Shown in pieces: positions 1 to 64,000 of a stretch of 64,000 nucleotides of DNA (the first letter of the stretch is position 1; every line of letters begins with the position of its first letter). Source of the DNA: Hallella bergensis DSM 17361 (GTDB lineage Bacteria > Bacteroidota > Bacteroidia > Bacteroidales > Bacteroidaceae); the NCBI RefSeq assembly GCF_000160535.1, contig NZ_GG704781.1, positions 220,154 through 284,153 on the forward strand. Reading direction: 5' to 3'. The position numbers were made by a program, and so were the translations under genes. The notes beneath the pieces are model-generated. The model was not told the origin of the DNA. It searched no databases and saw nothing but the letters and a program-made list of their open reading frames with translations.

Positions 1-1
1 G

Positions 2-196
2 GACAGTGCGGGCAATGTGCGGGACTATGTGATGGTTGTGGACTATGACGACCTAAACCTGGATAACCGTACATTTACTGGTTATCTGTGGGCCACAGAC
101 GGTCATGAGGTGGATGATTTCTGGTTCGATCGTTATAAGACAACGCGAGCCTCAGTCAAGGAAAATGTGAAGAAGATCAAGTTTGTGATGAAATAA
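2..196 (+). CDS. C-terminal end of an unidentified protein (partial)
   Basis: An open frame enters from the left edge and stops at a TAA ending at 196, giving the last 64 residues of a protein whose start is outside the window. The fragment is rich in Asp, Tyr and Trp and ends in a basic stretch (VKENVKKIKFVMK). I recognise no family. A terminator-like hairpin follows directly at 202-243, which supports this being a real gene end. Confidence 0.6.
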   Translation, partial: DSAGNVRDYVMVVDYDDLNLDNRTFTGYLWATDGHEVDDFWFDRYKTTRASVKENVKKIKFVMK

Positions 197-201
197 CAAG
201 T

Positions 202-243
202 AAATTCCCGCTCCTGAAACTTGGGTTTTGGGGGCGGGAATTT
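202..243. terminator. Rho-independent-type hairpin, probably bidirectional
   Basis: The arms AAATTCCCGCTCC (202-214) and GGGGGCGGGAATTT (230-243) are nearly perfectly complementary around a short loop. The A-rich 5' edge and T-rich 3' edge suit termination from both sides. It lies between the plus-strand gene ending at 196 and the minus-strand nuclease gene ending at 289. Confidence 0.65.
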
Positions 244-288
244 GCTGTGTAGGGGTAACTGGGTATGTGTGTGAACTGCCATGGGAGG

Positions 289-1194
289 TTACAGCCCCCA
301 TGAAAGCGAAGCCCCATAGCTCCTCTCTACTTTGTTTTCAATGTCATCGGGCAGGTTGCAGAAGAAGTCGATACCTGTTCTCTGCTCCAGTTCGTCTATG
401 CTGATGGCGTACTGTAGCAGGTTTTGTCCGCTGTCCTTGGCATTGTTAATCTGGTCAGTCCAGATGCCTATAGCACTGTATTGGCCTTTGTTCTGGCGAA
501 GCATAGCCATAAAGAAATAACGGGGCATGATGAGACCATTGCTCAGTTTGCGATACACCTTGTTGTAACCATTGTATTTCCCCTCGTCAATGGTACCGCC
601 TTTGCATACGTAGAGTGTGTCACAGGTGGACGCTATCGTGCGCACTTTTTTCTCTAATTTAGCCCACAACCCAGCGTTGAAAGCATTGAATTGGGGCTGC
701 ATATTGGTGAGAAAGAAGGTTTGATAGTTCATCTCGAAAGACGAAAGGCGGTCGGCTGAGGGACAGATGTGCCCATGGTCTAATTTCTGCCCGTTGTAAT
801 AATAAGGGTCGTGGCTCCATTGCATGGATGTGGGGATGAGCGGGTTGTTTGGGTATTGGTTGTCGTCGCTGTAATACCGCTTCGTGTTTTGTTGCGCCAG
901 TGTCCGGTTCATTACATAGCAGCTCCAGCGCTGTGACTTCTTGTCAATATCCCACTCGATAATATAATTCACAGTGTTTCCAGCCGTTCGATGTACCAGA
1001 ATGGTGTCGTTGCCTTGATGAAGGCGTGGCATTTCCAGTCGGGTATAAGCCTCGTTGTAGATAGGATTGGCATTGATGTTACTGCCAGTAATGGCTGGTT
1101 TGTCGGGCTTCTCCGGCTCGAGAATGTCGTTGTTGTCACCACAGGCAAAGCAAAGTGGGAGGACACACAACGGAAGAAGGTGTTTAAATTTCAT
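289..1194 (-). CDS. DNA/RNA non-specific endonuclease, NucA/NUC1 family lipoprotein
   Basis: A secreted or surface-anchored nuclease expected to cut DNA and RNA with a His/metal (beta-beta-alpha metal) active site. I chose the ATG at 1194, which gives 301 residues and a clean lipoprotein signal (MKFKHLLPLCVLPLCFAC, lipobox LCFAC). The frame stays open 20 residues further upstream, but that extension is not signal-like. The signature DRGH is present as D139-H140-G141-H142, so the usual Arg is His; the downstream NMQPQFNAFNAGLW segment carries the metal-binding Asn. A hairpin at 1229-1274 and rpmE2 separate it from the receptor/OB-fold operon upstream, so it is near those genes but probably a separate unit. 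The family is clear; the substrate is inferred. Confidence 0.88.
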   Translation of the reverse strand: MKFKHLLPLCVLPLCFACGDNNDILEPEKPDKPAITGSNINANPIYNEAYTRLEMPRLHQGNDTILVHRTAGNTVNYIIEWDIDKKSQRWSCYVMNRTLAQQNTKRYYSDDNQYPNNPLIPTSMQWSHDPYYYNGQKLDHGHICPSADRLSSFEMNYQTFFLTNMQPQFNAFNAGLWAKLEKKVRTIASTCDTLYVCKGGTIDEGKYNGYNKVYRKLSNGLIMPRYFFMAMLRQNKGQYSAIGIWTDQINNAKDSGQNLLQYAISIDELEQRTGIDFFCNLPDDIENKVERSYGASLSWGL

Positions 1195-1228
1195 CTCAAT
1201 GATATCAAGAGTTGAGACATTGCAAAAG

Positions 1229-1274
1229 AAAAGTGCGGCAGAACGTATATGCAACTACGTCTGACCGCACTTTT
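1229..1274 (-). terminator. Terminator downstream of rpmE2
   Basis: The inverted repeat AAAAGTGCGG (1229-1238) / CCGCACTTTT (1265-1274) lies just after the rpmE2 stop and before the nuclease start. On the minus strand it ends in a T-run, as expected for an intrinsic terminator of rpmE2. Confidence 0.65.
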
Positions 1275-1311
1275 ACTAATTTCGGTTATACAGTGAAATG
1301 TATGTAGAGTA

Positions 1312-1563
1312 TTACTTCTTCAACTTACCGTAACGGTTCATGAAGCGGTCAACACGACCTGCTGTGTCAACAAGCTTCTTCTTGCCCGTGTAGAATGGGT
1401 GTGAGGTGCTTGAGATTTCAATCTTAACCACTGGGTAAGTTTCGCCTTCAAATTCTACGGTATCATTGGTTTTGCATGTAGACTTTGAGAGGAACATATC
1501 GCCGTTGGACATATCCTTGAATACGACGGGGCGATAGTTTTCGGGATGAATACCTTTTTTCAT
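1312..1563 (-). CDS. rpmE2: 50S ribosomal protein L31 type B
   Basis: Ribosomal protein L31 of the 50S subunit, 83 residues, starting [15 protein letters not shown], which is typical of the long type B form. Only one Cys is present (K-S-T-C-K), so the zinc-binding CxxC pair of type A L31 is absent. In bacteria with both forms, type B replaces the zinc form under zinc shortage; nothing here shows whether this genome has a second copy. It is a single-gene unit with its own promoter (1614-1645) and a hairpin terminator. The leader holds a small inverted repeat (CGCTAA/TTAGCG near 1575-1590). Confidence 0.95.
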
Positions 1564-1613
1564 TTTAATATTTATTGTTTATGAATAATGTCTTCGCTAA
1601 ATAATTAGCGGTG

Positions 1614-1645
1614 CAAAATTACGAAGAATAATGCAGGTCGCCAAA
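1614..1645 (-). promoter_or_regulatory. Promoter of rpmE2
   Basis: Read on the minus strand, TTTG (1645-1642) is followed after exactly 20 bp by TAATTTTG (1621-1614). This matches the Bacteroidetes -33/-7 consensus TTTG-N19/20-TAnnTTTG. It places the transcript start roughly 45 nt ahead of the rpmE2 ATG. Confidence 0.7.
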
Positions 1646-1671
1646 TATTTCAGGGACTATTTGCTCATTGC

Positions 1672-3117
1672 TTATTTCAAAGTAACGATAATCTTCATAA
1701 GATATGCAGCTCCAACCTTGTCATTGGCAAGTGTGAAGTATTTGTAGCTACCACTGCTCAGGTCGAAGGTATATGTATAATATTTATACTCCCCTTCGCC
1801 CTCTTTAACGGTGGGTTTGGCATTGATGCTGGTTGTCGTGGGATGTGCACTGTCTCCAACATAGAAACTGTAGTTTGGAGCATAGGAACTTGTCTTTTTC
1901 ACGCTCATCACTACCATAACGTTCTTGATGTCTTTGCTGAAAGCGTCAGCATTAAAGAAGAAGCCTTGCTTAGACTTATCACTGGCATTACCTTGCATTT
2001 GCAGGCCTTCACCCCATGTTCCATCGCCTAAACAGATTCTTGCTCCTTTATAGGTGATGTTGTTAAACTTCCATGTATACCACGTACTTTCATTAGAAAC
2101 ATTTTGATCACCATATTTGTTAGTGTCGAGTGTAATGCTGCCAATGGCTCCGCTCTTGATTAATTGGAAGGTCATTTCTTTGCCGGTAGCACCTTCTCCA
2201 CTGGGGGTGTCGTCCCCACCGGATTCTCCACCGGTGTTTTCAAATTTGGTCTTGCCGTTAACAGATACAAGCTTGTTGCCTTGTGCCATTTCGGGCGTGT
2301 TGCCAAAGTAATTGAGTAGCTTGCCATAGACAACAACTTTGTCGCCTGCTTTCAGCTTATCACCAGCTTTAAACTTCTCACCATTGAAAGCGTAGCCACG
2401 GAAAATCTTAAACGTAACGGTAGACGATCCACCATCAGAAATGTCGTAGGTGGCGTTGCCGAAAGAGCCAGTATCAATGTTGGGTGTTCCGACAATGGTT
2501 CCTTCTACGTATACGTTGTCTGATTTGCCGTCCTTGGGAAGTGCTTTGGTCAGTTCAAGTGCCTTGGCTACATTGTAGGGTGATTCCTTGGTGCCCTCTC
2601 CAGCCGGGGCGATGGATGGCGTTTCATCTCCGCCAGTGCTTCCCTTGCCATTGATGGAGATAATTTTGCTGCCCGGAGTGGTTTCGAGCGTGCCGTTAAA
2701 GATGGTCAACTGACCAAGCACGACCACCGTATCACCCACATTGATTTCGTTTCCTGTAGTAAATTTTTGACCGTTCAACCCTTTGCCTCGATATACCAAG
2801 AATGGATTTTTGCCTTCTTTTGAGTCGCTGACAGAGTAGATTGCGTTGCCGAATTGACCTGTATCGATTTCCTTGATATTGGTGATGATACCCTTGAAAT
2901 ACACTTCTTTGTCGGTTTGCTCGCCAGCCTTGATAATCTGAATCACCTTGGCCACGTTGTATGGAGAGGCCAAAGTGCCCTCGCCGGTTGGGTCGGTAGA
3001 GATGCTCCCACCATTTTCGTGATAGTCGGTATCGAACGGTGCGGGCACGTCCTCACAACTTGTAAATGCAAGCGTGGCAATGGCTAACGCGAGCATTGAA
3101 TAGATAAGTTTCTTCAT
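1672..3117 (-). CDS. Lipoprotein with two tandem OB-fold-like (DUF6359-like) domains
   Basis: A 481-residue exported lipoprotein (lipobox FTSC, Cys21). Two copies of an about 110-residue domain follow, each opening with the hallmark GEGTxxSPYNVAKx (near residues 45 and 170) and containing the paired signature D-T-G-x-F-G-N-A. Such domains in Bacteroidetes lipoproteins are OB-fold-like and are often described as nucleic-acid-binding. The C-terminal 180 residues look like a beta-sandwich module with no family I can name. It is the third gene of an operon with the receptor (4004-6487) and the DUF5689 lipoprotein, 18 bp after the latter. Likely role: surface capture of a ligand, possibly nucleic acid, for the receptor. 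The ligand is inferred. Confidence 0.75.
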   Translation of the reverse strand: MKKLIYSMLALAIATLAFTSCEDVPAPFDTDYHENGGSISTDPTGEGTLASPYNVAKVIQIIKAGEQTDKEVYFKGIITNIKEIDTGQFGNAIYSVSDSKEGKNPFLVYRGKGLNGQKFTTGNEINVGDTVVVLGQLTIFNGTLETTPGSKIISINGKGSTGGDETPSIAPAGEGTKESPYNVAKALELTKALPKDGKSDNVYVEGTIVGTPNIDTGSFGNATYDISDGGSSTVTFKIFRGYAFNGEKFKAGDKLKAGDKVVVYGKLLNYFGNTPEMAQGNKLVSVNGKTKFENTGGESGGDDTPSGEGATGKEMTFQLIKSGAIGSITLDTNKYGDQNVSNESTWYTWKFNNITYKGARICLGDGTWGEGLQMQGNASDKSKQGFFFNADAFSKDIKNVMVVMSVKKTSSYAPNYSFYVGDSAHPTTTSINAKPTVKEGEGEYKYYTYTFDLSSGSYKYFTLANDKVGAAYLMKIIVTLK

Positions 3118-3135
3118 TTCTTATTTTTATTATTA

Positions 3136-3993
3136 TTATTTTACTTCCTCAACATCGTCCAATGTGCGGATGATGATTTCCCAAGTGTTATTAAAACGCT
3201 TCATGATACCCGTCACGTTCACCTTGCCGGTAGGCAATGGATTGGCAGCGAATTTAGCAAAATTGCTGGTATAGAGCATCACTAATTTGCTGTTGAACTC
3301 GTTGAAATAAACCTGCTTCGAGCCCGGGCCACTACCTGCGTATGCGTAGGTGGCTTTGCCGTCGGCGCTTTTGAAGCTCACGTTTTTCAGTGTGACGAGC
3401 TTCCCGTCGTACACGTTACCGTACTTATTAACGGTCATGCTCTTGTCAAATACGATGGGTTCGATGGTCTTGCCTGTTCCCGTGACCTTGAAATGCTGAA
3501 CCCACATGAAACGGTTCATGCGACTCACATAGGTCTGTCCGCGTGAGTTGGTGAATGGAGTGCCAATCTCTGCCTGTTTCCCATAATTGCCAACATAAAG
3601 GTTTTTCAGGTCTACGAGTATCTCTGTGCCTATGGGTAGCTGACCGTATATGCCACCTTGCGCAATAGCAATGATGATGGCGCCGGTGCCGTCGTCCACG
3701 GCAATCTCGTTGTAAAGATTACCCTGCACATCATTTCCTGTCACTACGGCCTTGATTTGCAAGTCTTCTGTGACCTGCGCAAAGGAGTTGCCGTCGCGAT
3801 AATCGGTGTTGATGTAGTCCTTGTATTTCGTTTTCAAGTCGGCGATGCTGATAACATGGGTTTCCTGAATGGCGTTGTTGCCGATGCCGGCTTGGTCGGG
3901 AGTGAGGTCCGGCTCGTCCCAATTGCCGTCCATGCAACTTGTTGTGAGGCTGCATGCCAAGGCAAACATTATGATATATTTAAATGTCTTCAT
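3136..3993 (-). CDS. DUF5689 lipoprotein, OB-fold-like surface binding protein
   Basis: A 285-residue lipoprotein. The ATG at 3993 gives a good signal and lipobox (MKTFKYIIMFALACSLTTSC), and it begins 10 bp after the stop of the receptor gene; longer upstream frames overlap that gene and lack a signal. The body has the features I associate with DUF5689: an N-terminal ISIADLKxKY segment, then IKAVVTGNDVQGNLYNEIAVDDGTGAI, an OB-fold-like barrel. Together with the next lipoprotein it would sit at the outer surface beside the TonB-dependent receptor, much as SusD-type proteins do. Nucleic acid as ligand is suggested by the OB-fold and the neighbouring nucleases but is not shown. Confidence 0.8.
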   Translation of the reverse strand: MKTFKYIIMFALACSLTTSCMDGNWDEPDLTPDQAGIGNNAIQETHVISIADLKTKYKDYINTDYRDGNSFAQVTEDLQIKAVVTGNDVQGNLYNEIAVDDGTGAIIIAIAQGGIYGQLPIGTEILVDLKNLYVGNYGKQAEIGTPFTNSRGQTYVSRMNRFMWVQHFKVTGTGKTIEPIVFDKSMTVNKYGNVYDGKLVTLKNVSFKSADGKATYAYAGSGPGSKQVYFNEFNSKLVMLYTSNFAKFAANPLPTGKVNVTGIMKRFNNTWEIIIRTLDDVEEVK

Positions 3994-4003
3994 TGTCTGT
4001 TGT

Positions 4004-6487
4004 TTAGAATTTGTAAGCAATGTTGAGCATGCCATTGGTGCCAAGGGCATAATATTTCTTCGGATTTTTAGAGAAGATATATGTGCGATTATTGCCTGAA
4101 GCGCTATAGTCTGAACGACTCTGCTCATATCCTCCGGTCACAATCTTCTGATTGTTCAGAATATTGGTCACCATGAGGTTGATGGAGAGGCTGCCTCGTT
4201 TGAGATAAATGCTTCGGCCGATAGAACCGTCGAACATCCAGCCGCCGTGCCCTTTGTCTTGTGGTGACACCTCACTACCTATGCGTTCCAATGGACTCTT
4301 GTATCTGTAATAGGGCGAGTAGCTCAGGTAGATGCGGTCATACCAGTTGCCATTGAGGTCGATAAACCAACCACCTTGGTGATAGCTCAGTCCTATAGAG
4401 GTCGCTGTGAGCGGCGTTCCATTCTCACGCATATTTTTCACGAGGGCGATATCGTCGTTGTAGGTTCCTTGTGTCGAGTTCAGATAGCGTACGTTGGCGT
4501 TGCTCACGTTCTTGGCGTCACTCATGGTTCCAATCAGTTTAAGGTCGAAAGCAGAGGTGAGCTTGAATTTCAAACCAGCCTCGACACCATAATATTCTTT
4601 GGTGATGTCTGACAAGGAGTTGTACGAGAAACTGTTGATATCATCAAAATAGAAGCAAGTCCATTCCGTGACGTGAGAGATGTGGTTGTAGTATCCACTA
4701 ATGTTGGCATGCAACCAGCTGGTGCGAAGCTGATAACCAACCTCACTTGAAAAGATGCGTTCATTGTGGAGGTTGTTCACAAAGTCGTTGTTCATCTCTG
4801 GGGCGTTGAAAGCAGTGTATGCCTCGGGGGCATGCGAGTCATAACCGAGACCCAATGTCAGGGTGTTGCCACGCCCAAGGTTGAAGTCGCCACTGGCCTT
4901 GATGCCTCCTTCGACAAACTTGGCGGTGCCACTCTTGCCGTATGAGTTTTCGGCAAACAGACCATTGCGCATCTTACCATCACGGTGCATCGTCTTGCCA
5001 CCCAAGCGGGCAGACACGTTGTAGTGAACAAGTCCGAAGTCTTCGGTATAACTTGTCCACAACTGCGCCTTGTTGGTGATGATGTGGTAATCGTAAGCGA
5101 AGCGGTCGCCTTCCTTGACCGATGCGTTTGGATTGTTCAGGTCATATTGCAATTTGTCCGACCCAGCCGCATACCTGCCCAAGGCATAATTGTTGATATT
5201 GTGGTAGGAAGCAGCTCCCAGCATGTCTTCCATAGTTTGGTAGTGGTTGGCATCGTTGTGTGCCAAAATGAAACCATTGTTCCATACGCTCTTCTCCGTT
5301 ACCCGGGAACTCAGAGAGGACGACAGTGTCAGATTCAGTACGTCGTTGTGCTTGGCCTGTATGAAATACATAGCGTCGGCACCTTGCTTGGCAGCTTGGC
5401 GGTTGGCGAAAATCAGTTCGTCAAAGTTGATTTGTCGTGCCCGCTCACTTCCCATGAGGTAATCTCGCGTGAAAATGAATTGGTCATATCCCTCCCTTGT
5501 GTTCGAGTTGTTGTCTCTCCACGGGTTGTAATTGTTGGAGGGCAAACGCTTGTAATAGTCCGGGTGCGGGTTCTCCGCGTTGTTGTAGTTCAGTTTTGTG
5601 CTCGAATACATCCCGTACTTACCAAACAGAGAGGTGGTCAGTTTATTATTGTTGTCCAGCGTCCAGTCCCAAGTCAGCATGGCTGCAGGCGAGTAGTCGT
5701 TCACCACGCGGCTGTTGCGCTTCTTCCCGTTCTGGTAGCCCCAGTAGGGGTTGTATTGATAGTCGTTGGCCAGCCAATACATCTCATCGGTCGATGCACC
5801 CTGCGAGGAGCGTTCCGTGGGGTTTCCCCAGGTAGACAGGGAGATGGAATGGTTGTCGCCAATAAGTTTCTGAATGCCGAAAAAATAGGATAGTGAGTTA
5901 TAGAACGTCCCCGGCACATAACCCTCCTTGGCCCATCTGTAGGTCACGTTGGCTGAGAAGGCCCACCCCTTGCTGTTCAATCCACTGTTGTAGGTGTACA
6001 TGCCACGCATCGTATAGTTCCGGTTGGTAGCGGAGAGAGTGAAGCGATGTCCTGCAGGCATGCTCGCCGGGCGGAAGTTGTAGTTGTTCGACCCTCCTAT
6101 ACCCGTAATCGCGAAATTGTTGGCCTCGAACGGCAGCGACGACTCCATGCTGCGTGTCTGCTGATTGAGTCCGCCCACCATCGAGTAGCGAAACTGTCCC
6201 GACTCCATGTCGTTGACGGGGGCACCATTGATATAGATTTCGTTATACTTCTGATTCAAAGCCCGGTAGCGGAATCTCATGGGCGAGAACAGATAGCCCA
6301 ACCCGGAAGCATAGGCGCTGGAGTTGGAATTGACAATGGATACATTCTGCTCCATGTTGTCATCCTCGCCCAGTTGGGCTTCAGTGAAGGTGAAAGCGGC
6401 CTCACCAACGCTTGTCGAGTCTGTCTGCGCAAACGTCAGCGGTGCGTAGCTTAGAGCCATCATAGCCAGAATAAACTGTTTCTGCAT
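4004..6487 (-). CDS. TonB-dependent receptor-like outer membrane protein
   Basis: An 827-residue outer-membrane beta-barrel with a Sec signal (cleavage near LTFAQ). A short N-terminal region (AFTFTEAQLGEDDNMEQ) takes the place of the CarboxypepD_reg domain of SusC proteins. It is followed by a plug-like segment with EIYINGAPVNDMESG, and then many Tyr/Asn/Trp-rich strands ending in NIAYKF, an aromatic C-terminus typical of barrel proteins. It is the first gene of an operon with the DUF5689 and OB-fold lipoproteins, and it is divergent from the secreted EEP-family nuclease. Energised import of a large ligand is likely. I infer nucleic acid fragments or a phosphate-containing ligand from the neighbours; the sequence alone does not identify the substrate. 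Confidence 0.85.
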   Translation of the reverse strand: MQKQFILAMMALSYAPLTFAQTDSTSVGEAAFTFTEAQLGEDDNMEQNVSIVNSNSSAYASGLGYLFSPMRFRYRALNQKYNEIYINGAPVNDMESGQFRYSMVGGLNQQTRSMESSLPFEANNFAITGIGGSNNYNFRPASMPAGHRFTLSATNRNYTMRGMYTYNSGLNSKGWAFSANVTYRWAKEGYVPGTFYNSLSYFFGIQKLIGDNHSISLSTWGNPTERSSQGASTDEMYWLANDYQYNPYWGYQNGKKRNSRVVNDYSPAAMLTWDWTLDNNNKLTTSLFGKYGMYSSTKLNYNNAENPHPDYYKRLPSNNYNPWRDNNSNTREGYDQFIFTRDYLMGSERARQINFDELIFANRQAAKQGADAMYFIQAKHNDVLNLTLSSSLSSRVTEKSVWNNGFILAHNDANHYQTMEDMLGAASYHNINNYALGRYAAGSDKLQYDLNNPNASVKEGDRFAYDYHIITNKAQLWTSYTEDFGLVHYNVSARLGGKTMHRDGKMRNGLFAENSYGKSGTAKFVEGGIKASGDFNLGRGNTLTLGLGYDSHAPEAYTAFNAPEMNNDFVNNLHNERIFSSEVGYQLRTSWLHANISGYYNHISHVTEWTCFYFDDINSFSYNSLSDITKEYYGVEAGLKFKLTSAFDLKLIGTMSDAKNVSNANVRYLNSTQGTYNDDIALVKNMRENGTPLTATSIGLSYHQGGWFIDLNGNWYDRIYLSYSPYYRYKSPLERIGSEVSPQDKGHGGWMFDGSIGRSIYLKRGSLSINLMVTNILNNQKIVTGGYEQSRSDYSASGNNRTYIFSKNPKKYYALGTNGMLNIAYKF

Positions 6488-6629
6488 AATATAATGATTA
6501 ATAATTATTTTATTAGTTGCAAATTAACAAAATATATTTTAAATCATAAAATATTTTACATTAAATCTTTGTGGAATAAGGGCTTTTCTCCGAATTAATT
6601 GCGAAATTTGCAGCAAACATATAGTCTAA

Positions 6630-7718
6630 GTGATGAAACAAAAAGTAATGCTATTTGCCTTGATGCTGTCAGCCATGCTTTCAGTATCGGCACAAAAGAA
6701 ATTTTCAGTCTATGCCGTAGGCTTCTATAACCAGGAAAACCTCTTCGACACATGTCATGATGAGGGTAAGAACGATCATGAGTTTCTGCCCACGGGCTCT
6801 TATCGTTGGGATGGTTTGAAATATACTCGTAAACTTCGCAACATGGCTCGGGCGCTGAGCGATATGGGCACAGGCACATTGCCTGGCGTGGGTTGCGCCA
6901 TTATTGGCTTGTCCGAGGTGGAGAATGCCAAGGTTCTGACCGATCTTTGCAACCAACCCGAACTCCAAGCACGCAACTACCAGTTTTGCCACGTCGAGGG
7001 ACCTGACAAGCGGGGCATAGACTGTGCTGTGCTCTATAATCCGAGTTTGTTCAGGGTGAAGGATGTTAAGTTAGTGCCATATGTCCCCACGGAGAAACAG
7101 AACAGTGATTTCAAGACGCGCGGTTTTCTTACCGTGAGTGGCGAACTCGCGGGAGAGCATGTGGCTGTGATCGTCTGCCACCTGCCGAGCCGTTTCAGTG
7201 GGTCGTACTATCGGGAAGTGGGTGCTGCACAAGCAAAAGCGGTGAAAGACTCGTTGCTTCAGAATGATAAGAACTGTAAGGTGTTTGTGATGGGTGACAT
7301 GAACGATGATCCCACGAACAAGAGTATGTGTGAGATTCTCAGAGGCAAGGAGGACATTGCCAAGGTGGGCGAGGGTGACATGTACAACCCTTGGTACAAC
7401 ATTCTCACCAAGCAAGGCACGGGCACTCTGATGTACCAGGGCGGATGGAATTTGTTCGATCAGATTCTGTTGTCTCCCAACCTACTCAACCCCAAGGGTT
7501 CAAGAGATTTCCGTGAGCTGAAGTATTGGAAGTGTGAGATTCAACGCATGCCCTATCTGTTCCAAACCGAGGGTAAATACAAGGGCTCTCCTAAGCGAAC
7601 TACTGCCGGTGGCGTGTGGCTTGATGGTTATTCGGATCACCTGCCGGTGTGCGTGTATTTGGTGAAGGAGCAAAAGCCTCTCCCCCCAGCCCCCTCTCCC
7701 GTAGGGGAGGGGGAGTGA
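6630..7718 (+). CDS. Secreted endonuclease/exonuclease/phosphatase family protein
   Basis: A 362-residue exported protein (signal MMKQKVMLFALMLSAMLSVSAQ) with the full EEP metal-dependent phosphodiesterase set: NQEN (about 34-37), SEVEN (Glu96/Glu98), RGIDCAVLY (129-137), CHLPSR (His184), GDMND (Asp223, Asn225), FDQ (Asp277) and SDH (Asp336-His337). The family cleaves phosphodiesters in DNA, RNA or small molecules; export and context favour extracellular nucleic acid. It is divergent from the TonB receptor operon. The last 12 residues (LPPAPSPVGEGE) are encoded by the first copy of a GC-rich repeat that begins at 7679, so the native C-terminus has been replaced or extended by repeat DNA. Confidence 0.88.
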   Translation: MMKQKVMLFALMLSAMLSVSAQKKFSVYAVGFYNQENLFDTCHDEGKNDHEFLPTGSYRWDGLKYTRKLRNMARALSDMGTGTLPGVGCAIIGLSEVENAKVLTDLCNQPELQARNYQFCHVEGPDKRGIDCAVLYNPSLFRVKDVKLVPYVPTEKQNSDFKTRGFLTVSGELAGEHVAVIVCHLPSRFSGSYYREVGAAQAKAVKDSLLQNDKNCKVFVMGDMNDDPTNKSMCEILRGKEDIAKVGEGDMYNPWYNILTKQGTGTLMYQGGWNLFDQILLSPNLLNPKGSRDFRELKYWKCEIQRMPYLFQTEGKYKGSPKRTTAGGVWLDGYSDHLPVCVYLVKEQKPLPPAPSPVGEGE

Positions 7719-8175
7719 TATGTCTGCATATATCCTTTAAATGTGTGTAGGGAGAGTTGTCTAATCTGTTTTTCTCACCTCTTCACTATCATTATTGAAT
7801 CATAAAGTCCGGCCTCACTAAATTCTTCAATTATCCACAACATCCTCAAACCTTCACACCATCCTCATATGTCCACATCATCCTCAAAACCATCCAACAG
7901 TCATACCACTCCCCCCAGCCCCCTCTCCCGTAGGGGAGGGGGAGTGATATGTCTGCTTATATCCTTTGAATATGTATAAGGTGAGTTGTCTATTCCATTC
8001 ATTCTCATTTCTAGCTATCATTATTGAATCATAAAGCACAGCCTCACTAAATTCTTCAATTATCCACAACATCCTCAAACCTTCACACCATCCTCAATGT
8101 CCACATCATCTTCAAAACCATCCAACAGTCATACCACTCCCCCTCCCCCACGGGAGAGGGGGCTGGGGGGAGAGG
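7679..8175 (+). repeat. Two tandem 228-230 bp repeats capped by an inverted copy of the GC-rich end
   Basis: Unit 1 (about 7679-7908) and unit 2 (about 7909-8136) are nearly identical. Each starts with a 38-bp C/G-rich palindromic block (CTCCCCCCAGCCCCCTCT... then GTAGGGGAGGGGGAG), followed by about 190 bp of unique sequence ending ACCATCCAACAGTCATACCACT. The same GC-rich block returns inverted at 8137-8175. The array therefore looks like a duplicated cassette bounded by a REP-like palindrome. It overlaps the 3' end of the EEP nuclease gene and the 5' end of the glycosylase gene, and fills the whole 377-bp gap between them. Confidence 0.85.
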
Positions 8176-8762
8176 CTGAATCCCACCCTTTCACCCCCTT
8201 TCTCCCCTCCAATGCCAAACTTCTCATGCTTGGCACATTCCCCCCTGCGCCCAAACGTTGGTGCATGCCATGGTATTATCCCAACTTCACCAACGACATG
8301 TGGCGTATTTTCGGCATCTGTTTTTTTGATGACAAGATGCACTTCGTCGATTCGGAGAACAAGACTTACCATCTGGAGGCCCTGAAAAACTTCCTTGCCC
8401 GTACAGGCGTAGCGCTGTTCGACACCTGCCTTCGAATACGGCGTACCAAGGGCACAGCCTCCGACAAGGATCTTGAAGTTGTTGAGAAGGCCGATCTCGA
8501 TGGCATGCTCCGTGCTCTGCCGGAATGCAGAGCAGTAGTGGCTGCCGGCCAGTTGGCAGCAACTATTTTTACGGAACACTATGGCATCAAGGCAGGAAAG
8601 ATGAAAATGGGCGACCACATCGAATTCCAGTTTGAGGGACGCACCATCAGTCTCTATCGAGAACCAAGTTCCTCGCGTGCCTATCCCATGAAGGTGGAAC
8701 ATAAGGCTGCATATTATGCCAAGATGTTTCATGACATTGGCTTGTTAACTCATAATACCTAA
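8097..8762 (+). CDS. Uracil-DNA glycosylase superfamily protein
   Basis: A 221-residue cytoplasmic protein. From residue 29 it matches the UDG-like fold: SHPFTPFLPSNAKLLMLGTFPP (the motif I region normally has LGTFP or GxxPG), a central VAAGQLAA strand, and REPSSSRAYP near the C-terminus, which corresponds to the HPSP/MPSSS motif. It probably excises damaged or uracil bases or is a divergent relative of such enzymes. The first 27 residues (including TTPPPPRERGLGG) are a translation of the repeat at 7909-8175. The only usable ATG (8097) lies in repeat unit 2, so the repeat seems to supply the start. It ends 21 bp before udk and is likely co-transcribed with it. Confidence 0.78.
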   Translation: MSTSSSKPSNSHTTPPPPRERGLGGEAESHPFTPFLPSNAKLLMLGTFPPAPKRWCMPWYYPNFTNDMWRIFGICFFDDKMHFVDSENKTYHLEALKNFLARTGVALFDTCLRIRRTKGTASDKDLEVVEKADLDGMLRALPECRAVVAAGQLAATIFTEHYGIKAGKMKMGDHIEFQFEGRTISLYREPSSSRAYPMKVEHKAAYYAKMFHDIGLLTHNT

Positions 8763-8783
8763 TTTTAATCTCATATTCATTCG

Positions 8784-9422
8784 ATGGACTCAAAAAACAG
8801 TAAAATAACGATTATTGGTATTGCCGGAGGAACAGGATCGGGCAAGACCACGGTGGTCAACAAGATTGTCGAGGCTCTTCCCCCCGATCATGTAGTGGTG
8901 GTACCTCTCGATTCGTATTATAACGACACAACGGGCATGACCGATGAGGAGCGTAAGGCCATCAACTTCGATCATCCTGATGCCTTCGACTGGAAGTTGC
9001 TCAATAAGCATATCAATGAGTTGCGCAAGGGATGCGCCGTGGAACAACCCACCTATAGCTATCTCATCAGCAACCGACTGCCGGAAACGGTACATGTAGA
9101 GCCAAAACCAGTCATCATCATCGAGGGAATCATGACGCTCATTGACAAAAAGCTACGCGACATTATGGACCTCAAGATATTCGTGGATACTGACTCCGAC
9201 GAGCGGCTCATCCGCAACATCCAGCGTGACACGATCGATCGAGGACGGACGGTATCGATGGTCGTTGAGCGTTACCTCAAGGTGCTGAAACCCATGCACG
9301 AGCAGTTTATCGAGCCAACCAAGCGCTATGCCGATCTCATCATACCGCAGGGAGGCGAAAACCTCAAGGGCATCGGCATCCTGTGTAAGTATATAGAGGG
9401 TCTCGTGTCGGACAAAGAATAA
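8784..9422 (+). CDS. udk: Uridine kinase
   Basis: Phosphorylates uridine (and cytidine) to UMP/CMP in pyrimidine salvage, in the cytoplasm. It has 212 residues, normal for the family. The Walker A P-loop is GGTGSGKT (15-22), the nucleoside-binding region is PLDSYYND, and DHPDAFDW plus RDTIDRGRT are further family motifs. It starts 21 bp after the glycosylase stop. A nucleoside kinase beside an exported nuclease set fits salvage of bases from nucleic acid, although udk also occurs in unrelated contexts. Confidence 0.95.
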   Translation: MDSKNSKITIIGIAGGTGSGKTTVVNKIVEALPPDHVVVVPLDSYYNDTTGMTDEERKAINFDHPDAFDWKLLNKHINELRKGCAVEQPTYSYLISNRLPETVHVEPKPVIIIEGIMTLIDKKLRDIMDLKIFVDTDSDERLIRNIQRDTIDRGRTVSMVVERYLKVLKPMHEQFIEPTKRYADLIIPQGGENLKGIGILCKYIEGLVSDKE

Positions 9423-9521
9423 CCGATGGAGTGTTGGCTCGAAGAATTGTCGTTTGTTCTTTGGACAATAGGACAACATCCTTCTCCTTCAGGCTTTGTT
9501 GAATGATGTGCTTCGACTGTG

Positions 9522-9614
9522 ATACAAGCGTATTGCGGTCGAGGTACACTTGTATTACGGACGAAATGCACTTGTATCACGGACGCAAAACGATCGTATT
9601 ACGACCGCAATATG
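9522..9614. repeat. Four-unit, 22-bp degenerate tandem repeat that also forms an inverted repeat
   Basis: Units start near 9522, 9545, 9567 and 9589 and share the core TATTRCGGNCG (TATTGCGGTCG, TATTACGGACG, TATCACGGACG, TATTACGACCG). The outer units are also inverted relative to each other: GCGTATTGCGGTCG at 9528-9541 pairs with CGACCGCAATATGC at 9602-9615. It lies between the convergent udk and DUF308 genes, in a 298-bp gap with nothing else I can name. It could act as a terminator or be a small repeat family. Confidence 0.7.
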
Positions 9615-9720
9615 CCAACATAGTGGACTGTGAGACAGCATCCGCCCATACCGCCAAACCTGATAGAAGATTTTATTTTGGCTCGGATAGGGTAAAAAGG
9701 GAGAGAAATGTGCGGAATGA

Positions 9721-10395
9721 TTATTCCGGAAGGTCTGACGAGACGGGCTCCTCGGTCTGTTCTAAACCTTCAGCCGGCATGGTGATCGTTGTTTCAGAGG
9801 GTTGCTCAATGGGGGTATGAGCCTTTTCATACGCTTTCCGACACTGATGAACCTTGATGGCATTGACCATATCGATCACACCATAGATCATCATGCACCA
9901 ACCGATTACAAATAGCGGGGCGGTGGCAATGAGGTCAGGTTTGATGATGGCCAACAGACCCACAAGAAAAATAATCGTTGGGAAAAGCCACCATGCCAAT
10001 CCGATATGAGCATATTTCTTGGCCGAGGCGAGATTGAAAAACTGATTCAACGCGCCAAGGATAAGAACAGCTGCCAAGACATACATGAGTCCGTGAATAA
10101 AAAGATTGGGAGCCAGGGCGAGTATTCCTCCCAACACCATGCTTCCGATTCCAACGATGGGGAAAGCAGGGGTAGACGGGGTGATGGGATTGCCTTGGGC
10201 ATCGTATACCTCCACGCCGTCGCTCTTCTTTTTGGCAGATAAATAGGCGATGCAACTGATAAGCCCTGACAGAAAGAAGAGTACGCCAATGGCAATGGTG
10301 AGCCAAGTTACGGTTTCTTCGCGATATTTAATAAGAAGTGCACCTACGACAATGGCGCAGATAGCACGGAAGATGCTGCTTTGCAATATTTTCAT
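9721..10395 (-). CDS. DUF308 (HdeD-family) integral membrane protein
   Basis: A membrane protein of 224 residues if begun at the ATG at 10395 (MKILQSSIFRAICAIVVGALLI); the frame is open 14 codons further upstream but those lie over the promoter. Six hydrophobic segments are visible, in the paired arrangement of HdeD/DUF308 proteins (for example VTWLTIAIGVLFFLSGLI and APLFVIGWCMMIYGVIDMV). A hydrophilic tail of about 40 residues ends in Glu/Pro/Thr-rich sequence. HdeD is linked to acid resistance in E. coli; the role here is unknown. It is a single-gene unit with its own promoter. Confidence 0.8.
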   Translation of the reverse strand: MKILQSSIFRAICAIVVGALLIKYREETVTWLTIAIGVLFFLSGLISCIAYLSAKKKSDGVEVYDAQGNPITPSTPAFPIVGIGSMVLGGILALAPNLFIHGLMYVLAAVLILGALNQFFNLASAKKYAHIGLAWWLFPTIIFLVGLLAIIKPDLIATAPLFVIGWCMMIYGVIDMVNAIKVHQCRKAYEKAHTPIEQPSETTITMPAEGLEQTEEPVSSDLPE

Positions 10396-10434
10396 TGTAA
10401 ATTTGTTTAATTGGACAGATTCTTTCTTGTTTTG

Positions 10435-10466
10435 CAAAGTTAGGTGAAGTTTTTGGAAAAAGCAAG
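10435..10466 (-). promoter_or_regulatory. Promoter of the DUF308 gene
   Basis: On the minus strand TAACTTTG (10442-10435) matches the Bacteroidetes -7 element TAnnTTTG exactly. CTTG lies 20 bp upstream (10466-10463) as a weak -33 element. The implied leader before the ATG at 10395 is about 35 nt. Confidence 0.55.
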
Positions 10467-10590
10467 GTGTAACCTAAATTTAATTTGAAATTTCTGATAC
10501 AAATTATTGAAGAGAGCAGAGGGGAGGTGATACTGTATTTATGTAAAACGGTTACTTTATGCATAATGGCTATCCATAAAGCAGACGGAG

Positions 10591-10630
10591 CAAAAAAAAG
10601 ACCGCATGGAAACAAATTCCACGCGGCTTT
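10591..10630 (-). terminator. Terminator downstream of the RSFGN-repeat protein
   Basis: ACCGCATGGAA (10601-10611) pairs with TTCCACGCGGC (10617-10627). On the minus strand the hairpin is followed by a run of eight T (A-run 10592-10599). The rest of the gap 10467-10747 holds no gene that I can see. Confidence 0.7.
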
Positions 10631-10747
10631 CATCATAACTCTCTAATTTGTTGTCCTGAAAATCTTCTTACCTTATGGCAATTACCATTGAATTGTCTTT
10701 ACGGTTGTTGTCGGTTGTTTGTTTGTATGGCCTATAATATGTCGTCA

Positions 10748-11836
10748 TCATCTGCCTCGGCCGAAATGTCCACCCGTGGATGCTCCGCCTGAACGGTTAC
10801 CTCCATTGCCAAAACTGCGTGAGGGAGCTGAACTGCGCGAACCACCAAAGCTTCTGGACGATGGGGCAGGGGCGCTGTATGAACGACTCGGAGAGGAGTT
10901 TCCGAAACTTCGCCCTCTACTGCTATTCGGGGTGAATGTGTTGCGTGGAGTCGTTGTTCTTGTTGGCTGGTTGCCGAACGAGCGCTGTGTGGCAGGACGG
11001 GTTACAGTAGAGCGTGTGCTACTCTGTCTGTTGCCGAAAGACCGTGTTCCGTTCCCCGGGTTTTCCGAACCGAAAGAGCGTGTACGGTTCTGTGGTGCTT
11101 GATTTCCGAAGGATCGTGTACCATTATTTTGCCGTGTGTTGGTGCGTGAATTATTCCCGAACCTACGTGTCCCATTGTTTTGCCATGTGTTGGTGCGCGT
11201 GCCATTTCCAAAAGACCTCGTTCCGTTGTTTTGTGGGGAATTGAATCGTGTGCCATTGCCGAAGCTTCGGCTCCTGGAGTCAGTAGAGCTAAAACGTGTG
11301 CCCCGTCCGAAATCACCGCGGTCGAATCCGTCGCGCATTCCCACGTGCCTTCCTCCGCGCCCACGGGGTGCCCCGTAGCTGCGCCCGCTGTACCAACTGC
11401 GTCCGGAGTTCATTCTCCAGCTGTGACCGCCACGGTAGCTGACGTAGAAGTGTGGACGGCCAAAATAGAAATAGTCGCGGCGCGGGTATCGGGCATAGAT
11501 GCCGAAGTGCCAATTTCCAGCCCTCCAATAAAGTGGACGATAGAAATATGCGGCATTGACATACGTGCGATACTGCCAGTCGAGCAGGATGTAGCTCAGG
11601 TCGAGATTTCTCTGTGTCCAATAGATACCATAAAGGTTGTCATAGTCATCGATACTCATCAGATAGTCGAGGTTGATCTCGTATGCAGCCTCATATTGGT
11701 CGTCGGTCAGATTGAGTTCGTATGCCATCTTGTCGGTGAGGAACAAGGCACGCTCCCTAGCCTCCATGTAACTCATGCCTGATGCTTGGATGGCCATGGT
11801 GAACAATGTTATAAGTGTTAATGCTAACTTCTTCAT
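10748..11836 (-). CDS. Exported Arg/Gly/Phe-rich protein with RSFGN repeats
   Basis: A 362-residue secreted protein starting at the ATG at 11836 (MKKLALTLITLFTMAIQASG signal). Residues about 20-130 form an ordered, acidic then Tyr/Trp-rich region (ALFLTDKMAYELNLTDDQYEAAYEINLDY), which resembles the LTxxQ-type helical segments of small periplasmic Bacteroidetes proteins. The remaining 200 residues are low complexity, with nine RSFG and one RRFG motif spaced by Asn/Gly/Thr/Gln. The tail is very basic and would be disordered. No enzymatic motif is seen. It is divergent from the Wzi-like gene, with facing promoters. Its function is unknown to me. Confidence 0.75.
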   Translation of the reverse strand: MKKLALTLITLFTMAIQASGMSYMEARERALFLTDKMAYELNLTDDQYEAAYEINLDYLMSIDDYDNLYGIYWTQRNLDLSYILLDWQYRTYVNAAYFYRPLYWRAGNWHFGIYARYPRRDYFYFGRPHFYVSYRGGHSWRMNSGRSWYSGRSYGAPRGRGGRHVGMRDGFDRGDFGRGTRFSSTDSRSRSFGNGTRFNSPQNNGTRSFGNGTRTNTWQNNGTRRFGNNSRTNTRQNNGTRSFGNQAPQNRTRSFGSENPGNGTRSFGNRQSSTRSTVTRPATQRSFGNQPTRTTTPRNTFTPNSSRGRSFGNSSPSRSYSAPAPSSRSFGGSRSSAPSRSFGNGGNRSGGASTGGHFGRGR

Positions 11837-11893
11837 ATCCCAATATTTAAAAAATTCAACAACAGTTGTGAAGCATTTGTTGTCCTCACATTG

Positions 11894-11925
11894 CAAAGAT
11901 AAGAAGAATATAGTGGGATGGGAAA
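11894..11925 (-). promoter_or_regulatory. Promoter of the RSFGN-repeat gene
   Basis: Minus strand TATCTTTG (11901-11894), preceded after 20 bp by TTTC (11925-11922): a near-perfect Bacteroidetes promoter. The leader to the ATG at 11836 is about 50 nt. Confidence 0.65.
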
Positions 11926-11967
11926 GGTTTTTCCCTACATCCAGGGGGGAAAATCCCTAAAAAGTAC

Positions 11968-11975
11968 TATCTTTG
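11968..11975 (+). promoter_or_regulatory. -7 element for the Wzi-like gene
   Basis: TATCTTTG matches TAnnTTTG and lies 22 bp before the ATG at 11998. No convincing -33 element is seen at the right spacing, so this could need an activator. Confidence 0.45.
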
Positions 11976-11997
11976 CAAGTATTACAATTAGAATCAG

Positions 11998-13572
11998 ATG
12001 AAGCATTTGTCGACTGTTTTTGTCTTGATGTTGATGGCATTGAGGACTTCTGCACAATATGCATGGCAGGAAGGTGCCGATGCCGACAGACTGGATTTGG
12101 GCAAGAACATTACTTACGAAATAGAAGCACAGGGATCGTTTTCGGGGGAGAAGACGCCGTTGTGGTTGAATGCCAACAAGTATGGCTTGTCGTCGTTGGA
12201 AAAGAACAATGGTTATCTCCGTGGACAGGTTATACGTCCGTTGAACAACGATTCGACCAGGCGCTGGGGAGTTGGCTATGGTATAGATATGGCAGTTCCG
12301 ATGAACTATACGAGCGACGTGGTCGTGCAGCAGGCATTTGTGGAAGCACGGTGGCTGCACGGTGTGTTGAGTGTCGGTGCGAAGGAATATCCCATGGAAC
12401 TGAAGAACAACAGCCTGAGCAGTGGGTCGCAAACGTTTGGTATCAACGCACGCCCTGTGCCACAGATAAGGCTGGCTCTGCCCAAATACTGGACCATACC
12501 GGTTTTGGGGCGGTGGTTTCATATTAAGGGACACTTGGCATACGGCAAGATGACCGATGACCAGTGGCAACATGATTTTACGGGTAAGGCATCCAAATAT
12601 GCTGATGATGTGCTTTACCACAGCAAGGCAGGCTATCTGAAGATTGGGAGTGAAGAAGATAGATTCTTGCCTTTTTCGGTGGAGTTGGGTGTGGAGATGG
12701 CCTCGCAGTTTGGCGGAACAAGTTACCAGCCTGGTGCTGAAGGCAAAATGATGCCCATGAAGAATGCATCGAGTGTCAAGAGCTTTTTAAAAGCGTTGGT
12801 TCCTGGTGGTGCCGACGCTCCGGAACATGGAACTGTCTACCAGAACGAAGAGGGAAATATCTTGGGCAGCTGGTTGTTCCGGGCGAACTATAACACAGAT
12901 GGGTGGAACCTGAGCGTGTATGCCGACAAGTATTTTGAAGACCATTCGTCCATGCTTTTCTTAGACTATGACGGTTACGGAGAAGGGGAGGAATGGAATG
13001 TAAGGAAGCGCAGACATTATTTTATGTACGATTTGAAGGACTTGATGCTTGGTGCAGAGTTCAATCTGAAACATGGCAGATGGTTCCGTAATATTGTTTT
13101 TGAATATATTTATACCAAGTACCAAAGCGGTCCGATTTATCACGACCACACGGAAGGTAGGTCAGAGCATGTCAGTGGGATAGACAACTTTTATAATCAT
13201 TATATTTTTACGGGATGGCAGCACTGGGGACAGGCGATAGGTAATCCGCTATATACGTCACCTGTTTATAACGCGGATGGCAGAATAGAATTTAAGAACA
13301 ACCGCTTCGTCGCTTACCACCTGGGCTTCGACGGACGACCCACAGAAAGACTGGATTACCGGGTGCTCCTGACTCATCAAACAGGATATGGAACCTATGA
13401 CAACCCTTACCCGGACAAGCGGTATAACACGAGTTTTCTGGTCGAGGCGGCATATCGTTTCCCCAAGCAGTGGAAAGTGACGGGTGCGTATGGTATGGAT
13501 TTCGGGAAGATATTGGGTGATAACGCAGGCTTCCAAATCACATTATCCAAATCAGGAATATTCAGCTTATGA
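11998..13572 (+). CDS. Capsule assembly Wzi family outer membrane protein
   Basis: A 524-residue outer-membrane beta-barrel with a Sec signal (MKHLSTVFVLMLMALRTSAQ). Wzi-family features include TPLWLNANKYGLSS near the N-terminus, repeated amphipathic strands, and GAKEYPMELKNNSLSSGSQTF. Wzi binds capsular polysaccharide at the cell surface and helps to anchor it. It sits just outside the exopolysaccharide operon (14.1-30.5 kb, opposite strand), so a shared role in surface polysaccharide is plausible. It overlaps the next gene by 4 bp (ATGA), a sign of coupled translation. Confidence 0.8.
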   Translation: MKHLSTVFVLMLMALRTSAQYAWQEGADADRLDLGKNITYEIEAQGSFSGEKTPLWLNANKYGLSSLEKNNGYLRGQVIRPLNNDSTRRWGVGYGIDMAVPMNYTSDVVVQQAFVEARWLHGVLSVGAKEYPMELKNNSLSSGSQTFGINARPVPQIRLALPKYWTIPVLGRWFHIKGHLAYGKMTDDQWQHDFTGKASKYADDVLYHSKAGYLKIGSEEDRFLPFSVELGVEMASQFGGTSYQPGAEGKMMPMKNASSVKSFLKALVPGGADAPEHGTVYQNEEGNILGSWLFRANYNTDGWNLSVYADKYFEDHSSMLFLDYDGYGEGEEWNVRKRRHYFMYDLKDLMLGAEFNLKHGRWFRNIVFEYIYTKYQSGPIYHDHTEGRSEHVSGIDNFYNHYIFTGWQHWGQAIGNPLYTSPVYNADGRIEFKNNRFVAYHLGFDGRPTERLDYRVLLTHQTGYGTYDNPYPDKRYNTSFLVEAAYRFPKQWKVTGAYGMDFGKILGDNAGFQITLSKSGIFSL

Positions 13573-14012
13573 AAAAAATGATAATGACTCAGTGTTTGGC
13601 ATTCATCGTCATGATACTGGCCTCTTGTGGCGATTTTTTGGAAACATCAGACAATGGCAAGTTGGATGGACTATGGCAGCTGACAGGCATAGACACTCTT
13701 GGGACGGGCGGGAGCTTGGATGTGACGACAGACAGGAAATACCTTGCTGTACAAGGTGGTTTTCTCGAAGTGCGCGATGCAGACATGGGCGAAAAATATA
13801 TGTTTCGTTTCTCTTATGATGGAGATCAGTTGGTGCTTTCGGATGCCCGACTCAATGACCGAAGCCTTGGTGACCCGGAAGTGGCCGATGTGGCTGTGCT
13901 CACACCATACGGTATCAACCGGTTGAGCGAAACATTCAAGGTGGAGAAACTCACCGGTAGCCGATTGGTGCTGGTGAGCAGTACATTAAGATTGATATAC
14001 AGAAAGTTCTAA
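13569..14012 (+). CDS. Small lipocalin-like lipoprotein
   Basis: A 147-residue lipoprotein (lipobox ILASC). After the anchor comes GKLDGLWQLTGIDTLG, the G-x-W opening usual for lipocalin-like domains of Bacteroidetes lipoproteins, then alternating beta strands ending TLRLIYRKF. The 4-bp overlap with the Wzi-like gene shows that the two are made together. A role in capsule surface assembly is only a guess from context. Confidence 0.7.
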   Translation: MKKMIMTQCLAFIVMILASCGDFLETSDNGKLDGLWQLTGIDTLGTGGSLDVTTDRKYLAVQGGFLEVRDADMGEKYMFRFSYDGDQLVLSDARLNDRSLGDPEVADVAVLTPYGINRLSETFKVEKLTGSRLVLVSSTLRLIYRKF

Positions 14013-14033
14013 CTCAAAAGGCATATAAAAATG

Positions 14034-14068
14034 ACACCCCGGAGGCCGAAGCTTCCGGGGTTTGTGTT
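14034..14068. terminator. Convergent terminator between the Wzi pair and the exopolysaccharide operon
   Basis: CCCCGGA (14037-14043) pairs with TCCGGGG (14054-14060), followed by TTTGTGTTT on the plus strand and by T-rich sequence on the minus strand. It lies between two gene ends that face each other (14012 plus, 14068 minus). Confidence 0.7.
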
Positions 14069-14733
14069 TAGAATTTCTTTCCAAAAACAATATTGATGAA
14101 AGTCTTAACTAAAATTTTGAAATCGAACCACCATGAGCGATGCTCCAGATAGTAGAGGTCGAGTTCAAGCCGCTTGAGCATCTTCTTCATGGTGTCGGTG
14201 TAGCCGTTGTACAGTGTGGCGTATGAGGTGACACCCGGACGAATTTGATAGAGATAAAAGTATCTTGGGTCACGCTCGACAATCTGGTCGATGTAATATT
14301 TTCGCTCCGGCCTTGGTCCGATGAGTGCCATATCGCCCTTGACAACATTCCATAGCTGTGGCAACTCATCGAGATGGTGGTCGCGGAGATATCGTCCAAT
14401 CTTAGTCATGCGTGTGTCGTGTTCGTGTCCGAAGAGTTGTGGCCCATCTTTTTCGGCATCTATTCTCATGCTTCTAAACTTATAAATGGTAAAGGGTCTG
14501 CCAAAGCGCCCAATACGTTCCTGCTTGAAGATGGTAGGGCCGCCGTCCTCCCGTTTGACAAGAATGTAGCAGATAAGGAACAAAGGGGAGAATACAAGCA
14601 AACAGACTGCTGCAGCGCAGAAATCAACGGTACGCTTGATATTGCGTTCAAACTCATTCATGCCGTCGGGAATGAATCGTGGATTGTCTACTTCGTCATT
14701 GTATTTGATATAATCTGGTATTGGTCCAGTCAT
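14068..14733 (-). CDS. Undecaprenyl-phosphate sugar-phosphate transferase (priming enzyme)
   Basis: A polyprenyl-phosphate hexose-1-phosphate transferase (WcaJ/PglC/RfbP C-terminal domain type) that would start the repeat unit by linking a sugar phosphate to undecaprenyl phosphate at the inner membrane. It has 221 residues, a short monotopic form with one hydrophobic segment (about 35-57, DFCAAAVCLLVFSPLFLI). Diagnostic motifs: FKQERIGRFGRPFTIYKFRSM, LDELPQLWNVVKGDM, GPRPER and RPGVTSYATLYNG. It is the last gene of the minus-strand operon, 84 bp after the GT2 gene; the gap holds a 12-bp palindrome (14757-14768). Confidence 0.9.
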   Translation of the reverse strand: MTGPIPDYIKYNDEVDNPRFIPDGMNEFERNIKRTVDFCAAAVCLLVFSPLFLICYILVKREDGGPTIFKQERIGRFGRPFTIYKFRSMRIDAEKDGPQLFGHEHDTRMTKIGRYLRDHHLDELPQLWNVVKGDMALIGPRPERKYYIDQIVERDPRYFYLYQIRPGVTSYATLYNGYTDTMKKMLKRLELDLYYLEHRSWWFDFKILVKTFINIVFGKKF

Positions 14734-14756
14734 TGATCTTCTTTTTTATTATTATA

Positions 14757-14768
14757 TAACGGCCGTTA
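14757..14768. other. 12-bp perfect palindrome between operon genes
   Basis: TAACGGCCGTTA lies in the 84-bp gap ahead of the priming transferase gene, inside an otherwise tightly packed operon. It could be an operator or a small RNA hairpin; no further support. Confidence 0.3.
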
Positions 14769-14817
14769 ATGAATCATATTGCACGGAAGTAGGGAATAAT
14801 TCAAATGTAACTTGTAC

Positions 14818-15654
14818 TTATTTTAATCTCTTTGCTTGATTTTCCCTTTTATATAAATATGAAATTACTTTTTTGGGGGTGTATTTGTATACTAAGGAAA
14901 TAAACCAAGAGCAAATGCTAAACAGAGGTTTGGAGCGTATGAAATTTTTTGATCTTGCCTTATGGTTAAAATACCAATTGTCCAACTGTCTTTTCTTCTG
15001 CATATCACCTACTACTCGGTATTTCAGCAAAAAGTCATTTAAATTTCTAAACTGATAGCCATTCTTATAGAGGCGAAGATAGAACTCTACGTCTTCTGCC
15101 TTCTTGAATTGAGTGTCATATAAGAAACCACGATCAATGATATTTCGTCGGAACATGATGGTTGGATGTGCAAAGGGGTTCCTGTACATGAACATCCGTT
15201 GTATTTTATGAGGGGATGTTTCGTAATGTCGTTCAGTAAGCACTTCTCCTTGCTCGTTGATGATGTATATGTTTCCACCGAATAAGCTAATGTTCGGATG
15301 GGTGGCAGCAAAGGCCACTTGCTTTTCCAGACGTGTGTCTATTGCGATGTCGTCACCATCCATTCTAGCAATAAGTTCTCCCTTGGCATTTGAAAGTCCC
15401 TCGTTGAGTGCATTAACAAATCCCATTCGCTCACTTTTCCTGATAATCTTGATACGTGAATCGGTATTGGCTAATTGATTAATAGCATCAATAGTTTTTG
15501 CATTGGTGCTGTCATCACAAATTAGTAATTCCCAATTGTTGTATGTCTGATGGAGGATGCTTTCAATGGCTTCCGTAATGAAGTTCACAGACTCGTTGAA
15601 CGTGGCCATCACGATAGAAACTAATGGATGGTGCAATTTATCGTTGTTCTCCAT
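14818..15654 (-). CDS. Glycosyltransferase family 2
   Basis: A 278-residue GT-A glycosyltransferase with the N-terminal PLVSIVMATFNE strand, ICDDS, and the metal-binding RMDGDD (about residues 97-102). HPTIMFRR and KAEDVEFYLRLY follow, as in capsule and LPS side-chain GT2 enzymes. It would add one sugar to the lipid-linked repeat unit on the cytoplasmic face. Its start overlaps the end of gmhA by 17 bp. The donor and linkage cannot be read from the sequence. Confidence 0.88.
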   Translation of the reverse strand: MENNDKLHHPLVSIVMATFNESVNFITEAIESILHQTYNNWELLICDDSTNAKTIDAINQLANTDSRIKIIRKSERMGFVNALNEGLSNAKGELIARMDGDDIAIDTRLEKQVAFAATHPNISLFGGNIYIINEQGEVLTERHYETSPHKIQRMFMYRNPFAHPTIMFRRNIIDRGFLYDTQFKKAEDVEFYLRLYKNGYQFRNLNDFLLKYRVVGDMQKKRQLDNWYFNHKARSKNFIRSKPLFSICSWFISLVYKYTPKKVISYLYKRENQAKRLK

Positions 15655-16210
15655 ATTTGCAAAGGATGCTCATCATGCAATGGTCAAGCATAAGATGAAG
15701 GTCTTCTGATATTTGCATGTCCATTACGGGAACATGGACGTTATGCTGACTTATCTGTTTGATCATGCCACCATCGTATCCGGTAATACCGATAGATACG
15801 CCACCGTTTTCATTAGCATATTGCAAAGCCTTAATTACGTTGGAAGAATTACCGGAACCACTGATGCCGATGACATAATCGCCAGGATTGAAGAGGTTGC
15901 GGAGGGGACCAACAAAAATTTCTTCCCAACAGAAATCGTTGGCATAGGCCATCATGGAGGGCATGTTGTCACTTAGGCATACAAAGCGAAACTTACTCTC
16001 CTGCTCAGAAGAAATGCCTTTGTTGAAATCGCAGCAATAATGGGAAGCAGTAGAGGCCGATCCCCCATTGCCACAGATAAATACAAACTTGCCATTGTCT
16101 CTGGCCTGGTTGAGCAGGTTGAGGAGATTGTTTAAGTCGTCTATAGACACCTTATCAATAGTGGCTTTAACCCTCTCAAAATATTTTGCAATATCTTTTT
16201 TGTAATCCAT
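15638..16210 (-). CDS. gmhA: Sedoheptulose 7-phosphate isomerase (phosphoheptose isomerase)
   Basis: A SIS-domain protein of 190 residues. It converts sedoheptulose 7-phosphate to D-glycero-D-manno-heptose 7-phosphate, the first step of nucleotide-heptose synthesis. Family motifs seen: CGNGGSASTASHYCCDF, GISGSGNSSNVIKAL, and the C-terminal EDLHLMLDH that carries a catalytic His. It is next to hddA and the hddC-gmhB fusion, which gives a full heptose pathway in consecutive genes. Confidence 0.9.
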   Translation of the reverse strand: MDYKKDIAKYFERVKATIDKVSIDDLNNLLNLLNQARDNGKFVFICGNGGSASTASHYCCDFNKGISSEQESKFRFVCLSDNMPSMMAYANDFCWEEIFVGPLRNLFNPGDYVIGISGSGNSSNVIKALQYANENGGVSIGITGYDGGMIKQISQHNVHVPVMDMQISEDLHLMLDHCMMSILCKYGEQR

Positions 16211-16227
16211 TGTTATCCTATTTTAAG

Positions 16228-17217
16228 TTATTGGATGAACTTATCGCCGACGTACACAACTTGTGATCCAAAATTGTCGAACCTGAATTCTACCTCCATG
16301 AAACTGTGCATTTCGTGTCTGAAATAATCTTGTTTTTCCTTAGGGCAGTAGAATAGCAAGAATCCTGCACCGCCTGCACCGAGGAGTTTCCCGCCCAATG
16401 CCCCAGCTTTGAGTCCTTGACGATATATATCATCTATTTCGTTGTTTGAAATGCTTGATACCAGGGAGCGCTTCATCTCCCATCCTTCATGGAGGACCAT
16501 GCCAAAGTCCTGGATGTTTCCTTTTTGTAAAGTCTTGCGAAGGTCTTCGGCCATTTTAACCATTTTTCTTTGTGTATCCAGTTTCTTTGCATCGCTGATA
16601 GCGGTCTGCTGGGCTTGCAGTATTTCGTTGGCAGAGTGACTTCCACCCACATGAATAAGAAGTAGGCTCTCTTCAAGCTGTTTTTTTAGAGAGTTACTTA
16701 ATAAGACCTTTTCTACTTTTACGGACTCGTCGGGATAAAAAGTAATGTAGTTGATACCACCGTAGGCGGCAGCATATTGATCTTGTTTGCCGATAGGGCT
16801 CCCAACACGATTAATCTCTGTTTCACAAGCCAGGGAAGCCAGCTTTTCTGCGCTGGAAAACTTGCCAATGTAGGCTCTTACAGCATTGAGAAGACCTACG
16901 GTAAAACTGCTGCTGGATCCCATACCCGTTCCCGCAGGAATGTCAGCGATGGAATTAACATCAACACCTTTCAGGTCATACATCCCCAACACCTCTCGGA
17001 AAATAGGGTGTTGGATGTCGGAAATGTAGTCTACCAACTCTGTTTTGGAGTATTTAAGTTGAATTTTCTTTTTGTTAAAGAATGGATGAATCACGATGTA
17101 CATGTACTTGTCAATGGTAGTACTCAGCACAGCCCCTGGCTCTTTGCGATAAAAAGCAGGTAAGTCTGATCCTCCGCCAGCAAATGATATCCGAAAAGGA
17201 GTTCGTGTTATAATCAT
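16228..17217 (-). CDS. hddA: D-glycero-alpha-D-manno-heptose 7-phosphate kinase
   Basis: A GHMP-superfamily kinase of 329 residues. It phosphorylates heptose 7-phosphate at C1 to the 1,7-bisphosphate. Seen: the N-terminal RTPFRISFAGGGSDLPAFY characteristic of HddA, the ATP loop PAGTGMGSSSSFTVGLL, and KLLGAGGAGFLLFY (GHMP motif 3). It ends 17 bp before gmhA and starts 2 bp after the hddC-gmhB stop, so translation is likely coupled. Confidence 0.92.
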   Translation of the reverse strand: MIITRTPFRISFAGGGSDLPAFYRKEPGAVLSTTIDKYMYIVIHPFFNKKKIQLKYSKTELVDYISDIQHPIFREVLGMYDLKGVDVNSIADIPAGTGMGSSSSFTVGLLNAVRAYIGKFSSAEKLASLACETEINRVGSPIGKQDQYAAAYGGINYITFYPDESVKVEKVLLSNSLKKQLEESLLLIHVGGSHSANEILQAQQTAISDAKKLDTQRKMVKMAEDLRKTLQKGNIQDFGMVLHEGWEMKRSLVSSISNNEIDDIYRQGLKAGALGGKLLGAGGAGFLLFYCPKEKQDYFRHEMHSFMEVEFRFDNFGSQVVYVGDKFIQ

Positions 17218-17219
17218 TA

Positions 17220-18470
17220 TTAAATTTCTTTCTTTAGCAGTTCTAAAAGTGCACCAGGTTGATTTTTGGGTATGAGAAAGGACTGTTTCACTTTGGCATT
17301 GATACCTGCTTGAACATCACTGGCGTTGTCGCCAATCATCACTGATTCTGATAGATTGATGTTTAGTTCTTTCGCGGCCTTCAGAAGCATTCCTGGAGCA
17401 GGCTTTCGGCAGTCACATACGATTTTATATTCCTTGCGCTCCTCTGGGTAACCTCTGTGTGGATGATGAGGACAGAAATATAAAGCATCGATGAATGCAT
17501 TCTTTTTTCCTAATAACGTTTCCATGCGTGCATTTATTGCATATAGTTCATCAATGGTACACAGATTTCTTGCAATAACTGATTGGTTGGTTACAACCAC
17601 GGCTAAGTATCCTTTCTGGTGAATGTATTTCAAAGCCTCTTCCACACCATCAATTAGTACAAGATGACTAGGTTTGTACACTAATCCAGTATCCTCGTTG
17701 ATTACACCGTCCCTATCGAGAAATATTGCCTTGCGCTGATTGCTGAAGTTCATACTTGCGACCTGACCGCATGCCCAGGCCTTACACGCAGCCTCGTATC
17801 TCTCAGGCGTCCCCATGTCTTTCACGTACTCAGAAGAAAGGTAACCATAAAGTTTCATGCCACGCTTAATACACTCGGGCAATACATTTTTCTCAATATG
17901 AGTCTTGGTGCCTTTTTCAATACAGTCCACTATGTTTTTACTGAAGATAAATAGTGCGGCATTTACGATGTTGTGGCTCACAAAGTCGTCAGCATGTGGT
18001 TTTGTTGCAATACTCATGACCCGATGATCCTTGTCCAATATTACAATGTCGGAATCGTATGGGTGGTCGTTGGGATGAACAAATAGGGTTGCATCGGCTC
18101 TATGTTCTTTGTGGAAAGTTTCCATGCGTCTCATGTCGACGTCCATTACGGTGTCGCCGTAGAAGACAAAAAAATCGTCGGAAAGCTTATCTCGTACTTC
18201 TGCAATAGCTCCAGCCGTTCCTAGAGGGGTTGTTTCGTGGTAATAGTCGATGTGAACATCCCAGTGGCTTCCATTTCCGAAATAACTTTCAACCTGTTCA
18301 CCTAAGTAACCTATTAGGAAAATGAACTCTGTAAAGCCATATCGCTTGGCCATTTCTACCTGATGTTCAATCACCGGTTTCCCGCAAACGGGTATCATGG
18401 CCTTGGGAATCTCGCTGTTTAATGATGCAATGCGTGTTCCCTGACCACCAGCAATAATTACAACTTTCAT
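17220..18470 (-). CDS. Fusion: heptose-1-phosphate nucleotidyltransferase (HddC-like) + D,D-heptose 1,7-bisphosphate phosphatase (GmhB-like)
   Basis: A 416-residue two-domain enzyme. Residues 1-240 form a sugar nucleotidyltransferase (AGGQGTRI at 7-14, PKAMIPVCGKP at 22-32, YGDTVMDVD at 104-112), expected to make NDP-heptose, probably GDP-heptose by analogy with HddC. Residues 247-416 form a HAD phosphatase of the GmhB type: FLDRDGVIN with nucleophile Asp252 and Asp254, VVTNQS, the zinc loop CPHHPHRG...CDCRKP, and MIGDNASDVQAG. The fusion puts the phosphatase and nucleotidyl steps in one chain. It overlaps the upstream epimerase gene by 4 bp. Confidence 0.9.
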   Translation of the reverse strand: MKVVIIAGGQGTRIASLNSEIPKAMIPVCGKPVIEHQVEMAKRYGFTEFIFLIGYLGEQVESYFGNGSHWDVHIDYYHETTPLGTAGAIAEVRDKLSDDFFVFYGDTVMDVDMRRMETFHKEHRADATLFVHPNDHPYDSDIVILDKDHRVMSIATKPHADDFVSHNIVNAALFIFSKNIVDCIEKGTKTHIEKNVLPECIKRGMKLYGYLSSEYVKDMGTPERYEAACKAWACGQVASMNFSNQRKAIFLDRDGVINEDTGLVYKPSHLVLIDGVEEALKYIHQKGYLAVVVTNQSVIARNLCTIDELYAINARMETLLGKKNAFIDALYFCPHHPHRGYPEERKEYKIVCDCRKPAPGMLLKAAKELNINLSESVMIGDNASDVQAGINAKVKQSFLIPKNQPGALLELLKKEI

Positions 18471-19402
18471 TTTCCCAATGCTTTTTGGATGGCAGTTCTT
18501 ACGGCCTCATTAGATGTTTTAGGGTCATTCCAGCCTATTGCATTGATCTTCGAGAGATCGTAGCTGAACTCAGGTACATCGCCCACCCAACCACGGTCAC
18601 CTCCAGTATAGCGGATAGAGGCATCGAGTTCCATCTCCTCTATTACCATTTTGGCAATTTCTTTTACTTTTGTACGACTATCCGGTCCAAGGTTGTAAAC
18701 GTTGAAACGTTCTTCAGAATGATTGATGACAAACTGGATGCCCTCAATGAGGTCTTTCACATATATATAAGGCTTGCATTGTTCGCCATTGCCCAGAACC
18801 TCCAATTCCTTGGGATTGTTGTGGAGTTTCTTAATAAAATCAAAAATTACACCATGTGTAAACCGCTCTCCAACCACATTGGGGAAACGTGTAATCCATG
18901 TCTTGATATTGTAAGTATTGCTGAAAGCACTGATGAATGCCTCGCTTGCTAATTTGCCAGCACCATAGTTTGATACTGGGCGTAGGGGGCCAAATTCCTC
19001 ATTCAGTTTGCCGATGGCCTCTCCAAAGATAGCAGAGGTAGAGGAAAAAAAGAGTTTTTTTACCTGAAATTCCTTCATTAGCATCAGCACGTTGAAAGTG
19101 GTGTTGAAGGTCAGGGCATAGTCTACTTGTGGGTCGCTGCCTCCTTTCTGTATGTCCGAATTTGCTGCAAGGTGATAAACCATGTCAAACTTTCCCTTCG
19201 AAAAAATCTTATGCATGGATTCCATGTTCAGTAAATCTTCCTTGATAAATAGAAAGTTTGTGTTATTCTTAAGATGGGCGATGTTTTCACGACAGCCCAA
19301 AACCATATTGTCCACCACCGTAACCGTGTGGCCATCGGCTAAAAGAGTGTCGCATAAATGTGAACCGATAAATCCAGCACCACCAGTAACAAGTATATTC
19401 AT
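18467..19402 (-). CDS. NAD-dependent sugar epimerase/dehydratase (extended SDR)
   Basis: A 311-residue extended short-chain dehydrogenase acting on a nucleotide sugar. NAD-binding GGAGFIG (7-13), Ser121/Thr122 and the catalytic pair Tyr146-x3-Lys150 (YGAGK) are present, with RFPNVVGER and YIYVKDLIEGI as substrate-domain motifs. It resembles UDP-glucose 4-epimerase-type enzymes. Its position directly ahead of hddC-gmhB, with a 4-bp overlap, makes an NDP-heptose or an NDP-hexose the likely substrate. Which of the two cannot be decided from the sequence. Confidence 0.85.
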   Translation of the reverse strand: MNILVTGGAGFIGSHLCDTLLADGHTVTVVDNMVLGCRENIAHLKNNTNFLFIKEDLLNMESMHKIFSKGKFDMVYHLAANSDIQKGGSDPQVDYALTFNTTFNVLMLMKEFQVKKLFFSSTSAIFGEAIGKLNEEFGPLRPVSNYGAGKLASEAFISAFSNTYNIKTWITRFPNVVGERFTHGVIFDFIKKLHNNPKELEVLGNGEQCKPYIYVKDLIEGIQFVINHSEERFNVYNLGPDSRTKVKEIAKMVIEEMELDASIRYTGGDRGWVGDVPEFSYDLSKINAIGWNDPKTSNEAVRTAIQKALGK

Positions 19403-19450
19403 AGACTAAAATATTTGTATTTATATAGGTTTGAAGCAAATTTACGCATT

Positions 19451-20416
19451 TTATTTCAAATAAAGCTTCTTGTATAAGGGTTTAATTCTATCTGGAGAAA
19501 AAATCTCTTTAATGGTTTTTGTATCAACTTCTGTACCTATTGTATTCTCTATTTTGTCAAGAAAATCTTGGCTGTCGTTGTAGTTGAAAATGCTGTGCCC
19601 TTTGACACCGTGTAGATAGTCGGAGATTCTTACTCTTCCCGACATGACAACAGGTGTATCTTGTCCCATTGCTTCTAAGGCCACGTAAGAAAAAGCCTCG
19701 TACTTTGACGGAATAACAACTAAGGATGCCTGTGCGTAAAGGTGTGTTAGCTCTTTGTTTGAAATGTTGACGTGCTGTATAAAATCAGGTCTTTTCTGAA
19801 GTTCTCCAGTACCAACGCAGTGCACTTCGTACTTCCCTATAGGTAGGCTATATAGAATTCCTATATTCTTTACAGGGTCATTAATTCTGCCAATGAAAAG
19901 AATCATATTCTTTTTCTTTGGTATGATTTCCTCTGTTTTTTTGGGGATGTACCAGTGGGGAATTTGGTGAACCTGTGAGTGGAACGATTGGAAGAATGCA
20001 GTGTCTTCATTATTAATAGTAACAATTTTGTCAACGCATCTTTTTACCAATGGTTTGATAATCATGTTAAAAAATATCTTTCCTAAAGTAGGATGGCATA
20101 AATATTGAAAAGGATGCCAATGTGCTGTATATATAACTTTTTTTCCAAGTTTGTGTGCATAGTACAAGGATTGAGCGGTACCCATGGCGGTATAGCCATT
20201 AATATGTACAATGTCAGCTTTTTTAATGGCATCTATCAATGTTTTTTTACGGTAATAGTATTTAAAAACTCTGGATGGGGTGACGGGATAGTCTACAATA
20301 GGATTAGCCCGAGTTTCTAAGTCATTGCAAAACATTGCATACAGTGCTTTGCAATAATTTGCTGTACCATCATTGCTTCCTTGAGGAGCTTTCCTTATGT
20401 ATATAATTTTCTTCAT
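19451..20416 (-). CDS. Glycosyltransferase family 4-type (GT-B)
   Basis: A 321-residue GT-B glycosyltransferase. HINGYTAMGTAQSLYYAHKLGKKVIYTAHWHPF marks the N-terminal Rossmann domain. FIGRINDPVKNIG and VVIPSKYEAFSYVALEAMGQDTPVV are the C-terminal donor-binding motif with the conserved Glu pair. Likely adds one sugar to the exopolysaccharide repeat unit. It lies 2 bp from the next upstream gene. From here up to about 27.8 kb the DNA is noticeably more AT-rich than the flanks. Confidence 0.85.
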   Translation of the reverse strand: MKKIIYIRKAPQGSNDGTANYCKALYAMFCNDLETRANPIVDYPVTPSRVFKYYYRKKTLIDAIKKADIVHINGYTAMGTAQSLYYAHKLGKKVIYTAHWHPFQYLCHPTLGKIFFNMIIKPLVKRCVDKIVTINNEDTAFFQSFHSQVHQIPHWYIPKKTEEIIPKKKNMILFIGRINDPVKNIGILYSLPIGKYEVHCVGTGELQKRPDFIQHVNISNKELTHLYAQASLVVIPSKYEAFSYVALEAMGQDTPVVMSGRVRISDYLHGVKGHSIFNYNDSQDFLDKIENTIGTEVDTKTIKEIFSPDRIKPLYKKLYLK

Positions 20417-20417
20417 C

Positions 20418-21686
20418 TTAATGCTTGGTTTTGTAAATTAAGAATGTGTGCAATTCTGGTCTACAGTAATTATATAGACTTTTAATGAATAAGCTATATC
20501 GCTTATACCCCATTACTCTATAGAGTAGTGAGAATAGTATGCCTATCATTCTTTTTTTCTTATCAACCCCCTCTATGTTTCTTTTGTTTAGCTTATCTAT
20601 ATTTGTAGATATGATCATTTTTTTCTTTTTGATTTGTGAGTGAAAAGTATTTTTATCTGTTGCAAAAGGATCTGCGTAACTTATGCCTGCTTCCGTCATG
20701 CCATGGTAAAGTCTACGGTGAAAAGAGGCAATACGGTCTCCATTATTATAGGTTGCATATGAATAAGGGTAGGATATATACTTATCAAAAGTTGCCTGAT
20801 GTTGGATAATCGCCTTGCAGTAAATATTGGTAGCTAAACTCAAATCGTCGTATTCCTGAAGATTTTCTATTCGTTTCCTTGAGATAATTCCTTCTTTCAT
20901 CTTTTGATAATCATATCCGGCAAAGTGGAGAAAGACTAACGCATCTTCTCTTTGAGGGTTGTCATTAGTTCGATATCTTACAAATAATTGGTTGTCTTCT
21001 CTAACGAATATTTCTCGTTCGAAAAAGTTCCAAGGAGCCATATTCATGCCTAATTCGCGAAATACATATAAATGGTCATTACCAAGGAAGCCCGGCATCC
21101 AATCCATCCACTTTTGATCAGTAAAATCGCCGATGCTCCTGTCCATGTAGGCATTGCTCATGAGTCGAACACGCCACCAGTTTAGTATGTTAGCTGTGAG
21201 TTTGGTAGACCTCATTCCACAAAAGCCAAGATTGAAAATGCCATTTACATTCATAGCCCATTCTGGGTGCTCTCCTGTGTAGTTAATATGGATACCTGCA
21301 ATCTGTGGAGTAAGGGTTATATCATAGTTGACAAGTTTGTCAAAAATATTGGTGAGTGGAGAAAATACATAGATGTCTGGGTCAAAATATACAACTGCAT
21401 CATACCCTTTGTCAAATAGATGTTGGAAGCACCCTGGCTTTATAGATGTGCAGAACTCTGTCAAGTCATATTTGAAAGACATATCAGTCCATTCAGAATC
21501 CGTATATTCCAAACATTTTTTTGCTATAATTATATTGCTTTTTAAGTCGTTAGGCATGACCGTGAATTCATCTGCAACAAAGATATAAAAATCTATATCA
21601 TCGTGATGATCTCTGACAGACTGTTCTAAAATCTGTCCTAAGCCAATATAATTTTTGGCAACAATAGTAAAAATGCATTTGTTCAT
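20418..21686 (-). CDS. GT-A glycosyltransferase with FDPD metal motif
   Basis: A 422-residue protein. The N-terminal 250 residues look like a GT-A nucleotide-diphospho-sugar transferase: YDAVVYFDPDIYVFSPL with Asp102/Asp104 as a DxD metal site, and later FLHFAGYDYQKM. GT8-like enzymes have this layout, but family assignment is uncertain. The C-terminal 120 residues are basic and hydrophobic patches suggest membrane contact. It lies within the exopolysaccharide operon and probably adds a sugar to the lipid-linked unit. Confidence 0.7.
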   Translation of the reverse strand: MNKCIFTIVAKNYIGLGQILEQSVRDHHDDIDFYIFVADEFTVMPNDLKSNIIIAKKCLEYTDSEWTDMSFKYDLTEFCTSIKPGCFQHLFDKGYDAVVYFDPDIYVFSPLTNIFDKLVNYDITLTPQIAGIHINYTGEHPEWAMNVNGIFNLGFCGMRSTKLTANILNWWRVRLMSNAYMDRSIGDFTDQKWMDWMPGFLGNDHLYVFRELGMNMAPWNFFEREIFVREDNQLFVRYRTNDNPQREDALVFLHFAGYDYQKMKEGIISRKRIENLQEYDDLSLATNIYCKAIIQHQATFDKYISYPYSYATYNNGDRIASFHRRLYHGMTEAGISYADPFATDKNTFHSQIKKKKMIISTNIDKLNKRNIEGVDKKKRMIGILFSLLYRVMGYKRYSLFIKSLYNYCRPELHTFLIYKTKH

Positions 21687-21699
21687 TGTAATATCCTGT

Positions 21700-22554
21700 T
21701 TATATTTTTGCAGATATCCCCTCCTTAATTCCTTGACAGATAGCCTTTAATTTCTCTTTTTTATTGTTTTCTATAAGTAGTACGCCTTTTATGGTAAACC
21801 CCAGTACATAAAGGTATAGTATATGTATTAGAATATCTAATGGATAGTTATATTTTCTATAGATGATAATGTGGTTTTTGAATATTTCACGCAGCCTGTT
21901 TGGCGAATACCCGGAACTGTGAATTGTCTTTCCAAGAATCCTTTTGCTTTGTGGTATTCCATATATTTGAGTTAAATATGCTCCTCTATATAATAATGAT
22001 TTGTAGTTATATTTTCGTGCTTTTACACATAGGTCAATGTCTATTCCGTCTACAAAAAAATCTTCACAGTATCCGCCAACTTTATCTAATAGTTCTATTG
22101 GAACAAGCATTCCAGAGGTTATAATATGTTTTTTCTCTATAAAATCATCATAGGTCTTACATGTTGTTTTAGGTGTGCATATGGGGCCACAAATACATTG
22201 GTGTCCTTTATACCAAAGGTCTATAACCTTATTTTTAAAAACAGGAAAATTATAAAAAACAGAGTCTTGATCCATAGTTAGAATAGTGTTATACCCATAT
22301 TCTTTGGCAAATGACCATCCGTAATTTAATGCAACAGATATGCCCATGTTCTCATTTTGATGCATAACTATGATTTTTGAAGAGGTCTCAGCCAATTGAT
22401 TAATTCGCAAAGTCGTCATAGTATTGCTACTGTTATTCCATAATATTATTTTATTTACGTGCTGTTGGAATGCAGATATATTTTTATAGAGAAGTTTAAT
22501 ATCCGGATTATATAAAACAACAATAGCTAATATTTTAACATCCATATTTTCCAT
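21700..22554 (-). CDS. Glycosyltransferase family 2, rhamnosyltransferase-like
   Basis: A GT2 enzyme of 284 residues if begun at the ATG at 22554 (MENMDVKILAIVVLYNPD), 4 bp after the flippase stop. The frame is open further upstream, but that part overlaps the flippase gene. Motifs: VVLYNPD, ILWNNSSN, ENMGISVALNYGW, TMDQDSVF (metal site) and EDFFVDGIDIDLCVKAR, which together resemble bacterial rhamnosyltransferase-type GT2 proteins. The acceptor and donor are unknown. Confidence 0.85.
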   Translation of the reverse strand: MENMDVKILAIVVLYNPDIKLLYKNISAFQQHVNKIILWNNSSNTMTTLRINQLAETSSKIIVMHQNENMGISVALNYGWSFAKEYGYNTILTMDQDSVFYNFPVFKNKVIDLWYKGHQCICGPICTPKTTCKTYDDFIEKKHIITSGMLVPIELLDKVGGYCEDFFVDGIDIDLCVKARKYNYKSLLYRGAYLTQIYGIPQSKRILGKTIHSSGYSPNRLREIFKNHIIIYRKYNYPLDILIHILYLYVLGFTIKGVLLIENNKKEKLKAICQGIKEGISAKI

Positions 22555-22558
22555 ATTT

Positions 22559-23905
22559 TCATTTGTTCCAAAGACCATATGCGCGTTCTGATATAATATA
22601 CCTGTATTGTAGGTGATTAGTAATTGCACTAATCGAATTAACAAATATAAGTGCAGCCACAATTCCATAAACACCTAAATACTTACCTAAAAATAAAGCC
22701 ATAGGAATATAACATAAAGCTTCAATAATAGTAATGATGGTGATTAACTGAATTTTACCCATTCCGCAGATAATGTTAGAATAGCATGTACCATAAATAA
22801 TGACAAACATATAGCATGCCATGGAAATAGATAACTCTAACGGAATCTCTATAGTGTCTCCAACCCAAAAGCTATAGACAAATTGGGAAGTTATAATCAT
22901 AATAATTAGTAAAAAAGAAAGTAAAAATATTATTTTTCTCATTTTTTTTACAGCATTACTAATCCATGCAGTATCTCCTTGTGTATATGCATTAGTTGTT
23001 GCAGACCAAAGGGGAGCAGATATTAGAGTGAATATTATATTCACCATACCAAAATATCGATAGGCTATTTGGTAGGGGGTGACTTCCTTAGGCGAGAAAA
23101 GTCGTGATATTAATATATTGGATGACGCAAAAATAACCATGCCAGATATTTGGGCCAGGAAAAATTTTATTCCTAACCCAAATAAGGGCTTGAGTTCTTT
23201 GTAGTCAAACAGCCTAATGGATGGTGTGAGATATTTGTATTTAGTAAATGTAATAGGGTACGAAAAGAGATACACTATCAGTGGAGAAATCGTATAGATA
23301 ACAGCAACATGGAACAGAGTTGCATTACCTAATCTTGAAATAGTATATATGAGAAACAATGAAATAGTATGTCCAATTCCAATTAATAAATTGGTTATTG
23401 CAGGCAATTGAAGAGCCATGTATATATTTCCGATGAATTTAAATATAAATGTAATAGCTACAATGGTATATGATGCAATTAAAATATATTCTAAATTATG
23501 CGTTAATTGTGGATCAACATTGAATAACTTATAACAGTTTATTTTATGTACTATACTTGTAAATATGGGTATAGTCGGTAATATTATGCATACAAGCATG
23601 AAGAAAGCTGTACTTACTTGCTGTTGACCCTTTTTAAGATCATTCTTAGCAATGGACTCGGCAAGAAGATTTCTTAGCCCATTTCCCAAGCCAATATCAA
23701 AAGAGTCTATCCAAATGAGCAGACTGCTGATAGTAAGCCATATCCCATATTCGTACTGGTTCAAGCAGTCGAGAGTGACAGGAACCAATATCAGCTGAAC
23801 AAGACAGGTCCATCCTTTAATGAAAAAAGAGCCAAGTATGTTCTTTTTCAACAAAACTGTGCGCTTGTTACCCTGCATATATTTATCAAAGAAGTTTTTT
23901 AGCAT
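22559..23905 (-). CDS. Wzx-type oligosaccharide flippase
   Basis: A 448-residue polytopic membrane protein with about 12 hydrophobic segments and the MATE/MOP layout of polysaccharide flippases (SFFIKGWTCLVQLILVPVTLDCLNQYEYGIW at the start, IGLGNGLRNLLAESIA in the first cytoplasmic loop). It would move the lipid-linked repeat unit from the cytoplasmic to the periplasmic side of the inner membrane. Its stop is 2 bp before the next coding start region, and the AT content is high. Confidence 0.88.
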   Translation of the reverse strand: MLKNFFDKYMQGNKRTVLLKKNILGSFFIKGWTCLVQLILVPVTLDCLNQYEYGIWLTISSLLIWIDSFDIGLGNGLRNLLAESIAKNDLKKGQQQVSTAFFMLVCIILPTIPIFTSIVHKINCYKLFNVDPQLTHNLEYILIASYTIVAITFIFKFIGNIYMALQLPAITNLLIGIGHTISLFLIYTISRLGNATLFHVAVIYTISPLIVYLFSYPITFTKYKYLTPSIRLFDYKELKPLFGLGIKFFLAQISGMVIFASSNILISRLFSPKEVTPYQIAYRYFGMVNIIFTLISAPLWSATTNAYTQGDTAWISNAVKKMRKIIFLLSFLLIIMIITSQFVYSFWVGDTIEIPLELSISMACYMFVIIYGTCYSNIICGMGKIQLITIITIIEALCYIPMALFLGKYLGVYGIVAALIFVNSISAITNHLQYRYIISERAYGLWNK

Positions 23906-23907
23906 AC

Positions 23908-24951
23908 TTATATGATTTGTAACAGTTCGTTGTAGAACACATTAATACAGAACATAGTTATGCCTATGAACATGACAATACATCTGGATACCCATGCTGG
24001 TTTCACGGTATAATAAATATTGGTGAATAGAATAATTTCTACAATACCATATAATTCGCTTACACGGAACGCTAACACCGGTAAAGAAGACAAAGCGACA
24101 AAAGAGAATACCGATAATCCCATCATTTTGATCATGATGGGGAAATAAAGGTTATGCCCCTTTATGAGATCATACATGTATAGTAAGTACAGGTATATTA
24201 TGATATGGACAAGGAACACCAAGTTAAAGACATTAATTTCGTCTAAAAAGCCTTGCTCTTTTAAGTCTTGATAGATTTCCAGCTTGTCTCCAATATATGG
24301 AATTGGTAATGCTGTGATGCTAACTTGCATTATGTAAGCAACGTAACCTGCTGGTACCAGCAAAGCCCATATTAATCGCTGTTGTTTTGTCATGTCTCGA
24401 TTGGTCAGAAGAAGTAATGGTATCATGAGGAGCGAAGAATAGTGGAAGAATATGGCGATCAACATCAAGATTAGGGCATGCCATCGCCTACCATCTCCAA
24501 GTGGTTTTATGGCAAGAAGCATAATGCTGGAAGCAACTCCTGCTCTTATTTGTGTAAATTCATGCAGTATAAAATAGTTGCCCATGTATATCACCAGTGC
24601 TAAAAACACCAAGGGCGTTAGCTTCTTGAGAGCAGCAAACTTGATAGAAATACCCAAAAAGGCGTACAGTAGGAAGATACTGTGAACATCCCCAAAAATA
24701 TGATATAGCCATTTCGAAGCCAGGCGGAAAGAATATTCTACAACCTTCTCGTAGACTGGGGTGTCATAATGTAGAAAATATTGCTCATAAGCTTCGGCAT
24801 CATTATCCATACCCAAAGGTCGGAATCCTGTAAGGAATATCAATAAGAGTCCCAAACCTATATATATATACCATTTTGACTTGCCCAGTCTCTCTTCAAA
24901 GAAAGCAAAGATACAGGTAAGTAACAGTATTATGATTATTGATGTTATCAC
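23908..24951 (-). CDS. EpsG/Wzy-like polysaccharide polymerase
   Basis: A 347-residue integral membrane protein with about 9-10 hydrophobic segments. TGFRPLGMDNDAEAYEQYF near the N-terminus is the conserved R-x-x-x-x-D-x-x-x-Y-x-x-Y feature of EpsG-type proteins, and FTQIRAGVASSIMLLAI matches the central motif. In this position, beside Wzx and Wzz, it is the likely polymerase that joins repeat units in the periplasm. Confidence 0.8.
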   Translation of the reverse strand: MITSIIIILLLTCIFAFFEERLGKSKWYIYIGLGLLLIFLTGFRPLGMDNDAEAYEQYFLHYDTPVYEKVVEYSFRLASKWLYHIFGDVHSIFLLYAFLGISIKFAALKKLTPLVFLALVIYMGNYFILHEFTQIRAGVASSIMLLAIKPLGDGRRWHALILMLIAIFFHYSSLLMIPLLLLTNRDMTKQQRLIWALLVPAGYVAYIMQVSITALPIPYIGDKLEIYQDLKEQGFLDEINVFNLVFLVHIIIYLYLLYMYDLIKGHNLYFPIMIKMMGLSVFSFVALSSLPVLAFRVSELYGIVEIILFTNIYYTVKPAWVSRCIVMFIGITMFCINVFYNELLQII

Positions 24952-24974
24952 GTCTGATGCTTGTGGAGATGGTA

Positions 24975-26015
24975 TTATGCGTCTTTTTGGAAAACATACA
25001 GTGAGGTTCCGATGAAAGTCAGCAGCAAAACGAATGCTACTATAATCATGCGTTTGGGACCTGTTGGCTTGATGGGAACGGATGCCGATTGCAATGTAGT
25101 AAATGCAGGTGTCTTTTCTTGAACTTTTGCTTGGGCTGCAGTATATTGCATTGCTAATGCAGTGTAGTTGTTATATCGTAGTTGCATATCATTTTCCAAG
25201 TCTTCTTGCTTCAGTTTGTAAGATTGGAGTAGCAAATCCATGTTGGCATCTCCGTAAGCTCCGTATTTTTGCCGTGCTTTTTCATACAGGCTTTTAGCCT
25301 CAATATAAAGTCCCTTGACATAGGCCAAATCGTTGCGTGCCTTTTGTGTTCTGTAGTTTGTGATAAAAGTTTGAAGGCGAGAACTTACTGAGTCTGCGAT
25401 GGTTGCTGCAACCAAAGGGTCTTGGTCTTCAACGTCAATGGATATAACATTAGTTTTTTTGTCTACCGCACATTTCACATTTTCCCCAATAATCCCTGCA
25501 ATATCATGCTGACGTTTCGACAAGAGGAATGGTGATACTTTTTTTTCGCCATTATAAGTAGACTTTTCTTCCTTTTTTAATATTTCAGATATTTTGCCCC
25601 TGATGACAGCCCACCAAGGGCTTTTCCGATGACGTTCAAGGTAGGTGTAGTAATTGTCTTCAAAACGATTATCTTGGGTTTTGATTTGCACGGGAAAAAG
25701 ACTTACTCGAAAATCTATTGAACTCATCAGGTCTGGATAAAGTTCAGGAGATATTGCATCTAAGTTGTGTCCCATTTTGCCTGTGATATCTATGCCGACT
25801 GAGGATGCAAGGCTGCCCAGGTTTCCTAAGTTGGTATTAGCGGTTTCCGGAGCCAGCTTTACTTGGCAGTTGTAGTATCTTGGAATACTCAGTACATAAA
25901 AACAACCTAATACAAATGCAATAGGCAATGTTATCAAGTATATTTTCTTATGCTTCCAAATAGATTGTGCAATCTTTGTCAAGTCAATGGGGTTAATGTC
26001 TTTTTTTTCCGGCAT
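24975..26015 (-). CDS. Wzz-type chain length determinant protein
   Basis: A 346-residue inner-membrane protein: a cytoplasmic N-terminus, a first TM (IYLITLPIAFVLGCFYVLS), a long periplasmic region with coiled-coil-like helices (about 200-300), the PIKPTGPKR proline motif and a second TM at the C-terminus. It controls the length of the polymer made by Wzy. No kinase domain is attached, unlike Wzc proteins. Confidence 0.88.
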   Translation of the reverse strand: MPEKKDINPIDLTKIAQSIWKHKKIYLITLPIAFVLGCFYVLSIPRYYNCQVKLAPETANTNLGNLGSLASSVGIDITGKMGHNLDAISPELYPDLMSSIDFRVSLFPVQIKTQDNRFEDNYYTYLERHRKSPWWAVIRGKISEILKKEEKSTYNGEKKVSPFLLSKRQHDIAGIIGENVKCAVDKKTNVISIDVEDQDPLVAATIADSVSSRLQTFITNYRTQKARNDLAYVKGLYIEAKSLYEKARQKYGAYGDANMDLLLQSYKLKQEDLENDMQLRYNNYTALAMQYTAAQAKVQEKTPAFTTLQSASVPIKPTGPKRMIIVAFVLLLTFIGTSLYVFQKDA

Positions 26016-26085
26016 GATTTATATATTTTCTAAGAACAAGAGTAATAATAGTAACAAATAAGAGAATTGACAAAGCTATAGCCAG

Positions 26086-27798
26086 TCATATATATCCTTG
26101 TTTATTTATAAAATCCTCAGCACTTATAGCTTCATTGATATATGGTCGCTCCTCTTTCATTATTTGTAAAAGTCGTGCATAGGTTCCGTCTGTAAACGAT
26201 TTGACTCTATTGCGTACAAACTTTAGATATAGTATTTGTAAGTCTACCATCTTAACCCTATGCTTTATCTTCTTATTTTCAGATTGTGCGTAGGCTGTCT
26301 GTATTAATGGTTCTGCGTCTGATATGAATTTGTCAGTAAATATTTTATTAGTTCCTTTAATATGGCAACCCATGTGGGTGTCCTGTTTTACCAAGTCTTG
26401 GCATAGATCGTAGTATTTTCTTATGGATGGTGCAGCCTTGCCATAATATCCACATATGAAGTCATTCACCAAACTGTCAGTGTTCAGTTCAGAATTCCAC
26501 AAGAGTTTGGAGAGAACCCAAGCTTTCATTTCCGAGAACTCGCCGTCGCCCGATGTGTATTGGCCTGACTCCAGTACTGCAACCGACTTGTTCTTTACAA
26601 AGGTCTGTATATTAGGTTTTAGCACTCCAAAATTAGGAAAGGGTATTAGATATTGGTTAAAATTAACTACATAGTCCCATATAAAAATATTGTCTGTTAG
26701 TGCCATCCAGTCTTTATAATCTTTTATAAAGGACTGGTTTGGGGGACACGACTCTATGGGGTGAGCAAAGCAACATTCAATAGAACACAACCGAATCAAT
26801 ACGTTGGCTCTGGGTTTGATGTTCTTTGGAGCATGGCGTGTGTATTGATAAGCAAATGTTCCGATAGTGATGTGTGGAAACTTAGCAGCCACCTGGTTTA
26901 CAAACCAAATCCATATACCAGAGTGGCCACCGTATTGTGCCTCAATCTTTTTACAATTATTGCATTCGCAGTATAATAGATTGTCGTTTTGGGAAACATC
27001 ATATCCCCAGTAGTTTATAACAGGGTTAATCTTCGTTTTCAGGTTTGCAACTACTGTATTTAATACCTCTGGATTGGAAAGGCATAGTTGGCTATGGGGT
27101 ATCCTTCTACCTTTTCTGTAACTAAAGTATTCTGGATGTGTTTCAAAATATTTTTTTGTAGGAATCAGCCATTCTGATGTATGTATACCCCAATAGTTAT
27201 ACAATTCCCCATATTTGGTAGGCGCTGCATCCCACACCATGTTCATCTTATTACGGGCATATAGCGCAGAGTCTGTGTGAAAGTGCTTAAACTCTACGTA
27301 CCTGTATTTAATAGAAGGTTTTTCGGTATGGTTTAAATCAGGCAAGATATACTGCTGTATGGTTGGGACTTTCGTCACCTCATGGGTGTACCACCTTACT
27401 CCAAGTTCGTTTTCGAGGAAAGCATACACCCCATACATTGTGCCTCGCTGACTTCCTCCGTAGATATATAAGTTGTCACCTTCCGTTTTATAGGTAAAAC
27501 TATCATCGTCTGCATCGGGCTTAGTCTTAGAGGTGTATTTGGCGATGCTGGGATGGTAGCCTATGAATATGTTGTTTTTTTTGGCGGCTCTGTCAGGTGA
27601 TACAATTAAAATGTCGGCACCGCTTATCTGTTTCAGATATATACGAAGGTCTTCTGCGGCGGTATGCTCTGAAACGGAAGCATTTTGGAATAGTATTATC
27701 TTATAATCACTTTTTTGGTTTTTAAACAGGCTTGTTGCTTGAGCGCATCCTCCATATATCATCGCTAAGACTGTAATAATACATCCTATATGTTTCAT
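26086..27798 (-). CDS. DUF4838 protein, glycoside-hydrolase-like, exported
   Basis: A 570-residue protein with a signal or lipoprotein-type leader (MKHIGCIITVLAMIYGGCAQ; the Cys could be lipidated). The N-terminal 110 residues resemble the alpha/beta domain found before GH20/GH67-type barrels (EHTAAEDLRIYLKQISGADI, YGGSQRGTMYGVYAFLENELGVRWY). The DUF4838 core follows with SQNDNLLYCECNNCKKIEAQYGGHSGIWIWFVN. It sits between the SLBB exporter and Wzz genes, so it may trim, cleave or modify the exopolysaccharide outside the cytoplasm. Catalytic activity is not demonstrated for this family as far as I know. Confidence 0.78.
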   Translation of the reverse strand: MKHIGCIITVLAMIYGGCAQATSLFKNQKSDYKIILFQNASVSEHTAAEDLRIYLKQISGADILIVSPDRAAKKNNIFIGYHPSIAKYTSKTKPDADDDSFTYKTEGDNLYIYGGSQRGTMYGVYAFLENELGVRWYTHEVTKVPTIQQYILPDLNHTEKPSIKYRYVEFKHFHTDSALYARNKMNMVWDAAPTKYGELYNYWGIHTSEWLIPTKKYFETHPEYFSYRKGRRIPHSQLCLSNPEVLNTVVANLKTKINPVINYWGYDVSQNDNLLYCECNNCKKIEAQYGGHSGIWIWFVNQVAAKFPHITIGTFAYQYTRHAPKNIKPRANVLIRLCSIECCFAHPIESCPPNQSFIKDYKDWMALTDNIFIWDYVVNFNQYLIPFPNFGVLKPNIQTFVKNKSVAVLESGQYTSGDGEFSEMKAWVLSKLLWNSELNTDSLVNDFICGYYGKAAPSIRKYYDLCQDLVKQDTHMGCHIKGTNKIFTDKFISDAEPLIQTAYAQSENKKIKHRVKMVDLQILYLKFVRNRVKSFTDGTYARLLQIMKEERPYINEAISAEDFINKQGYI

Positions 27799-27836
27799 GC
27801 CTGTATTTCCCTCCTTAAATCTAAATATGAGAACAA

Positions 27837-30431
27837 TTATTTTGCTATATTCGCTATCGTTGCAATCATTGCGGCGATGCTGGCCATGCCAGTGCCAAGG
27901 CTCATGGTTTCGGCAATACTCATTTTGCGAGATAGCTTACTCGGAACCACAATTTCGCAGCCCGGCTCTATCTTTGCACCTTGGCTCACTTTGCCAACCA
28001 TGCCGTTCATGTAGATAATGTATGCCTTGCTCTTGCGTGCGTTCTGTGCAAAACCGCCGGCTGTGTTGATGTAGTATCTTGCTCGTTTCCCCTTTTCGTA
28101 GGCTACAGTGTTGGGATACATCACGGCGCCGTTGATTTTAACCGTTGCGGTGTATTGTGGCAGGATGAGCCGGTCGCCGGCGCGCAATACAATGTTAGCA
28201 TCGCTTCCTGGGTCTTGGAGTGCTTTGTCAAGCTCAATGCCCACGGGGAACGTGCTGGGTATTTCGAATTTCTGCAACTGTGTGTTCGATGCCTGTTGGC
28301 TCATTTGCTGAATATTCCCGGCATTGTTGCTGCTTGCAGCCAGTTGGAGCAACTGTTGTTGCAGTTGTTCTTGCTGCATCTTCAGGGCTGCCTGCATACG
28401 GGCACGTTCCACCTCGTTGGGCACGCGCTCCAGTCGGGCACCCTTGATATAGGCCATGTCGGTCACACCACCGGCTGCCTTCAACAGATCGGTCAGGCGA
28501 GCGTTGCGTTTGTTTAGGGTGTATGTGCCACCAAACATCACCTCGCCCTCTATTGTAACATTTTGTTGCTCAGAATAAGCCGGGCTTTTACGCACATAAA
28601 CCTGATCGAACGGCATCAGCACGAAACCTTGCTCGCCGTCAATCACAAAACCGTCTTTCAGGGCAAAGCTATAAGTTTGGGCTATAATGCTATCGGTAGT
28701 CATGGCTTGGGGATTACTCACCCTGCGAGCCACATCCACTTTGACAGTCGATGCAGTCTCTTTCAGTCCGCCGGCCTGGAGCACGAAGTCTTCCAGGGTT
28801 TCGTTGTCTGCATATTTATAGATGCCGGGATATTGCACCTCGCCATGAATCGTGAGAGTGCGCTCCGTCATGGCCTCCTGCTTGCTCGGAATGAAGAGTA
28901 CATCGTTTTCTTTCAATGGGATGTCGGCCACATGACCGGTCATAATACCCTGCACGTCAACACTCACCACTTTCAGCGTTCGGTCGCTCTTCATGCGGTG
29001 CATCACTGCGCGGTTGGTGAAGGCTTCCTCAGTGAGTCCTTCAGCATGTTCGATGAGTGTGCGCACGCTATTGACGCCCCCTCCCAGCTGATACATGCCC
29101 GGCCGGAAGACGGCTCCCTTGATTTCCACGGTGTTCTGATAGCGTGGCAGGATGGAGTCCACACTCACGCTGTCGCCATCGGCTATGCGAAAGCTGCTCA
29201 TGTCGAATTCCTCAACGTTGAACACGGCATACTCGCGACCTGTCTTGCGGTTCACCCGCACGGCTTTGGTATAGGCGTCTCCGGCAAATCCTCCGGCATA
29301 TTTCAGCAGACTCTCGAGACTCTCGTTCTTCTTCATCTCGTAGAACATGGGACGCTTCACCTTGCCCGTGATATTCACCAGGCAGTCGTAGGGACCCACG
29401 ATAATCACGTCGCCGTCGGTTAGGCGTACGTTGCCAGTCATTTTGCCATTGAGGATATAGTCGTAGATATCGCACACGCTCACCAGCTTGTTATGACGAT
29501 ATATCTTGATGTTGCGCAACGTACCCATGTTGTTTGTTCCGCCGGCCATATACAGAGCATGGAACACACTGGCAAAGGCCGACAGCGTATAGGTGCCCGG
29601 TGCTTTCACCTCACCCATCACATTGATGGAGATGGTACGTGTTTGCCCGAGCGAAATCTTAATCTGGCTGCTCTGGTATCTGGTTCCAAGTCGGCTGCGT
29701 ATGCGGGCATTGGCCTGAGCCACGGTGAGTCCACTCACTTGAATTGGGCCATAGTTTTCGATAATGATGTCACCATCGGGCGACACCGAACTTTCTATGG
29801 TTTTCTGCGAGGCACCGTAGATGTCGATAATCACCGCATCCCCGGGACCGAGGCGGTAGTTCTGCGGCGTGGCAATGTTCATGGCAGGCTCAAACGTCAG
29901 GTTTTTGTTATTGAAAATGTCGCGGCCGAATACCTTTGTTTTTTCTTTTTTCTGATTCTCCAACATCACCTTCAGCATTTCCAAGGAGTCGGCTGGTGTC
30001 ATCAATCCCAGCTCAGTTTGCATCTGCAAAAAATCGGAGCTGTTCTCATCGTATTCGTTTTTCCATTCCGGGTTCCCCTGTATGCGCTGTGAGGTTGTGG
30101 CGGCACGCCTTTGCTCAGCTTGCTTGGTTTCCTCCTTGTCTTGAGGCTTGACATTGTTACTGCGCAGCCGGCTGTTGGCCTTGGTTTTTTGGTCCACGTT
30201 GCCTAAGCCAGAACCCTTTGCCTGCCGCTCATACTTCTTCCTCACCCGGCGAATCTGTGCAATGTCAACGCCGTTTTGCATCAACTTGGTCACGATCTGG
30301 GCTTGTGAAGTTCCCCTTTCCACTTCTTTCTGTACGAATTCTGCGACCTGAGAATCTGTCATGGAACTCTGAGCCCAGATGCCAGAAGGGCATAGGGTCG
30401 CCAACATGATGCCTATAATGAGTTTCTTCAT
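27837..30431 (-). CDS. SLBB-domain polysaccharide export protein (Wza-like, long form)
   Basis: An 864-residue exported protein, much longer than Wza (about 380). It has a Sec signal (cleavage near GIWAQ), then a charged helical region, the Poly_export domain (NYRLGPGDAVIIDIYG, VSPDGDIIIENYGPIQVSGLT) at about 190-280, and some five to six repeated SLBB domains (each with an IxGEVxxPGxY core). A C-terminal hydrophobic segment is ETMSLGTGMASIAAMIATIAN. It would form the outer-membrane exit channel for the polymer. It is the first gene of the exopolysaccharide operon, 70 bp after a near-consensus promoter. Confidence 0.88.
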   Translation of the reverse strand: MKKLIIGIMLATLCPSGIWAQSSMTDSQVAEFVQKEVERGTSQAQIVTKLMQNGVDIAQIRRVRKKYERQAKGSGLGNVDQKTKANSRLRSNNVKPQDKEETKQAEQRRAATTSQRIQGNPEWKNEYDENSSDFLQMQTELGLMTPADSLEMLKVMLENQKKEKTKVFGRDIFNNKNLTFEPAMNIATPQNYRLGPGDAVIIDIYGASQKTIESSVSPDGDIIIENYGPIQVSGLTVAQANARIRSRLGTRYQSSQIKISLGQTRTISINVMGEVKAPGTYTLSAFASVFHALYMAGGTNNMGTLRNIKIYRHNKLVSVCDIYDYILNGKMTGNVRLTDGDVIIVGPYDCLVNITGKVKRPMFYEMKKNESLESLLKYAGGFAGDAYTKAVRVNRKTGREYAVFNVEEFDMSSFRIADGDSVSVDSILPRYQNTVEIKGAVFRPGMYQLGGGVNSVRTLIEHAEGLTEEAFTNRAVMHRMKSDRTLKVVSVDVQGIMTGHVADIPLKENDVLFIPSKQEAMTERTLTIHGEVQYPGIYKYADNETLEDFVLQAGGLKETASTVKVDVARRVSNPQAMTTDSIIAQTYSFALKDGFVIDGEQGFVLMPFDQVYVRKSPAYSEQQNVTIEGEVMFGGTYTLNKRNARLTDLLKAAGGVTDMAYIKGARLERVPNEVERARMQAALKMQQEQLQQQLLQLAASSNNAGNIQQMSQQASNTQLQKFEIPSTFPVGIELDKALQDPGSDANIVLRAGDRLILPQYTATVKINGAVMYPNTVAYEKGKRARYYINTAGGFAQNARKSKAYIIYMNGMVGKVSQGAKIEPGCEIVVPSKLSRKMSIAETMSLGTGMASIAAMIATIANIAK

Positions 30432-30502
30432 TATCGTTTTGTGAGATTTTTAAATGCTATAAAAATAACTATTCTTTCCCTAAAATATTGTTATTCTTGC
30501 CA

Positions 30503-30533
30503 CAAAGTTATGATAAAATCGGCGAATGGCAAA
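30503..30533 (-). promoter_or_regulatory. Promoter of the exopolysaccharide operon
   Basis: On the minus strand TTTG (30533-30530) and TAACTTTG (30510-30503) are separated by 19 bp, a near-perfect Bacteroidetes promoter. It is the only one I see for the about 16-kb block of minus-strand genes that follows. Confidence 0.7.
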
Positions 30534-30600
30534 GCCTTTCGTCTACTTTGGGTGCTTTTCATGAATTTCAAGTCTATGATTTCCCTTGTTGGGCAAAGAT

Positions 30601-30642
30601 AAAAATTGTGGCCACCCCGACAGGATGTAGCCACAACTTTTC
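30601..30642 (-). terminator. Terminator of the sulfatase gene
   Basis: AAAAATTGTGGC (30601-30612) pairs with GCCACAACTTTT (30630-30641). On the minus strand the hairpin ends in a T-run 9 bp after the sulfatase stop and before the exopolysaccharide promoter. Confidence 0.7.
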
Positions 30643-30650
30643 AGAATATA

Positions 30651-32192
30651 CTATTTCTCCGTCTTTCTGCTGGGGTATTGCGCTTTGTAATATTTCAGCT
30701 GTTGGAAGAGGCGTTTCTTCAATTTGGCGGCACGTTGGGGCTCTTGTTCTGCCAGATTATGGCTCTCGCCAATATCCTGTTTCACATTATACAATTCCAC
30801 CTTGTCATATCTCCAGTAGTAGATGAGGTGGTAGTCGCCCTGCATGATCGATGAAGTGGGTCCGTAGCCGTCTTTCTCGCTGATGCCTGTAGTCCAGAGA
30901 TGGGGATAGTGCCACACAATCTCGCGCTCCCTGCTGAGTTTGGGATTTCGGAGCAGGTCGACAAAACTCCTGCCGTCCACATGTTGCGTGGTTTTATAAT
31001 GCTTCACGCCCGCCATCTCAATAATGGTAGGGTAGAAATCCTCAATCATCACGCGGTTGCCGTTGGTGGTGCCTCCTTTGATCACTCCAGGCCAGCTGAC
31101 CAGCATCGGCTCGTGGATACCTCCCTCTAAGGCCGACCCTTTGCCGCCGCGGGCAGGGTAGTTTTGGTCATAGTTGGCGCGGCCTTGACGGATATTGATG
31201 GCCTGTCCGCCATTGTCAGACATGAATATGATGATTGTGTTGCGTGCCACTTCCGGGCGTGCCTCCAGATAGTTCATGATGTCGCCCAGACTCTTGTCCA
31301 TGCCTTCGATAAGCGCGGCATGATTGATTTCTTGCTTGTTGAGTGGGGCTTGGAGCATGGGGTCGAAGACACCTTGACCGTCAGCGGTCATATAGTTTGG
31401 AGTAAACCTTTCGTCAGGACTATATGGCGCGTGGATGGCATAGTGTGACATGTAGAGAAAAAAGGGCTGATGGTCGGCAATGGGCTTGTCAAGGGCTTTC
31501 AGCGCCTCTATGGTCAGCGCCTCGGTCAAGAACGTGCCCTTGGAGTAATATTGTTCTAACCCAGACACGTGGAAATCGCCTTTGCCATAATCTTCCTGGG
31601 CGAGATAGCTGGCTGGAGCGCCGTTGGCACCACCTGCAATGTTCACTTGGAATCCGAAGTTGGTGGGGTTCTCACCGGCAGTGGTCTGCGCGCCGAAATG
31701 TCCCTTGCCGCAGTGGATGGTGAAATAGCCGTTGTCTTTCAATACCTGTGGCAGGGCGGTGATAAGGGTGGTAAGGTGTCGGTTGTGCTGGCTCCTCACG
31801 GTGTCGGGCTGTATGCCGTTGCAGTTCCAGTCCGGCGGAGTAATTTCTTTATCCTTGGCATCGGTCTGCTCGTTGTATTTCAGGGTCCAATTGGTCACAC
31901 GGTGGCGGGCGGCATTCATGCCCGAGAGTAGCGAACAGCGTGAAGGCGACGATACAGCACAGGCGTAGGCTTGGGTGAAGCGCACACCTTGGGCTGCCAG
32001 ACGTTCCATATTAGGTGTGCGGTAACGCTGGTTGAGCAGGGTTTTCTCTTTATAAAATGGCACAGAGGTCTCTTGCCACCCCATGTCGTCTACCAGAAAC
32101 AGAATGATATTGGGTCTGTCGGTGGTCTGCGCCTGACAGAGGGAGGCAGCACTTGCTGCAACGCCAAATAGTGCGGTTAGTCTCTTGTTCAT
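30651..32192 (-). CDS. Exported S-type sulfatase
   Basis: A 513-residue arylsulfatase-family enzyme with a Sec signal (MNKRLTALFGVAASAASLCQAQ). Metal-binding Asp35-Asp36 lie in IILFLVDDMGW. The formylglycine motif is S81-S-P-S-R85, so the catalytic residue would come from Ser and need an anaerobic radical-SAM maturase (anSME), which is not in this window. FLYMSHYAIHAPYSP, IFMSDNGG and RGGKGSALEGGIHEPM are further sulfatase motifs. It would remove sulfate esters from a glycan. It stands alone between the exopolysaccharide operon and pdxST, so its substrate is unknown. Confidence 0.9.
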   Translation of the reverse strand: MNKRLTALFGVAASAASLCQAQTTDRPNIILFLVDDMGWQETSVPFYKEKTLLNQRYRTPNMERLAAQGVRFTQAYACAVSSPSRCSLLSGMNAARHRVTNWTLKYNEQTDAKDKEITPPDWNCNGIQPDTVRSQHNRHLTTLITALPQVLKDNGYFTIHCGKGHFGAQTTAGENPTNFGFQVNIAGGANGAPASYLAQEDYGKGDFHVSGLEQYYSKGTFLTEALTIEALKALDKPIADHQPFFLYMSHYAIHAPYSPDERFTPNYMTADGQGVFDPMLQAPLNKQEINHAALIEGMDKSLGDIMNYLEARPEVARNTIIIFMSDNGGQAINIRQGRANYDQNYPARGGKGSALEGGIHEPMLVSWPGVIKGGTTNGNRVMIEDFYPTIIEMAGVKHYKTTQHVDGRSFVDLLRNPKLSREREIVWHYPHLWTTGISEKDGYGPTSSIMQGDYHLIYYWRYDKVELYNVKQDIGESHNLAEQEPQRAAKLKKRLFQQLKYYKAQYPSRKTEK

Positions 32193-32301
32193 GTTTTTAA
32201 AGCTGAATGGATCTTGATTTATTTTTTTATGAGTGGGAGCAAATGGTGCATTATCTTGACAAACACCCTTTCGAATTACGCGAATTTAAAAATACTTACG
32301 G

Positions 32302-32351
32302 TTTCTTGCATCGACATCCATGTTGCTTTCCTGCATCGACATCCACGACAT
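32302..32351. repeat. Two-unit 25-bp tandem repeat
   Basis: TTTCTTGCATCGACATCCA (from 32302) is repeated as TTTCCTGCATCGACATCCA (from 32327), a period of exactly 25 bp. It lies in the 300-bp gap between sulfatase and pdxT. No gene is visible in that gap. Confidence 0.65.
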
Positions 32352-32420
32352 CCCACGACTATCTGCTCATGTTGTGAAGAGTCGTGTCAGTCGTTGCGGA
32401 AAATTGTGCATGACCATCGC

Positions 32421-32516
32421 GCAGCCTAATTTTGAATTTTGAATTTTGAATTATGAATTGTGAATTGCAACCCGCGTCAGCCTAATTTTGAATTATGAAT
32501 TATGAATTTTGAATTG
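32421..32516. repeat. AT-rich TTTTGAA/TTATGAA microsatellite in two blocks
   Basis: Two blocks begin with the same CAGCCTAATTTTGAATT (32422 and 32477, 55 bp apart). Each continues as runs of a 7-9 bp unit (TTTTGAA, TTATGAA, TTGTGAA). The second block runs into the 3' end of pdxT and encodes its last residues. Slippage-prone DNA. Confidence 0.75.
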
Positions 32517-33059
32517 AACTCTGCAGATGTCTACAAAATACTCGTGTATGCGGGTGTCTTCCCCCAGCTCGGGGTGAAAGGCGGTAACTAACTGGTTGCC
32601 TTGTTTAGCGGCAACGATGTGCCCGTCTATGATAGCAAGTGCTTCGCAGCCTTCGCCCACCTTTTCAATATAAGGCGCACGAATAAACACCATATCCACC
32701 TTGCCGACACCCTTCATTTCCTCGTTGGCAACGAAACTGCCCAGCTGACGGCCGTAGGCATTACGCTTCACGGTAATGTTCATGGTGCCAAGGTGGTTGT
32801 GGTCGAGCATAATGAGTCCGGCACAAGTGCCAAACACGGGCAGCCCTTTCTTGATAGCTTCCCTGATAGGAGAGCAGAGGTCAAGATCTTGTACGAGACG
32901 CATCATGGTTGTGCTTTCGCCACCTGGAATAATCAAGCCGTCTTTGGGTTGTGCCCAATCTTCCACATTACGTACCAAAAACGAGTCTACACCCATACGG
33001 GCAAGCATTTGCCGATGTTCGGCAAATGCTCCCTGCAATGCTAAAATGGCTATTCTCAT
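32493..33059 (-). CDS. pdxT: Pyridoxal 5'-phosphate synthase glutaminase subunit
   Basis: The glutaminase of the two-subunit PLP synthase. It releases ammonia from glutamine and channels it to PdxS. It has 188 residues with the class I amidotransferase triad: Cys79 in GTCAGL, His162 and Glu164 in HPE; GGES (47-50) forms the oxyanion loop. It overlaps the pdxS stop by 4 bp (ATGA). The last residues (about FKIHNS) are encoded by the AT-rich repeat at 32484-32516, so the extreme C-terminus differs from what the ancestral gene probably had. Confidence 0.96.
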
Positions 33060-33928
33060 TTGCCACGCTCTGCCATGAGAAGTTCTATTTCGCTCTCGTT
33101 GATGCCCACCATGGCCTCGCCAAGGTCTTCGCTCAGTTCGGCGAGCATCTCGGGTTTGTCATAGTTGGTCACGGCCTTCACTATGGCCTGTGCGCGCTTC
33201 TCGGGGTTGCCGCTCTTGAAGATGCCACTACCCACAAACACACCCTCAGCTCCAAGCTGCATCATCAGGGCGGCATCGGCTGGGGTGGCCACACCTCCGG
33301 CTGCAAAATTCACTACGGGCAGTTTGCCGTTCTCGTGTACATACTCCACCAAGTCGTAGGGCACACGCAGTTGTTTGGCAGCCTCGTAAAGTTCGTCGGC
33401 ACTCATCGATGTCAGTCGGCGCATCTCACTCTGCATCATGCGCATGTGGCGCACAGCCTGTATCACGTCGCCCGTGCCCGGCTCGCCCTTGGTGCGAATC
33501 ATCGTGGCACCCTCGTTGATGCGGCGAAGCGCTTCGCCGAGGTCTTTGGCACCACAAACGAAAGGTACCTTGAACTGGCGTTTGTCGATGTGATACACAT
33601 CGTCGGCCGGCGAAAGCACCTCACTCTCGTCGATATAGTCTATCTCAATGGCCTCCAAGATTTGTGCTTCCACAAAGTGGCCGATGCGACATTTGGCCAT
33701 CACAGGAATGCTCACGGCCTCCTGAATGCCCTTGATCATCTTCGGGTCGCTCATGCGCGACACACCTCCGGCGGCACGTATGTCGGCAGGAATACGTTCC
33801 AAAGCCATAACTGCGCAAGCACCGGCGGCCTCGGCGATGCGTGCTTGTTCGGGGGTAGTTACATCCATGATTACACCGCCCTTGAGCATCTGTGCCAAGT
33901 TGCGGTTAAGAGTTGTTCTATCTTCCAT
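33056..33928 (-). CDS. pdxS: Pyridoxal 5'-phosphate synthase lyase subunit
   Basis: Makes PLP directly from ribose 5-phosphate (or ribulose 5-phosphate), glyceraldehyde 3-phosphate and ammonia supplied by PdxT. It is a 290-residue TIM barrel, the usual length. Asp22 (GGVIMDVT), the Schiff-base Lys79 ([10 protein letters not shown]) and the second Lys in [10 protein letters not shown] are present, as is the phosphate-binding [14 protein letters not shown]. It is the first gene of the pdxS-pdxT unit. Confidence 0.97.
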
Positions 33929-33961
33929 TGTCTTATTAACGATTTAAAAAATTACTGCTCA

Positions 33962-33993
33962 CAAAGCTATATATAAAAATGAGAACAACCAAG
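33962..33993 (-). promoter_or_regulatory. Promoter of pdxST
   Basis: Minus strand TAGCTTTG (33969-33962) matches the -7 consensus, with a weak CTTG 20 bp upstream. It lies in the 101-bp gap between the ThiD-AraC gene and pdxS, so pdxST can be transcribed on its own and could be the target of that regulator. Confidence 0.5.
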
Positions 33994-34029
33994 TTCTTGT
34001 TCCCAAATCGGTAAGCATTGTGCCGAAAA

Positions 34030-35118
34030 TCACAAGCGGCTCATCCGGTTGCGGTATTCCACGGGCGAACAACCTTGATGTGAGCTGAAAAACTTGCTGA
34101 ACATGGGGAGTGATGAATAGCCAAGCTTGGTGGCGACCTCACTGATGGTCAGCCTGGACGTGGCCAATAGGGTAGAGGCCTCGCGCATGATGTAGTCGGC
34201 TATAACCTGTTTGGGTGTTTTCGCAACAGTCGTGGCCGTGATGCGTGTGAGGTAACGGGGGGTGATGGCGAGACGGTCGGCATAGAACGCCACGTCGTGA
34301 GCCTCGCGATAATGCGTTGCAATGAGAGCCATGAACTGGTTGTAGAGGTCAGCTTGTCGGTGTCCTTGAACACGGCAGTCTACGGCATACACCACTTGGC
34401 TGTGTAGATAGTCGTGGGCTCGGCTGATGGCAGTTGTGATGTTGCTGCCCATGGCCAGGTGTGTGGCAATGGCTGCCGACAGTGCTCCGCCCACACCGTG
34501 TCGTTGCCACCCCTCGGTGTTTTGTGAACTGAAAAACTGATGTTTTTCCCCTGCCATCAGTACGGCGGTGAGTCGACCTTCAGTCTGGTGCCCGCCACGT
34601 ATGAGTACGGCTTGTGCTCCCATGGCGGTAAATTGTTGAGCCGCCTCCAACATCTCATCATCCGAAACAATGGGGCTGCCCAATAAGATTTCGGCTTCGT
34701 TACATCGTGTGAGCAACACAGTGGCTTCGGGAATGAGTTCTTGTTTCCAAGCTCTGATGGCCTCGTTGCCAATCAGCTGTTTGCCATGAGAAGTCAGGAT
34801 TCCCGGCACCATCACTTTTTGAGGGCACCCCACAATTTCATCCTTCAAAGCCGCAATGGTGTCGGCATCGCGCACCATCCCCACTTTCACGGTTTTGGGA
34901 TGGTGGGCTTCTATGACAGCTCTTACTTGCCTAACAACGATGTCACACGGCAGGTTGAGCAAGTCGTGTATGCCCTGCCCATCCTGTACGGTCACTGTGG
35001 TAAGAGCCGTCAGAGCATAGCCGCCTAAAGCCGATATGGTCTTGATGTCGGCTTGTATTCCGGAAGCACCGGTGTTGTCAGAGCCCGTAATGCTCAAAAC
35101 GTATGGCATGAAGTTCAT
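34030..35118 (-). CDS. ThiD/PdxK-like kinase domain fused to an AraC-type DNA-binding domain
   Basis: A 362-residue fusion. Residues 4-255 are a ribokinase-fold pyrimidine/pyridoxal kinase domain (SITGSDNTGASGIQADIKT, VKVGMVRD, VLLTRCNEAEILLG, VLIRGGH). Residues 270-362 are a two-helix-turn-helix AraC domain (FYADRLAITPRYLTRI, ISEVATKLGYSSLPMFSKFF). The catalytic GTGC/GTGD anion-hole motif reads GVGG (208-211), so the Cys or Asp needed for phosphoryl transfer is missing. I infer a ligand-sensing transcription factor rather than an active kinase. It starts 10 bp after the gene at 35129-36625 and lies just upstream of pdxS, which points to control of B6 (or thiamine precursor) genes. Confidence 0.85.
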   Translation of the reverse strand: MNFMPYVLSITGSDNTGASGIQADIKTISALGGYALTALTTVTVQDGQGIHDLLNLPCDIVVRQVRAVIEAHHPKTVKVGMVRDADTIAALKDEIVGCPQKVMVPGILTSHGKQLIGNEAIRAWKQELIPEATVLLTRCNEAEILLGSPIVSDDEMLEAAQQFTAMGAQAVLIRGGHQTEGRLTAVLMAGEKHQFFSSQNTEGWQRHGVGGALSAAIATHLAMGSNITTAISRAHDYLHSQVVYAVDCRVQGHRQADLYNQFMALIATHYREAHDVAFYADRLAITPRYLTRITATTVAKTPKQVIADYIMREASTLLATSRLTISEVATKLGYSSLPMFSKFFSSHQGCSPVEYRNRMSRL

Positions 35119-35128
35119 GGGTGGCTCA

Positions 35129-36625
35129 TCAATTGAACATTTCTACGAGTTGCTTAAAACGTTTGTGAATATCCAGTTCAGAACTTTCTCTGTAAGATTG
35201 GATGGCCGGATTGCTCAGGTCACGTTTCACAGATTCCCAACTGCCACAACTCCCAATATCAACCATATTTGTAGCAAACAAATCTTTAAGGCTGGGCAAA
35301 AGTTCTCGTGCACCCATATCAACAATATAGTTCACCAAGAATCCTGCAACAGTTGCGTCACAGCAGACAGACTGGGGAAGTGCGTCTATGGTGAAAAGAA
35401 TGAGCCGGTGATACCAGTCTATTACTTCTTCACGTCGGTCGGGATTGTGAAAGTTTACTTCCTCACCAATCTTCAATACGTTTATCTTGGCATAGGTGTA
35501 AAGTCCCTCTTCTTTCAGGTAGTCCATCAATACGTCTAACTTGTGCTGCCCTAATTTATATAATGTGGGTATTACTATCTCTGGTGCAGCGTCTCCAAAA
35601 TGATAGTCATAAAAGTCGGGAGACTGCCTGAGCAATTCCAAAACAACGTCTAAACTGGTGCTGTCGTTTCCAACCTCAGCCAACATCATGGTTGCGTTAG
35701 AAACCACCCCGGTATAATTTTCTTTAAGCTCTTGTGGAATCTCATCACAGGTCAGACCTATATAATACATGATGATATTCTCCAAGTCCTTGCGCAGCGA
35801 CTCCTTGGGTAGGGCAAGCATTTCGTCAACGACCGTATCTTTCAGAGCAAGTGCGTTTTCCGGCTTAAGCAAATCCTCAAGCACCCATTGGTTTTCCACA
35901 GTCAATATCTGTGGATAGTCCGGGTGGACATAAGTATATTTCATATCCGACCCATAAGATTTGATCATGGGACTGTCGCTGAAATCCGTGTCGAATGATG
36001 TCATTTCGTCGACATCATCAAAAAAATCGGGGTCGTTCTCGTCATATTCGTCTTCATCATCTTCTGCACGGATAATGACCTCGAAGTTGTCGCCCAAATT
36101 CTTTTTCAGCGTGGGCACATATTTGTTGGCTTCTGATTTGCTGCTGGCGATAAGTAAATGTTTGCCGTCTTTTCCAAAGTCGTATTCAATGAGCGGCACA
36201 TCGTCCGTATCTTCTTCCAAAAGATATTGAGCAAGTGTAAAGCCGGGGTGGGGATTGATACCGCCCTCTTCCGCAAAGGCTATGGCACCATAAATCCAGT
36301 TGTGTGCTTCTTCATAACTACATTCCCTGGTTCTCGTTGTGGCAAACCTCTCCTTTAAGTGCTCAAATTCATATTCCTCCATACGGAGCATATAGAAGGC
36401 ATCCTTGACACCAAGACAAAATATATCCACAAGGAATACGCCCACGCTTACCTTGCCGTGCTTGTGCATGCGAGTCACAATGACATTACCTTCACCACAG
36501 GTCTCGATATCTTCACTAATATAGCATTTGCCTATCGCTAATGACCGAGCCTTCTCTTTCAGATATTTTGCGGGGGACAGAGACGGCATTTGTGTTGCCC
36601 CATTTTTCTTTTTCTTCTTTGACAT
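35129..36625 (-). CDS. Conserved hypothetical protein, acidic, HEAT-like C-terminal half
   Basis: A 498-residue cytoplasmic protein with a Lys-rich start (MSKKKKKNG), a mixed alpha/beta N-terminal half (for example VSVGVFLVDIFCLGVKDAFY), a strongly acidic linker around residues 185-215 (DDEDEYDENDPDFFDDVDE) and a helical C-terminal half whose repeats look HEAT-like. I recognise no enzyme motif. The ThiD-AraC fusion follows 10 bp downstream, so the two are probably co-transcribed, although no functional link is evident. Confidence 0.7.
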   Translation of the reverse strand: MSKKKKKNGATQMPSLSPAKYLKEKARSLAIGKCYISEDIETCGEGNVIVTRMHKHGKVSVGVFLVDIFCLGVKDAFYMLRMEEYEFEHLKERFATTRTRECSYEEAHNWIYGAIAFAEEGGINPHPGFTLAQYLLEEDTDDVPLIEYDFGKDGKHLLIASSKSEANKYVPTLKKNLGDNFEVIIRAEDDEDEYDENDPDFFDDVDEMTSFDTDFSDSPMIKSYGSDMKYTYVHPDYPQILTVENQWVLEDLLKPENALALKDTVVDEMLALPKESLRKDLENIIMYYIGLTCDEIPQELKENYTGVVSNATMMLAEVGNDSTSLDVVLELLRQSPDFYDYHFGDAAPEIVIPTLYKLGQHKLDVLMDYLKEEGLYTYAKINVLKIGEEVNFHNPDRREEVIDWYHRLILFTIDALPQSVCCDATVAGFLVNYIVDMGARELLPSLKDLFATNMVDIGSCGSWESVKRDLSNPAIQSYRESSELDIHKRFKQLVEMFN

Positions 36626-37349
36626 GATAAAAACAACGTGTTAGATGGAATCGTTAAAAAGTTGATGTAGCCAATGATTGGGCAATTCGCGATGTTCAGC
36701 AGTCTTCGTTCGACACCTCATTCATGAAATGATGGGCAAATATCGTAATTTTTTTTTAGAACCTGCAAGAAAATTACGGATATCTTGCCAAGGACCCTCT
36801 ATCTCTGGCAAGAGAAAGGATGAGCAGCTAACACCACGCGTGGGTGGTTTACAGTTGTAGGTTGTCAACGAGGTGTACAGAGGCTGATTTTGTCAAGAAA
36901 ACTATACCAAAACGGAGTCGAAAATTTTTGGCGTTCCAGAAATTGAAGAGTCCTGCCAGGATCCTAAACGCCCGATGACGGTCAGTCAAAAAAGAGACGA
37001 GAGTGCGATCAGGGTCTTGTCACACGGTGAATAAGCCTTAGTCGTGAGACGGATAAGGCTTTGCCGCCCTGCGATGAAGCTTGAATCGTGGCATGATGAG
37101 ATACCAACGGCAAGGCCTTCAGAAAACTATGAAGTGCTGATTTTTCACTCGCTCCTCTTAACTCATTGTGTTCTTAGACGTTGTAAAAAACCGGCAAATT
37201 TCGCATATTTCGCCCAATGCCTTTTCCGCTTTCAAATACGGCAAGCATTCGAGGCACTTTGTCGTGATATTTCAGAGATATTTACAGGAAGATTCAACCT
37301 GTGTGATAAAGTGAATAAACGTTATCGTCAAAAATAAAAGGCAGGGAAG
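36626..37349. other. Gene-poor stretch before the tmRNA gene
   Basis: About 720 bp with no convincing gene. Small open frames in it lack family features. Two hairpins stand out: CTTGCCA/TGGCAAG (36784-36812) and AAGCCTTA/TAAGGCTT (37033-37061), the second terminator-like. A purine-rich tract follows GTCAGTCAAAAAAGAGACGAG near 36985. It may hold a decayed gene or an unrecognised RNA. Confidence 0.4.
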
Positions 37350-37381
37350 TTTGTATTATTCAGATAAAAACACTATATTTG
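37350..37381 (+). promoter_or_regulatory. Promoter of ssrA
   Basis: TTTG (37350-37353), 20 bp, then TATATTTG (37374-37381): a perfect Bacteroidetes promoter. The predicted transcript starts about 45 nt before the mature tmRNA 5' end, leaving a leader for RNase P to remove. Confidence 0.75.
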
Positions 37382-37432
37382 CATCCCAGTCCTCTTGGCA
37401 AGCGTGCTAAGGGGGCGATATCATGAAATCTT

Positions 37433-37829
37433 GGGGTTGACTGGATTTGACAGCAGGATGAGATGGTATGTAAGCATGCGGAGCTTCGGTAGCTTGCTCC
37501 TTAATCTGAGTTATCAAAAATTTAATTGGCGAAAACAATTACGCTCTCGCTGCCTAATTGAAGAACAGTAGATTACTGGCTTAATTCCGTCACCAGGTGA
37601 TGGAACGAGACATCGCTCCGAGGATGTTGTTCCGAATCCGGAGATCAAGCGGTGCAGGTTAAATCGGAAATAGCCCGTGTAGGTCTCGATGCTCGGGTGA
37701 AATTTAGAGGCTAAGGTGATGGTTGGTGGTTCGGGTCTTGCCATTACACGAAAAACAAAGGCCGAAATAAGCATGTAGAAAGCGTATGGTTTCCCTGTTT
37801 GGACGCGGGTTCGACTCCCGCCAGCTCCA
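37433..37829 (+). ncRNA. ssrA: Transfer-messenger RNA (tmRNA)
   Basis: Rescues stalled ribosomes and tags the incomplete protein for degradation. The 5' end GGGGTTG (37433-37439) pairs with CAGCTCC (37822-37828) to form the acceptor stem; the T-arm is CGGGTTCGACTCCCG near 37806-37820, the tRNA-like hallmark. The tag reading frame is at 37528-37557 and encodes GENNYALAA followed by TAA, the Bacteroidetes tag ending in the ALAA protease signal. The CCA end is not encoded (the sequence after the discriminator A is CTA). Several paired segments between 37570 and 37720 fit the pseudoknot region. Confidence 0.95.
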
Positions 37830-37907
37830 CTACTATGTTAAGGGTTAATTTATCTTAATAGGGTAATAAAAAGTGCCGTTTACGCCCGGATGTTATACAT
37901 AAAACCT

Positions 37908-37915
37908 TATCTTTG
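37908..37915 (+). promoter_or_regulatory. -7 element of the envelope module
   Basis: TATCTTTG matches TAnnTTTG, 31 bp before the ATG at 37946. No clear -33 element is at the right spacing. Confidence 0.45.
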
Positions 37916-37945
37916 CAAAAACGGCATTATATAAGGAATACGCGT

Positions 37946-38257
37946 ATGAATCATAAAATACTTTCTGTGCTCTTACTGGTAACAGTTTTTTTAGGAGTTC
38001 CCCGAGTGGCAGATGCCACGCCGGCTATAGAAATTATTGATAATGAAATTCAAAAGATTTCCATTACAGTTAATGAGGAGTCTGTAATGCGCATTACGGG
38101 TGCAGCTGGCCAAGAACTTTCCATTTATAACATTACAGGCGTAAGGGTGATGAACTTGAAAATAGATGGAGCCGACAGGAGCTACAGCCTGAACTTACCC
38201 AAAGGTTGCTATATCGTTAAGGTGGGCAAGATGGTTCGCAAAATATCGATTAGATAA
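37946..38257 (+). CDS. Small secreted protein with sorting-domain-like C-terminus
   Basis: A 103-residue exported protein; the ATG at 37946 gives a clean signal peptide (MNHKILSVLLLVTVFLGVPRVADA), while the frame is open 11 codons upstream over the -7 element. After the signal comes one beta-sandwich-sized domain ending LSIYNITGVRVMNLKIDGA...LPKGCYIVKVGKMVRKISIR. That pattern (GxxV, LPKGxYIVKVG, basic end) resembles the type IX secretion type A sorting domain, here nearly free-standing. It lies 17 bp before the L,D-transpeptidase gene. Confidence 0.7.
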   Translation: MNHKILSVLLLVTVFLGVPRVADATPAIEIIDNEIQKISITVNEESVMRITGAAGQELSIYNITGVRVMNLKIDGADRSYSLNLPKGCYIVKVGKMVRKISIR

Positions 38258-38274
38258 GAAAAACGCCTGTAAAC

Positions 38275-39846
38275 TTGAAACCTATCCGTTGGCTGTTGGC
38301 TGTTTTTTTCATTGGAATTTGCTTTCAGTCGTGCCATGAAAAGAATATCAACGTGAATAGTCATTTGTCATTAGATGACTATAAGTCGTTGGATACAACT
38401 ATTTATCATATAAATGCTCGGAAAATACGTGAGCACATTGGTTTTTTGTGTCGGTCTGACAAGGACTCAATGGCTCCGGACTATCGTACCCGTAAGTATT
38501 ACAAGAGCAATTATTCTTTCTTGTGGATAGACCGAAAGGGGATTGACGGCAGGGCAGACAGCCTGATAGATTGTCTACAGAACATTACGAGGATAGGTTT
38601 TTCTAAAAACAAATTTCGTCTCCCTCGGATAGAGAGCGATTTGCAACGGCTTAGAAACTTGGACTTTGATGGGTCGGACAACTCCATCAATAAGGTGTTG
38701 GCACGGTTGGAATACAATCTTACCAAGGCTTATTTCCGCTATGTCTCCGGCCAGCGATTTGGTTTTATGAATCCCAAATATGTGCTCAACCACGTTGATG
38801 TGCATGAACAAAAGGAAAATACAGTCACGTACCGTACATTATATGACATTAAGACGGAGCGTGCAGGTGACAGATTTTACCGGACCGCTATGAGCATGAT
38901 TCGTGAAGACAGCATAGCCGATTTTATAAGAAAAGCGGAACCGAACGACGAAGTTTACGATAGCTTGGAGAGGCTGTTGCAGAGTCCGGGACTGTCACGC
39001 ATGCAGCGGAATAGGATCTTGGTCAATATGGAGCGGTGCAGGTGGCGAATGCAGGACAATCCGCAAAGGCATGAGAAATATGTTCTCGTGAACATCCCAT
39101 CTTTCCACCTACGGGCTGTGGACGGCGACAAGGTGCTGACGATGCGAATTGCATTTGGTTCCAACAAAAATAAAACACCCTTGATTGTCAGTGCTATCAA
39201 GCGAATGGACGTCAATCCACAATGGGTGATGCCCAAAAGTATCGTCAGGAAGAGCGTTGTGCCACAGTTAGGTAACATCAATTATTTTACACAAAACAGA
39301 TATTTCATCCGCAATCGTCAAACCGGTGAGCATGTTGATGTCAGCAGTGTGTCGCCCGAAATGCTTGAGAGCGGCGATTATTTTGTTATCCAGCGAGGTG
39401 GGGAAGGGAATGCGATGGGAAGAATTGTCTTTCGGTTTGATAATAATTTATCAATTTACTTGCACGACACCTCGTCTCGCACAATATTCGATCGTTCGGT
39501 AAGGAATGTGAGTCATGGATGCATCAGAGTGGAGAAGCCTTTTGAACTGAGCAAGTTTGTGCTTGCCAAAAAAGATGACAAGCTTGTGGATAGGATAAAT
39601 TATTCGATGCATGCAGACGTGTCGCCTGTCAATATGAAAAAAGAGGAAATGACAGAGCGGATGATGCTCGTGGCTGATACCCTGGATCGAAGTCGGCTTA
39701 TAGGTAGTGTCAATATTAAACCTATGGTTCCCATATTCATCTTATATTATACGATGTATCCTGATGCAAGTGGGAAAATCGAGACGTTCAGCGATGTCTA
39801 TGGGTACGATTCATTGATATACCAACAGTTGAGAAATTACATATAA
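38275..39846 (+). CDS. L,D-transpeptidase (YkuD domain) lipoprotein
   Basis: A 523-residue lipoprotein (lipobox FQSC, Cys20) that begins with TTG at 38275, chosen because it gives the full signal peptide. The N-terminal 300 residues are helical, as in YcbB-like L,D-transpeptidases. The catalytic YkuD motif HDTSSRTIFDRSVRNVSHGCIRVE carries His and the nucleophile Cys416. It would form 3-3 peptidoglycan cross-links or attach proteins to the wall in the periplasm. It lies 17 bp after the small secreted protein and 22 bp before an ECF sigma gene, suggesting one transcript. Confidence 0.88.
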   Translation: MKPIRWLLAVFFIGICFQSCHEKNINVNSHLSLDDYKSLDTTIYHINARKIREHIGFLCRSDKDSMAPDYRTRKYYKSNYSFLWIDRKGIDGRADSLIDCLQNITRIGFSKNKFRLPRIESDLQRLRNLDFDGSDNSINKVLARLEYNLTKAYFRYVSGQRFGFMNPKYVLNHVDVHEQKENTVTYRTLYDIKTERAGDRFYRTAMSMIREDSIADFIRKAEPNDEVYDSLERLLQSPGLSRMQRNRILVNMERCRWRMQDNPQRHEKYVLVNIPSFHLRAVDGDKVLTMRIAFGSNKNKTPLIVSAIKRMDVNPQWVMPKSIVRKSVVPQLGNINYFTQNRYFIRNRQTGEHVDVSSVSPEMLESGDYFVIQRGGEGNAMGRIVFRFDNNLSIYLHDTSSRTIFDRSVRNVSHGCIRVEKPFELSKFVLAKKDDKLVDRINYSMHADVSPVNMKKEEMTERMMLVADTLDRSRLIGSVNIKPMVPIFILYYTMYPDASGKIETFSDVYGYDSLIYQQLRNYI

Positions 39847-39868
39847 CGAAACCTCCAAGGCAAAAACA

Positions 39869-40414
39869 GTGAGAGGGTGCGACGATGATAAACTGGTCAG
39901 CATGCTGGCCGACCCACAACAGCAGCATAAGGCTTTTGCGCTCGTTGTTCATCAATATAGTGAGCAGCTATATTGGAAGATTCGTCGCATGGTACTCTCG
40001 CATGATGATGCCAATGACGTTTTGCAAAATACTTTTATCAAAGCGTGGAACAAACGGTCAACATTCCAAAATAAATCGAAGTTCTCTACTTGGCTTTTCC
40101 GCATTGCCATCAACGAATCTCTTGATTTCCTTCGGCGTCAGAAACAGGCACAGCAGGTCAGTGCCGATGATGAGGCGGTGTCTGCTAAACTTTTGGCCGA
40201 TGAGTATTTTGATGGATCTCGAGCCGAGGCCCTGCTTCAACAGGCCATCGCATCACTGCCCGATGTGCAGCGTATGGTGTTCAATCTCCGATATTACGAT
40301 GAAATGAAATATTCGGAAATGAGCCAACTTCTCGACACCAGCGAGGGGGCTTTGAAGGCGAGCTATCATTTAGCTGTTAAAAAAATTAAGGCGTATATTG
40401 AGAGAAGGGAGTGA
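39869..40414 (+). CDS. ECF-type RNA polymerase sigma-70 factor
   Basis: A 181-residue alternative sigma factor, starting with GTG at 39869. Region 2 (about 25-90) includes DDANDVLQNTFIKAWNKRSTF and STWLFRIAINESLDFLRR. Region 4 (about 125-175) includes LPDVQRMVFNLRYYDEMKYSEMSQLLDTSEGALKASYHLAVKKI. It follows the L,D-transpeptidase by 22 bp and precedes a single-TM protein that could be its anti-sigma factor. It probably directs envelope-stress or envelope-maintenance genes. Confidence 0.92.
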   Translation: MRGCDDDKLVSMLADPQQQHKAFALVVHQYSEQLYWKIRRMVLSHDDANDVLQNTFIKAWNKRSTFQNKSKFSTWLFRIAINESLDFLRRQKQAQQVSADDEAVSAKLLADEYFDGSRAEALLQQAIASLPDVQRMVFNLRYYDEMKYSEMSQLLDTSEGALKASYHLAVKKIKAYIERRE

Positions 40415-40530
40415 ATGGTGGTTAAGAATATTGAGAGAGAGAGCATTTCTTTTGTGCATTTCGAGTACAACAAGTTCATCTCAATTTAAACCTTAAGGCC
40501 TAAAGAACGTCAAATAGACAAAAGAAAGAT

Positions 40531-40917
40531 ATGGAAAGAGAAGATCAATTTTTGGTTGACAGGTTTGGTCGAGAAACTCCATTTAGGGTGCCCGACGGAT
40601 ACTTTGAAGACTTTGCTTCTCTGATGATGCAAAAGTTGCCGGAGAAAAACGAACGTGCCACCACACCACATTGGGTTGTCATGAAGACAAATCGTTGGCA
40701 TCGCTGGCGTCCGATAGCGGTTGTAGCAGCATGTGTCTGTGCAGCCGTCTTTGGAGTGGGCGTATATCTGCACAGCAATACACCAGGAGTTACTGAGTCA
40801 CACGTTCGAGTAGCAAACGGCGTTTCGCCTGTCTCATTCTCTGCGGTGGATGCCATCGCAGATTATGCCATGCTTGATGCCGAAGACATGTATGCCTATA
40901 TGGAAGATGCTGAGTAG
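40531..40917 (+). CDS. Putative anti-sigma factor, single transmembrane protein
   Basis: A 128-residue protein: a cytoplasmic N-terminus with FRVPDGYFEDFASLMMQKLPEK, a motif common in the small membrane proteins that follow ECF sigma genes in Prevotella and Bacteroides, one TM at about 59-82 (WRPIAVVAACVCAAVFGVGVYLHS), and a short periplasmic end rich in Asp and Met. It lies 116 bp after the sigma factor. The anti-sigma role is inferred from position and topology. Confidence 0.7.
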   Translation: MEREDQFLVDRFGRETPFRVPDGYFEDFASLMMQKLPEKNERATTPHWVVMKTNRWHRWRPIAVVAACVCAAVFGVGVYLHSNTPGVTESHVRVANGVSPVSFSAVDAIADYAMLDAEDMYAYMEDAE

Positions 40918-40940
40918 TTAACCATTTAATATGTAAATCC

Positions 40941-41363
40941 TTGAAAAGGTTCTTGTTTATTTTAGCCATAGCATTTGCAGCAGTACAGCTGAATGCGCAT
41001 GAGAGACATAAGTTCAATCCTGAGAAATATGAGGCTGAGCTTCAGCAATTTATTGTGACGGAAGCAGCACTCACTCCTTATGAAGCATCTGTCTTTTTTC
41101 CTGTTTATAAGGAGATGCAGGACAAGCAGCGTTTGTTGTTTAACAAGATGCGTAGCTTTCGTCATGTTGACGTAAGGGATGACAAGGCATGCTTGGAAGC
41201 TATTCAAGGCAGAGATGAAACGGAACTTAAAATTAAGAAATTGCAGCAGCAATACCATACTAAGTTTTGCAGAATTCTGCCGCCCAGTAAGGTTTTTCGG
41301 ATTATCAGGGCAGAAGAAAAGTTCCACCGCCAGGCATTTCGGCGTGCGGCCAAGCGAAGGTAA
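40941..41363 (+). CDS. Small periplasmic helical protein (Spy/LTxxQ-like)
   Basis: A 140-residue exported protein that starts with TTG at 40941 (MKRFLFILAIAFAAVQLNA signal). The mature part is highly charged and helical, with LTPYEASVFFPVYKEMQDKQ as an LTxxE-type repeat, resembling Spy/CpxP-like or periplasmic sensor proteins that accompany ECF sigma operons. It lies 23 bp after the putative anti-sigma gene. Its function is not established. Confidence 0.7.
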   Translation: MKRFLFILAIAFAAVQLNAHERHKFNPEKYEAELQQFIVTEAALTPYEASVFFPVYKEMQDKQRLLFNKMRSFRHVDVRDDKACLEAIQGRDETELKIKKLQQQYHTKFCRILPPSKVFRIIRAEEKFHRQAFRRAAKRR

Positions 41364-41551
41364 TTTATAGCTTTGCTGTTATCATGACTCTTTAATTGAC
41401 AGAGAAAAGGGCTGGGTTCCTCTGTGCGGAATTCAGTATTAGGTACAGATAAGAAGTTGTTTGGCTACGTCTGCACTTGATACTTGTGTCAGCGATTTCT
41501 TGTCATCGGAAATCTCTCTCTTAAATCATGTGGTATTTCCAAAATTATTTG

Positions 41552-41559
41552 TATTTTTG
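41552..41559 (+). promoter_or_regulatory. Possible -7 element for the xylan regulator gene
   Basis: TATTTTTG matches TAnnTTTG and lies 107 bp before the ATG at 41667. The -33 region is weak. The rest of the 303-bp gap 41364-41666 holds no gene I can support; a frame open from 41484 is an upstream extension of the regulator without a signal peptide. Confidence 0.35.
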
Positions 41560-41666
41560 CTGTCACTATCACTATCTTTCCGACTTCTTACGCTGCACAT
41601 ACGCAAAAGAGGCTTCTTTTTGAAAGCGAAGTGTTGCATGAGGAAAAAACGTTCTTGACTAAAACT

Positions 41667-44600
41667 ATGAGATACTATAAATGTTACATCTTGATGGCCT
41701 TTCTTTGGGTGGGGATGCTCTCCACACAAGCAAGGAATAACTATGTCTACTCGTCAGACAGGTTATCAAGCAGTATGATCATCAGTATTTTTCAAGACCA
41801 TCATGGCTTTCTATGGGTTGGCACAGAGTATGGGTTGAATCGTTTTGATGGATATCGATATATCAACTATCTTCATGATAGAAAAGACTCCACATCCCTT
41901 GTTGATAACACGGTTGTTTCGTTTATGAACGACAGTCAGCACAATCTTTGGATTGGTACAAACCGTGGTTTGGTGAAATTCAACTATGCATCCAATGACT
42001 TTCGAACCTATCATTTCCCTCATGGCGTGAAACCACGTGTGACGGCCATGGTGGAAAACGACCAAGGAGATATCTATATCGGCACATCCGGCTATTATGG
42101 AATATATGTTCTGAGGAAAGGCAAATCAACGATTGAGGTTGCCAAGGAGTTTGGCGTAAGGGATGAAAACTTTGTGTATTATTTATTTCAGGACGACAAG
42201 CAAAACCTTTGGAAGTGCAATCATCTGACATCTTTCGGTTATTATCAAATGCGACATGGAAAGCCTGCCGGCTTTAAGGCTTTCGAATCTTCAGTTGGCC
42301 CCATCAACAAGTTCCATCAGTTAAACGATGGGCGAATTCTCATTGTTTGCCTGTATGGCATATTGGAGTATAACTATAACACGGGCAAGCTGAAAAAGGC
42401 TGATTATGTTTTGCCTCAACTTTCAGGTAACCTTTCCATCAGGAGTTCGTATTTGGACAGTAAGGGCAACCTATATATAGGTATCAAGAGCCTTGGCCTG
42501 ATGGTTATTCCTGCGGGAAAGCAAAGAGCAGAGGTTGTCAAAGGCTCCAATGCACAAGTAGATCTAAGTCGTTCCAATGTGGTTGCCATTTTCGAGGACC
42601 GCACACAAAACCTTTGGATTGGTACTTATGATCAAGGGGCATACATTGTCAACGAGCAACAAACGGCGTTCAAGAGTTGGGAATTTTTATCCCAAAACTA
42701 TATGGTGAGCGGTAGCACGACCGCACTCGTGCCCGGTGACAATGGTGATGTTTGGTGTGCTGTGCGCAACAATGGCATCTATCATTTTGACGGTCAGGGT
42801 AATATTGTTGGCCATCCGAACTCTCCGGTAGGTACAAACTTTCTCTACCGCGACCGTCAAGGCGACTGCTGGATCAGCACAGAGAATGTGCTTTTCAGCT
42901 ATAATCCCATCACGGGAACCAGTCAGCGAAAGGCCAAGTTTGAAGGGTGGGGTATCTATGGCATCGCAGATGATGGCAAAGGCAACCTTTATGTGTCCAA
43001 CTTTGGCAAGGGGCTTTATATCTATAACAAATACACCGGACGAACCGTCAACTACAACATGAACCAAAAAGGTAGACTGGGGCATCTGTGGAACGACTGG
43101 ATAGAATCACTTATTGTTGATAGACAAGGCTTGGTGTGGATGGCCACCATGAACGGCCTCTCGTGCTTCAACCCAGCCACGGGGAGCTTCCGCCCGTGGG
43201 GATGGCTCAGCCAATTGGAGGGATTACATTGTACGCACATTTACGAGTCGGACAGACACGGTATTCTTGTGGGTACGGATGCAGGTTTATATCATTTCAA
43301 TGCCAAGACAAAACGTGTGGAAAGCTTTCCTCATTCAGAGGTGATGGAAGACAAGAAAATATGTGCCATTGTTGAGGATAAGAAGGGAGAGCTGTGGATT
43401 AGTACCAGCATGGGGATATGGGAGTACAATCCTAAGAGCAAAAAGTTTATTGCACACATGAATGGCAATGGTCTCGTGACACGCGAGTACACTCTGAATG
43501 CGGCCTTGACAACCAAGGACGGCATGATTGGCTTTGGCACAGGAGACGGGCTTACCGTCTTCTATCCTGATGTTGTGCGCAGTAGTCATGTGGAGATGGG
43601 AGATATTTATCTCACCAATTTTATCGTGGGCGACAAATATGTCGACTTCCTCTCCAACAAGTTCGAAATACCTTATTCAGAGAATTCTTTCTCCATGGAA
43701 TTCTCATTGCTCAACTTCAGGAATGCAGACAATACGAGTTTTGAGTATAGCATGAATGGAGGTAAGTGGATTTCCACTGCTGAGGGAACCAACCGCATAT
43801 TCTTTTATAGATTGAAACCCGGTAAATACACCATTCGTGTGCGTGCTGTGAACAATGGCGTCGTGTCCGAAAAGTGCAAGGTATTGACCGTGGTAGTCAA
43901 CAACCCATGGTATGCCACGTGGTGGGCCTATTTGATTTACGCCCTGATTATTGGTGGCATTATTTTCATGATTGTGCTTTATTATATGCGTCGCAAGCGT
44001 GTGGAAATGGAAGAGTCGAAGATGCGTTTCCTCATTAACGCTACCCATGACATCCGTTCTCCGCTCACGTTGATACTCGGTCCTCTGAAAAAGTTAAAAG
44101 ACAGACTGACAGACCCAGATACATTGGCCGACCTTGACATTATCGACAGGAATGCGCAACGGTTGCTGTTGTTAGTCAACCAGATATTGGACAGACGCAA
44201 GATAGACATGAAGCAGATGCACCTGCATTGTTCCGAAACCGATCTGGTAGAACTTATTATGGGCATCAAATCGCTTTTTCAGTACAATGCAACCCAGCGG
44301 GACATCACATTGCGATTGATTCATGACAGCCATCCCTACATGGTATGGATAGACAAGAACAATTTTGACAAGGTGGTTTCCAACCTACTTTCCAATGCTT
44401 TCAAGTTCACACCGGACGGAGGAGAGATAACCATTACGTTGGAAGAGGACGCCAATTCGGTCAGAATGATCGTCCAGGATAATGGTCCCGGCTTTCAAGA
44501 TGAGCATCCCGACCGATTCTTTGACAGGTTTTACCAAGGCAGTGGCACCCCTGTGTCCGTACAGCCCGGAACTGGCATAGGCCTTAATCTCTGTCGGTCA

Positions 44601-45572
44601 ATTGTGCACATGCACGGTGGAACCATCAAGGCCGCCAATCGTAGCGACGGGCACTCCGGTGCATGCTTCACGGTCGAGCTGCCCAAAGGCAACAAACATC
44701 TCAAGCCTGAACAAATGGCAGAGACTCGTCCGGATGGACGAGTTACACAGACGCCAGCCTATTCACGCCCCAACAGGAACCTGAAGGTAGCCTTAGTGGA
44801 TGATGATTTGGAGTTGGCACAATACATCAAGAAGGAATTGAGTAATTGGTTCTATATGGACATCTTCCCCAATGGCAGCAAAGCCCTTCAGGCATTACTC
44901 GTTGGCGACTATGATGCTGTGGTGTCTGACATTATCATGCCCGAGATGGATGGAGTCACGTTGTTGAAGAATATCAAAAACAACACCCAGATAAGCGACC
45001 TTCCCGTCATCTTGCTCACGTCAAAGTCTGAGGTGAAAGACAGGCTGAAGGGCATCAAGGAGGGAGCCGATGCATATATCTCCAAGCCGTTCAATATTGA
45101 CGAACTACGTTTGCTCATTGTCAACCACGTCGACAATGTGCGCCGCCTACGCGGCAAGTTCAGTGGCGCGCAAAGTCAGGACGATACGGTGGAGAACATA
45201 GAGGTCCAGGGCAACAACGACCTCTTGATGGATCGTATCATGAAGAGTATCAATGCCAACCTCTCTAATCCTGATTTCAATGTAGAGATGTTGATGGCCG
45301 AGGTTGGCATCAGCAGAACCCAGTTGCATCGCAAGATGAAAGAAATTACCGGCATTTCTGCTGGTGGTTTCATCCGTAATATACGATTGCAACAGGCTGC
45401 ACGGCTCATCAAGGAAAAGAAACAGAATGTCACCCAGATTGCGTATGCGGTAGGCTTCAACTCCCAGACCCACTTCTCGTCGGCATTCAAGAAGCATTTT
45501 GGAATGACTCCTTCGGAATATGCCAACCAGGAAGACACGGGCGAACCAACCCCCGATCAGGTTGATTCTTAG
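41667..45572 (+). CDS. Hybrid two-component system sensor/AraC regulator of xylan use
   Basis: A 1301-residue hybrid regulator (HTCS) in one chain. I chose the ATG at 41667 because it begins a signal peptide (MRYYKCYILMAFLWVGMLSTQA); the longer frame from 41484 does not. Domains: periplasmic Reg_prop beta-propellers (about 20-670, repeated LWIGT/GLVWMAT blades), Y_Y_Y (672-735), TM (750-775), HisKA with His794 in FLINATHDIRSPL, HATPase with NLLSNAFKFTP and DNGPGF, a receiver with Asp1088 in VVSDIIMPEMDG, and AraC helices (about 1190-1290). It would bind xylo-oligosaccharides in the periplasm and activate the downstream xylan genes. Confidence 0.93.
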   Translation: MRYYKCYILMAFLWVGMLSTQARNNYVYSSDRLSSSMIISIFQDHHGFLWVGTEYGLNRFDGYRYINYLHDRKDSTSLVDNTVVSFMNDSQHNLWIGTNRGLVKFNYASNDFRTYHFPHGVKPRVTAMVENDQGDIYIGTSGYYGIYVLRKGKSTIEVAKEFGVRDENFVYYLFQDDKQNLWKCNHLTSFGYYQMRHGKPAGFKAFESSVGPINKFHQLNDGRILIVCLYGILEYNYNTGKLKKADYVLPQLSGNLSIRSSYLDSKGNLYIGIKSLGLMVIPAGKQRAEVVKGSNAQVDLSRSNVVAIFEDRTQNLWIGTYDQGAYIVNEQQTAFKSWEFLSQNYMVSGSTTALVPGDNGDVWCAVRNNGIYHFDGQGNIVGHPNSPVGTNFLYRDRQGDCWISTENVLFSYNPITGTSQRKAKFEGWGIYGIADDGKGNLYVSNFGKGLYIYNKYTGRTVNYNMNQKGRLGHLWNDWIESLIVDRQGLVWMATMNGLSCFNPATGSFRPWGWLSQLEGLHCTHIYESDRHGILVGTDAGLYHFNAKTKRVESFPHSEVMEDKKICAIVEDKKGELWISTSMGIWEYNPKSKKFIAHMNGNGLVTREYTLNAALTTKDGMIGFGTGDGLTVFYPDVVRSSHVEMGDIYLTNFIVGDKYVDFLSNKFEIPYSENSFSMEFSLLNFRNADNTSFEYSMNGGKWISTAEGTNRIFFYRLKPGKYTIRVRAVNNGVVSEKCKVLTVVVNNPWYATWWAYLIYALIIGGIIFMIVLYYMRRKRVEMEESKMRFLINATHDIRSPLTLILGPLKKLKDRLTDPDTLADLDIIDRNAQRLLLLVNQILDRRKIDMKQMHLHCSETDLVELIMGIKSLFQYNATQRDITLRLIHDSHPYMVWIDKNNFDKVVSNLLSNAFKFTPDGGEITITLEEDANSVRMIVQDNGPGFQDEHPDRFFDRFYQGSGTPVSVQPGTGIGLNLCRSIVHMHGGTIKAANRSDGHSGACFTVELPKGNKHLKPEQMAETRPDGRVTQTPAYSRPNRNLKVALVDDDLELAQYIKKELSNWFYMDIFPNGSKALQALLVGDYDAVVSDIIMPEMDGVTLLKNIKNNTQISDLPVILLTSKSEVKDRLKGIKEGADAYISKPFNIDELRLLIVNHVDNVRRLRGKFSGAQSQDDTVENIEVQGNNDLLMDRIMKSINANLSNPDFNVEMLMAEVGISRTQLHRKMKEITGISAGGFIRNIRLQQAARLIKEKKQNVTQIAYAVGFNSQTHFSSAFKKHFGMTPSEYANQEDTGEPTPDQVDS

Positions 45573-45620
45573 GATTTAACTCTGCAACATATTACCAATC
45601 CTATACTGAACCATGTAACA

Positions 45621-48185
45621 ATGAATCGTAAAAAAATCCTTTTCTTTTTATTATGGATTTGCATTTTGCCTATGAAGGCACAGCAATTTCCCTACCAAAA
45701 CACCGATCTATCGCCCAAGGAGCGTGCTGCTGACCTCTGCTCACGCCTCACTCTGGAGGAAAAAAGCAAGATCATGCAAAACGGATCACCTGCCATTCCA
45801 CGCTTAGGCATACCCCAGTTTGAATGGTGGAGCGAAGCGTTGCATGGCATTGGGCGCAATGGCTTTGCAACTGTTTTCCCCATTACCATGGGCATGGCAT
45901 CGTCTTGGGACGATGCATTGCTGCAGAAAGTGTTTGATGCTGTGAGCGACGAGGGTAGGGTCAAAGCTCAACAAGCCAAACGTTCCGGAACAATTAAACG
46001 TTATCAAGGACTTTCTTTTTGGACACCAAACATCAATATCTTCCGTGACCCACGTTGGGGGCGCGGACAGGAAACCTATGGCGAGGACCCTTATCTCACT
46101 TCGCGCATGGGTTTGGCTGTGGTGCGTGGCCTGCAAGGACCATCAGACAGTAAATATCGCAAACTGCTCGCATGTGCCAAACATTTTGCCGTGCACAGCG
46201 GCCCTGAATGGAACCGCCACACGTTCAATGTGGAGGACTTGCCCGAGCGCGACCTTTGGGAAACCTATCTCCCGGCATTCAAAGCCTTGGTGCAGCAAGG
46301 CGATGTCGCCGAGGTGATGTGTGCCTATCAGCGCATTGATGGCCAGCCCTGCTGTGGCAACAACCGTTTCCTAAAGAGCATTCTGCGCAACGAATGGAAC
46401 TATCAGGGCATGGTGGTTAGCGACTGCTGGGCCGTTCCCGATTTTTGGAAGAAAGGTCATCACGAGGTATCGCCCGATGCAACCCATGCTTCTGCCAAGG
46501 CAGTGCTGTCAGGAACCGACGTAGAGTGCGGCAGCGATTATAGCAATCTCCCGGAAGCAGTCCGAGCAGGTATCATCAAGGAGGCCGATGTAGACGTGAG
46601 CGTGAGACGGCTCTTGGAGGCCAGGTTTGCATTGGGCGACTTCGACCCGGATGAACTGGTGCCCTGGACAAAGATATCTGAAAGCGTGGTTGCCTCCAAG
46701 GCTCACAAGCAGTTAGCTCTTGACATGGCCCGCAAGAGCATGGTGTTGCTGCAAAACAACGACATCCTGCCGCTGAAGAGGAGTGGACAGAAAATTGTGG
46801 TGGTGGGAGCCAATGCCATTGATTCCACAATGATGTGGGGCAACTATAGTGGCTATCCCACGCAAACCGTCACCATATTGCAGGGTTTGCAGACCAAGTC
46901 GGACCAAGTAACATTTATTCCCGGCTGTGGCCTTACGCGCAACGAACTTCGCGAGAGCAGATACAATGAGATTTCACACAACGGCCAACCGGGCATGCAA
47001 GCCACTTATTGGAATAATGAGAACATGATCGGCACACCAGCAGCGCAGATGGTGCATCGCGAACCTATCAACCAAAGTAACGGTGGTGCCACGGTTTTTG
47101 CCCCCGGCGTAAACCTTAACCATTTCTCTGCCCGCTATGAGGGTACATTCAGCCCCACGCGCACAGAGACACTCCATCTTAATGTCTCGGCCGACGATAA
47201 GGTGCGAGTCATCGTCAATGGCGACACCCTGATCAATAATTGGACGAGTAGGGAGCGTATAGACGTGATGAACAAGGAGCTTGACGTGAAGGCAGGACAG
47301 CAGTACAAGGTTCAGATAGACTATGTGCAGGTCACCTCGCTGGCCATGATCAAGTTTGACATCACCCACACGGGTTTATCCACACCCCAGGATATTGTTC
47401 GTAAGACGGCCGGAGCTGACGTTGTGATCTTTGTCGGAGGCATATCGCCCAGACTTGAGGGCGAAGAAATGGAAGTGTCCGACCCGGGTTTCAAGGGAGG
47501 CGATCGCACCACTATCGAGCTGCCACAGGCACAGCGCGAGGTGATCAAGGCGCTCAGCGAAGCCGGACGACGCATCGTGTTCGTCAACTGCTCGGGCAGT
47601 GCCATAGCCCTGACTCCCGAGAGCCAGCGCGTGGATGCCATTCTGCAGGCTTGGTATCCCGGAGAACAGGGAGGCACAGCAGTGGCCGATGTTCTTTTTG
47701 GCGATTACAACCCCTCGGGCAAGCTCCCTGTCACATTCTACAAGAACGATGCTCAGCTTCCCGACTTCCTCGACTACCGCATGGCAGGCAGAACCTATCG
47801 TTATTTCAAGGAAACTCCGCTTTTCCCCTTTGGGTATGGTCTGAGCTACACCCAGTTCACGATTGGTCAGCCCCGTTACATTAACAATCAAGTGCAAGTC
47901 AGCGTGTCGAATACTGGGAAACGAGACGGAGACGAGGTGGTGCAGGTTTACATCCGACGTACTGACGACGCGGCAGGACCCATCAAAACCCTGAGGGGCT
48001 TTCAAAGAGTGTCGCTCAAGGTGGGCGAAACCAAGCAGGTGTCTGTCAGCTTGCCCCGTGAAAGCTTCGAGTGGTGGGATGCTTCTTCTAACACCATGCG
48101 TGTCATACCCGGCAATTATGAAGTGATGGTGGGTAGTTCGAGCATGGCCAAGAATTTGAAAACCATAATGGTTAATCTCAAGTAA
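45621..48185 (+). CDS. Glycoside hydrolase family 3 beta-xylosidase/beta-glucosidase with PA14 insert
   Basis: An 854-residue exported enzyme (signal ends PMKAQ). GH3 N-terminal barrel with WSEALHGIGR, KHFAVHSGPEWNRH, and the nucleophile Asp268 in MVVSDCWAV. The C-terminal sandwich holds a PA14-like insert (about 453-590, MQATYWNNENMIG...YEGTFSPTRTETLHL), and an Fn3-like end (about 750-854). The likely role is release of xylose from xylo-oligosaccharides, as for Xyl3 enzymes of Prevotella; beta-glucosidase activity is possible. It follows the HTCS gene by 48 bp and is closed by a terminator. Confidence 0.9.
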   Translation: MNRKKILFFLLWICILPMKAQQFPYQNTDLSPKERAADLCSRLTLEEKSKIMQNGSPAIPRLGIPQFEWWSEALHGIGRNGFATVFPITMGMASSWDDALLQKVFDAVSDEGRVKAQQAKRSGTIKRYQGLSFWTPNINIFRDPRWGRGQETYGEDPYLTSRMGLAVVRGLQGPSDSKYRKLLACAKHFAVHSGPEWNRHTFNVEDLPERDLWETYLPAFKALVQQGDVAEVMCAYQRIDGQPCCGNNRFLKSILRNEWNYQGMVVSDCWAVPDFWKKGHHEVSPDATHASAKAVLSGTDVECGSDYSNLPEAVRAGIIKEADVDVSVRRLLEARFALGDFDPDELVPWTKISESVVASKAHKQLALDMARKSMVLLQNNDILPLKRSGQKIVVVGANAIDSTMMWGNYSGYPTQTVTILQGLQTKSDQVTFIPGCGLTRNELRESRYNEISHNGQPGMQATYWNNENMIGTPAAQMVHREPINQSNGGATVFAPGVNLNHFSARYEGTFSPTRTETLHLNVSADDKVRVIVNGDTLINNWTSRERIDVMNKELDVKAGQQYKVQIDYVQVTSLAMIKFDITHTGLSTPQDIVRKTAGADVVIFVGGISPRLEGEEMEVSDPGFKGGDRTTIELPQAQREVIKALSEAGRRIVFVNCSGSAIALTPESQRVDAILQAWYPGEQGGTAVADVLFGDYNPSGKLPVTFYKNDAQLPDFLDYRMAGRTYRYFKETPLFPFGYGLSYTQFTIGQPRYINNQVQVSVSNTGKRDGDEVVQVYIRRTDDAAGPIKTLRGFQRVSLKVGETKQVSVSLPRESFEWWDASSNTMRVIPGNYEVMVGSSSMAKNLKTIMVNLK

Positions 48186-48208
48186 AACACGCTCAGTGTG
48201 GTTAAATC

Positions 48209-48253
48209 CGCTGTGTGAAACCGTTGATATTATGGTTTTACACAGCGTTTTTT
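48209..48253 (+). terminator. Strong terminator after the GH3 gene
   Basis: CGCTGTGTGAAACC (48209-48222) pairs with GGTTTTACACAGCG (48234-48247), followed by TTTTTT. It separates the HTCS-GH3 unit from the xus operon. Confidence 0.85.
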
Positions 48254-48865
48254 GTGTCCGCCTTCTACGATGAAATTCTCGGCGCGAGTAAGTGGTGTTG
48301 AATTTCAGCATACAATAGTATTTGAAAAAAGCGTACAAAAGGTCGCTCAGAATTAGCGTATTTGCAAACAAGAGGTGCCGTGGTCTCAAATACGCGCATT
48401 TTTCGGGTTTTCTTTAATATGTTGTTATTCATCGATTTGTGTCATATTTCTTTCTTTTGTGTCTTCATGAGTTTTTATTTCACCTTGCGTTTAGGGCTTA
48501 ATCATGGTGCGTTTGAGCCTTCGACGCAGCATGATTCCTGCCGTAACGTCATGCCTTGAGGGTCGAATCGCAGTGCCAAAGGATAGCAACCGTGGCGCGA
48601 GCACAAAAAGAAGCTGTTGGAAATGACAAGTCTGACGGTCATTTTTCATTTTATTTTTCCAGAGTAGCAGACGGTTAGACCCCAGATTTCAAGCTTGTTT
48701 TTTTACAAAATCCATTCCTCGGATGAATGTATAGTGTCGAAACATGTACGTTTTTGTTGATGAACGTTATCATTGCGGAATGCCCATAAACAGTGGGGTG
48801 GAACAAGCGGTGGAACATTTTTGAACGTTTGTGAAATATATCTGTAATATTTAGGTGGAGGATAA
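48254..48865. other. Long non-coding region upstream of the xus promoter
   Basis: About 610 bp with no gene I can support. A hairpin AAATGAC/GGTCATTTT lies near 48622-48648, and GTTTGAGCCTTCGACGCAGC...GGGTCGAATCGC is a diffuse imperfect inverted region near 48507-48573. It could hold activator sites for the HTCS regulator. Confidence 0.4.
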
Positions 48866-48897
48866 TTTCCAACCCTGCCATTTACTTCGTATATTTG
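48866..48897 (+). promoter_or_regulatory. Promoter of the xus operon
   Basis: TTTC (48866-48869), 20 bp, TATATTTG (48890-48897): a near-perfect Bacteroidetes promoter. The 5' untranslated leader before the xusA ATG would be about 155 nt, long for this kind of gene. Confidence 0.7.
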
Positions 48898-49060
48898 CAA
48901 CGAGAAACCTAATATTCATTTCTAACGAAACAAAAAACGATGACCACATGGAATAAAACTTAGTCTGCAATTTTGCAGCACACATATGATTATATATCAA
49001 TCTTAATAAACCAACCTTAGGAATAATAAGACCAAATGTTTAATTTACTTACCTTAAAAC

Positions 49061-52000
49061 ATGAAAAGGAATAAAGACAAACTATTGCAGTTTCTTTTGA
49101 TTAATGTGTTCCTGTTTTGTATCGGCCTGACTAATGCCGTGGCACAGAACACGATGATTAAGGGAAACGTGAGTGACGAATTGGGCGAACCTCTGATAGG
49201 AGTAACCGTTATGGTTAAAGGCAATGAAAAACTTGCTACCATTACCGACTTTGACGGTAATTTCAAACTTTCGGTTCCCCACGCCCGACAAGCTACACTT
49301 GTTGTATCATATATAGGTATGGTAACTCAGGAAGTAGCCTTAGGCTCAAAGACCGAGCTGAAGATTGTGTTAAGAGAAGAAGCCAATATCTTGCAGGAGA
49401 CTGTGATTGTGGGCTACGGACAGCAGAAGAAAGCCAGTGTTGTGGGTGCCATCACCCAAGCCGACAGCAAGGTGCTCGAGCGTGCGGCAGGTATTACAGA
49501 TGTCGGCGCTGCCCTGACGGGTAATCTGCCAGGCGTAATAACCATGGCCAGTTCGGGCTTGCCCGGTGAGGAAGAGCCGCAGATTGTCATCCGCGGTTCA
49601 AGTTCGTGGAACAACAGTTCTCCGCTCGTACTGGTAGATGGTATAGAGCGACCGATGAGTTCCGTGGACATTTCCTCGGTACAAAACATTTCGGTGTTGA
49701 AGGATGCTTCGGCTACGGCTGTTTATGGTGTGAAGGGAGCCAACGGCGTTATCCTTGTCACGACGAAGCGTGGTAACGAGGGCAGAGCCCGCATCAATGC
49801 CACTTTCAACTCTATTGTCAAGGTTCCATCGAAGCTTCCCAACAAATACGATGCATACGATGCCTTGATGATGAGAAACAGGGCCATAGAGCATGAGCTG
49901 AACCTAAGCCCCGAGTCGTGGGCTGATATCCGCTCACAGGAATTCATAGACAACTATCGCAACCAAACCTCCTTGGAACAGCGTGAGCGCTATCCTAACG
50001 TAGACTGGCAGGACGCCTTGTTTAAGAAATCCGTCATGTCTTACAATGCCAACTTGAATGTAAGTGGTGGCACAAAATTCGTGAAATACTTTGCGTCGGT
50101 CGATTTTGCCAATGAAGGCGACCTTTTCCGCGTTTACGATAATAACCGTGGTTACAACTCCGGTTACGGCTACAACCGCATCAACGTTCGCAGCAACCTT
50201 GACTTTCAAATCACCAAGACCACAACCCTGAAAGTAAATGTGGCTGGTTCGAATGGTCAGCAGAAGGCTCCGTACAACAACTCGGAACATAACAGTACAT
50301 CCGACTGGGCAGTGGCACAGCAGTGGGCCGGTGCCTACAACATTGCACCCGACGTATTTCTTCCCACCTACAGCGACGGATCGTGGGGTTTCTATCCCTC
50401 GGGCACCAATGTGACCAACTCGGCACAGGAGATGTCGCTTGGCGGTACCATGAAGAACACGACGACCCGTATCAACACCGACTTCTCGCTCGACCAGAAG
50501 CTCGACTTTATCACCAAGGGATTGAACTTCCATGGCATGATATCGTGGGATAATGTCTTTGTGGAGTGGAAACGCGGTATCAACGACCTCTTCAATGATG
50601 CTCAGCGGAAATGGATTGACCCGCTGACGGGTGAAGTAACCTACAAGCAGGCTTATGAGAACAATAACCATTTCGACTTTCAACAACCCGTCAATTGGAC
50701 CATACAAGGTGGAGAGGTGCAAAACTGGCGCACGCAGCGACATCTTAACTATCAGTTGCAAATGAACTGGGCACGAACATTCGGTGTTCATGACCTTACT
50801 GCCATGGGACTGTTCAGCCGTCAGGAAACGGCTTGGGGAAGCATGGTGCCTAACTATCGCGAGGACTGGGCATTTCGTACGACCTATAATTATGCACAGA
50901 AATATTTTATAGAATATAACGGTGCCTACAATGGTTCTGAGAAATTCAGCAAGGACAATCGTTTTGCTTTCTTCAACTCTGGCGCACTCGGCTGGATGGT
51001 GACAGAGGAAAAGTTTATGAAAAATGTGAAGTTCCTCGACATGTTGAAGCTTCGTGTTTCATATGGTGAGATTGGAGACGACAACGTGCCTTCGCGCTGG
51101 CTCTACATGAATCAGTGGGCATACGGTGGTAATGCATCGTTGGATGTCAACCATGGCTCAAGTCCCTACACTTGGTATCGAGAGGCTTCGGTAGGTAATC
51201 CGGATGTTCATTGGGAGAAGGTGAGAAAACTCAACATCGGTGCTGATTACTCATTCTTCGATGGACTCTTCGTGGGAAGTGTGGATGTTTTCCGCGACAA
51301 GCGTACCGACATTCTTGTTGGTGGAGGCGACCGGTCGGTGCCTTCTTATTTCGGACAGAGTGCTGTTACGGCTAACCTCGGAGAGGTGAAGACCCGCGGT
51401 TACGAGTTGGCATTGCGTGTCAACAAGGTATTTCCTACCGGTCTGCGAGTTTGGGGTGATATGAACATGACCCATGCTGAAAACGAGATTATCGTGAAGG
51501 ATGACCAACCCTTGCTCCCTGCTTACAGAAAAGCTGCCGGATATGCCATCGGGCAGACACATGCCTATATCGACAGGGGCTATATGAATAGTTATGACGA
51601 GATTTATGCCAGTCCGAGATTCGACTCCAACAATGAGATGAAATTGCCGGGCGACAAATATATCGTCGACTTCAACGGTGACGGCGTAGTGGATGTCAAT
51701 GACCAGGCCCCATACGGCTATTCCGGATCACCACAAAACACGTACAGTGTTACCGTGGGTACAGAGTGGAAAGGACTTAGCTTCTTTGTACAGTTCTATG
51801 GTGTAACCAACGTTACCCGTGAGGTGACGCTGACCAACTTTGGCGGAAAGATGAACACTGTCTTCGACCAAGGATCTTGGTGGTCACCTGACAACATGAA
51901 TGCTGACGTGTCTCCTTCGCGCTGGATTTCACAGCAAGCGAACTATGCCAGTGGCACGCGCTATTTGTATGACGGTTCTTACGTGCGCTTGAAAAACATT

Positions 52001-52198
52001 GAGTTGGCCTACAACTTCACACAGAAGTGGGTGAAGACCATTGGGCTTTCAAATCTCAGACTGTATGTCAGTGGCAATAACCTATGGGTATGGTCGCGCA
52101 TGCCGGACGACCGCGAGTCTAACTTTGCCGGTGCGGGCGGACAGGGTGCCTATCCTACGGTGAAACGTATTAACTTTGGATTACGCGTAGGCTTCTAA
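49061..52198 (+). CDS. xusA: SusC-like TonB-dependent receptor of the xylan system
   Basis: A 1045-residue outer-membrane transporter. After the signal (ends NAVAQ) it has a CarboxypepD_reg-like domain (about 32-110, IKGNVSDELGEPLIGVTV), a TonB-box/plug start (ETVIVGYGQQKKASVVGAI), the plug with VLVDGIERPMSSVD and KDASATAVYGVKGANGVILVTTKRG, then the barrel ending INFGLRVGF. It imports xylo-oligosaccharides with its SusD partner. First gene of the xus operon; 10 bp before xusB. The name is by analogy with the Prevotella bryantii cluster. Confidence 0.92.
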   Translation: MKRNKDKLLQFLLINVFLFCIGLTNAVAQNTMIKGNVSDELGEPLIGVTVMVKGNEKLATITDFDGNFKLSVPHARQATLVVSYIGMVTQEVALGSKTELKIVLREEANILQETVIVGYGQQKKASVVGAITQADSKVLERAAGITDVGAALTGNLPGVITMASSGLPGEEEPQIVIRGSSSWNNSSPLVLVDGIERPMSSVDISSVQNISVLKDASATAVYGVKGANGVILVTTKRGNEGRARINATFNSIVKVPSKLPNKYDAYDALMMRNRAIEHELNLSPESWADIRSQEFIDNYRNQTSLEQRERYPNVDWQDALFKKSVMSYNANLNVSGGTKFVKYFASVDFANEGDLFRVYDNNRGYNSGYGYNRINVRSNLDFQITKTTTLKVNVAGSNGQQKAPYNNSEHNSTSDWAVAQQWAGAYNIAPDVFLPTYSDGSWGFYPSGTNVTNSAQEMSLGGTMKNTTTRINTDFSLDQKLDFITKGLNFHGMISWDNVFVEWKRGINDLFNDAQRKWIDPLTGEVTYKQAYENNNHFDFQQPVNWTIQGGEVQNWRTQRHLNYQLQMNWARTFGVHDLTAMGLFSRQETAWGSMVPNYREDWAFRTTYNYAQKYFIEYNGAYNGSEKFSKDNRFAFFNSGALGWMVTEEKFMKNVKFLDMLKLRVSYGEIGDDNVPSRWLYMNQWAYGGNASLDVNHGSSPYTWYREASVGNPDVHWEKVRKLNIGADYSFFDGLFVGSVDVFRDKRTDILVGGGDRSVPSYFGQSAVTANLGEVKTRGYELALRVNKVFPTGLRVWGDMNMTHAENEIIVKDDQPLLPAYRKAAGYAIGQTHAYIDRGYMNSYDEIYASPRFDSNNEMKLPGDKYIVDFNGDGVVDVNDQAPYGYSGSPQNTYSVTVGTEWKGLSFFVQFYGVTNVTREVTLTNFGGKMNTVFDQGSWWSPDNMNADVSPSRWISQQANYASGTRYLYDGSYVRLKNIELAYNFTQKWVKTIGLSNLRLYVSGNNLWVWSRMPDDRESNFAGAGGQGAYPTVKRINFGLRVGF

Positions 52199-52208
52199 CA
52201 AATAAGAT

Positions 52209-54164
52209 ATGATGACAATGAAAAAAATATATGGTATTTTGGCATACAGCGCCATTGCTGTCTGCATATCGGCGGGAATGACCTCTTGCACAGATTATCT
52301 GGACAAAGAGGCCGACTCGACCGTATCAGAAGATGTGTCGTTTGTAAACTTCAATAACTTCCAGGGGTATATTGAGGAAATGTACAACTGTATACCCGAT
52401 AAGGAGAAATGTTATTGGGTTACATCATTCAACTGGGGTGATGACGAAATCATGAACAGCGGTTTGGGCGATAGCCACATGACCCACCAGGTAGACCTCG
52501 GTGCATTCCGCAATTGGTCCACTAATAATCAGAACTGGCTTTACCGCACCCCGGTCAATTCTGACCCCATGAATAAATTCAATCATTCTCTTTGGCGCCA
52601 TGCTTGGTACTGCATACGCAAGGCCAATATGGGGCTTGAAAATCTGGATAAACTCACTGTTGCCAGCCAGGAAGAGAAGAACATCATTGCCGGTCAGCTA
52701 TACTTCTTTCGTGCGTGGTGGTATGAGGAACTGATGCAATGGTTCGGCGGATTTCCCTACCTGAAACACAGTATTGCCGCAACACAAAAGATGGAATATC
52801 CGCGCCTGTCGTTTCAGGAATGTGCGGACAGTTGTGCAGAGGATTTCCGCAAGGCTGCCGACTTGCTGCCGGTTAATTGGGACAAGACGACTGTGGGTCG
52901 CAAAACTCTTGGCAAGAACGATTTGCGTATCAATAAGATCACCGCTCTTGGCTATCTCGGCAAGGTGTTGCTGTGGGCTTCAAGTCCGCTGATGGAACAT
53001 GGTGCGGAACTGGACGGCAAAAAGACATACGATTATAATAAGGAATATGCCCGCAGGTCGGCAGAGGCCTTTGGCGAACTGCTCGCACTCGTGGAAAGCG
53101 GACAGACGCAGTATGCGCTTGCCGAGTTTGACTACAGTGACATTTATAACCATATCAAATCGTCTTCGGCAAAAACCTGCTACTCTGATATATTCTATAC
53201 CACGGGGCAGAACTGGAAGATGCCGGGAAGCACAGAGGCTATTATGCGGGGACCGTCTACCGATTACAATGGTAGTAACTGGAACTTTACCAAGACGTGG
53301 GGTACAAAAATCAACAGTCTTGTGGAACATGACAATGTGATTCATCAGCCCACGGCCAACTATGTGAACTATGCCTATGGTATGGCCAATGGCTTGCCCA
53401 TTACTGATCCGAACTCCGGATTCGACCCGGAACATCCGTTCAAGAACCGTGATCCCCGCTTTTATCACGACATTATCTTTGATGGTTTCAAATATGTGAA
53501 TACTACGATTCCTGCTAGTGACCCCAGTCACAACCAGCAGTATACCGGTTTCTACACGGGTGGTCAGACACGTGATGCAGCCAATGCGAGCCGCACGGGA
53601 TATTACACCCAGAAACTTGTGCCCCATACGGCCAACAAGTTTGACGGAGCGTATAACTGGAGCGGTAGCCTGCACGTTTACTTGCCCTATATGCGGTTGG
53701 CCGACATCTACCTGATGTATGCTGAGGCCTGCGCTGCTTTTGGCGGTGCTTCGGCTAAGTCTACCAACTATGGCAAGACCGCGGAAGACGCCATCAACGT
53801 GCTTCGCGACAGAGTTGGTTCAGGTCATGTGAACGCCTCGTATGTTGCAGACGATCATAAGTTCATGGATGAGGTTCGTCGGGAGCGCGCCGCAGAGCTT
53901 GCGTTTGAAGGTTTCCGTTTCAACGATTTGCAACGCTGGTTGCTTCTCACGGTATATCCTTACAATATCAAGACATCGCAGGAGTTCGACCGTCAGGAGA
54001 ACGAAAGCTTCTTCAAGAATAATGACCCTCGTGATGCCAAGGTTTCCAACTGGAGAGAAAAGAATATTGTAACCAGAGTATTTGGTACCAAGCATTATTG
54101 GTTCCCATTACTCGACAAGGACATTTACCTATACGAAGACTTCCCACAGAATCCCGGTTGGTAA
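52209..54164 (+). CDS. xusB: SusD-like surface glycan-binding lipoprotein
   Basis: A 651-residue lipoprotein (lipobox MTSC; a second ATG at 52218 also fits the signal). The SusD fold is marked by the N-terminal CTDYLDKEADS and the TPR-like helices IIAGQLYFFRAWWYEELMQWFGGFPYL. The C-terminal RAAELAFEGFRFNDLQRW is the usual SusD end motif. It caps the XusA barrel and binds xylan chains. It is somewhat longer than the common 500-600 residues. Confidence 0.92.
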   Translation: MMTMKKIYGILAYSAIAVCISAGMTSCTDYLDKEADSTVSEDVSFVNFNNFQGYIEEMYNCIPDKEKCYWVTSFNWGDDEIMNSGLGDSHMTHQVDLGAFRNWSTNNQNWLYRTPVNSDPMNKFNHSLWRHAWYCIRKANMGLENLDKLTVASQEEKNIIAGQLYFFRAWWYEELMQWFGGFPYLKHSIAATQKMEYPRLSFQECADSCAEDFRKAADLLPVNWDKTTVGRKTLGKNDLRINKITALGYLGKVLLWASSPLMEHGAELDGKKTYDYNKEYARRSAEAFGELLALVESGQTQYALAEFDYSDIYNHIKSSSAKTCYSDIFYTTGQNWKMPGSTEAIMRGPSTDYNGSNWNFTKTWGTKINSLVEHDNVIHQPTANYVNYAYGMANGLPITDPNSGFDPEHPFKNRDPRFYHDIIFDGFKYVNTTIPASDPSHNQQYTGFYTGGQTRDAANASRTGYYTQKLVPHTANKFDGAYNWSGSLHVYLPYMRLADIYLMYAEACAAFGGASAKSTNYGKTAEDAINVLRDRVGSGHVNASYVADDHKFMDEVRRERAAELAFEGFRFNDLQRWLLLTVYPYNIKTSQEFDRQENESFFKNNDPRDAKVSNWREKNIVTRVFGTKHYWFPLLDKDIYLYEDFPQNPGW

Positions 54165-54205
54165 GCTAAGACACAATCACAAATCATAAATAGCATTGAA
54201 TAGAT

Positions 54206-57037
54206 ATGAAATATATATATAAATGTACTGTTTTACCGGCTCTGGCAGTCATAGCGTGTCATCTGCCCATGGCAGCCCAAGGCTTGGATGAAGTTGTGGC
54301 AGATACATTGCAGACAGACAACAATGTTCCTATTGCCTTTGCCAAGACACCCTTGAAGGAGACGCTTGGGGGTGTGTCGGTTGTAGACGTTGAGGAGCTG
54401 ACAAGGAAAAGCTACAACACCTACAGCCTTGACAACACGGTAGGTTATGTAGGAGGTTGGAATGGTAACTCCCTATGGGGAATGGACGATTGGCTTGTCC
54501 TTATCGACGGTGTGCCACGCGATCTTAACAACGTGAAGCCCGACGAAATTAAGAACATCACGTTTCTCAAGGGTGCACAGGCTGTGGTGCTTTACGGCAG
54601 TCGTGGTGCCAAGGGCGTTGTACTTATAACAACGAAACGTGGAAAAGAGGGTCCGCTGCGTGTTGATGTACGTGTCAACACCGGATGGAACGTAGCCAAG
54701 AGTTATCCTGAGTATTTGGGTTCTGCTGAATACATGACACTCTACAATGAGGCTTTGGCCAACGATGGACTGAATCCACTTTATACACCGGAGCAGATAT
54801 ACAACTACGGCAACGGTTTGAACCCTTATCGCTACCCGAACGTTAATTTCTATTCCTCGGACTATATCAAGAAAGCTTACAATCGCACTGATGTTAACAC
54901 GGAGATAAGCGGTGGCGGAACGTTGGCTAAGTATTATGCTAACATTGGCTACTATCGCAACGGCGATTATCTGAATTTTGGAGAGGCCAAGAACAACAGT
55001 CGGCAAAGATTCAATGTGCGTGGTAATGTCGACTTGCGGCTCAACGACTTCATTTCAGCCTATGTTAATGCCAATGTGACTTTCTATGACCAGAAGACAC
55101 CAGTGGGCGATAATTACTGGAGCACGGCATCGACTTTCCGTCCCAATCGTATTAGTCCGATTATTCCAATGAGTTATTTGGATCCTAATGCGTTGGCAGC
55201 CCGAAAGATGATTGGCGAGACCCAAAATATTTTTGACGGTGGTTTCCTTGGTGGTACGCAGAGCGATCTGAAAAACGTTTTCGCTTCTTATTATGCCGGT
55301 GGACGTAGCAAGTACACCAGCAGGCAGTTCCAGTTCGATGCCGGAATAGATGTGGTGTTGGACGCTGTGCTGAAGGGATTGTCTTTCCATACACAGTTCT
55401 CAGTAGACTACCAGACGTCTTACACTACATCCTATAACAATGATTTTGCCACCTATGAGCCGAAATGGTCGAACTATGGAGGCAAGGACGTCATTGTAGG
55501 ATTAAACAAGTTCAATTTGGACAAGAAGTCGGGTGTACAGAATATCAGCAACAGCACGGATAACCAAGTGATGAACTTCAATGCTCATTTCGACTATGAG
55601 AGGACTTTCGACAGAGTGCACAATGTCAATGCTCAGTTGGTTGTTAATGGCTATCAGCAGACGTTCTCGCAGCAATACCACAAGACCAGTAATGCAAACT
55701 TAGGTCTGAAGCTGGCTTATAACTATGATCACAAGTATTATGCTGACTTCTCTGCTGCCGCCATACATTCGGCTCGTCTGGCAGAAGGACATCGTCAGGC
55801 ACTCTCTCCCTCGCTGTCGTTAGGGTGGAACCTGGCGCGCGAATCCTTCATGGAGGACTCTGCATTCGATGATTTGCTTTTCAGTGTAAGTGGCAGTGTC
55901 TTGAATACCGATATAGGTATTGATGACTATTACATGTATGCCGGCGCATTCAGCCAGACCAATGCTTATTGGTGGGGTTGGACAGAGGGTGTCTCCATGA
56001 ACCCCACCGTGTCAAACCGAGGAGGTAACGAGGATTTGACCTTCTTGAAGCGCAAGGAACTCTCGGCCAATTTGAAGGCTTCGCTATGGAATAGAACCCT
56101 GACGGCTGATGCTTCGTTCTTTATCAACACGCTCAATGGAAAGGTGATTACAGGCAATGCCTCATATCCTAACTATTTCTTCACTTACTATCCTGATGCC
56201 ACGTTCATTCCGTATATGAACTACGACAACGACCGTCGCATAGGTTTTGATTTCTCATTGAATTACAATAAGAAGTTTGGAGAGGTTGACTTCTCGGCGG
56301 GCTTGAATGCTACATATTATGATACGAAAGCTACCAAGCGCAACGATACCAACTTTCTTGATGAGTATCAATATCGTCAGGGACGCCCGGTGGATGCCAT
56401 ATGGGGTTATGAGTGCCTTGGCTATTTCCAGAGTGAGGAAGATATTGCCAACTCTCCCAGCCAAAGTCGCTTGAGTGGTAATATCGCCCCTGGTGACTTG
56501 AAGTACAAAGACCAGAATGGCGACAATATCATCGATAACAAAGACCAGGTTTATCTTGGCCGAGGCGGATGGTATGGAGACCCGTTGACATTGGGATTGA
56601 ATCTCACGGCCAAGTACAGAGGCTTCACATTCTTTGTTCTCGGAACAGGAGGTTTTGGTGCTAAGGCTTTCAAAAACAACTCCTATTGGTGGGTTAGCGG
56701 AGAGAAAAAATACTCAGCTCCTGTGCGAGGCAGATGGACTCCCGAGACTGCTTCAACGGCCACATATCCACGTTTGACAACGGGTGACGGAGCCAATAAC
56801 TTCACCAATTCTGACTTCTGGATGTATTCAAGAGACCAGTTTAATCTGGCCAAGGTGCAATTAACCTATGACTTCCCGTCCACCATGCTTGGCAACTCCT
56901 TTGTTCACGGATTGTCGGCTTATGTGAGCGGAAGCAATTTGCTGACCATCTCAAAGAATCGTGAGATCATGGAAATGAATGTAGGCTCCGAGCCGACAGC
57001 TCGTTTCTATAATCTCGGTGTGAAACTAACGTTCTAA
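54206..57037 (+). CDS. xusC: Second SusC-like TonB-dependent receptor, lacking the N-terminal domain
   Basis: A 943-residue outer-membrane receptor with a Sec signal (ends PMAAQ). Unlike xusA it has no CarboxypepD_reg domain: the plug follows almost at once (VPIAFAKTPLKETLGGVSVVDVEELT, LVLIDGVPRDLNNV, FLKGAQAVVLYGSRGAKGVVLITTKRG). The barrel ends YNLGVKLTF. It pairs with the SusD-like gene 14 bp downstream. A second import pair, perhaps for substituted or longer xylan fragments. Confidence 0.9.
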   Translation: MKYIYKCTVLPALAVIACHLPMAAQGLDEVVADTLQTDNNVPIAFAKTPLKETLGGVSVVDVEELTRKSYNTYSLDNTVGYVGGWNGNSLWGMDDWLVLIDGVPRDLNNVKPDEIKNITFLKGAQAVVLYGSRGAKGVVLITTKRGKEGPLRVDVRVNTGWNVAKSYPEYLGSAEYMTLYNEALANDGLNPLYTPEQIYNYGNGLNPYRYPNVNFYSSDYIKKAYNRTDVNTEISGGGTLAKYYANIGYYRNGDYLNFGEAKNNSRQRFNVRGNVDLRLNDFISAYVNANVTFYDQKTPVGDNYWSTASTFRPNRISPIIPMSYLDPNALAARKMIGETQNIFDGGFLGGTQSDLKNVFASYYAGGRSKYTSRQFQFDAGIDVVLDAVLKGLSFHTQFSVDYQTSYTTSYNNDFATYEPKWSNYGGKDVIVGLNKFNLDKKSGVQNISNSTDNQVMNFNAHFDYERTFDRVHNVNAQLVVNGYQQTFSQQYHKTSNANLGLKLAYNYDHKYYADFSAAAIHSARLAEGHRQALSPSLSLGWNLARESFMEDSAFDDLLFSVSGSVLNTDIGIDDYYMYAGAFSQTNAYWWGWTEGVSMNPTVSNRGGNEDLTFLKRKELSANLKASLWNRTLTADASFFINTLNGKVITGNASYPNYFFTYYPDATFIPYMNYDNDRRIGFDFSLNYNKKFGEVDFSAGLNATYYDTKATKRNDTNFLDEYQYRQGRPVDAIWGYECLGYFQSEEDIANSPSQSRLSGNIAPGDLKYKDQNGDNIIDNKDQVYLGRGGWYGDPLTLGLNLTAKYRGFTFFVLGTGGFGAKAFKNNSYWWVSGEKKYSAPVRGRWTPETASTATYPRLTTGDGANNFTNSDFWMYSRDQFNLAKVQLTYDFPSTMLGNSFVHGLSAYVSGSNLLTISKNREIMEMNVGSEPTARFYNLGVKLTF

Positions 57038-57050
57038 AACTTCACAAGCT

Positions 57051-58853
57051 ATGACTAATAAGAATATATATAAGTTGCTGTTTTTAATTGCCGTGCCGCT
57101 TTTCTCCGCATGCGACGACTTGTTTGAGCCGGCATTGGAGAACAAACGATCCATTGAAGCCATGTGGGAGGAGCCGTCTTATGCGCAGGGCATTTTGGCC
57201 AACGCCTATGTGTTGTTGCCTTATCAGGGTGCACCCAATAGTGACCTTGCCACAGACGATGCTGTTACCAACGACTTTAGCAACAACTATCTGCGTATTG
57301 CAACCGGTTCGTGGGCAGCAGACAACGATCCGCTTTCACAGTGGCAAAACCGATATAATGCCATTCAGTATATCAATATCATGATTGAAAACTGCGACAA
57401 GGTAAAATGGGCCAATACCCCTGTGTTGAATCGCATGTTCCGCGACCACTTCATGGGTGAGAGTTACGCGCTGCGTGCTCTGCAGATGTTTTACCTTTTG
57501 CGTGCTCATGCTGGCTACACCAATGATGGACAACTCATGGGAGTACAAATCCATTTGAATTCAGAAGGCGCCTCTTCCGATTTCAATCAACCCCGTGCTA
57601 CATTTAAGGCTTGTGTGGATCAGATCATTTCTGATTTGGATAGCGCCCTGGTGTTGTTGCCCTACGAGGATGGAGATGTAGCTTCTGATAACGATGTTCC
57701 TGCCAAATATGCCAGTCAGGGAGGCACCATGGGCGAATACAACCGTGCCTTTGGTAATCATCTCCGTGGCAAAATCAATGGCAAGGTGGCCGGGGCTCTC
57801 CGTGCACAGGTGGCTTTGCTGGCAGCAAGTCCTGCCTACAACGCTGATTCTGGGATGAGCTGGGCACAGGCTGCCGACTATGCCGCAGTTGTGCTCGACC
57901 ATATCGACGGTATCGGTGGTATTGATACCAACGGTTGGAAATGGTTTGATAATCACGAAGAAATTGACAACCTCAAGGCCGGTGTCGACCCCAAGGAGAT
58001 TGTTTGGCGTGCTAGCCGAGGCTCGAACAATGATCTTGAGTCTAACAACTATCCTCCCTCTCTCTATGGTTCGGGTCGTGTCAATCCGACACAGAATTTA
58101 GTTGATGCTTTCCCTATGGCGAATGGATACCCCATAACCGATGCCAACAGCGGATACAATGCTGACAACCCCTATGCCGACCGTGACCCGCGTCTGGCTG
58201 CTTACATCCTGCTCAACGAGAGTACTATTGGAAGTGCCGGATCGACAATCACGACAGGCGTGTATGGAACCAACCGCGATGCATTAAACCGTGAAAGCGG
58301 CAGCTCCACACGTACGGGCTATTATCTGCGTAAGTTACTGCGTAGTGATATCAACTTGGATCCTTCCAACTCGACAACCCAGAACCACTATCTTGCCCGT
58401 ATACGGTACACGGAAATATTCCTTGCCTATGCTGAGGCGGCAAACGAAGCTTGGGGGCCAACGGGACGAGGCACACATGGCTACTCTGCTTATGATGTAA
58501 TCAAGGCGTTGCGCGCACGTGCCGGCGTAGGTGCTGGCAACGGTGATGCCTATCTTGAATCAATCAAGGGCAATCAAGACAAAATGCGCGAGTTGATTCG
58601 CAATGAGCGTCGCCTTGAACTCTGTTTTGAGAACCATCGTTTCTATGACCTCCGTCGTTGGAAAGTCGATTTGAGCAAACTCAATGAGGCTGCTCACGGC
58701 ATGGAGATCGATAAGAATAGTGCTGGTACGCTTACCTACAAGGTACTGCCCAAGGTTGAAATTCGCGATTTTAAAGAATATATGTATTACGGCCCCATAC
58801 CCTTCTCGGAAACCCGCAAGTGGACTAATCTTGAGCAAAACAAGGGCTGGTAA
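57051..58853 (+). CDS. xusD: Second SusD-like surface glycan-binding lipoprotein
   Basis: A 600-residue lipoprotein (lipobox FSAC, Cys21). SusD features: ACDDLFEPALENKRS, the helical HFMGESYALRALQMFYLLRAHAG and the C-terminal RNERRLELCFENHRFYDLRRWK. It starts 14 bp after xusC and ends with the usual LEQNKGW-type tail. Partner of XusC. Confidence 0.92.
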   Translation: MTNKNIYKLLFLIAVPLFSACDDLFEPALENKRSIEAMWEEPSYAQGILANAYVLLPYQGAPNSDLATDDAVTNDFSNNYLRIATGSWAADNDPLSQWQNRYNAIQYINIMIENCDKVKWANTPVLNRMFRDHFMGESYALRALQMFYLLRAHAGYTNDGQLMGVQIHLNSEGASSDFNQPRATFKACVDQIISDLDSALVLLPYEDGDVASDNDVPAKYASQGGTMGEYNRAFGNHLRGKINGKVAGALRAQVALLAASPAYNADSGMSWAQAADYAAVVLDHIDGIGGIDTNGWKWFDNHEEIDNLKAGVDPKEIVWRASRGSNNDLESNNYPPSLYGSGRVNPTQNLVDAFPMANGYPITDANSGYNADNPYADRDPRLAAYILLNESTIGSAGSTITTGVYGTNRDALNRESGSSTRTGYYLRKLLRSDINLDPSNSTTQNHYLARIRYTEIFLAYAEAANEAWGPTGRGTHGYSAYDVIKALRARAGVGAGNGDAYLESIKGNQDKMRELIRNERRLELCFENHRFYDLRRWKVDLSKLNEAAHGMEIDKNSAGTLTYKVLPKVEIRDFKEYMYYGPIPFSETRKWTNLEQNKGW

Positions 58854-58881
58854 CTCGTGACAAATGATTAAACTCTATAAA

Positions 58882-59919
58882 ATGAAAACATACAATATTT
58901 TAACTGCGTCGGCACTTCTCATGCTGGGTATGCTTGCCGTATCCTGTGAGAATGGGGAAATAGATTTTCCTGATTATGAAAAGGGTGTAACTGTCTATTT
59001 CCCCACGCAGAATCCCGTCAGAACGTTGGTGATGGGTGAAGACGAATACGATGTGACATTGGACAATGCACACAAGTGCAAGATTGGAGCAACGATGGGT
59101 GGTGCCTATAACGGTCGCAACATTAATATTGAAGTGGCTGTTGACAACTCCTTGTGCAACAATCTGTATTTTTCCGATGGCGAGACTCCTGTCTTGCCCA
59201 TGCCCTCCAATTATTATACTCTGGGGAGCAACACCATTAAGTTCAATGGTGATGTGAAGGGTTATGTTGATGTGCAGTTTACCGATGCATTCTTCAACGA
59301 TCCAAAGGCATTGACCAACAATTATGTTATTCCGCTTCTGATGAAAAGTCAGACAGGTGCTGATTCTATTCTTTCGGGTAAAGCGATGGTCGCCGGCGAG
59401 ACACCTCAGCTCACCAATGCTCCCTACTGGGATGTTCAGCCCAAGAATTATGTTCTCTACCTGGTGAAATATATTTGCAAGTATGATGCGAAATATATTC
59501 GTCGTGGTATCGACGAAATCAAGACCGGTGGTAGTACATACAAAAACGTGCGTCATGCCGGCCGTCTTGACAAGGATGAAATCTTTACAGGCATCACCAC
59601 GCTTTCTCTCAACTCCATCAAGTATCCCGTTACCTATACCGTTAATAAGAAGAATTATAATTGTGACTTAATTCTTTCCTTCGACGACAAGGATAACTGC
59701 ACGATCAAGAGCGGAACAAACGGTGTGAAGGTATCTGGAACGGGAGCTTACAAGGTTAAGTCAGAGAAAAAAGCATGGGGCAATAAAGACCGCGACGCGA
59801 TGTATCTTGATTATAAGGTAGAATTCTCTGATGCTTCCTTTAGCACCCGCGACACTTTGATATGGCAACGTAGAGGAGTGAAAAGTCAAGAGTTTGCCAC
59901 AGTATACAAACAAAAATAA
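58882..59919 (+). CDS. xusE: DUF1735-type lipoprotein of the xylan system
   Basis: A 345-residue surface lipoprotein; the ATG at 58882 gives a clean signal (MKTYNILTASALLMLGMLAVSC), and an ATG at 58864 adds six residues. The N-terminal half is DUF1735-like (VYFPTQNPVRTLVMGEDEYDVTLDNAHKC), an Ig-like domain seen in surface glycan-binding proteins. The C-terminal half is beta-rich and ends EFATVYKQK. It fits the position of xusE in Prevotella bryantii, between xusD and xyn10C. Function not established; xylan binding is inferred. Confidence 0.8.
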   Translation: MKTYNILTASALLMLGMLAVSCENGEIDFPDYEKGVTVYFPTQNPVRTLVMGEDEYDVTLDNAHKCKIGATMGGAYNGRNINIEVAVDNSLCNNLYFSDGETPVLPMPSNYYTLGSNTIKFNGDVKGYVDVQFTDAFFNDPKALTNNYVIPLLMKSQTGADSILSGKAMVAGETPQLTNAPYWDVQPKNYVLYLVKYICKYDAKYIRRGIDEIKTGGSTYKNVRHAGRLDKDEIFTGITTLSLNSIKYPVTYTVNKKNYNCDLILSFDDKDNCTIKSGTNGVKVSGTGAYKVKSEKKAWGNKDRDAMYLDYKVEFSDASFSTRDTLIWQRRGVKSQEFATVYKQK

Positions 59920-59933
59920 ATCAGCAAGTCACT

Positions 59934-62066
59934 ATGAACAAAACAAAAATATTGGTCATGGCCGCGGCAGCGCTTACGTTTGCCTCATGTGCTGATGACA
60001 ACTATCAGGATTTTAGGACTGCAGCCCCGGAGCGTGGTGCTCAATACGCCTATCTCAACGAATACGGAGATTTGAAAACTTATGTTGACCGGGCAAAGTA
60101 TCCTATGTTCAAATTGGGCGGAGCCACAGATGCTGCCACCTTCAATAAGCAGGGTTTGGTATATGCACTCAATGTGGGTAACTTCGATGAGTTGGTTACG
60201 GGCAATTCTTTCAAATACTCATCCGTTGTGGGTGATGACGGCTCGATGGACTTTACCGTCGTCAAGGAGTTTGTTGATAAGGCCACTGAAGCCGGCCTCT
60301 CGGTTTACGGCCACACCTTAGCATGGCATGCACAGCAAAACATAAAGTATCTGGGCAAGCTCATTGCTGACCGCATACCAGAGGGAGACGGCGGCAAAAG
60401 CTATGTTTTCCAACACGACTTTGAGGACGGGCAACCTATTGGTGGATGGGGAAACAACCAGTCGCGAAAAGTAATCGATAACGGCTATGACGGCAAGAGC
60501 ATGAAAGCCACCAACCCGTCTGTCACCAATCCATGGGAAAGCCAAATGGCGGTAGACCTTGCACAACCACTGACCGAGGGCACGACCTACACGCTCCACT
60601 TCTGGGCCAAGGGCTCGCAAGAAGGTTCGATTACAGCCGGTTATCAAAACCCCAATGGTTATAAAGGTTGTGGTGACTTTCCTGTCATCAATCTGACGAC
60701 CGATTGGAAAGAGTACACCATAGAGGCTACAGTGACCGGTGCTGGGGCTACCCGCTTCCTTTTCAGCATTGGCTCTTATGCTGGCGATATCTATATGGAC
60801 AACCTTGAGTTGTACACAGGAGCAACGCCTACTGTTGACATACCCAAGACGGTTGTGAAATACGACTTTGAGGATGGTAACACAATAGGTGGCTGGGGTA
60901 ACAATTCCACGAGAACCAATGTTGCTGGTTCTCATGACGGCAGCCACTGTATGCAATTTACCAATCCCTCTGCTGTCAATCCCTGGGAAGCACAGGTTGC
61001 GATAGACTTCGAGTCGCCTTTGACTGAGGGAAACACTTATTATTTGCATTTCTGGGCCAAGAGCAGTGTAGAAGGTACTGTAGGTGCCGGGTTCCAAAAT
61101 CCTGCGGACTATAGCGGCAGAGGAAACTTCCCCAACATGGACCTCACAACCGATTGGAAAGAATATACCGTTTCCACATCCGTTACGGGTGACAACTGCA
61201 AACGCCTCACGCTGAACCTTGGCACCTTGGCAGGAACCATCCTCTTTGATGATGTTGAGGTGTTCGAAATGGTTAAGGGCAACAGCATACCGCTGACTGA
61301 TGAGGAGAAACGCGATACGCTCACTTGGGCCATGGAGCAGTGGGTCAGCAACATGATGAAAGCCTGTGACGGCAAGGTGAAGGCTTGGGACGTGGTGAAT
61401 GAGCCTATGTCCGACGGCAATCCCTTCCAGCTGAAATCGGGCGCCGTCGAGGGTGGCGAGAACAACTTCTATTGGCAAGACTATCTTGGCAAGGACTATG
61501 TCCGTGTGGTCGTTAAATTTGCCCGCCAATATGGTGGCGACGATTTGAAGCTATTCGTCAACGACTATAACCTTGAGGCTGCATACAACAACAATAAGAA
61601 ATGCGACGGACTTATCGAAATGGTGAAGTACTGGGAGTCTGACGGAGTGACAAAGATTGACGGTATCGGCACACAGATGCACGTTTCCTATTCGCTCAAT
61701 CCTGCCACACAGAAACGCAACGAGGAAGCTGTTGTCAACATGCTTAACAAGTTGGCGGCTACTGGCAAACTCATTCGTATTTCCGAGCTCGATATGGGCA
61801 TCGCCGATGAGACTGGAAAAGAGATCAAGACAGACCAGGTGACTGAAGAGCAACATCATGCCATGGCGGGCTATTATAAGTTTATCGTGGAGAAGTATCT
61901 TGAAATCATTCCTGTCAATCAGCAGTATGGCATCACGGCCTGGGCTGTTACCGACAGCCCTGAGGACAGTTTCTGGAGAGCCGGAATGCCTATTGGCTTA
62001 TGGGACGTAAACTATAACAGAAAGCACACCTATGCCGGATTTGCCGATGGCTTGTCGGGTAAATAA
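59934..62066 (+). CDS. xyn10C: GH10 endo-1,4-beta-xylanase with two internal carbohydrate-binding modules
   Basis: A 710-residue lipoprotein xylanase (lipobox FASC) that cuts the xylan backbone at the cell surface. The GH10 barrel is split: the first strands run to about residue 150 (YGHTLAWHAQQ), and the rest resumes at about 447. Between them lie two CBM4-like modules (about 156-300 and 306-446), each with DFEDGxxIGGWGNN, PLTEGxTYxLHFWAK and LTTDWKEYT. The acid/base is Glu490 (WDVVNEP) and the nucleophile is Glu618 (ISELDMG). The insertion matches Xyn10C of Prevotella bryantii. It lies 14 bp after xusE. Confidence 0.94.
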   Translation: MNKTKILVMAAAALTFASCADDNYQDFRTAAPERGAQYAYLNEYGDLKTYVDRAKYPMFKLGGATDAATFNKQGLVYALNVGNFDELVTGNSFKYSSVVGDDGSMDFTVVKEFVDKATEAGLSVYGHTLAWHAQQNIKYLGKLIADRIPEGDGGKSYVFQHDFEDGQPIGGWGNNQSRKVIDNGYDGKSMKATNPSVTNPWESQMAVDLAQPLTEGTTYTLHFWAKGSQEGSITAGYQNPNGYKGCGDFPVINLTTDWKEYTIEATVTGAGATRFLFSIGSYAGDIYMDNLELYTGATPTVDIPKTVVKYDFEDGNTIGGWGNNSTRTNVAGSHDGSHCMQFTNPSAVNPWEAQVAIDFESPLTEGNTYYLHFWAKSSVEGTVGAGFQNPADYSGRGNFPNMDLTTDWKEYTVSTSVTGDNCKRLTLNLGTLAGTILFDDVEVFEMVKGNSIPLTDEEKRDTLTWAMEQWVSNMMKACDGKVKAWDVVNEPMSDGNPFQLKSGAVEGGENNFYWQDYLGKDYVRVVVKFARQYGGDDLKLFVNDYNLEAAYNNNKKCDGLIEMVKYWESDGVTKIDGIGTQMHVSYSLNPATQKRNEEAVVNMLNKLAATGKLIRISELDMGIADETGKEIKTDQVTEEQHHAMAGYYKFIVEKYLEIIPVNQQYGITAWAVTDSPEDSFWRAGMPIGLWDVNYNRKHTYAGFADGLSGK

Positions 62067-62125
62067 TCCGAAAGCAACAGCTTGGCGTGACAGCTGTGGT
62101 TGAATACGTCACTTTTGATGATGAG

Positions 62126-62200
62126 CATGCTCTATTACGATGCACGTTGTATTTCTTGGAAATACGCGTCCGCGTGGTAATAGAGCATCTCTTTTTTCTC
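62126..62200 (+). terminator. Long hairpin between xyn10C and the GH115 gene
   Basis: ATGCTCTATTAC (62127-62138) pairs with GTAATAGAGCAT (62177-62188). Inside it, TGTATTTC and GAAATACG form the tip, so the stem spans about 60 nt with small bulges. TCTCTTTTTTCTC follows. It would end or attenuate the xus transcript before the last gene. Confidence 0.7.
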
Positions 62201-62225
62201 ATCAACACTACATATCAATAAACAA

Positions 62226-64000
62226 ATGAAGAAAATCAATTTTATCTTATTCCTGCTCTCTGCGGTGCTATACGCTCAGGCAGCCCCCACATTTGTCGAC
62301 TATGACAACAATAGCGGTGTTCGGCTTGCAGACAAAGATTACCCCGCTGTCATCTCTTTCGATGCCAATGATTTTCCCGGTGTTAAAATCGCTATCGAAA
62401 GCCTTCAGAAAGATTTTGAGGCCGTTACGGGAACTAAAGCGCAAACTCATGCAGACGGGCATATTGTCATTGGTACTTTGGGTAAAAGCAAGGCTATAGA
62501 CCGTTTTGTCAAGCGTGGCATCATCAAACAGTCCGACCTCAAAGGTAAATACGAAAAGTTTGTCATCAAGACTATTGATGATAAACTTGTTATTGCCGGG
62601 AGCGACAAGCGTGGCACTATTTATGGCATCTATGAACTCGCCCGTCAGATAGGTGTGTCTCCTTGGTATTACTGGGCAGACGCACCCATTGCCAAGCACA
62701 ATGTGATATATGCTCGCCATGGGGAGTATACAGACGGGGAACCAGCTGTTAAGTATCGGGGGATATTTCTCAACGATGAAGCGCCCTGCCTTACCACATG
62801 GGTGAAAAACACATTCGGGACTAATTACGGCGACCACCGATTCTATGCCAAGGTGTTCGAACTCATACTTCGGCTCAAGGGCAACATGCTGTGGCCTGCC
62901 ATGTGGGGATGGGCATTCTATGCCGACGATTCGTTGAACAGTAAGACCGCCGACGAAATGGGGGTTATCATTGGCACTTCTCATCACGAGCCCATGGCCC
63001 GCAACCATCAGGAATGGGCCCGCAACCGTAAGAATTATGGTGCGTGGAACTATCGCACCAACAAGACCGTTATCGACAAGTTCTTCCGCGAAGGCATCGA
63101 ACGGACTAAACATACGGATGACATCATCACCATTGGCATGCGAGGCGATGGCGACGAGGCTATGAGTGATGAGGCCGATACACGACTACTGAAAAACATT
63201 GTGAAAAACCAACGTAAGATCATAGCCGATGTAACGGGTCGCCCGGCAAGCCAAACGCCACAGGTATGGGCACTGTACAAAGAAGTGTTGGAATATTACG
63301 ACAAGGGTATGCGCGTGCCCGAGGATGTCACACTGATGCTCTGTGATGACAACTGGGGCAATGTCCGCCGTGTGCCTTCGGCCGCTGAACGCAACCGTAA
63401 GGGCGGATGGGGATTGTATTATCACGTAGACTATGTGGGCGCGCCACGCAACAGCAAATGGCTCAACGTGACCCCCATACAGAATATGTGGGAGCAGCTT
63501 CAGTTGGCTTATACACATGGCATAGACCGTATTTGGATACTCAATGTGGGCGACCTCAAACCAATGGAATATCCCATATCGCTCTATTTCGACATGGCAT
63601 GGCACCCTAATCGATACACTGCAGCCAACATCACTGATCACGCCGTGTCTTTCTGCCGGGAGTTGTTCGGTGATCATCAGGCCGACGAGGCTGCACGCAT
63701 CCTCAATCTTTTGTGCAAGTACAACGGTCGCATCACAGCCGAAATGCTCGATGCCAACACGTACAACATCGAAACGGGGGAGTGGAAGCAGGTGACCGAT
63801 GAATATCTCAAGCTTGAGGCTGAGGCGCTGCGCCAGTATATCACGTTGCCAGCCACCCACCGGGATGCCTATCAGCAGATTATCCTTTTTCCCCTGCAGG
63901 CTATGGCCAATATCTATGAGATGTACTATGCGCAGGCCATGAATCACAAGCTCTACAAACTCAACAATCCGGATGCCAATATTTGGGCCGATAGGGTGGC
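62226..64000 (+). CDS. GH115 alpha-glucuronidase (3' end outside the window)
   Basis: An exported enzyme (signal MKKINFILFLLSAVLYAQA) of which about 591 residues are in the window. GH115 enzymes remove (4-O-methyl)glucuronic acid from internal xylose residues of xylan. Matching motifs: IAGSDKRGTIYGIYELARQIGVSPWYYWAD, KYRGIFLNDEAPCL, FELILRLKGNMLWPAMWGWAF, GTSHHEPMARNHQEW, TIGMRGDGDEAM and MLCDDNWGNVRR. It lies 159 bp after xyn10C, beyond the long hairpin, and completes the xylan set. No stop is reached before 64000. Confidence 0.92.
   Translation, partial: MKKINFILFLLSAVLYAQAAPTFVDYDNNSGVRLADKDYPAVISFDANDFPGVKIAIESLQKDFEAVTGTKAQTHADGHIVIGTLGKSKAIDRFVKRGIIKQSDLKGKYEKFVIKTIDDKLVIAGSDKRGTIYGIYELARQIGVSPWYYWADAPIAKHNVIYARHGEYTDGEPAVKYRGIFLNDEAPCLTTWVKNTFGTNYGDHRFYAKVFELILRLKGNMLWPAMWGWAFYADDSLNSKTADEMGVIIGTSHHEPMARNHQEWARNRKNYGAWNYRTNKTVIDKFFREGIERTKHTDDIITIGMRGDGDEAMSDEADTRLLKNIVKNQRKIIADVTGRPASQTPQVWALYKEVLEYYDKGMRVPEDVTLMLCDDNWGNVRRVPSAAERNRKGGWGLYYHVDYVGAPRNSKWLNVTPIQNMWEQLQLAYTHGIDRIWILNVGDLKPMEYPISLYFDMAWHPNRYTAANITDHAVSFCRELFGDHQADEAARILNLLCKYNGRITAEMLDANTYNIETGEWKQVTDEYLKLEAEALRQYITLPATHRDAYQQIILFPLQAMANIYEMYYAQAMNHKLYKLNNPDANIWADRV

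Follow-up and report, generated by a model that had tools for sequence, protein, structure and literature searches.

The DNA analysed here, hereafter called the window, is a stretch of 64,000 nucleotides from Hallella bergensis DSM 17361. On its minus strand lie, in this order, a gene encoding a ThiD-like domain fused to an AraC-type helix-turn-helix (HTH) domain, a 101-bp gap, pdxS, and pdxT (Table 1). The gene of a 498-aa protein (35129-36625, minus strand), with no Pfam or NCBIfam match at E 0.001, ends 10 bp before the start codon of the fusion gene on the same strand, and the two genes are possibly cotranscribed in the window. Both domains described in the earlier note on this DNA, a ThiD/PdxK-fold domain and an intact AraC HTH beside pdxST, were recovered with Pfam (PF08543 and PF12833, the latter over its full length). 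Of the double label only ThiD stands: the nearest NCBIfam and PDB relatives of the window fusion are ThiD proteins (HMP/HMP-P kinases), not PdxK, so the kinase domain is correctly called ThiD-like. The fusion scores below the curated cut-off of TIGR00097 (182.3 vs. 204.95 bits), and a separate canonical ThiD with HGTGC (L068) is encoded in the same genome and on the same contig, about 98 kb away. The window also contains a tmRNA gene (37433-37832, plus strand; RF00023, 151 bits) and a stretch of low G+C content (20001-28000; 33-39% vs. 42-52% in the other 4-kb blocks), adjoined by a polysaccharide-export-like protein recognised by eye (27837-30431); this stretch is perhaps a surface polysaccharide locus.

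Table 1. Features of the fusion-pdxS-pdxT locus, in coordinates of the window
Feature	Position	Strand	Remark
ThiD-AraC fusion, 362 aa, ATG start	34030..35118	(-)	proposed regulator of pdxST
ThiD-like domain, PF08543 Phos_pyr_kin, aa 14-248, catalytic motifs lost	34375..35079	(-)	Pfam E 2.3e-55
HTH_18, PF12833, AraC-type, aa 279-358	34045..34284	(-)	Pfam E 1.1e-17, profile 1-80 of 80, above cut-off
HGVGG replacing ThiD HGTGC, aa 207-211	34486..34500	(-)	catalytic Cys lost
pdxS, PLP synthase lyase subunit, proposed target	33056..33928	(-)	TIGR00343, 505 bits (cut-off 438)
pdxT, PLP synthase glutaminase subunit, proposed target	32493..33059	(-)	TIGR03800, 221 bits (cut-off 106)
Predicted operator and promoter; distal half-site reaches into the 3' end of the fusion gene	33959..34035	(-)	model R1 match, 32.7 bits
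Proximal 26-bp site, CTTACCGATTTGGGAACAAGAACTTG	33990..34015	(-)	extends into the -33 region
Predicted Bacteroidota-type -7 box, TAGCTTTG	33962..33969	(-)	35 bp from the site's GGGAAC

The catalytic motif of the window protein reads GVGG, as had been noted before, and other kinase motifs are altered as well: DPVM to VPGI, TPN to LTR and KGGH to RGGH, with the Glu of TPNxxE retained. An alignment was made of 37 fusions, 13 full-length and 24 others (the duplicate contig L106 was excluded, three near-duplicate pairs were retained), and seven ThiDs. The catalytic Cys of GTGC, whose survival in any fusion homologue the earlier note had named as evidence against its reading, is retained in 0/37. 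The sequence GVGG itself, the fixation of which in AraC fusions had been put up for checking, is not fixed: the position of the Cys is occupied by Gly in all 13 full-length proteins and mostly by Asn in the other 24 (Asn 22, Ser 1, Gly 1). Neither the Asn of TPN nor the Lys of KGGH is retained in any of the 37, the position of the latter being deleted in 23 of the 24 fusions that are not full-length, while the Asp of DPVM persists in 14 and the Glu of NxxE in nine. Within the substrate half, GSD Asp, QAD Asp, VTxQ Gln, VKxG Lys and HG occur in 37/37 fusions and QAD Gln in 36/37; the seven ThiDs compared all retain the Cys, Asn and Lys together with the substrate-side residues. GSD, QAD, VTxQ, VKxG and HG are taken here to line the substrate pocket, and the TPN Asn and KGGH Lys presumably serve ATP. 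This loss of motifs predicts a loss of kinase activity.

The kinase fold was described as intact in the earlier note, and the AlphaFold model agrees, giving the window protein a predicted ThiD/pyridoxal-kinase fold (pLDDT 90.6). A short fusion of the L109 type, which is devoid of the ATP-side stretch, was modelled with a pLDDT of 89.9, and this model matches ThiD structures with a TMt of 0.64-0.71 in the first eight matches, including the HMP complex 1jxi; true pyridoxal kinases (2i5b, 4c5l) lie within the ThiD superfamily in the structure comparison. In eight related pairs, one of which (the window fusion and L102) has saturated synonymous sites, the dN/dS of the kinase part is 0.02-0.18, which indicates that the domain is maintained by purifying selection and is not decaying. 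The fusions can be considered a graded record of the passage from enzyme to sensor, with a dead site in an intact fold and then the ATP-side stretch gone; in the fusions that lost this stretch the substrate half and the HTH persist. The shortest fusion seen, of 258 aa (L209:574-1350, plus strand), lacks still more of the kinase domain, and at its locus a strong operator (42.7 bits) lies between the fusion and pdxS.

The linkage to pdxST, expected in the earlier note to recur elsewhere, was found in samples of the genus, family, order and phylum, which overlap in that G000 is present in all four. About half of the sampled genus genomes carry pdxS (51/110). At E 1e-75 the fusion was detected in 48 of these 51 and in 0/59 others (Fisher p 5e-28), so all 48 genus fusions are in pdxS genomes, and 42 of them are located at most 5 kb upstream of pdxS on the same strand: 38 at less than 500 bp and four at 0.5-5 kb. 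The rest comprise two nearby convergent fusions, two more than 5 kb away and two on different contigs. Lowering the threshold to E 1e-35 changed the count to 49/51 vs. 0/59 through one fusion of 258 aa beside pdxS in G764, which E 1e-75 had missed; the other genus matches gained at E 1e-35 end at or before model position 211, like ThiD alone.

Among 151 family genomes, 26 have pdxS, and in 22 of these a fusion is immediately adjacent, upstream on the same strand in 21 cases and divergent in one; the other 125 genomes have 0 fusions (Fisher p 1e-22), a count made with the window protein at E 1e-20, which some short fusions passed narrowly, so that more may exist. Eight ORFs from family genomes (L060-L067) were rejected as AraC-only matches, not fusions, the six sequences inspected having no ThiD motif. 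The order sample (295 genomes) includes 13 genomes with pdxS and six with the fusion at E 1e-45, which adjoins pdxS in 6/6, three times divergently; one further orphan copy of the fusion is in G168. Of 296 phylum genomes three have pdxS, and the fusion was found in G000 only, i.e., nowhere outside Bacteroidales in this sample, at a threshold (E 1e-60) strict enough to miss divergent ones. A separate contig scan yielded at least ten named loci, of which 8/10 adjoin pdxST (L106 is the L090 contig again).

Three fusions of orphan type, with HGRCN or HGHCN, were not seen beside pdxS: L092:8273-9187 (minus strand), L118:4980-5906 (plus strand) and L113:4983-5927 (plus strand). In G744, the genome of L118, pdxS is found elsewhere and is preceded by the operator; the L113 fusion, perhaps an orphan, stands at the end of a contig in a MAG that gave no pdxS match. 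Within Bacteroidales, pdxST without a detected fusion occurs in 4/26 family, 7/13 order and 2/51 genus-sample genomes, which indicates that the fusion is dispensable.

The fusion and pdxST are inherited together as a cassette: the distances between fusions and those between PdxS proteins are correlated (Mantel r 0.74, 0/2000 permutations, 32 loci), and PdxS is 90.9-95.8% identical to that of the window beside full-length fusions and 82.2-89.2% beside the others. In the family sample the short fusion type is present in six other genomes of the window's genus (G056, G075, G092, G122, G136 and G150), a distribution that suggests horizontal exchange of the whole cassette. Its arrangement varies. 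In L204 and L203 (G745 and G818) the fusion is convergent and located downstream of pdxT, and the operator remains upstream of pdxS; in G788 an ATPase-like gene (L205:2833-4104, plus strand), of AAA type by eye, lies between the fusion and pdxS, which retains its operator.

A shared motif upstream of pdxS, the search for which the earlier note had proposed, exists and is present even where the fusion lies elsewhere. The search of 24 loci, three near-duplicates having been dropped beforehand, returned TTTgTCAaAAagGGAACaccaTTTTG with a log-likelihood of 415 vs. 234-243 in six Markov-shuffled controls. A -7-like box follows the motif core at 34-37 bp in 27/27 loci when the pattern is widened to T or G at the first base (26/27 if T is required), and all other offsets together gave 15 matches. 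The TTTTG end of the motif is at the position expected of a -33 box from the promoter consensus. On the 5' side of the core, self-similarity across 24 sites peaks at 21 bp (identity 0.43 vs. 0.26-0.33 for the other shifts between 14 and 26), so the candidate operator would consist of two direct half-sites 21 bp apart. Dimers of the AraC family use two direct half-sites, and the layout typical of AraC/XylS proteins, a direct repeat of this length adjoining the target promoter in fixed phasing to the -7 box, appears to be present here, as judged from sequence.

With 17.5 bits on the 26-bp matrix, the site of the window, which is located between the fusion gene and pdxS, is one of the weaker of its kind. 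The site model matches the 64-kb window twice, the second match covering the promoter half only, and the fusion gene of the window has no site of its own upstream because only 10 bp separate its start from the gene before it. In other genomes, as in most training loci, the site commonly lies ahead of the fusion gene, in operons of the order fusion-pdxS-pdxT. In 25/25 fusion genomes searched, this promoter is the top match genome-wide, but each of them had contributed a training site. Of the held-out loci with an adjacent fusion (L102-L105 and L107-L109), 6/7 have the site at E <0.01; L105 gave a weak partial match only, of 8.2 bits. Upstream of the orphan fusions themselves the site was found in L113 (30.5 bits) and in part in L092 (12.3 bits), and the model search found none upstream of the L118 fusion. 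Riboswitch control of the pdxST operon was considered and rejected, as positions 32400-36700 gave no Rfam match at E 1.

To look for a wider regulon, 15 further matches to the site model, scoring 21.6-25.7 bits and coming from 13 of the 25 fusion genomes, were picked among the matches listed. Of the genes downstream of these 15, read by eye, two are aldolase-like and belong to two genomes of one genus; others are carbamoyl-phosphate-synthase-like, dihydropteroate-synthase-like, CoA-activase-like or hypothetical, and no B6 gene was recognised. Since these genes seem unrelated, only pdxST and the fusion gene are claimed as targets.

The dependence of the site on the fusion was examined at pdxS loci outside the motif training, 11 of which have the fusion in a place other than directly upstream. 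In 10 of these 11 the site lies before pdxS. It was found in 7/7 cases with the fusion elsewhere, i.e., on another contig (L197, L212, L214), 42 and 144 kb away (L199, L201) or convergent beyond pdxT (L203, L204), and in 3/4 cases with the fusion 0.7-3.3 kb upstream on the same strand (L205, L206, L207); the fourth, L208, has no site before pdxS at E 0.05. Some of the scores are modest, 18-25 bits, with E 1.3e-4 or better. At pdxS loci of genomes without a detected fusion the site was found in 0/12 (L056-L059 and L095-L100 by matrix and model; L210 and L211). This pattern separates a site that belongs to pdxS as such from one that depends on the fusion, although in ten of the 12 controls PdxS is only 64-84% identical to that of the window, so that part of the contrast reflects relatedness; the close controls are L210 and L211 (87-89%).

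Taken together, the fusion of these Prevotella-like Bacteroidales is quite probably a ThiD-derived dedicated regulator of pdxST, an activator that senses most likely a B6 vitamer. Catalysis and the handling of ATP appear to be lost and the fold and substrate-side residues kept, so the domain would work as a small-molecule sensor. From the sequences and predicted models, the ligand of the dead kinase pocket would most likely be pyridoxal, pyridoxine or PLP. The AraC domain would bind directly to the two half-sites, probably as a dimer; at the Bacteroidota-type promoter the proximal half-site would abut and overlap the -33 box, where activators usually sit. With B6 scarce, the dimer of the apo-protein would touch RNA polymerase at -33 and activate pdxST, and activation would stop once a vitamer fills the former kinase pocket. 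The fusion's own gene would also be activated in many genomes. As for the proposal of the earlier note that an enzyme turned ligand sensor controls pdxST, the linkage, the motif loss and the site bear it out; the ligand and the direction of control are what we infer.

Two other readings keep the fusion as the regulator of pdxST and change the sign or the signal. Repression of pdxST by the fusion, with the vitamer as co-repressor, is unlikely: repressors, too, act at the -33 region that the site overlaps, but a 21-bp direct repeat with its proximal half touching -33 is the classical layout of AraC-family activators, and phasing fixed at 34-37 bp is expected more for contact with RNA polymerase than for blocking. 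Sensing of HMP or HMP-P, by which the fusion would link thiamine and B6 supply, seems less likely still. HMP comes into question as the signal because of the ThiD ancestry of the fusion: ThiD proteins come first among its neighbours in sequence and fold, and the substrate-side ThiD residues are fixed across fusions. However, the linkage found is to pdxST, the region around the operon is free of Rfam matches, and no thiamine-synthesis gene was recognised near 13 fusion loci whose neighbours were read by eye, the loci beyond these being inspected for the fusion, pdxS and pdxT only; moreover, the ThiD superfamily includes the true pyridoxal kinases mentioned above.

The remaining two readings deny the regulator or its part in the site. 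A fusion that is the neighbour of pdxST by inheritance only, the site belonging to another pdxST regulator, would fit the window, where the fusion gene starts so close behind another gene and has no upstream site of its own; this reading is very improbable in view of the site before pdxS where the fusion is in another place (10/11) and its absence where no fusion was detected (0/12), and of the sites that also precede the fusion gene in most training loci. Hardly credible is a working, divergent HMP/pyridoxal kinase that happens to carry an HTH. The strong PF08543 match and the predicted intact fold are in its favour, yet the Cys, the TPN Asn and the KGGH Lys are missing in 37/37 fusions, with the Lys position deleted in nearly all that are not full-length, and a ThiD with HGTGC is encoded separately in the genome. 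The reading as a B6-sensing activator is the one compared below with known systems.

In the literature searched, with subscription papers mostly outside its scope, no report was found of a ThiD-AraC regulator or of any regulator of pdxST in Bacteroidales. MocR-type PdxR regulons are treated in PMC5320631, PdxR is named among the regulons used in PMC6593275, and regulators are left out of PMC9997740; 'AraC' does not occur in the available parts of these three texts. According to the available part of PMC11410844, pdxT (3.43), pdxS (3.03) and a 'bifunctional HMP kinase/HMP-P kinase', PREBIDRAFT_RS05120 (2.68), are up-regulated together in P. bivia in a mixed biofilm, which would lend expression support if PREBIDRAFT_RS05120 is the fusion rather than an ordinary ThiD.

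The fusions probably constitute an undescribed family of Bacteroidales B6 regulators, in which ThiD was turned into a sensor by loss of its catalytic and ATP residues and then by deletion of part of its ATP half, and which forms a cassette with pdxST and would activate it through the 21-bp direct-repeat operator. The MocR/GntR-type PdxR of Gram-positive bacteria is similar in that the regulator is found beside pdxST and a B6 vitamer is the expected signal; in several species apo-PdxR activates pdxST, according to the part of PMC5320631 available. PdxR differs in combining a GntR winged helix with an aminotransferase-like domain that binds PLP, in contrast to the ThiD-like domain and C-terminal AraC HTH of the fusion. 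Neither a GntR HTH nor an aminotransferase-like domain is among the matches listed for the window fusion (Pfam, and the best 25 of 31 in the other profile search), in line with the earlier description of a B6 regulator different from PdxR. With ThiD and with the ThiD2/PdxK of Bacillus and Staphylococcus the fusion shares the fold and the substrate-side motifs; it differs by loss or deletion of the catalytic Cys and of residues on the ATP side, by the added HTH and by the linkage to pdxST. AraC itself resembles it in the domain of two HTHs and in direct half-sites about 21 bp apart by the promoter, the I1-I2 spacing of AraC being about 21 bp, but the sensor domain of AraC is a cupin, whereas that of the fusion is a dead vitamin kinase. 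Reuse of an enzyme domain as the metabolite sensor of a DNA-binding protein is known from BirA and the ROK repressors, with a different enzyme, HTH, ligand class and phylum. The fusion would join these as an enzyme-derived vitamin sensor, its pairing of enzyme and HTH apparently new for B6.
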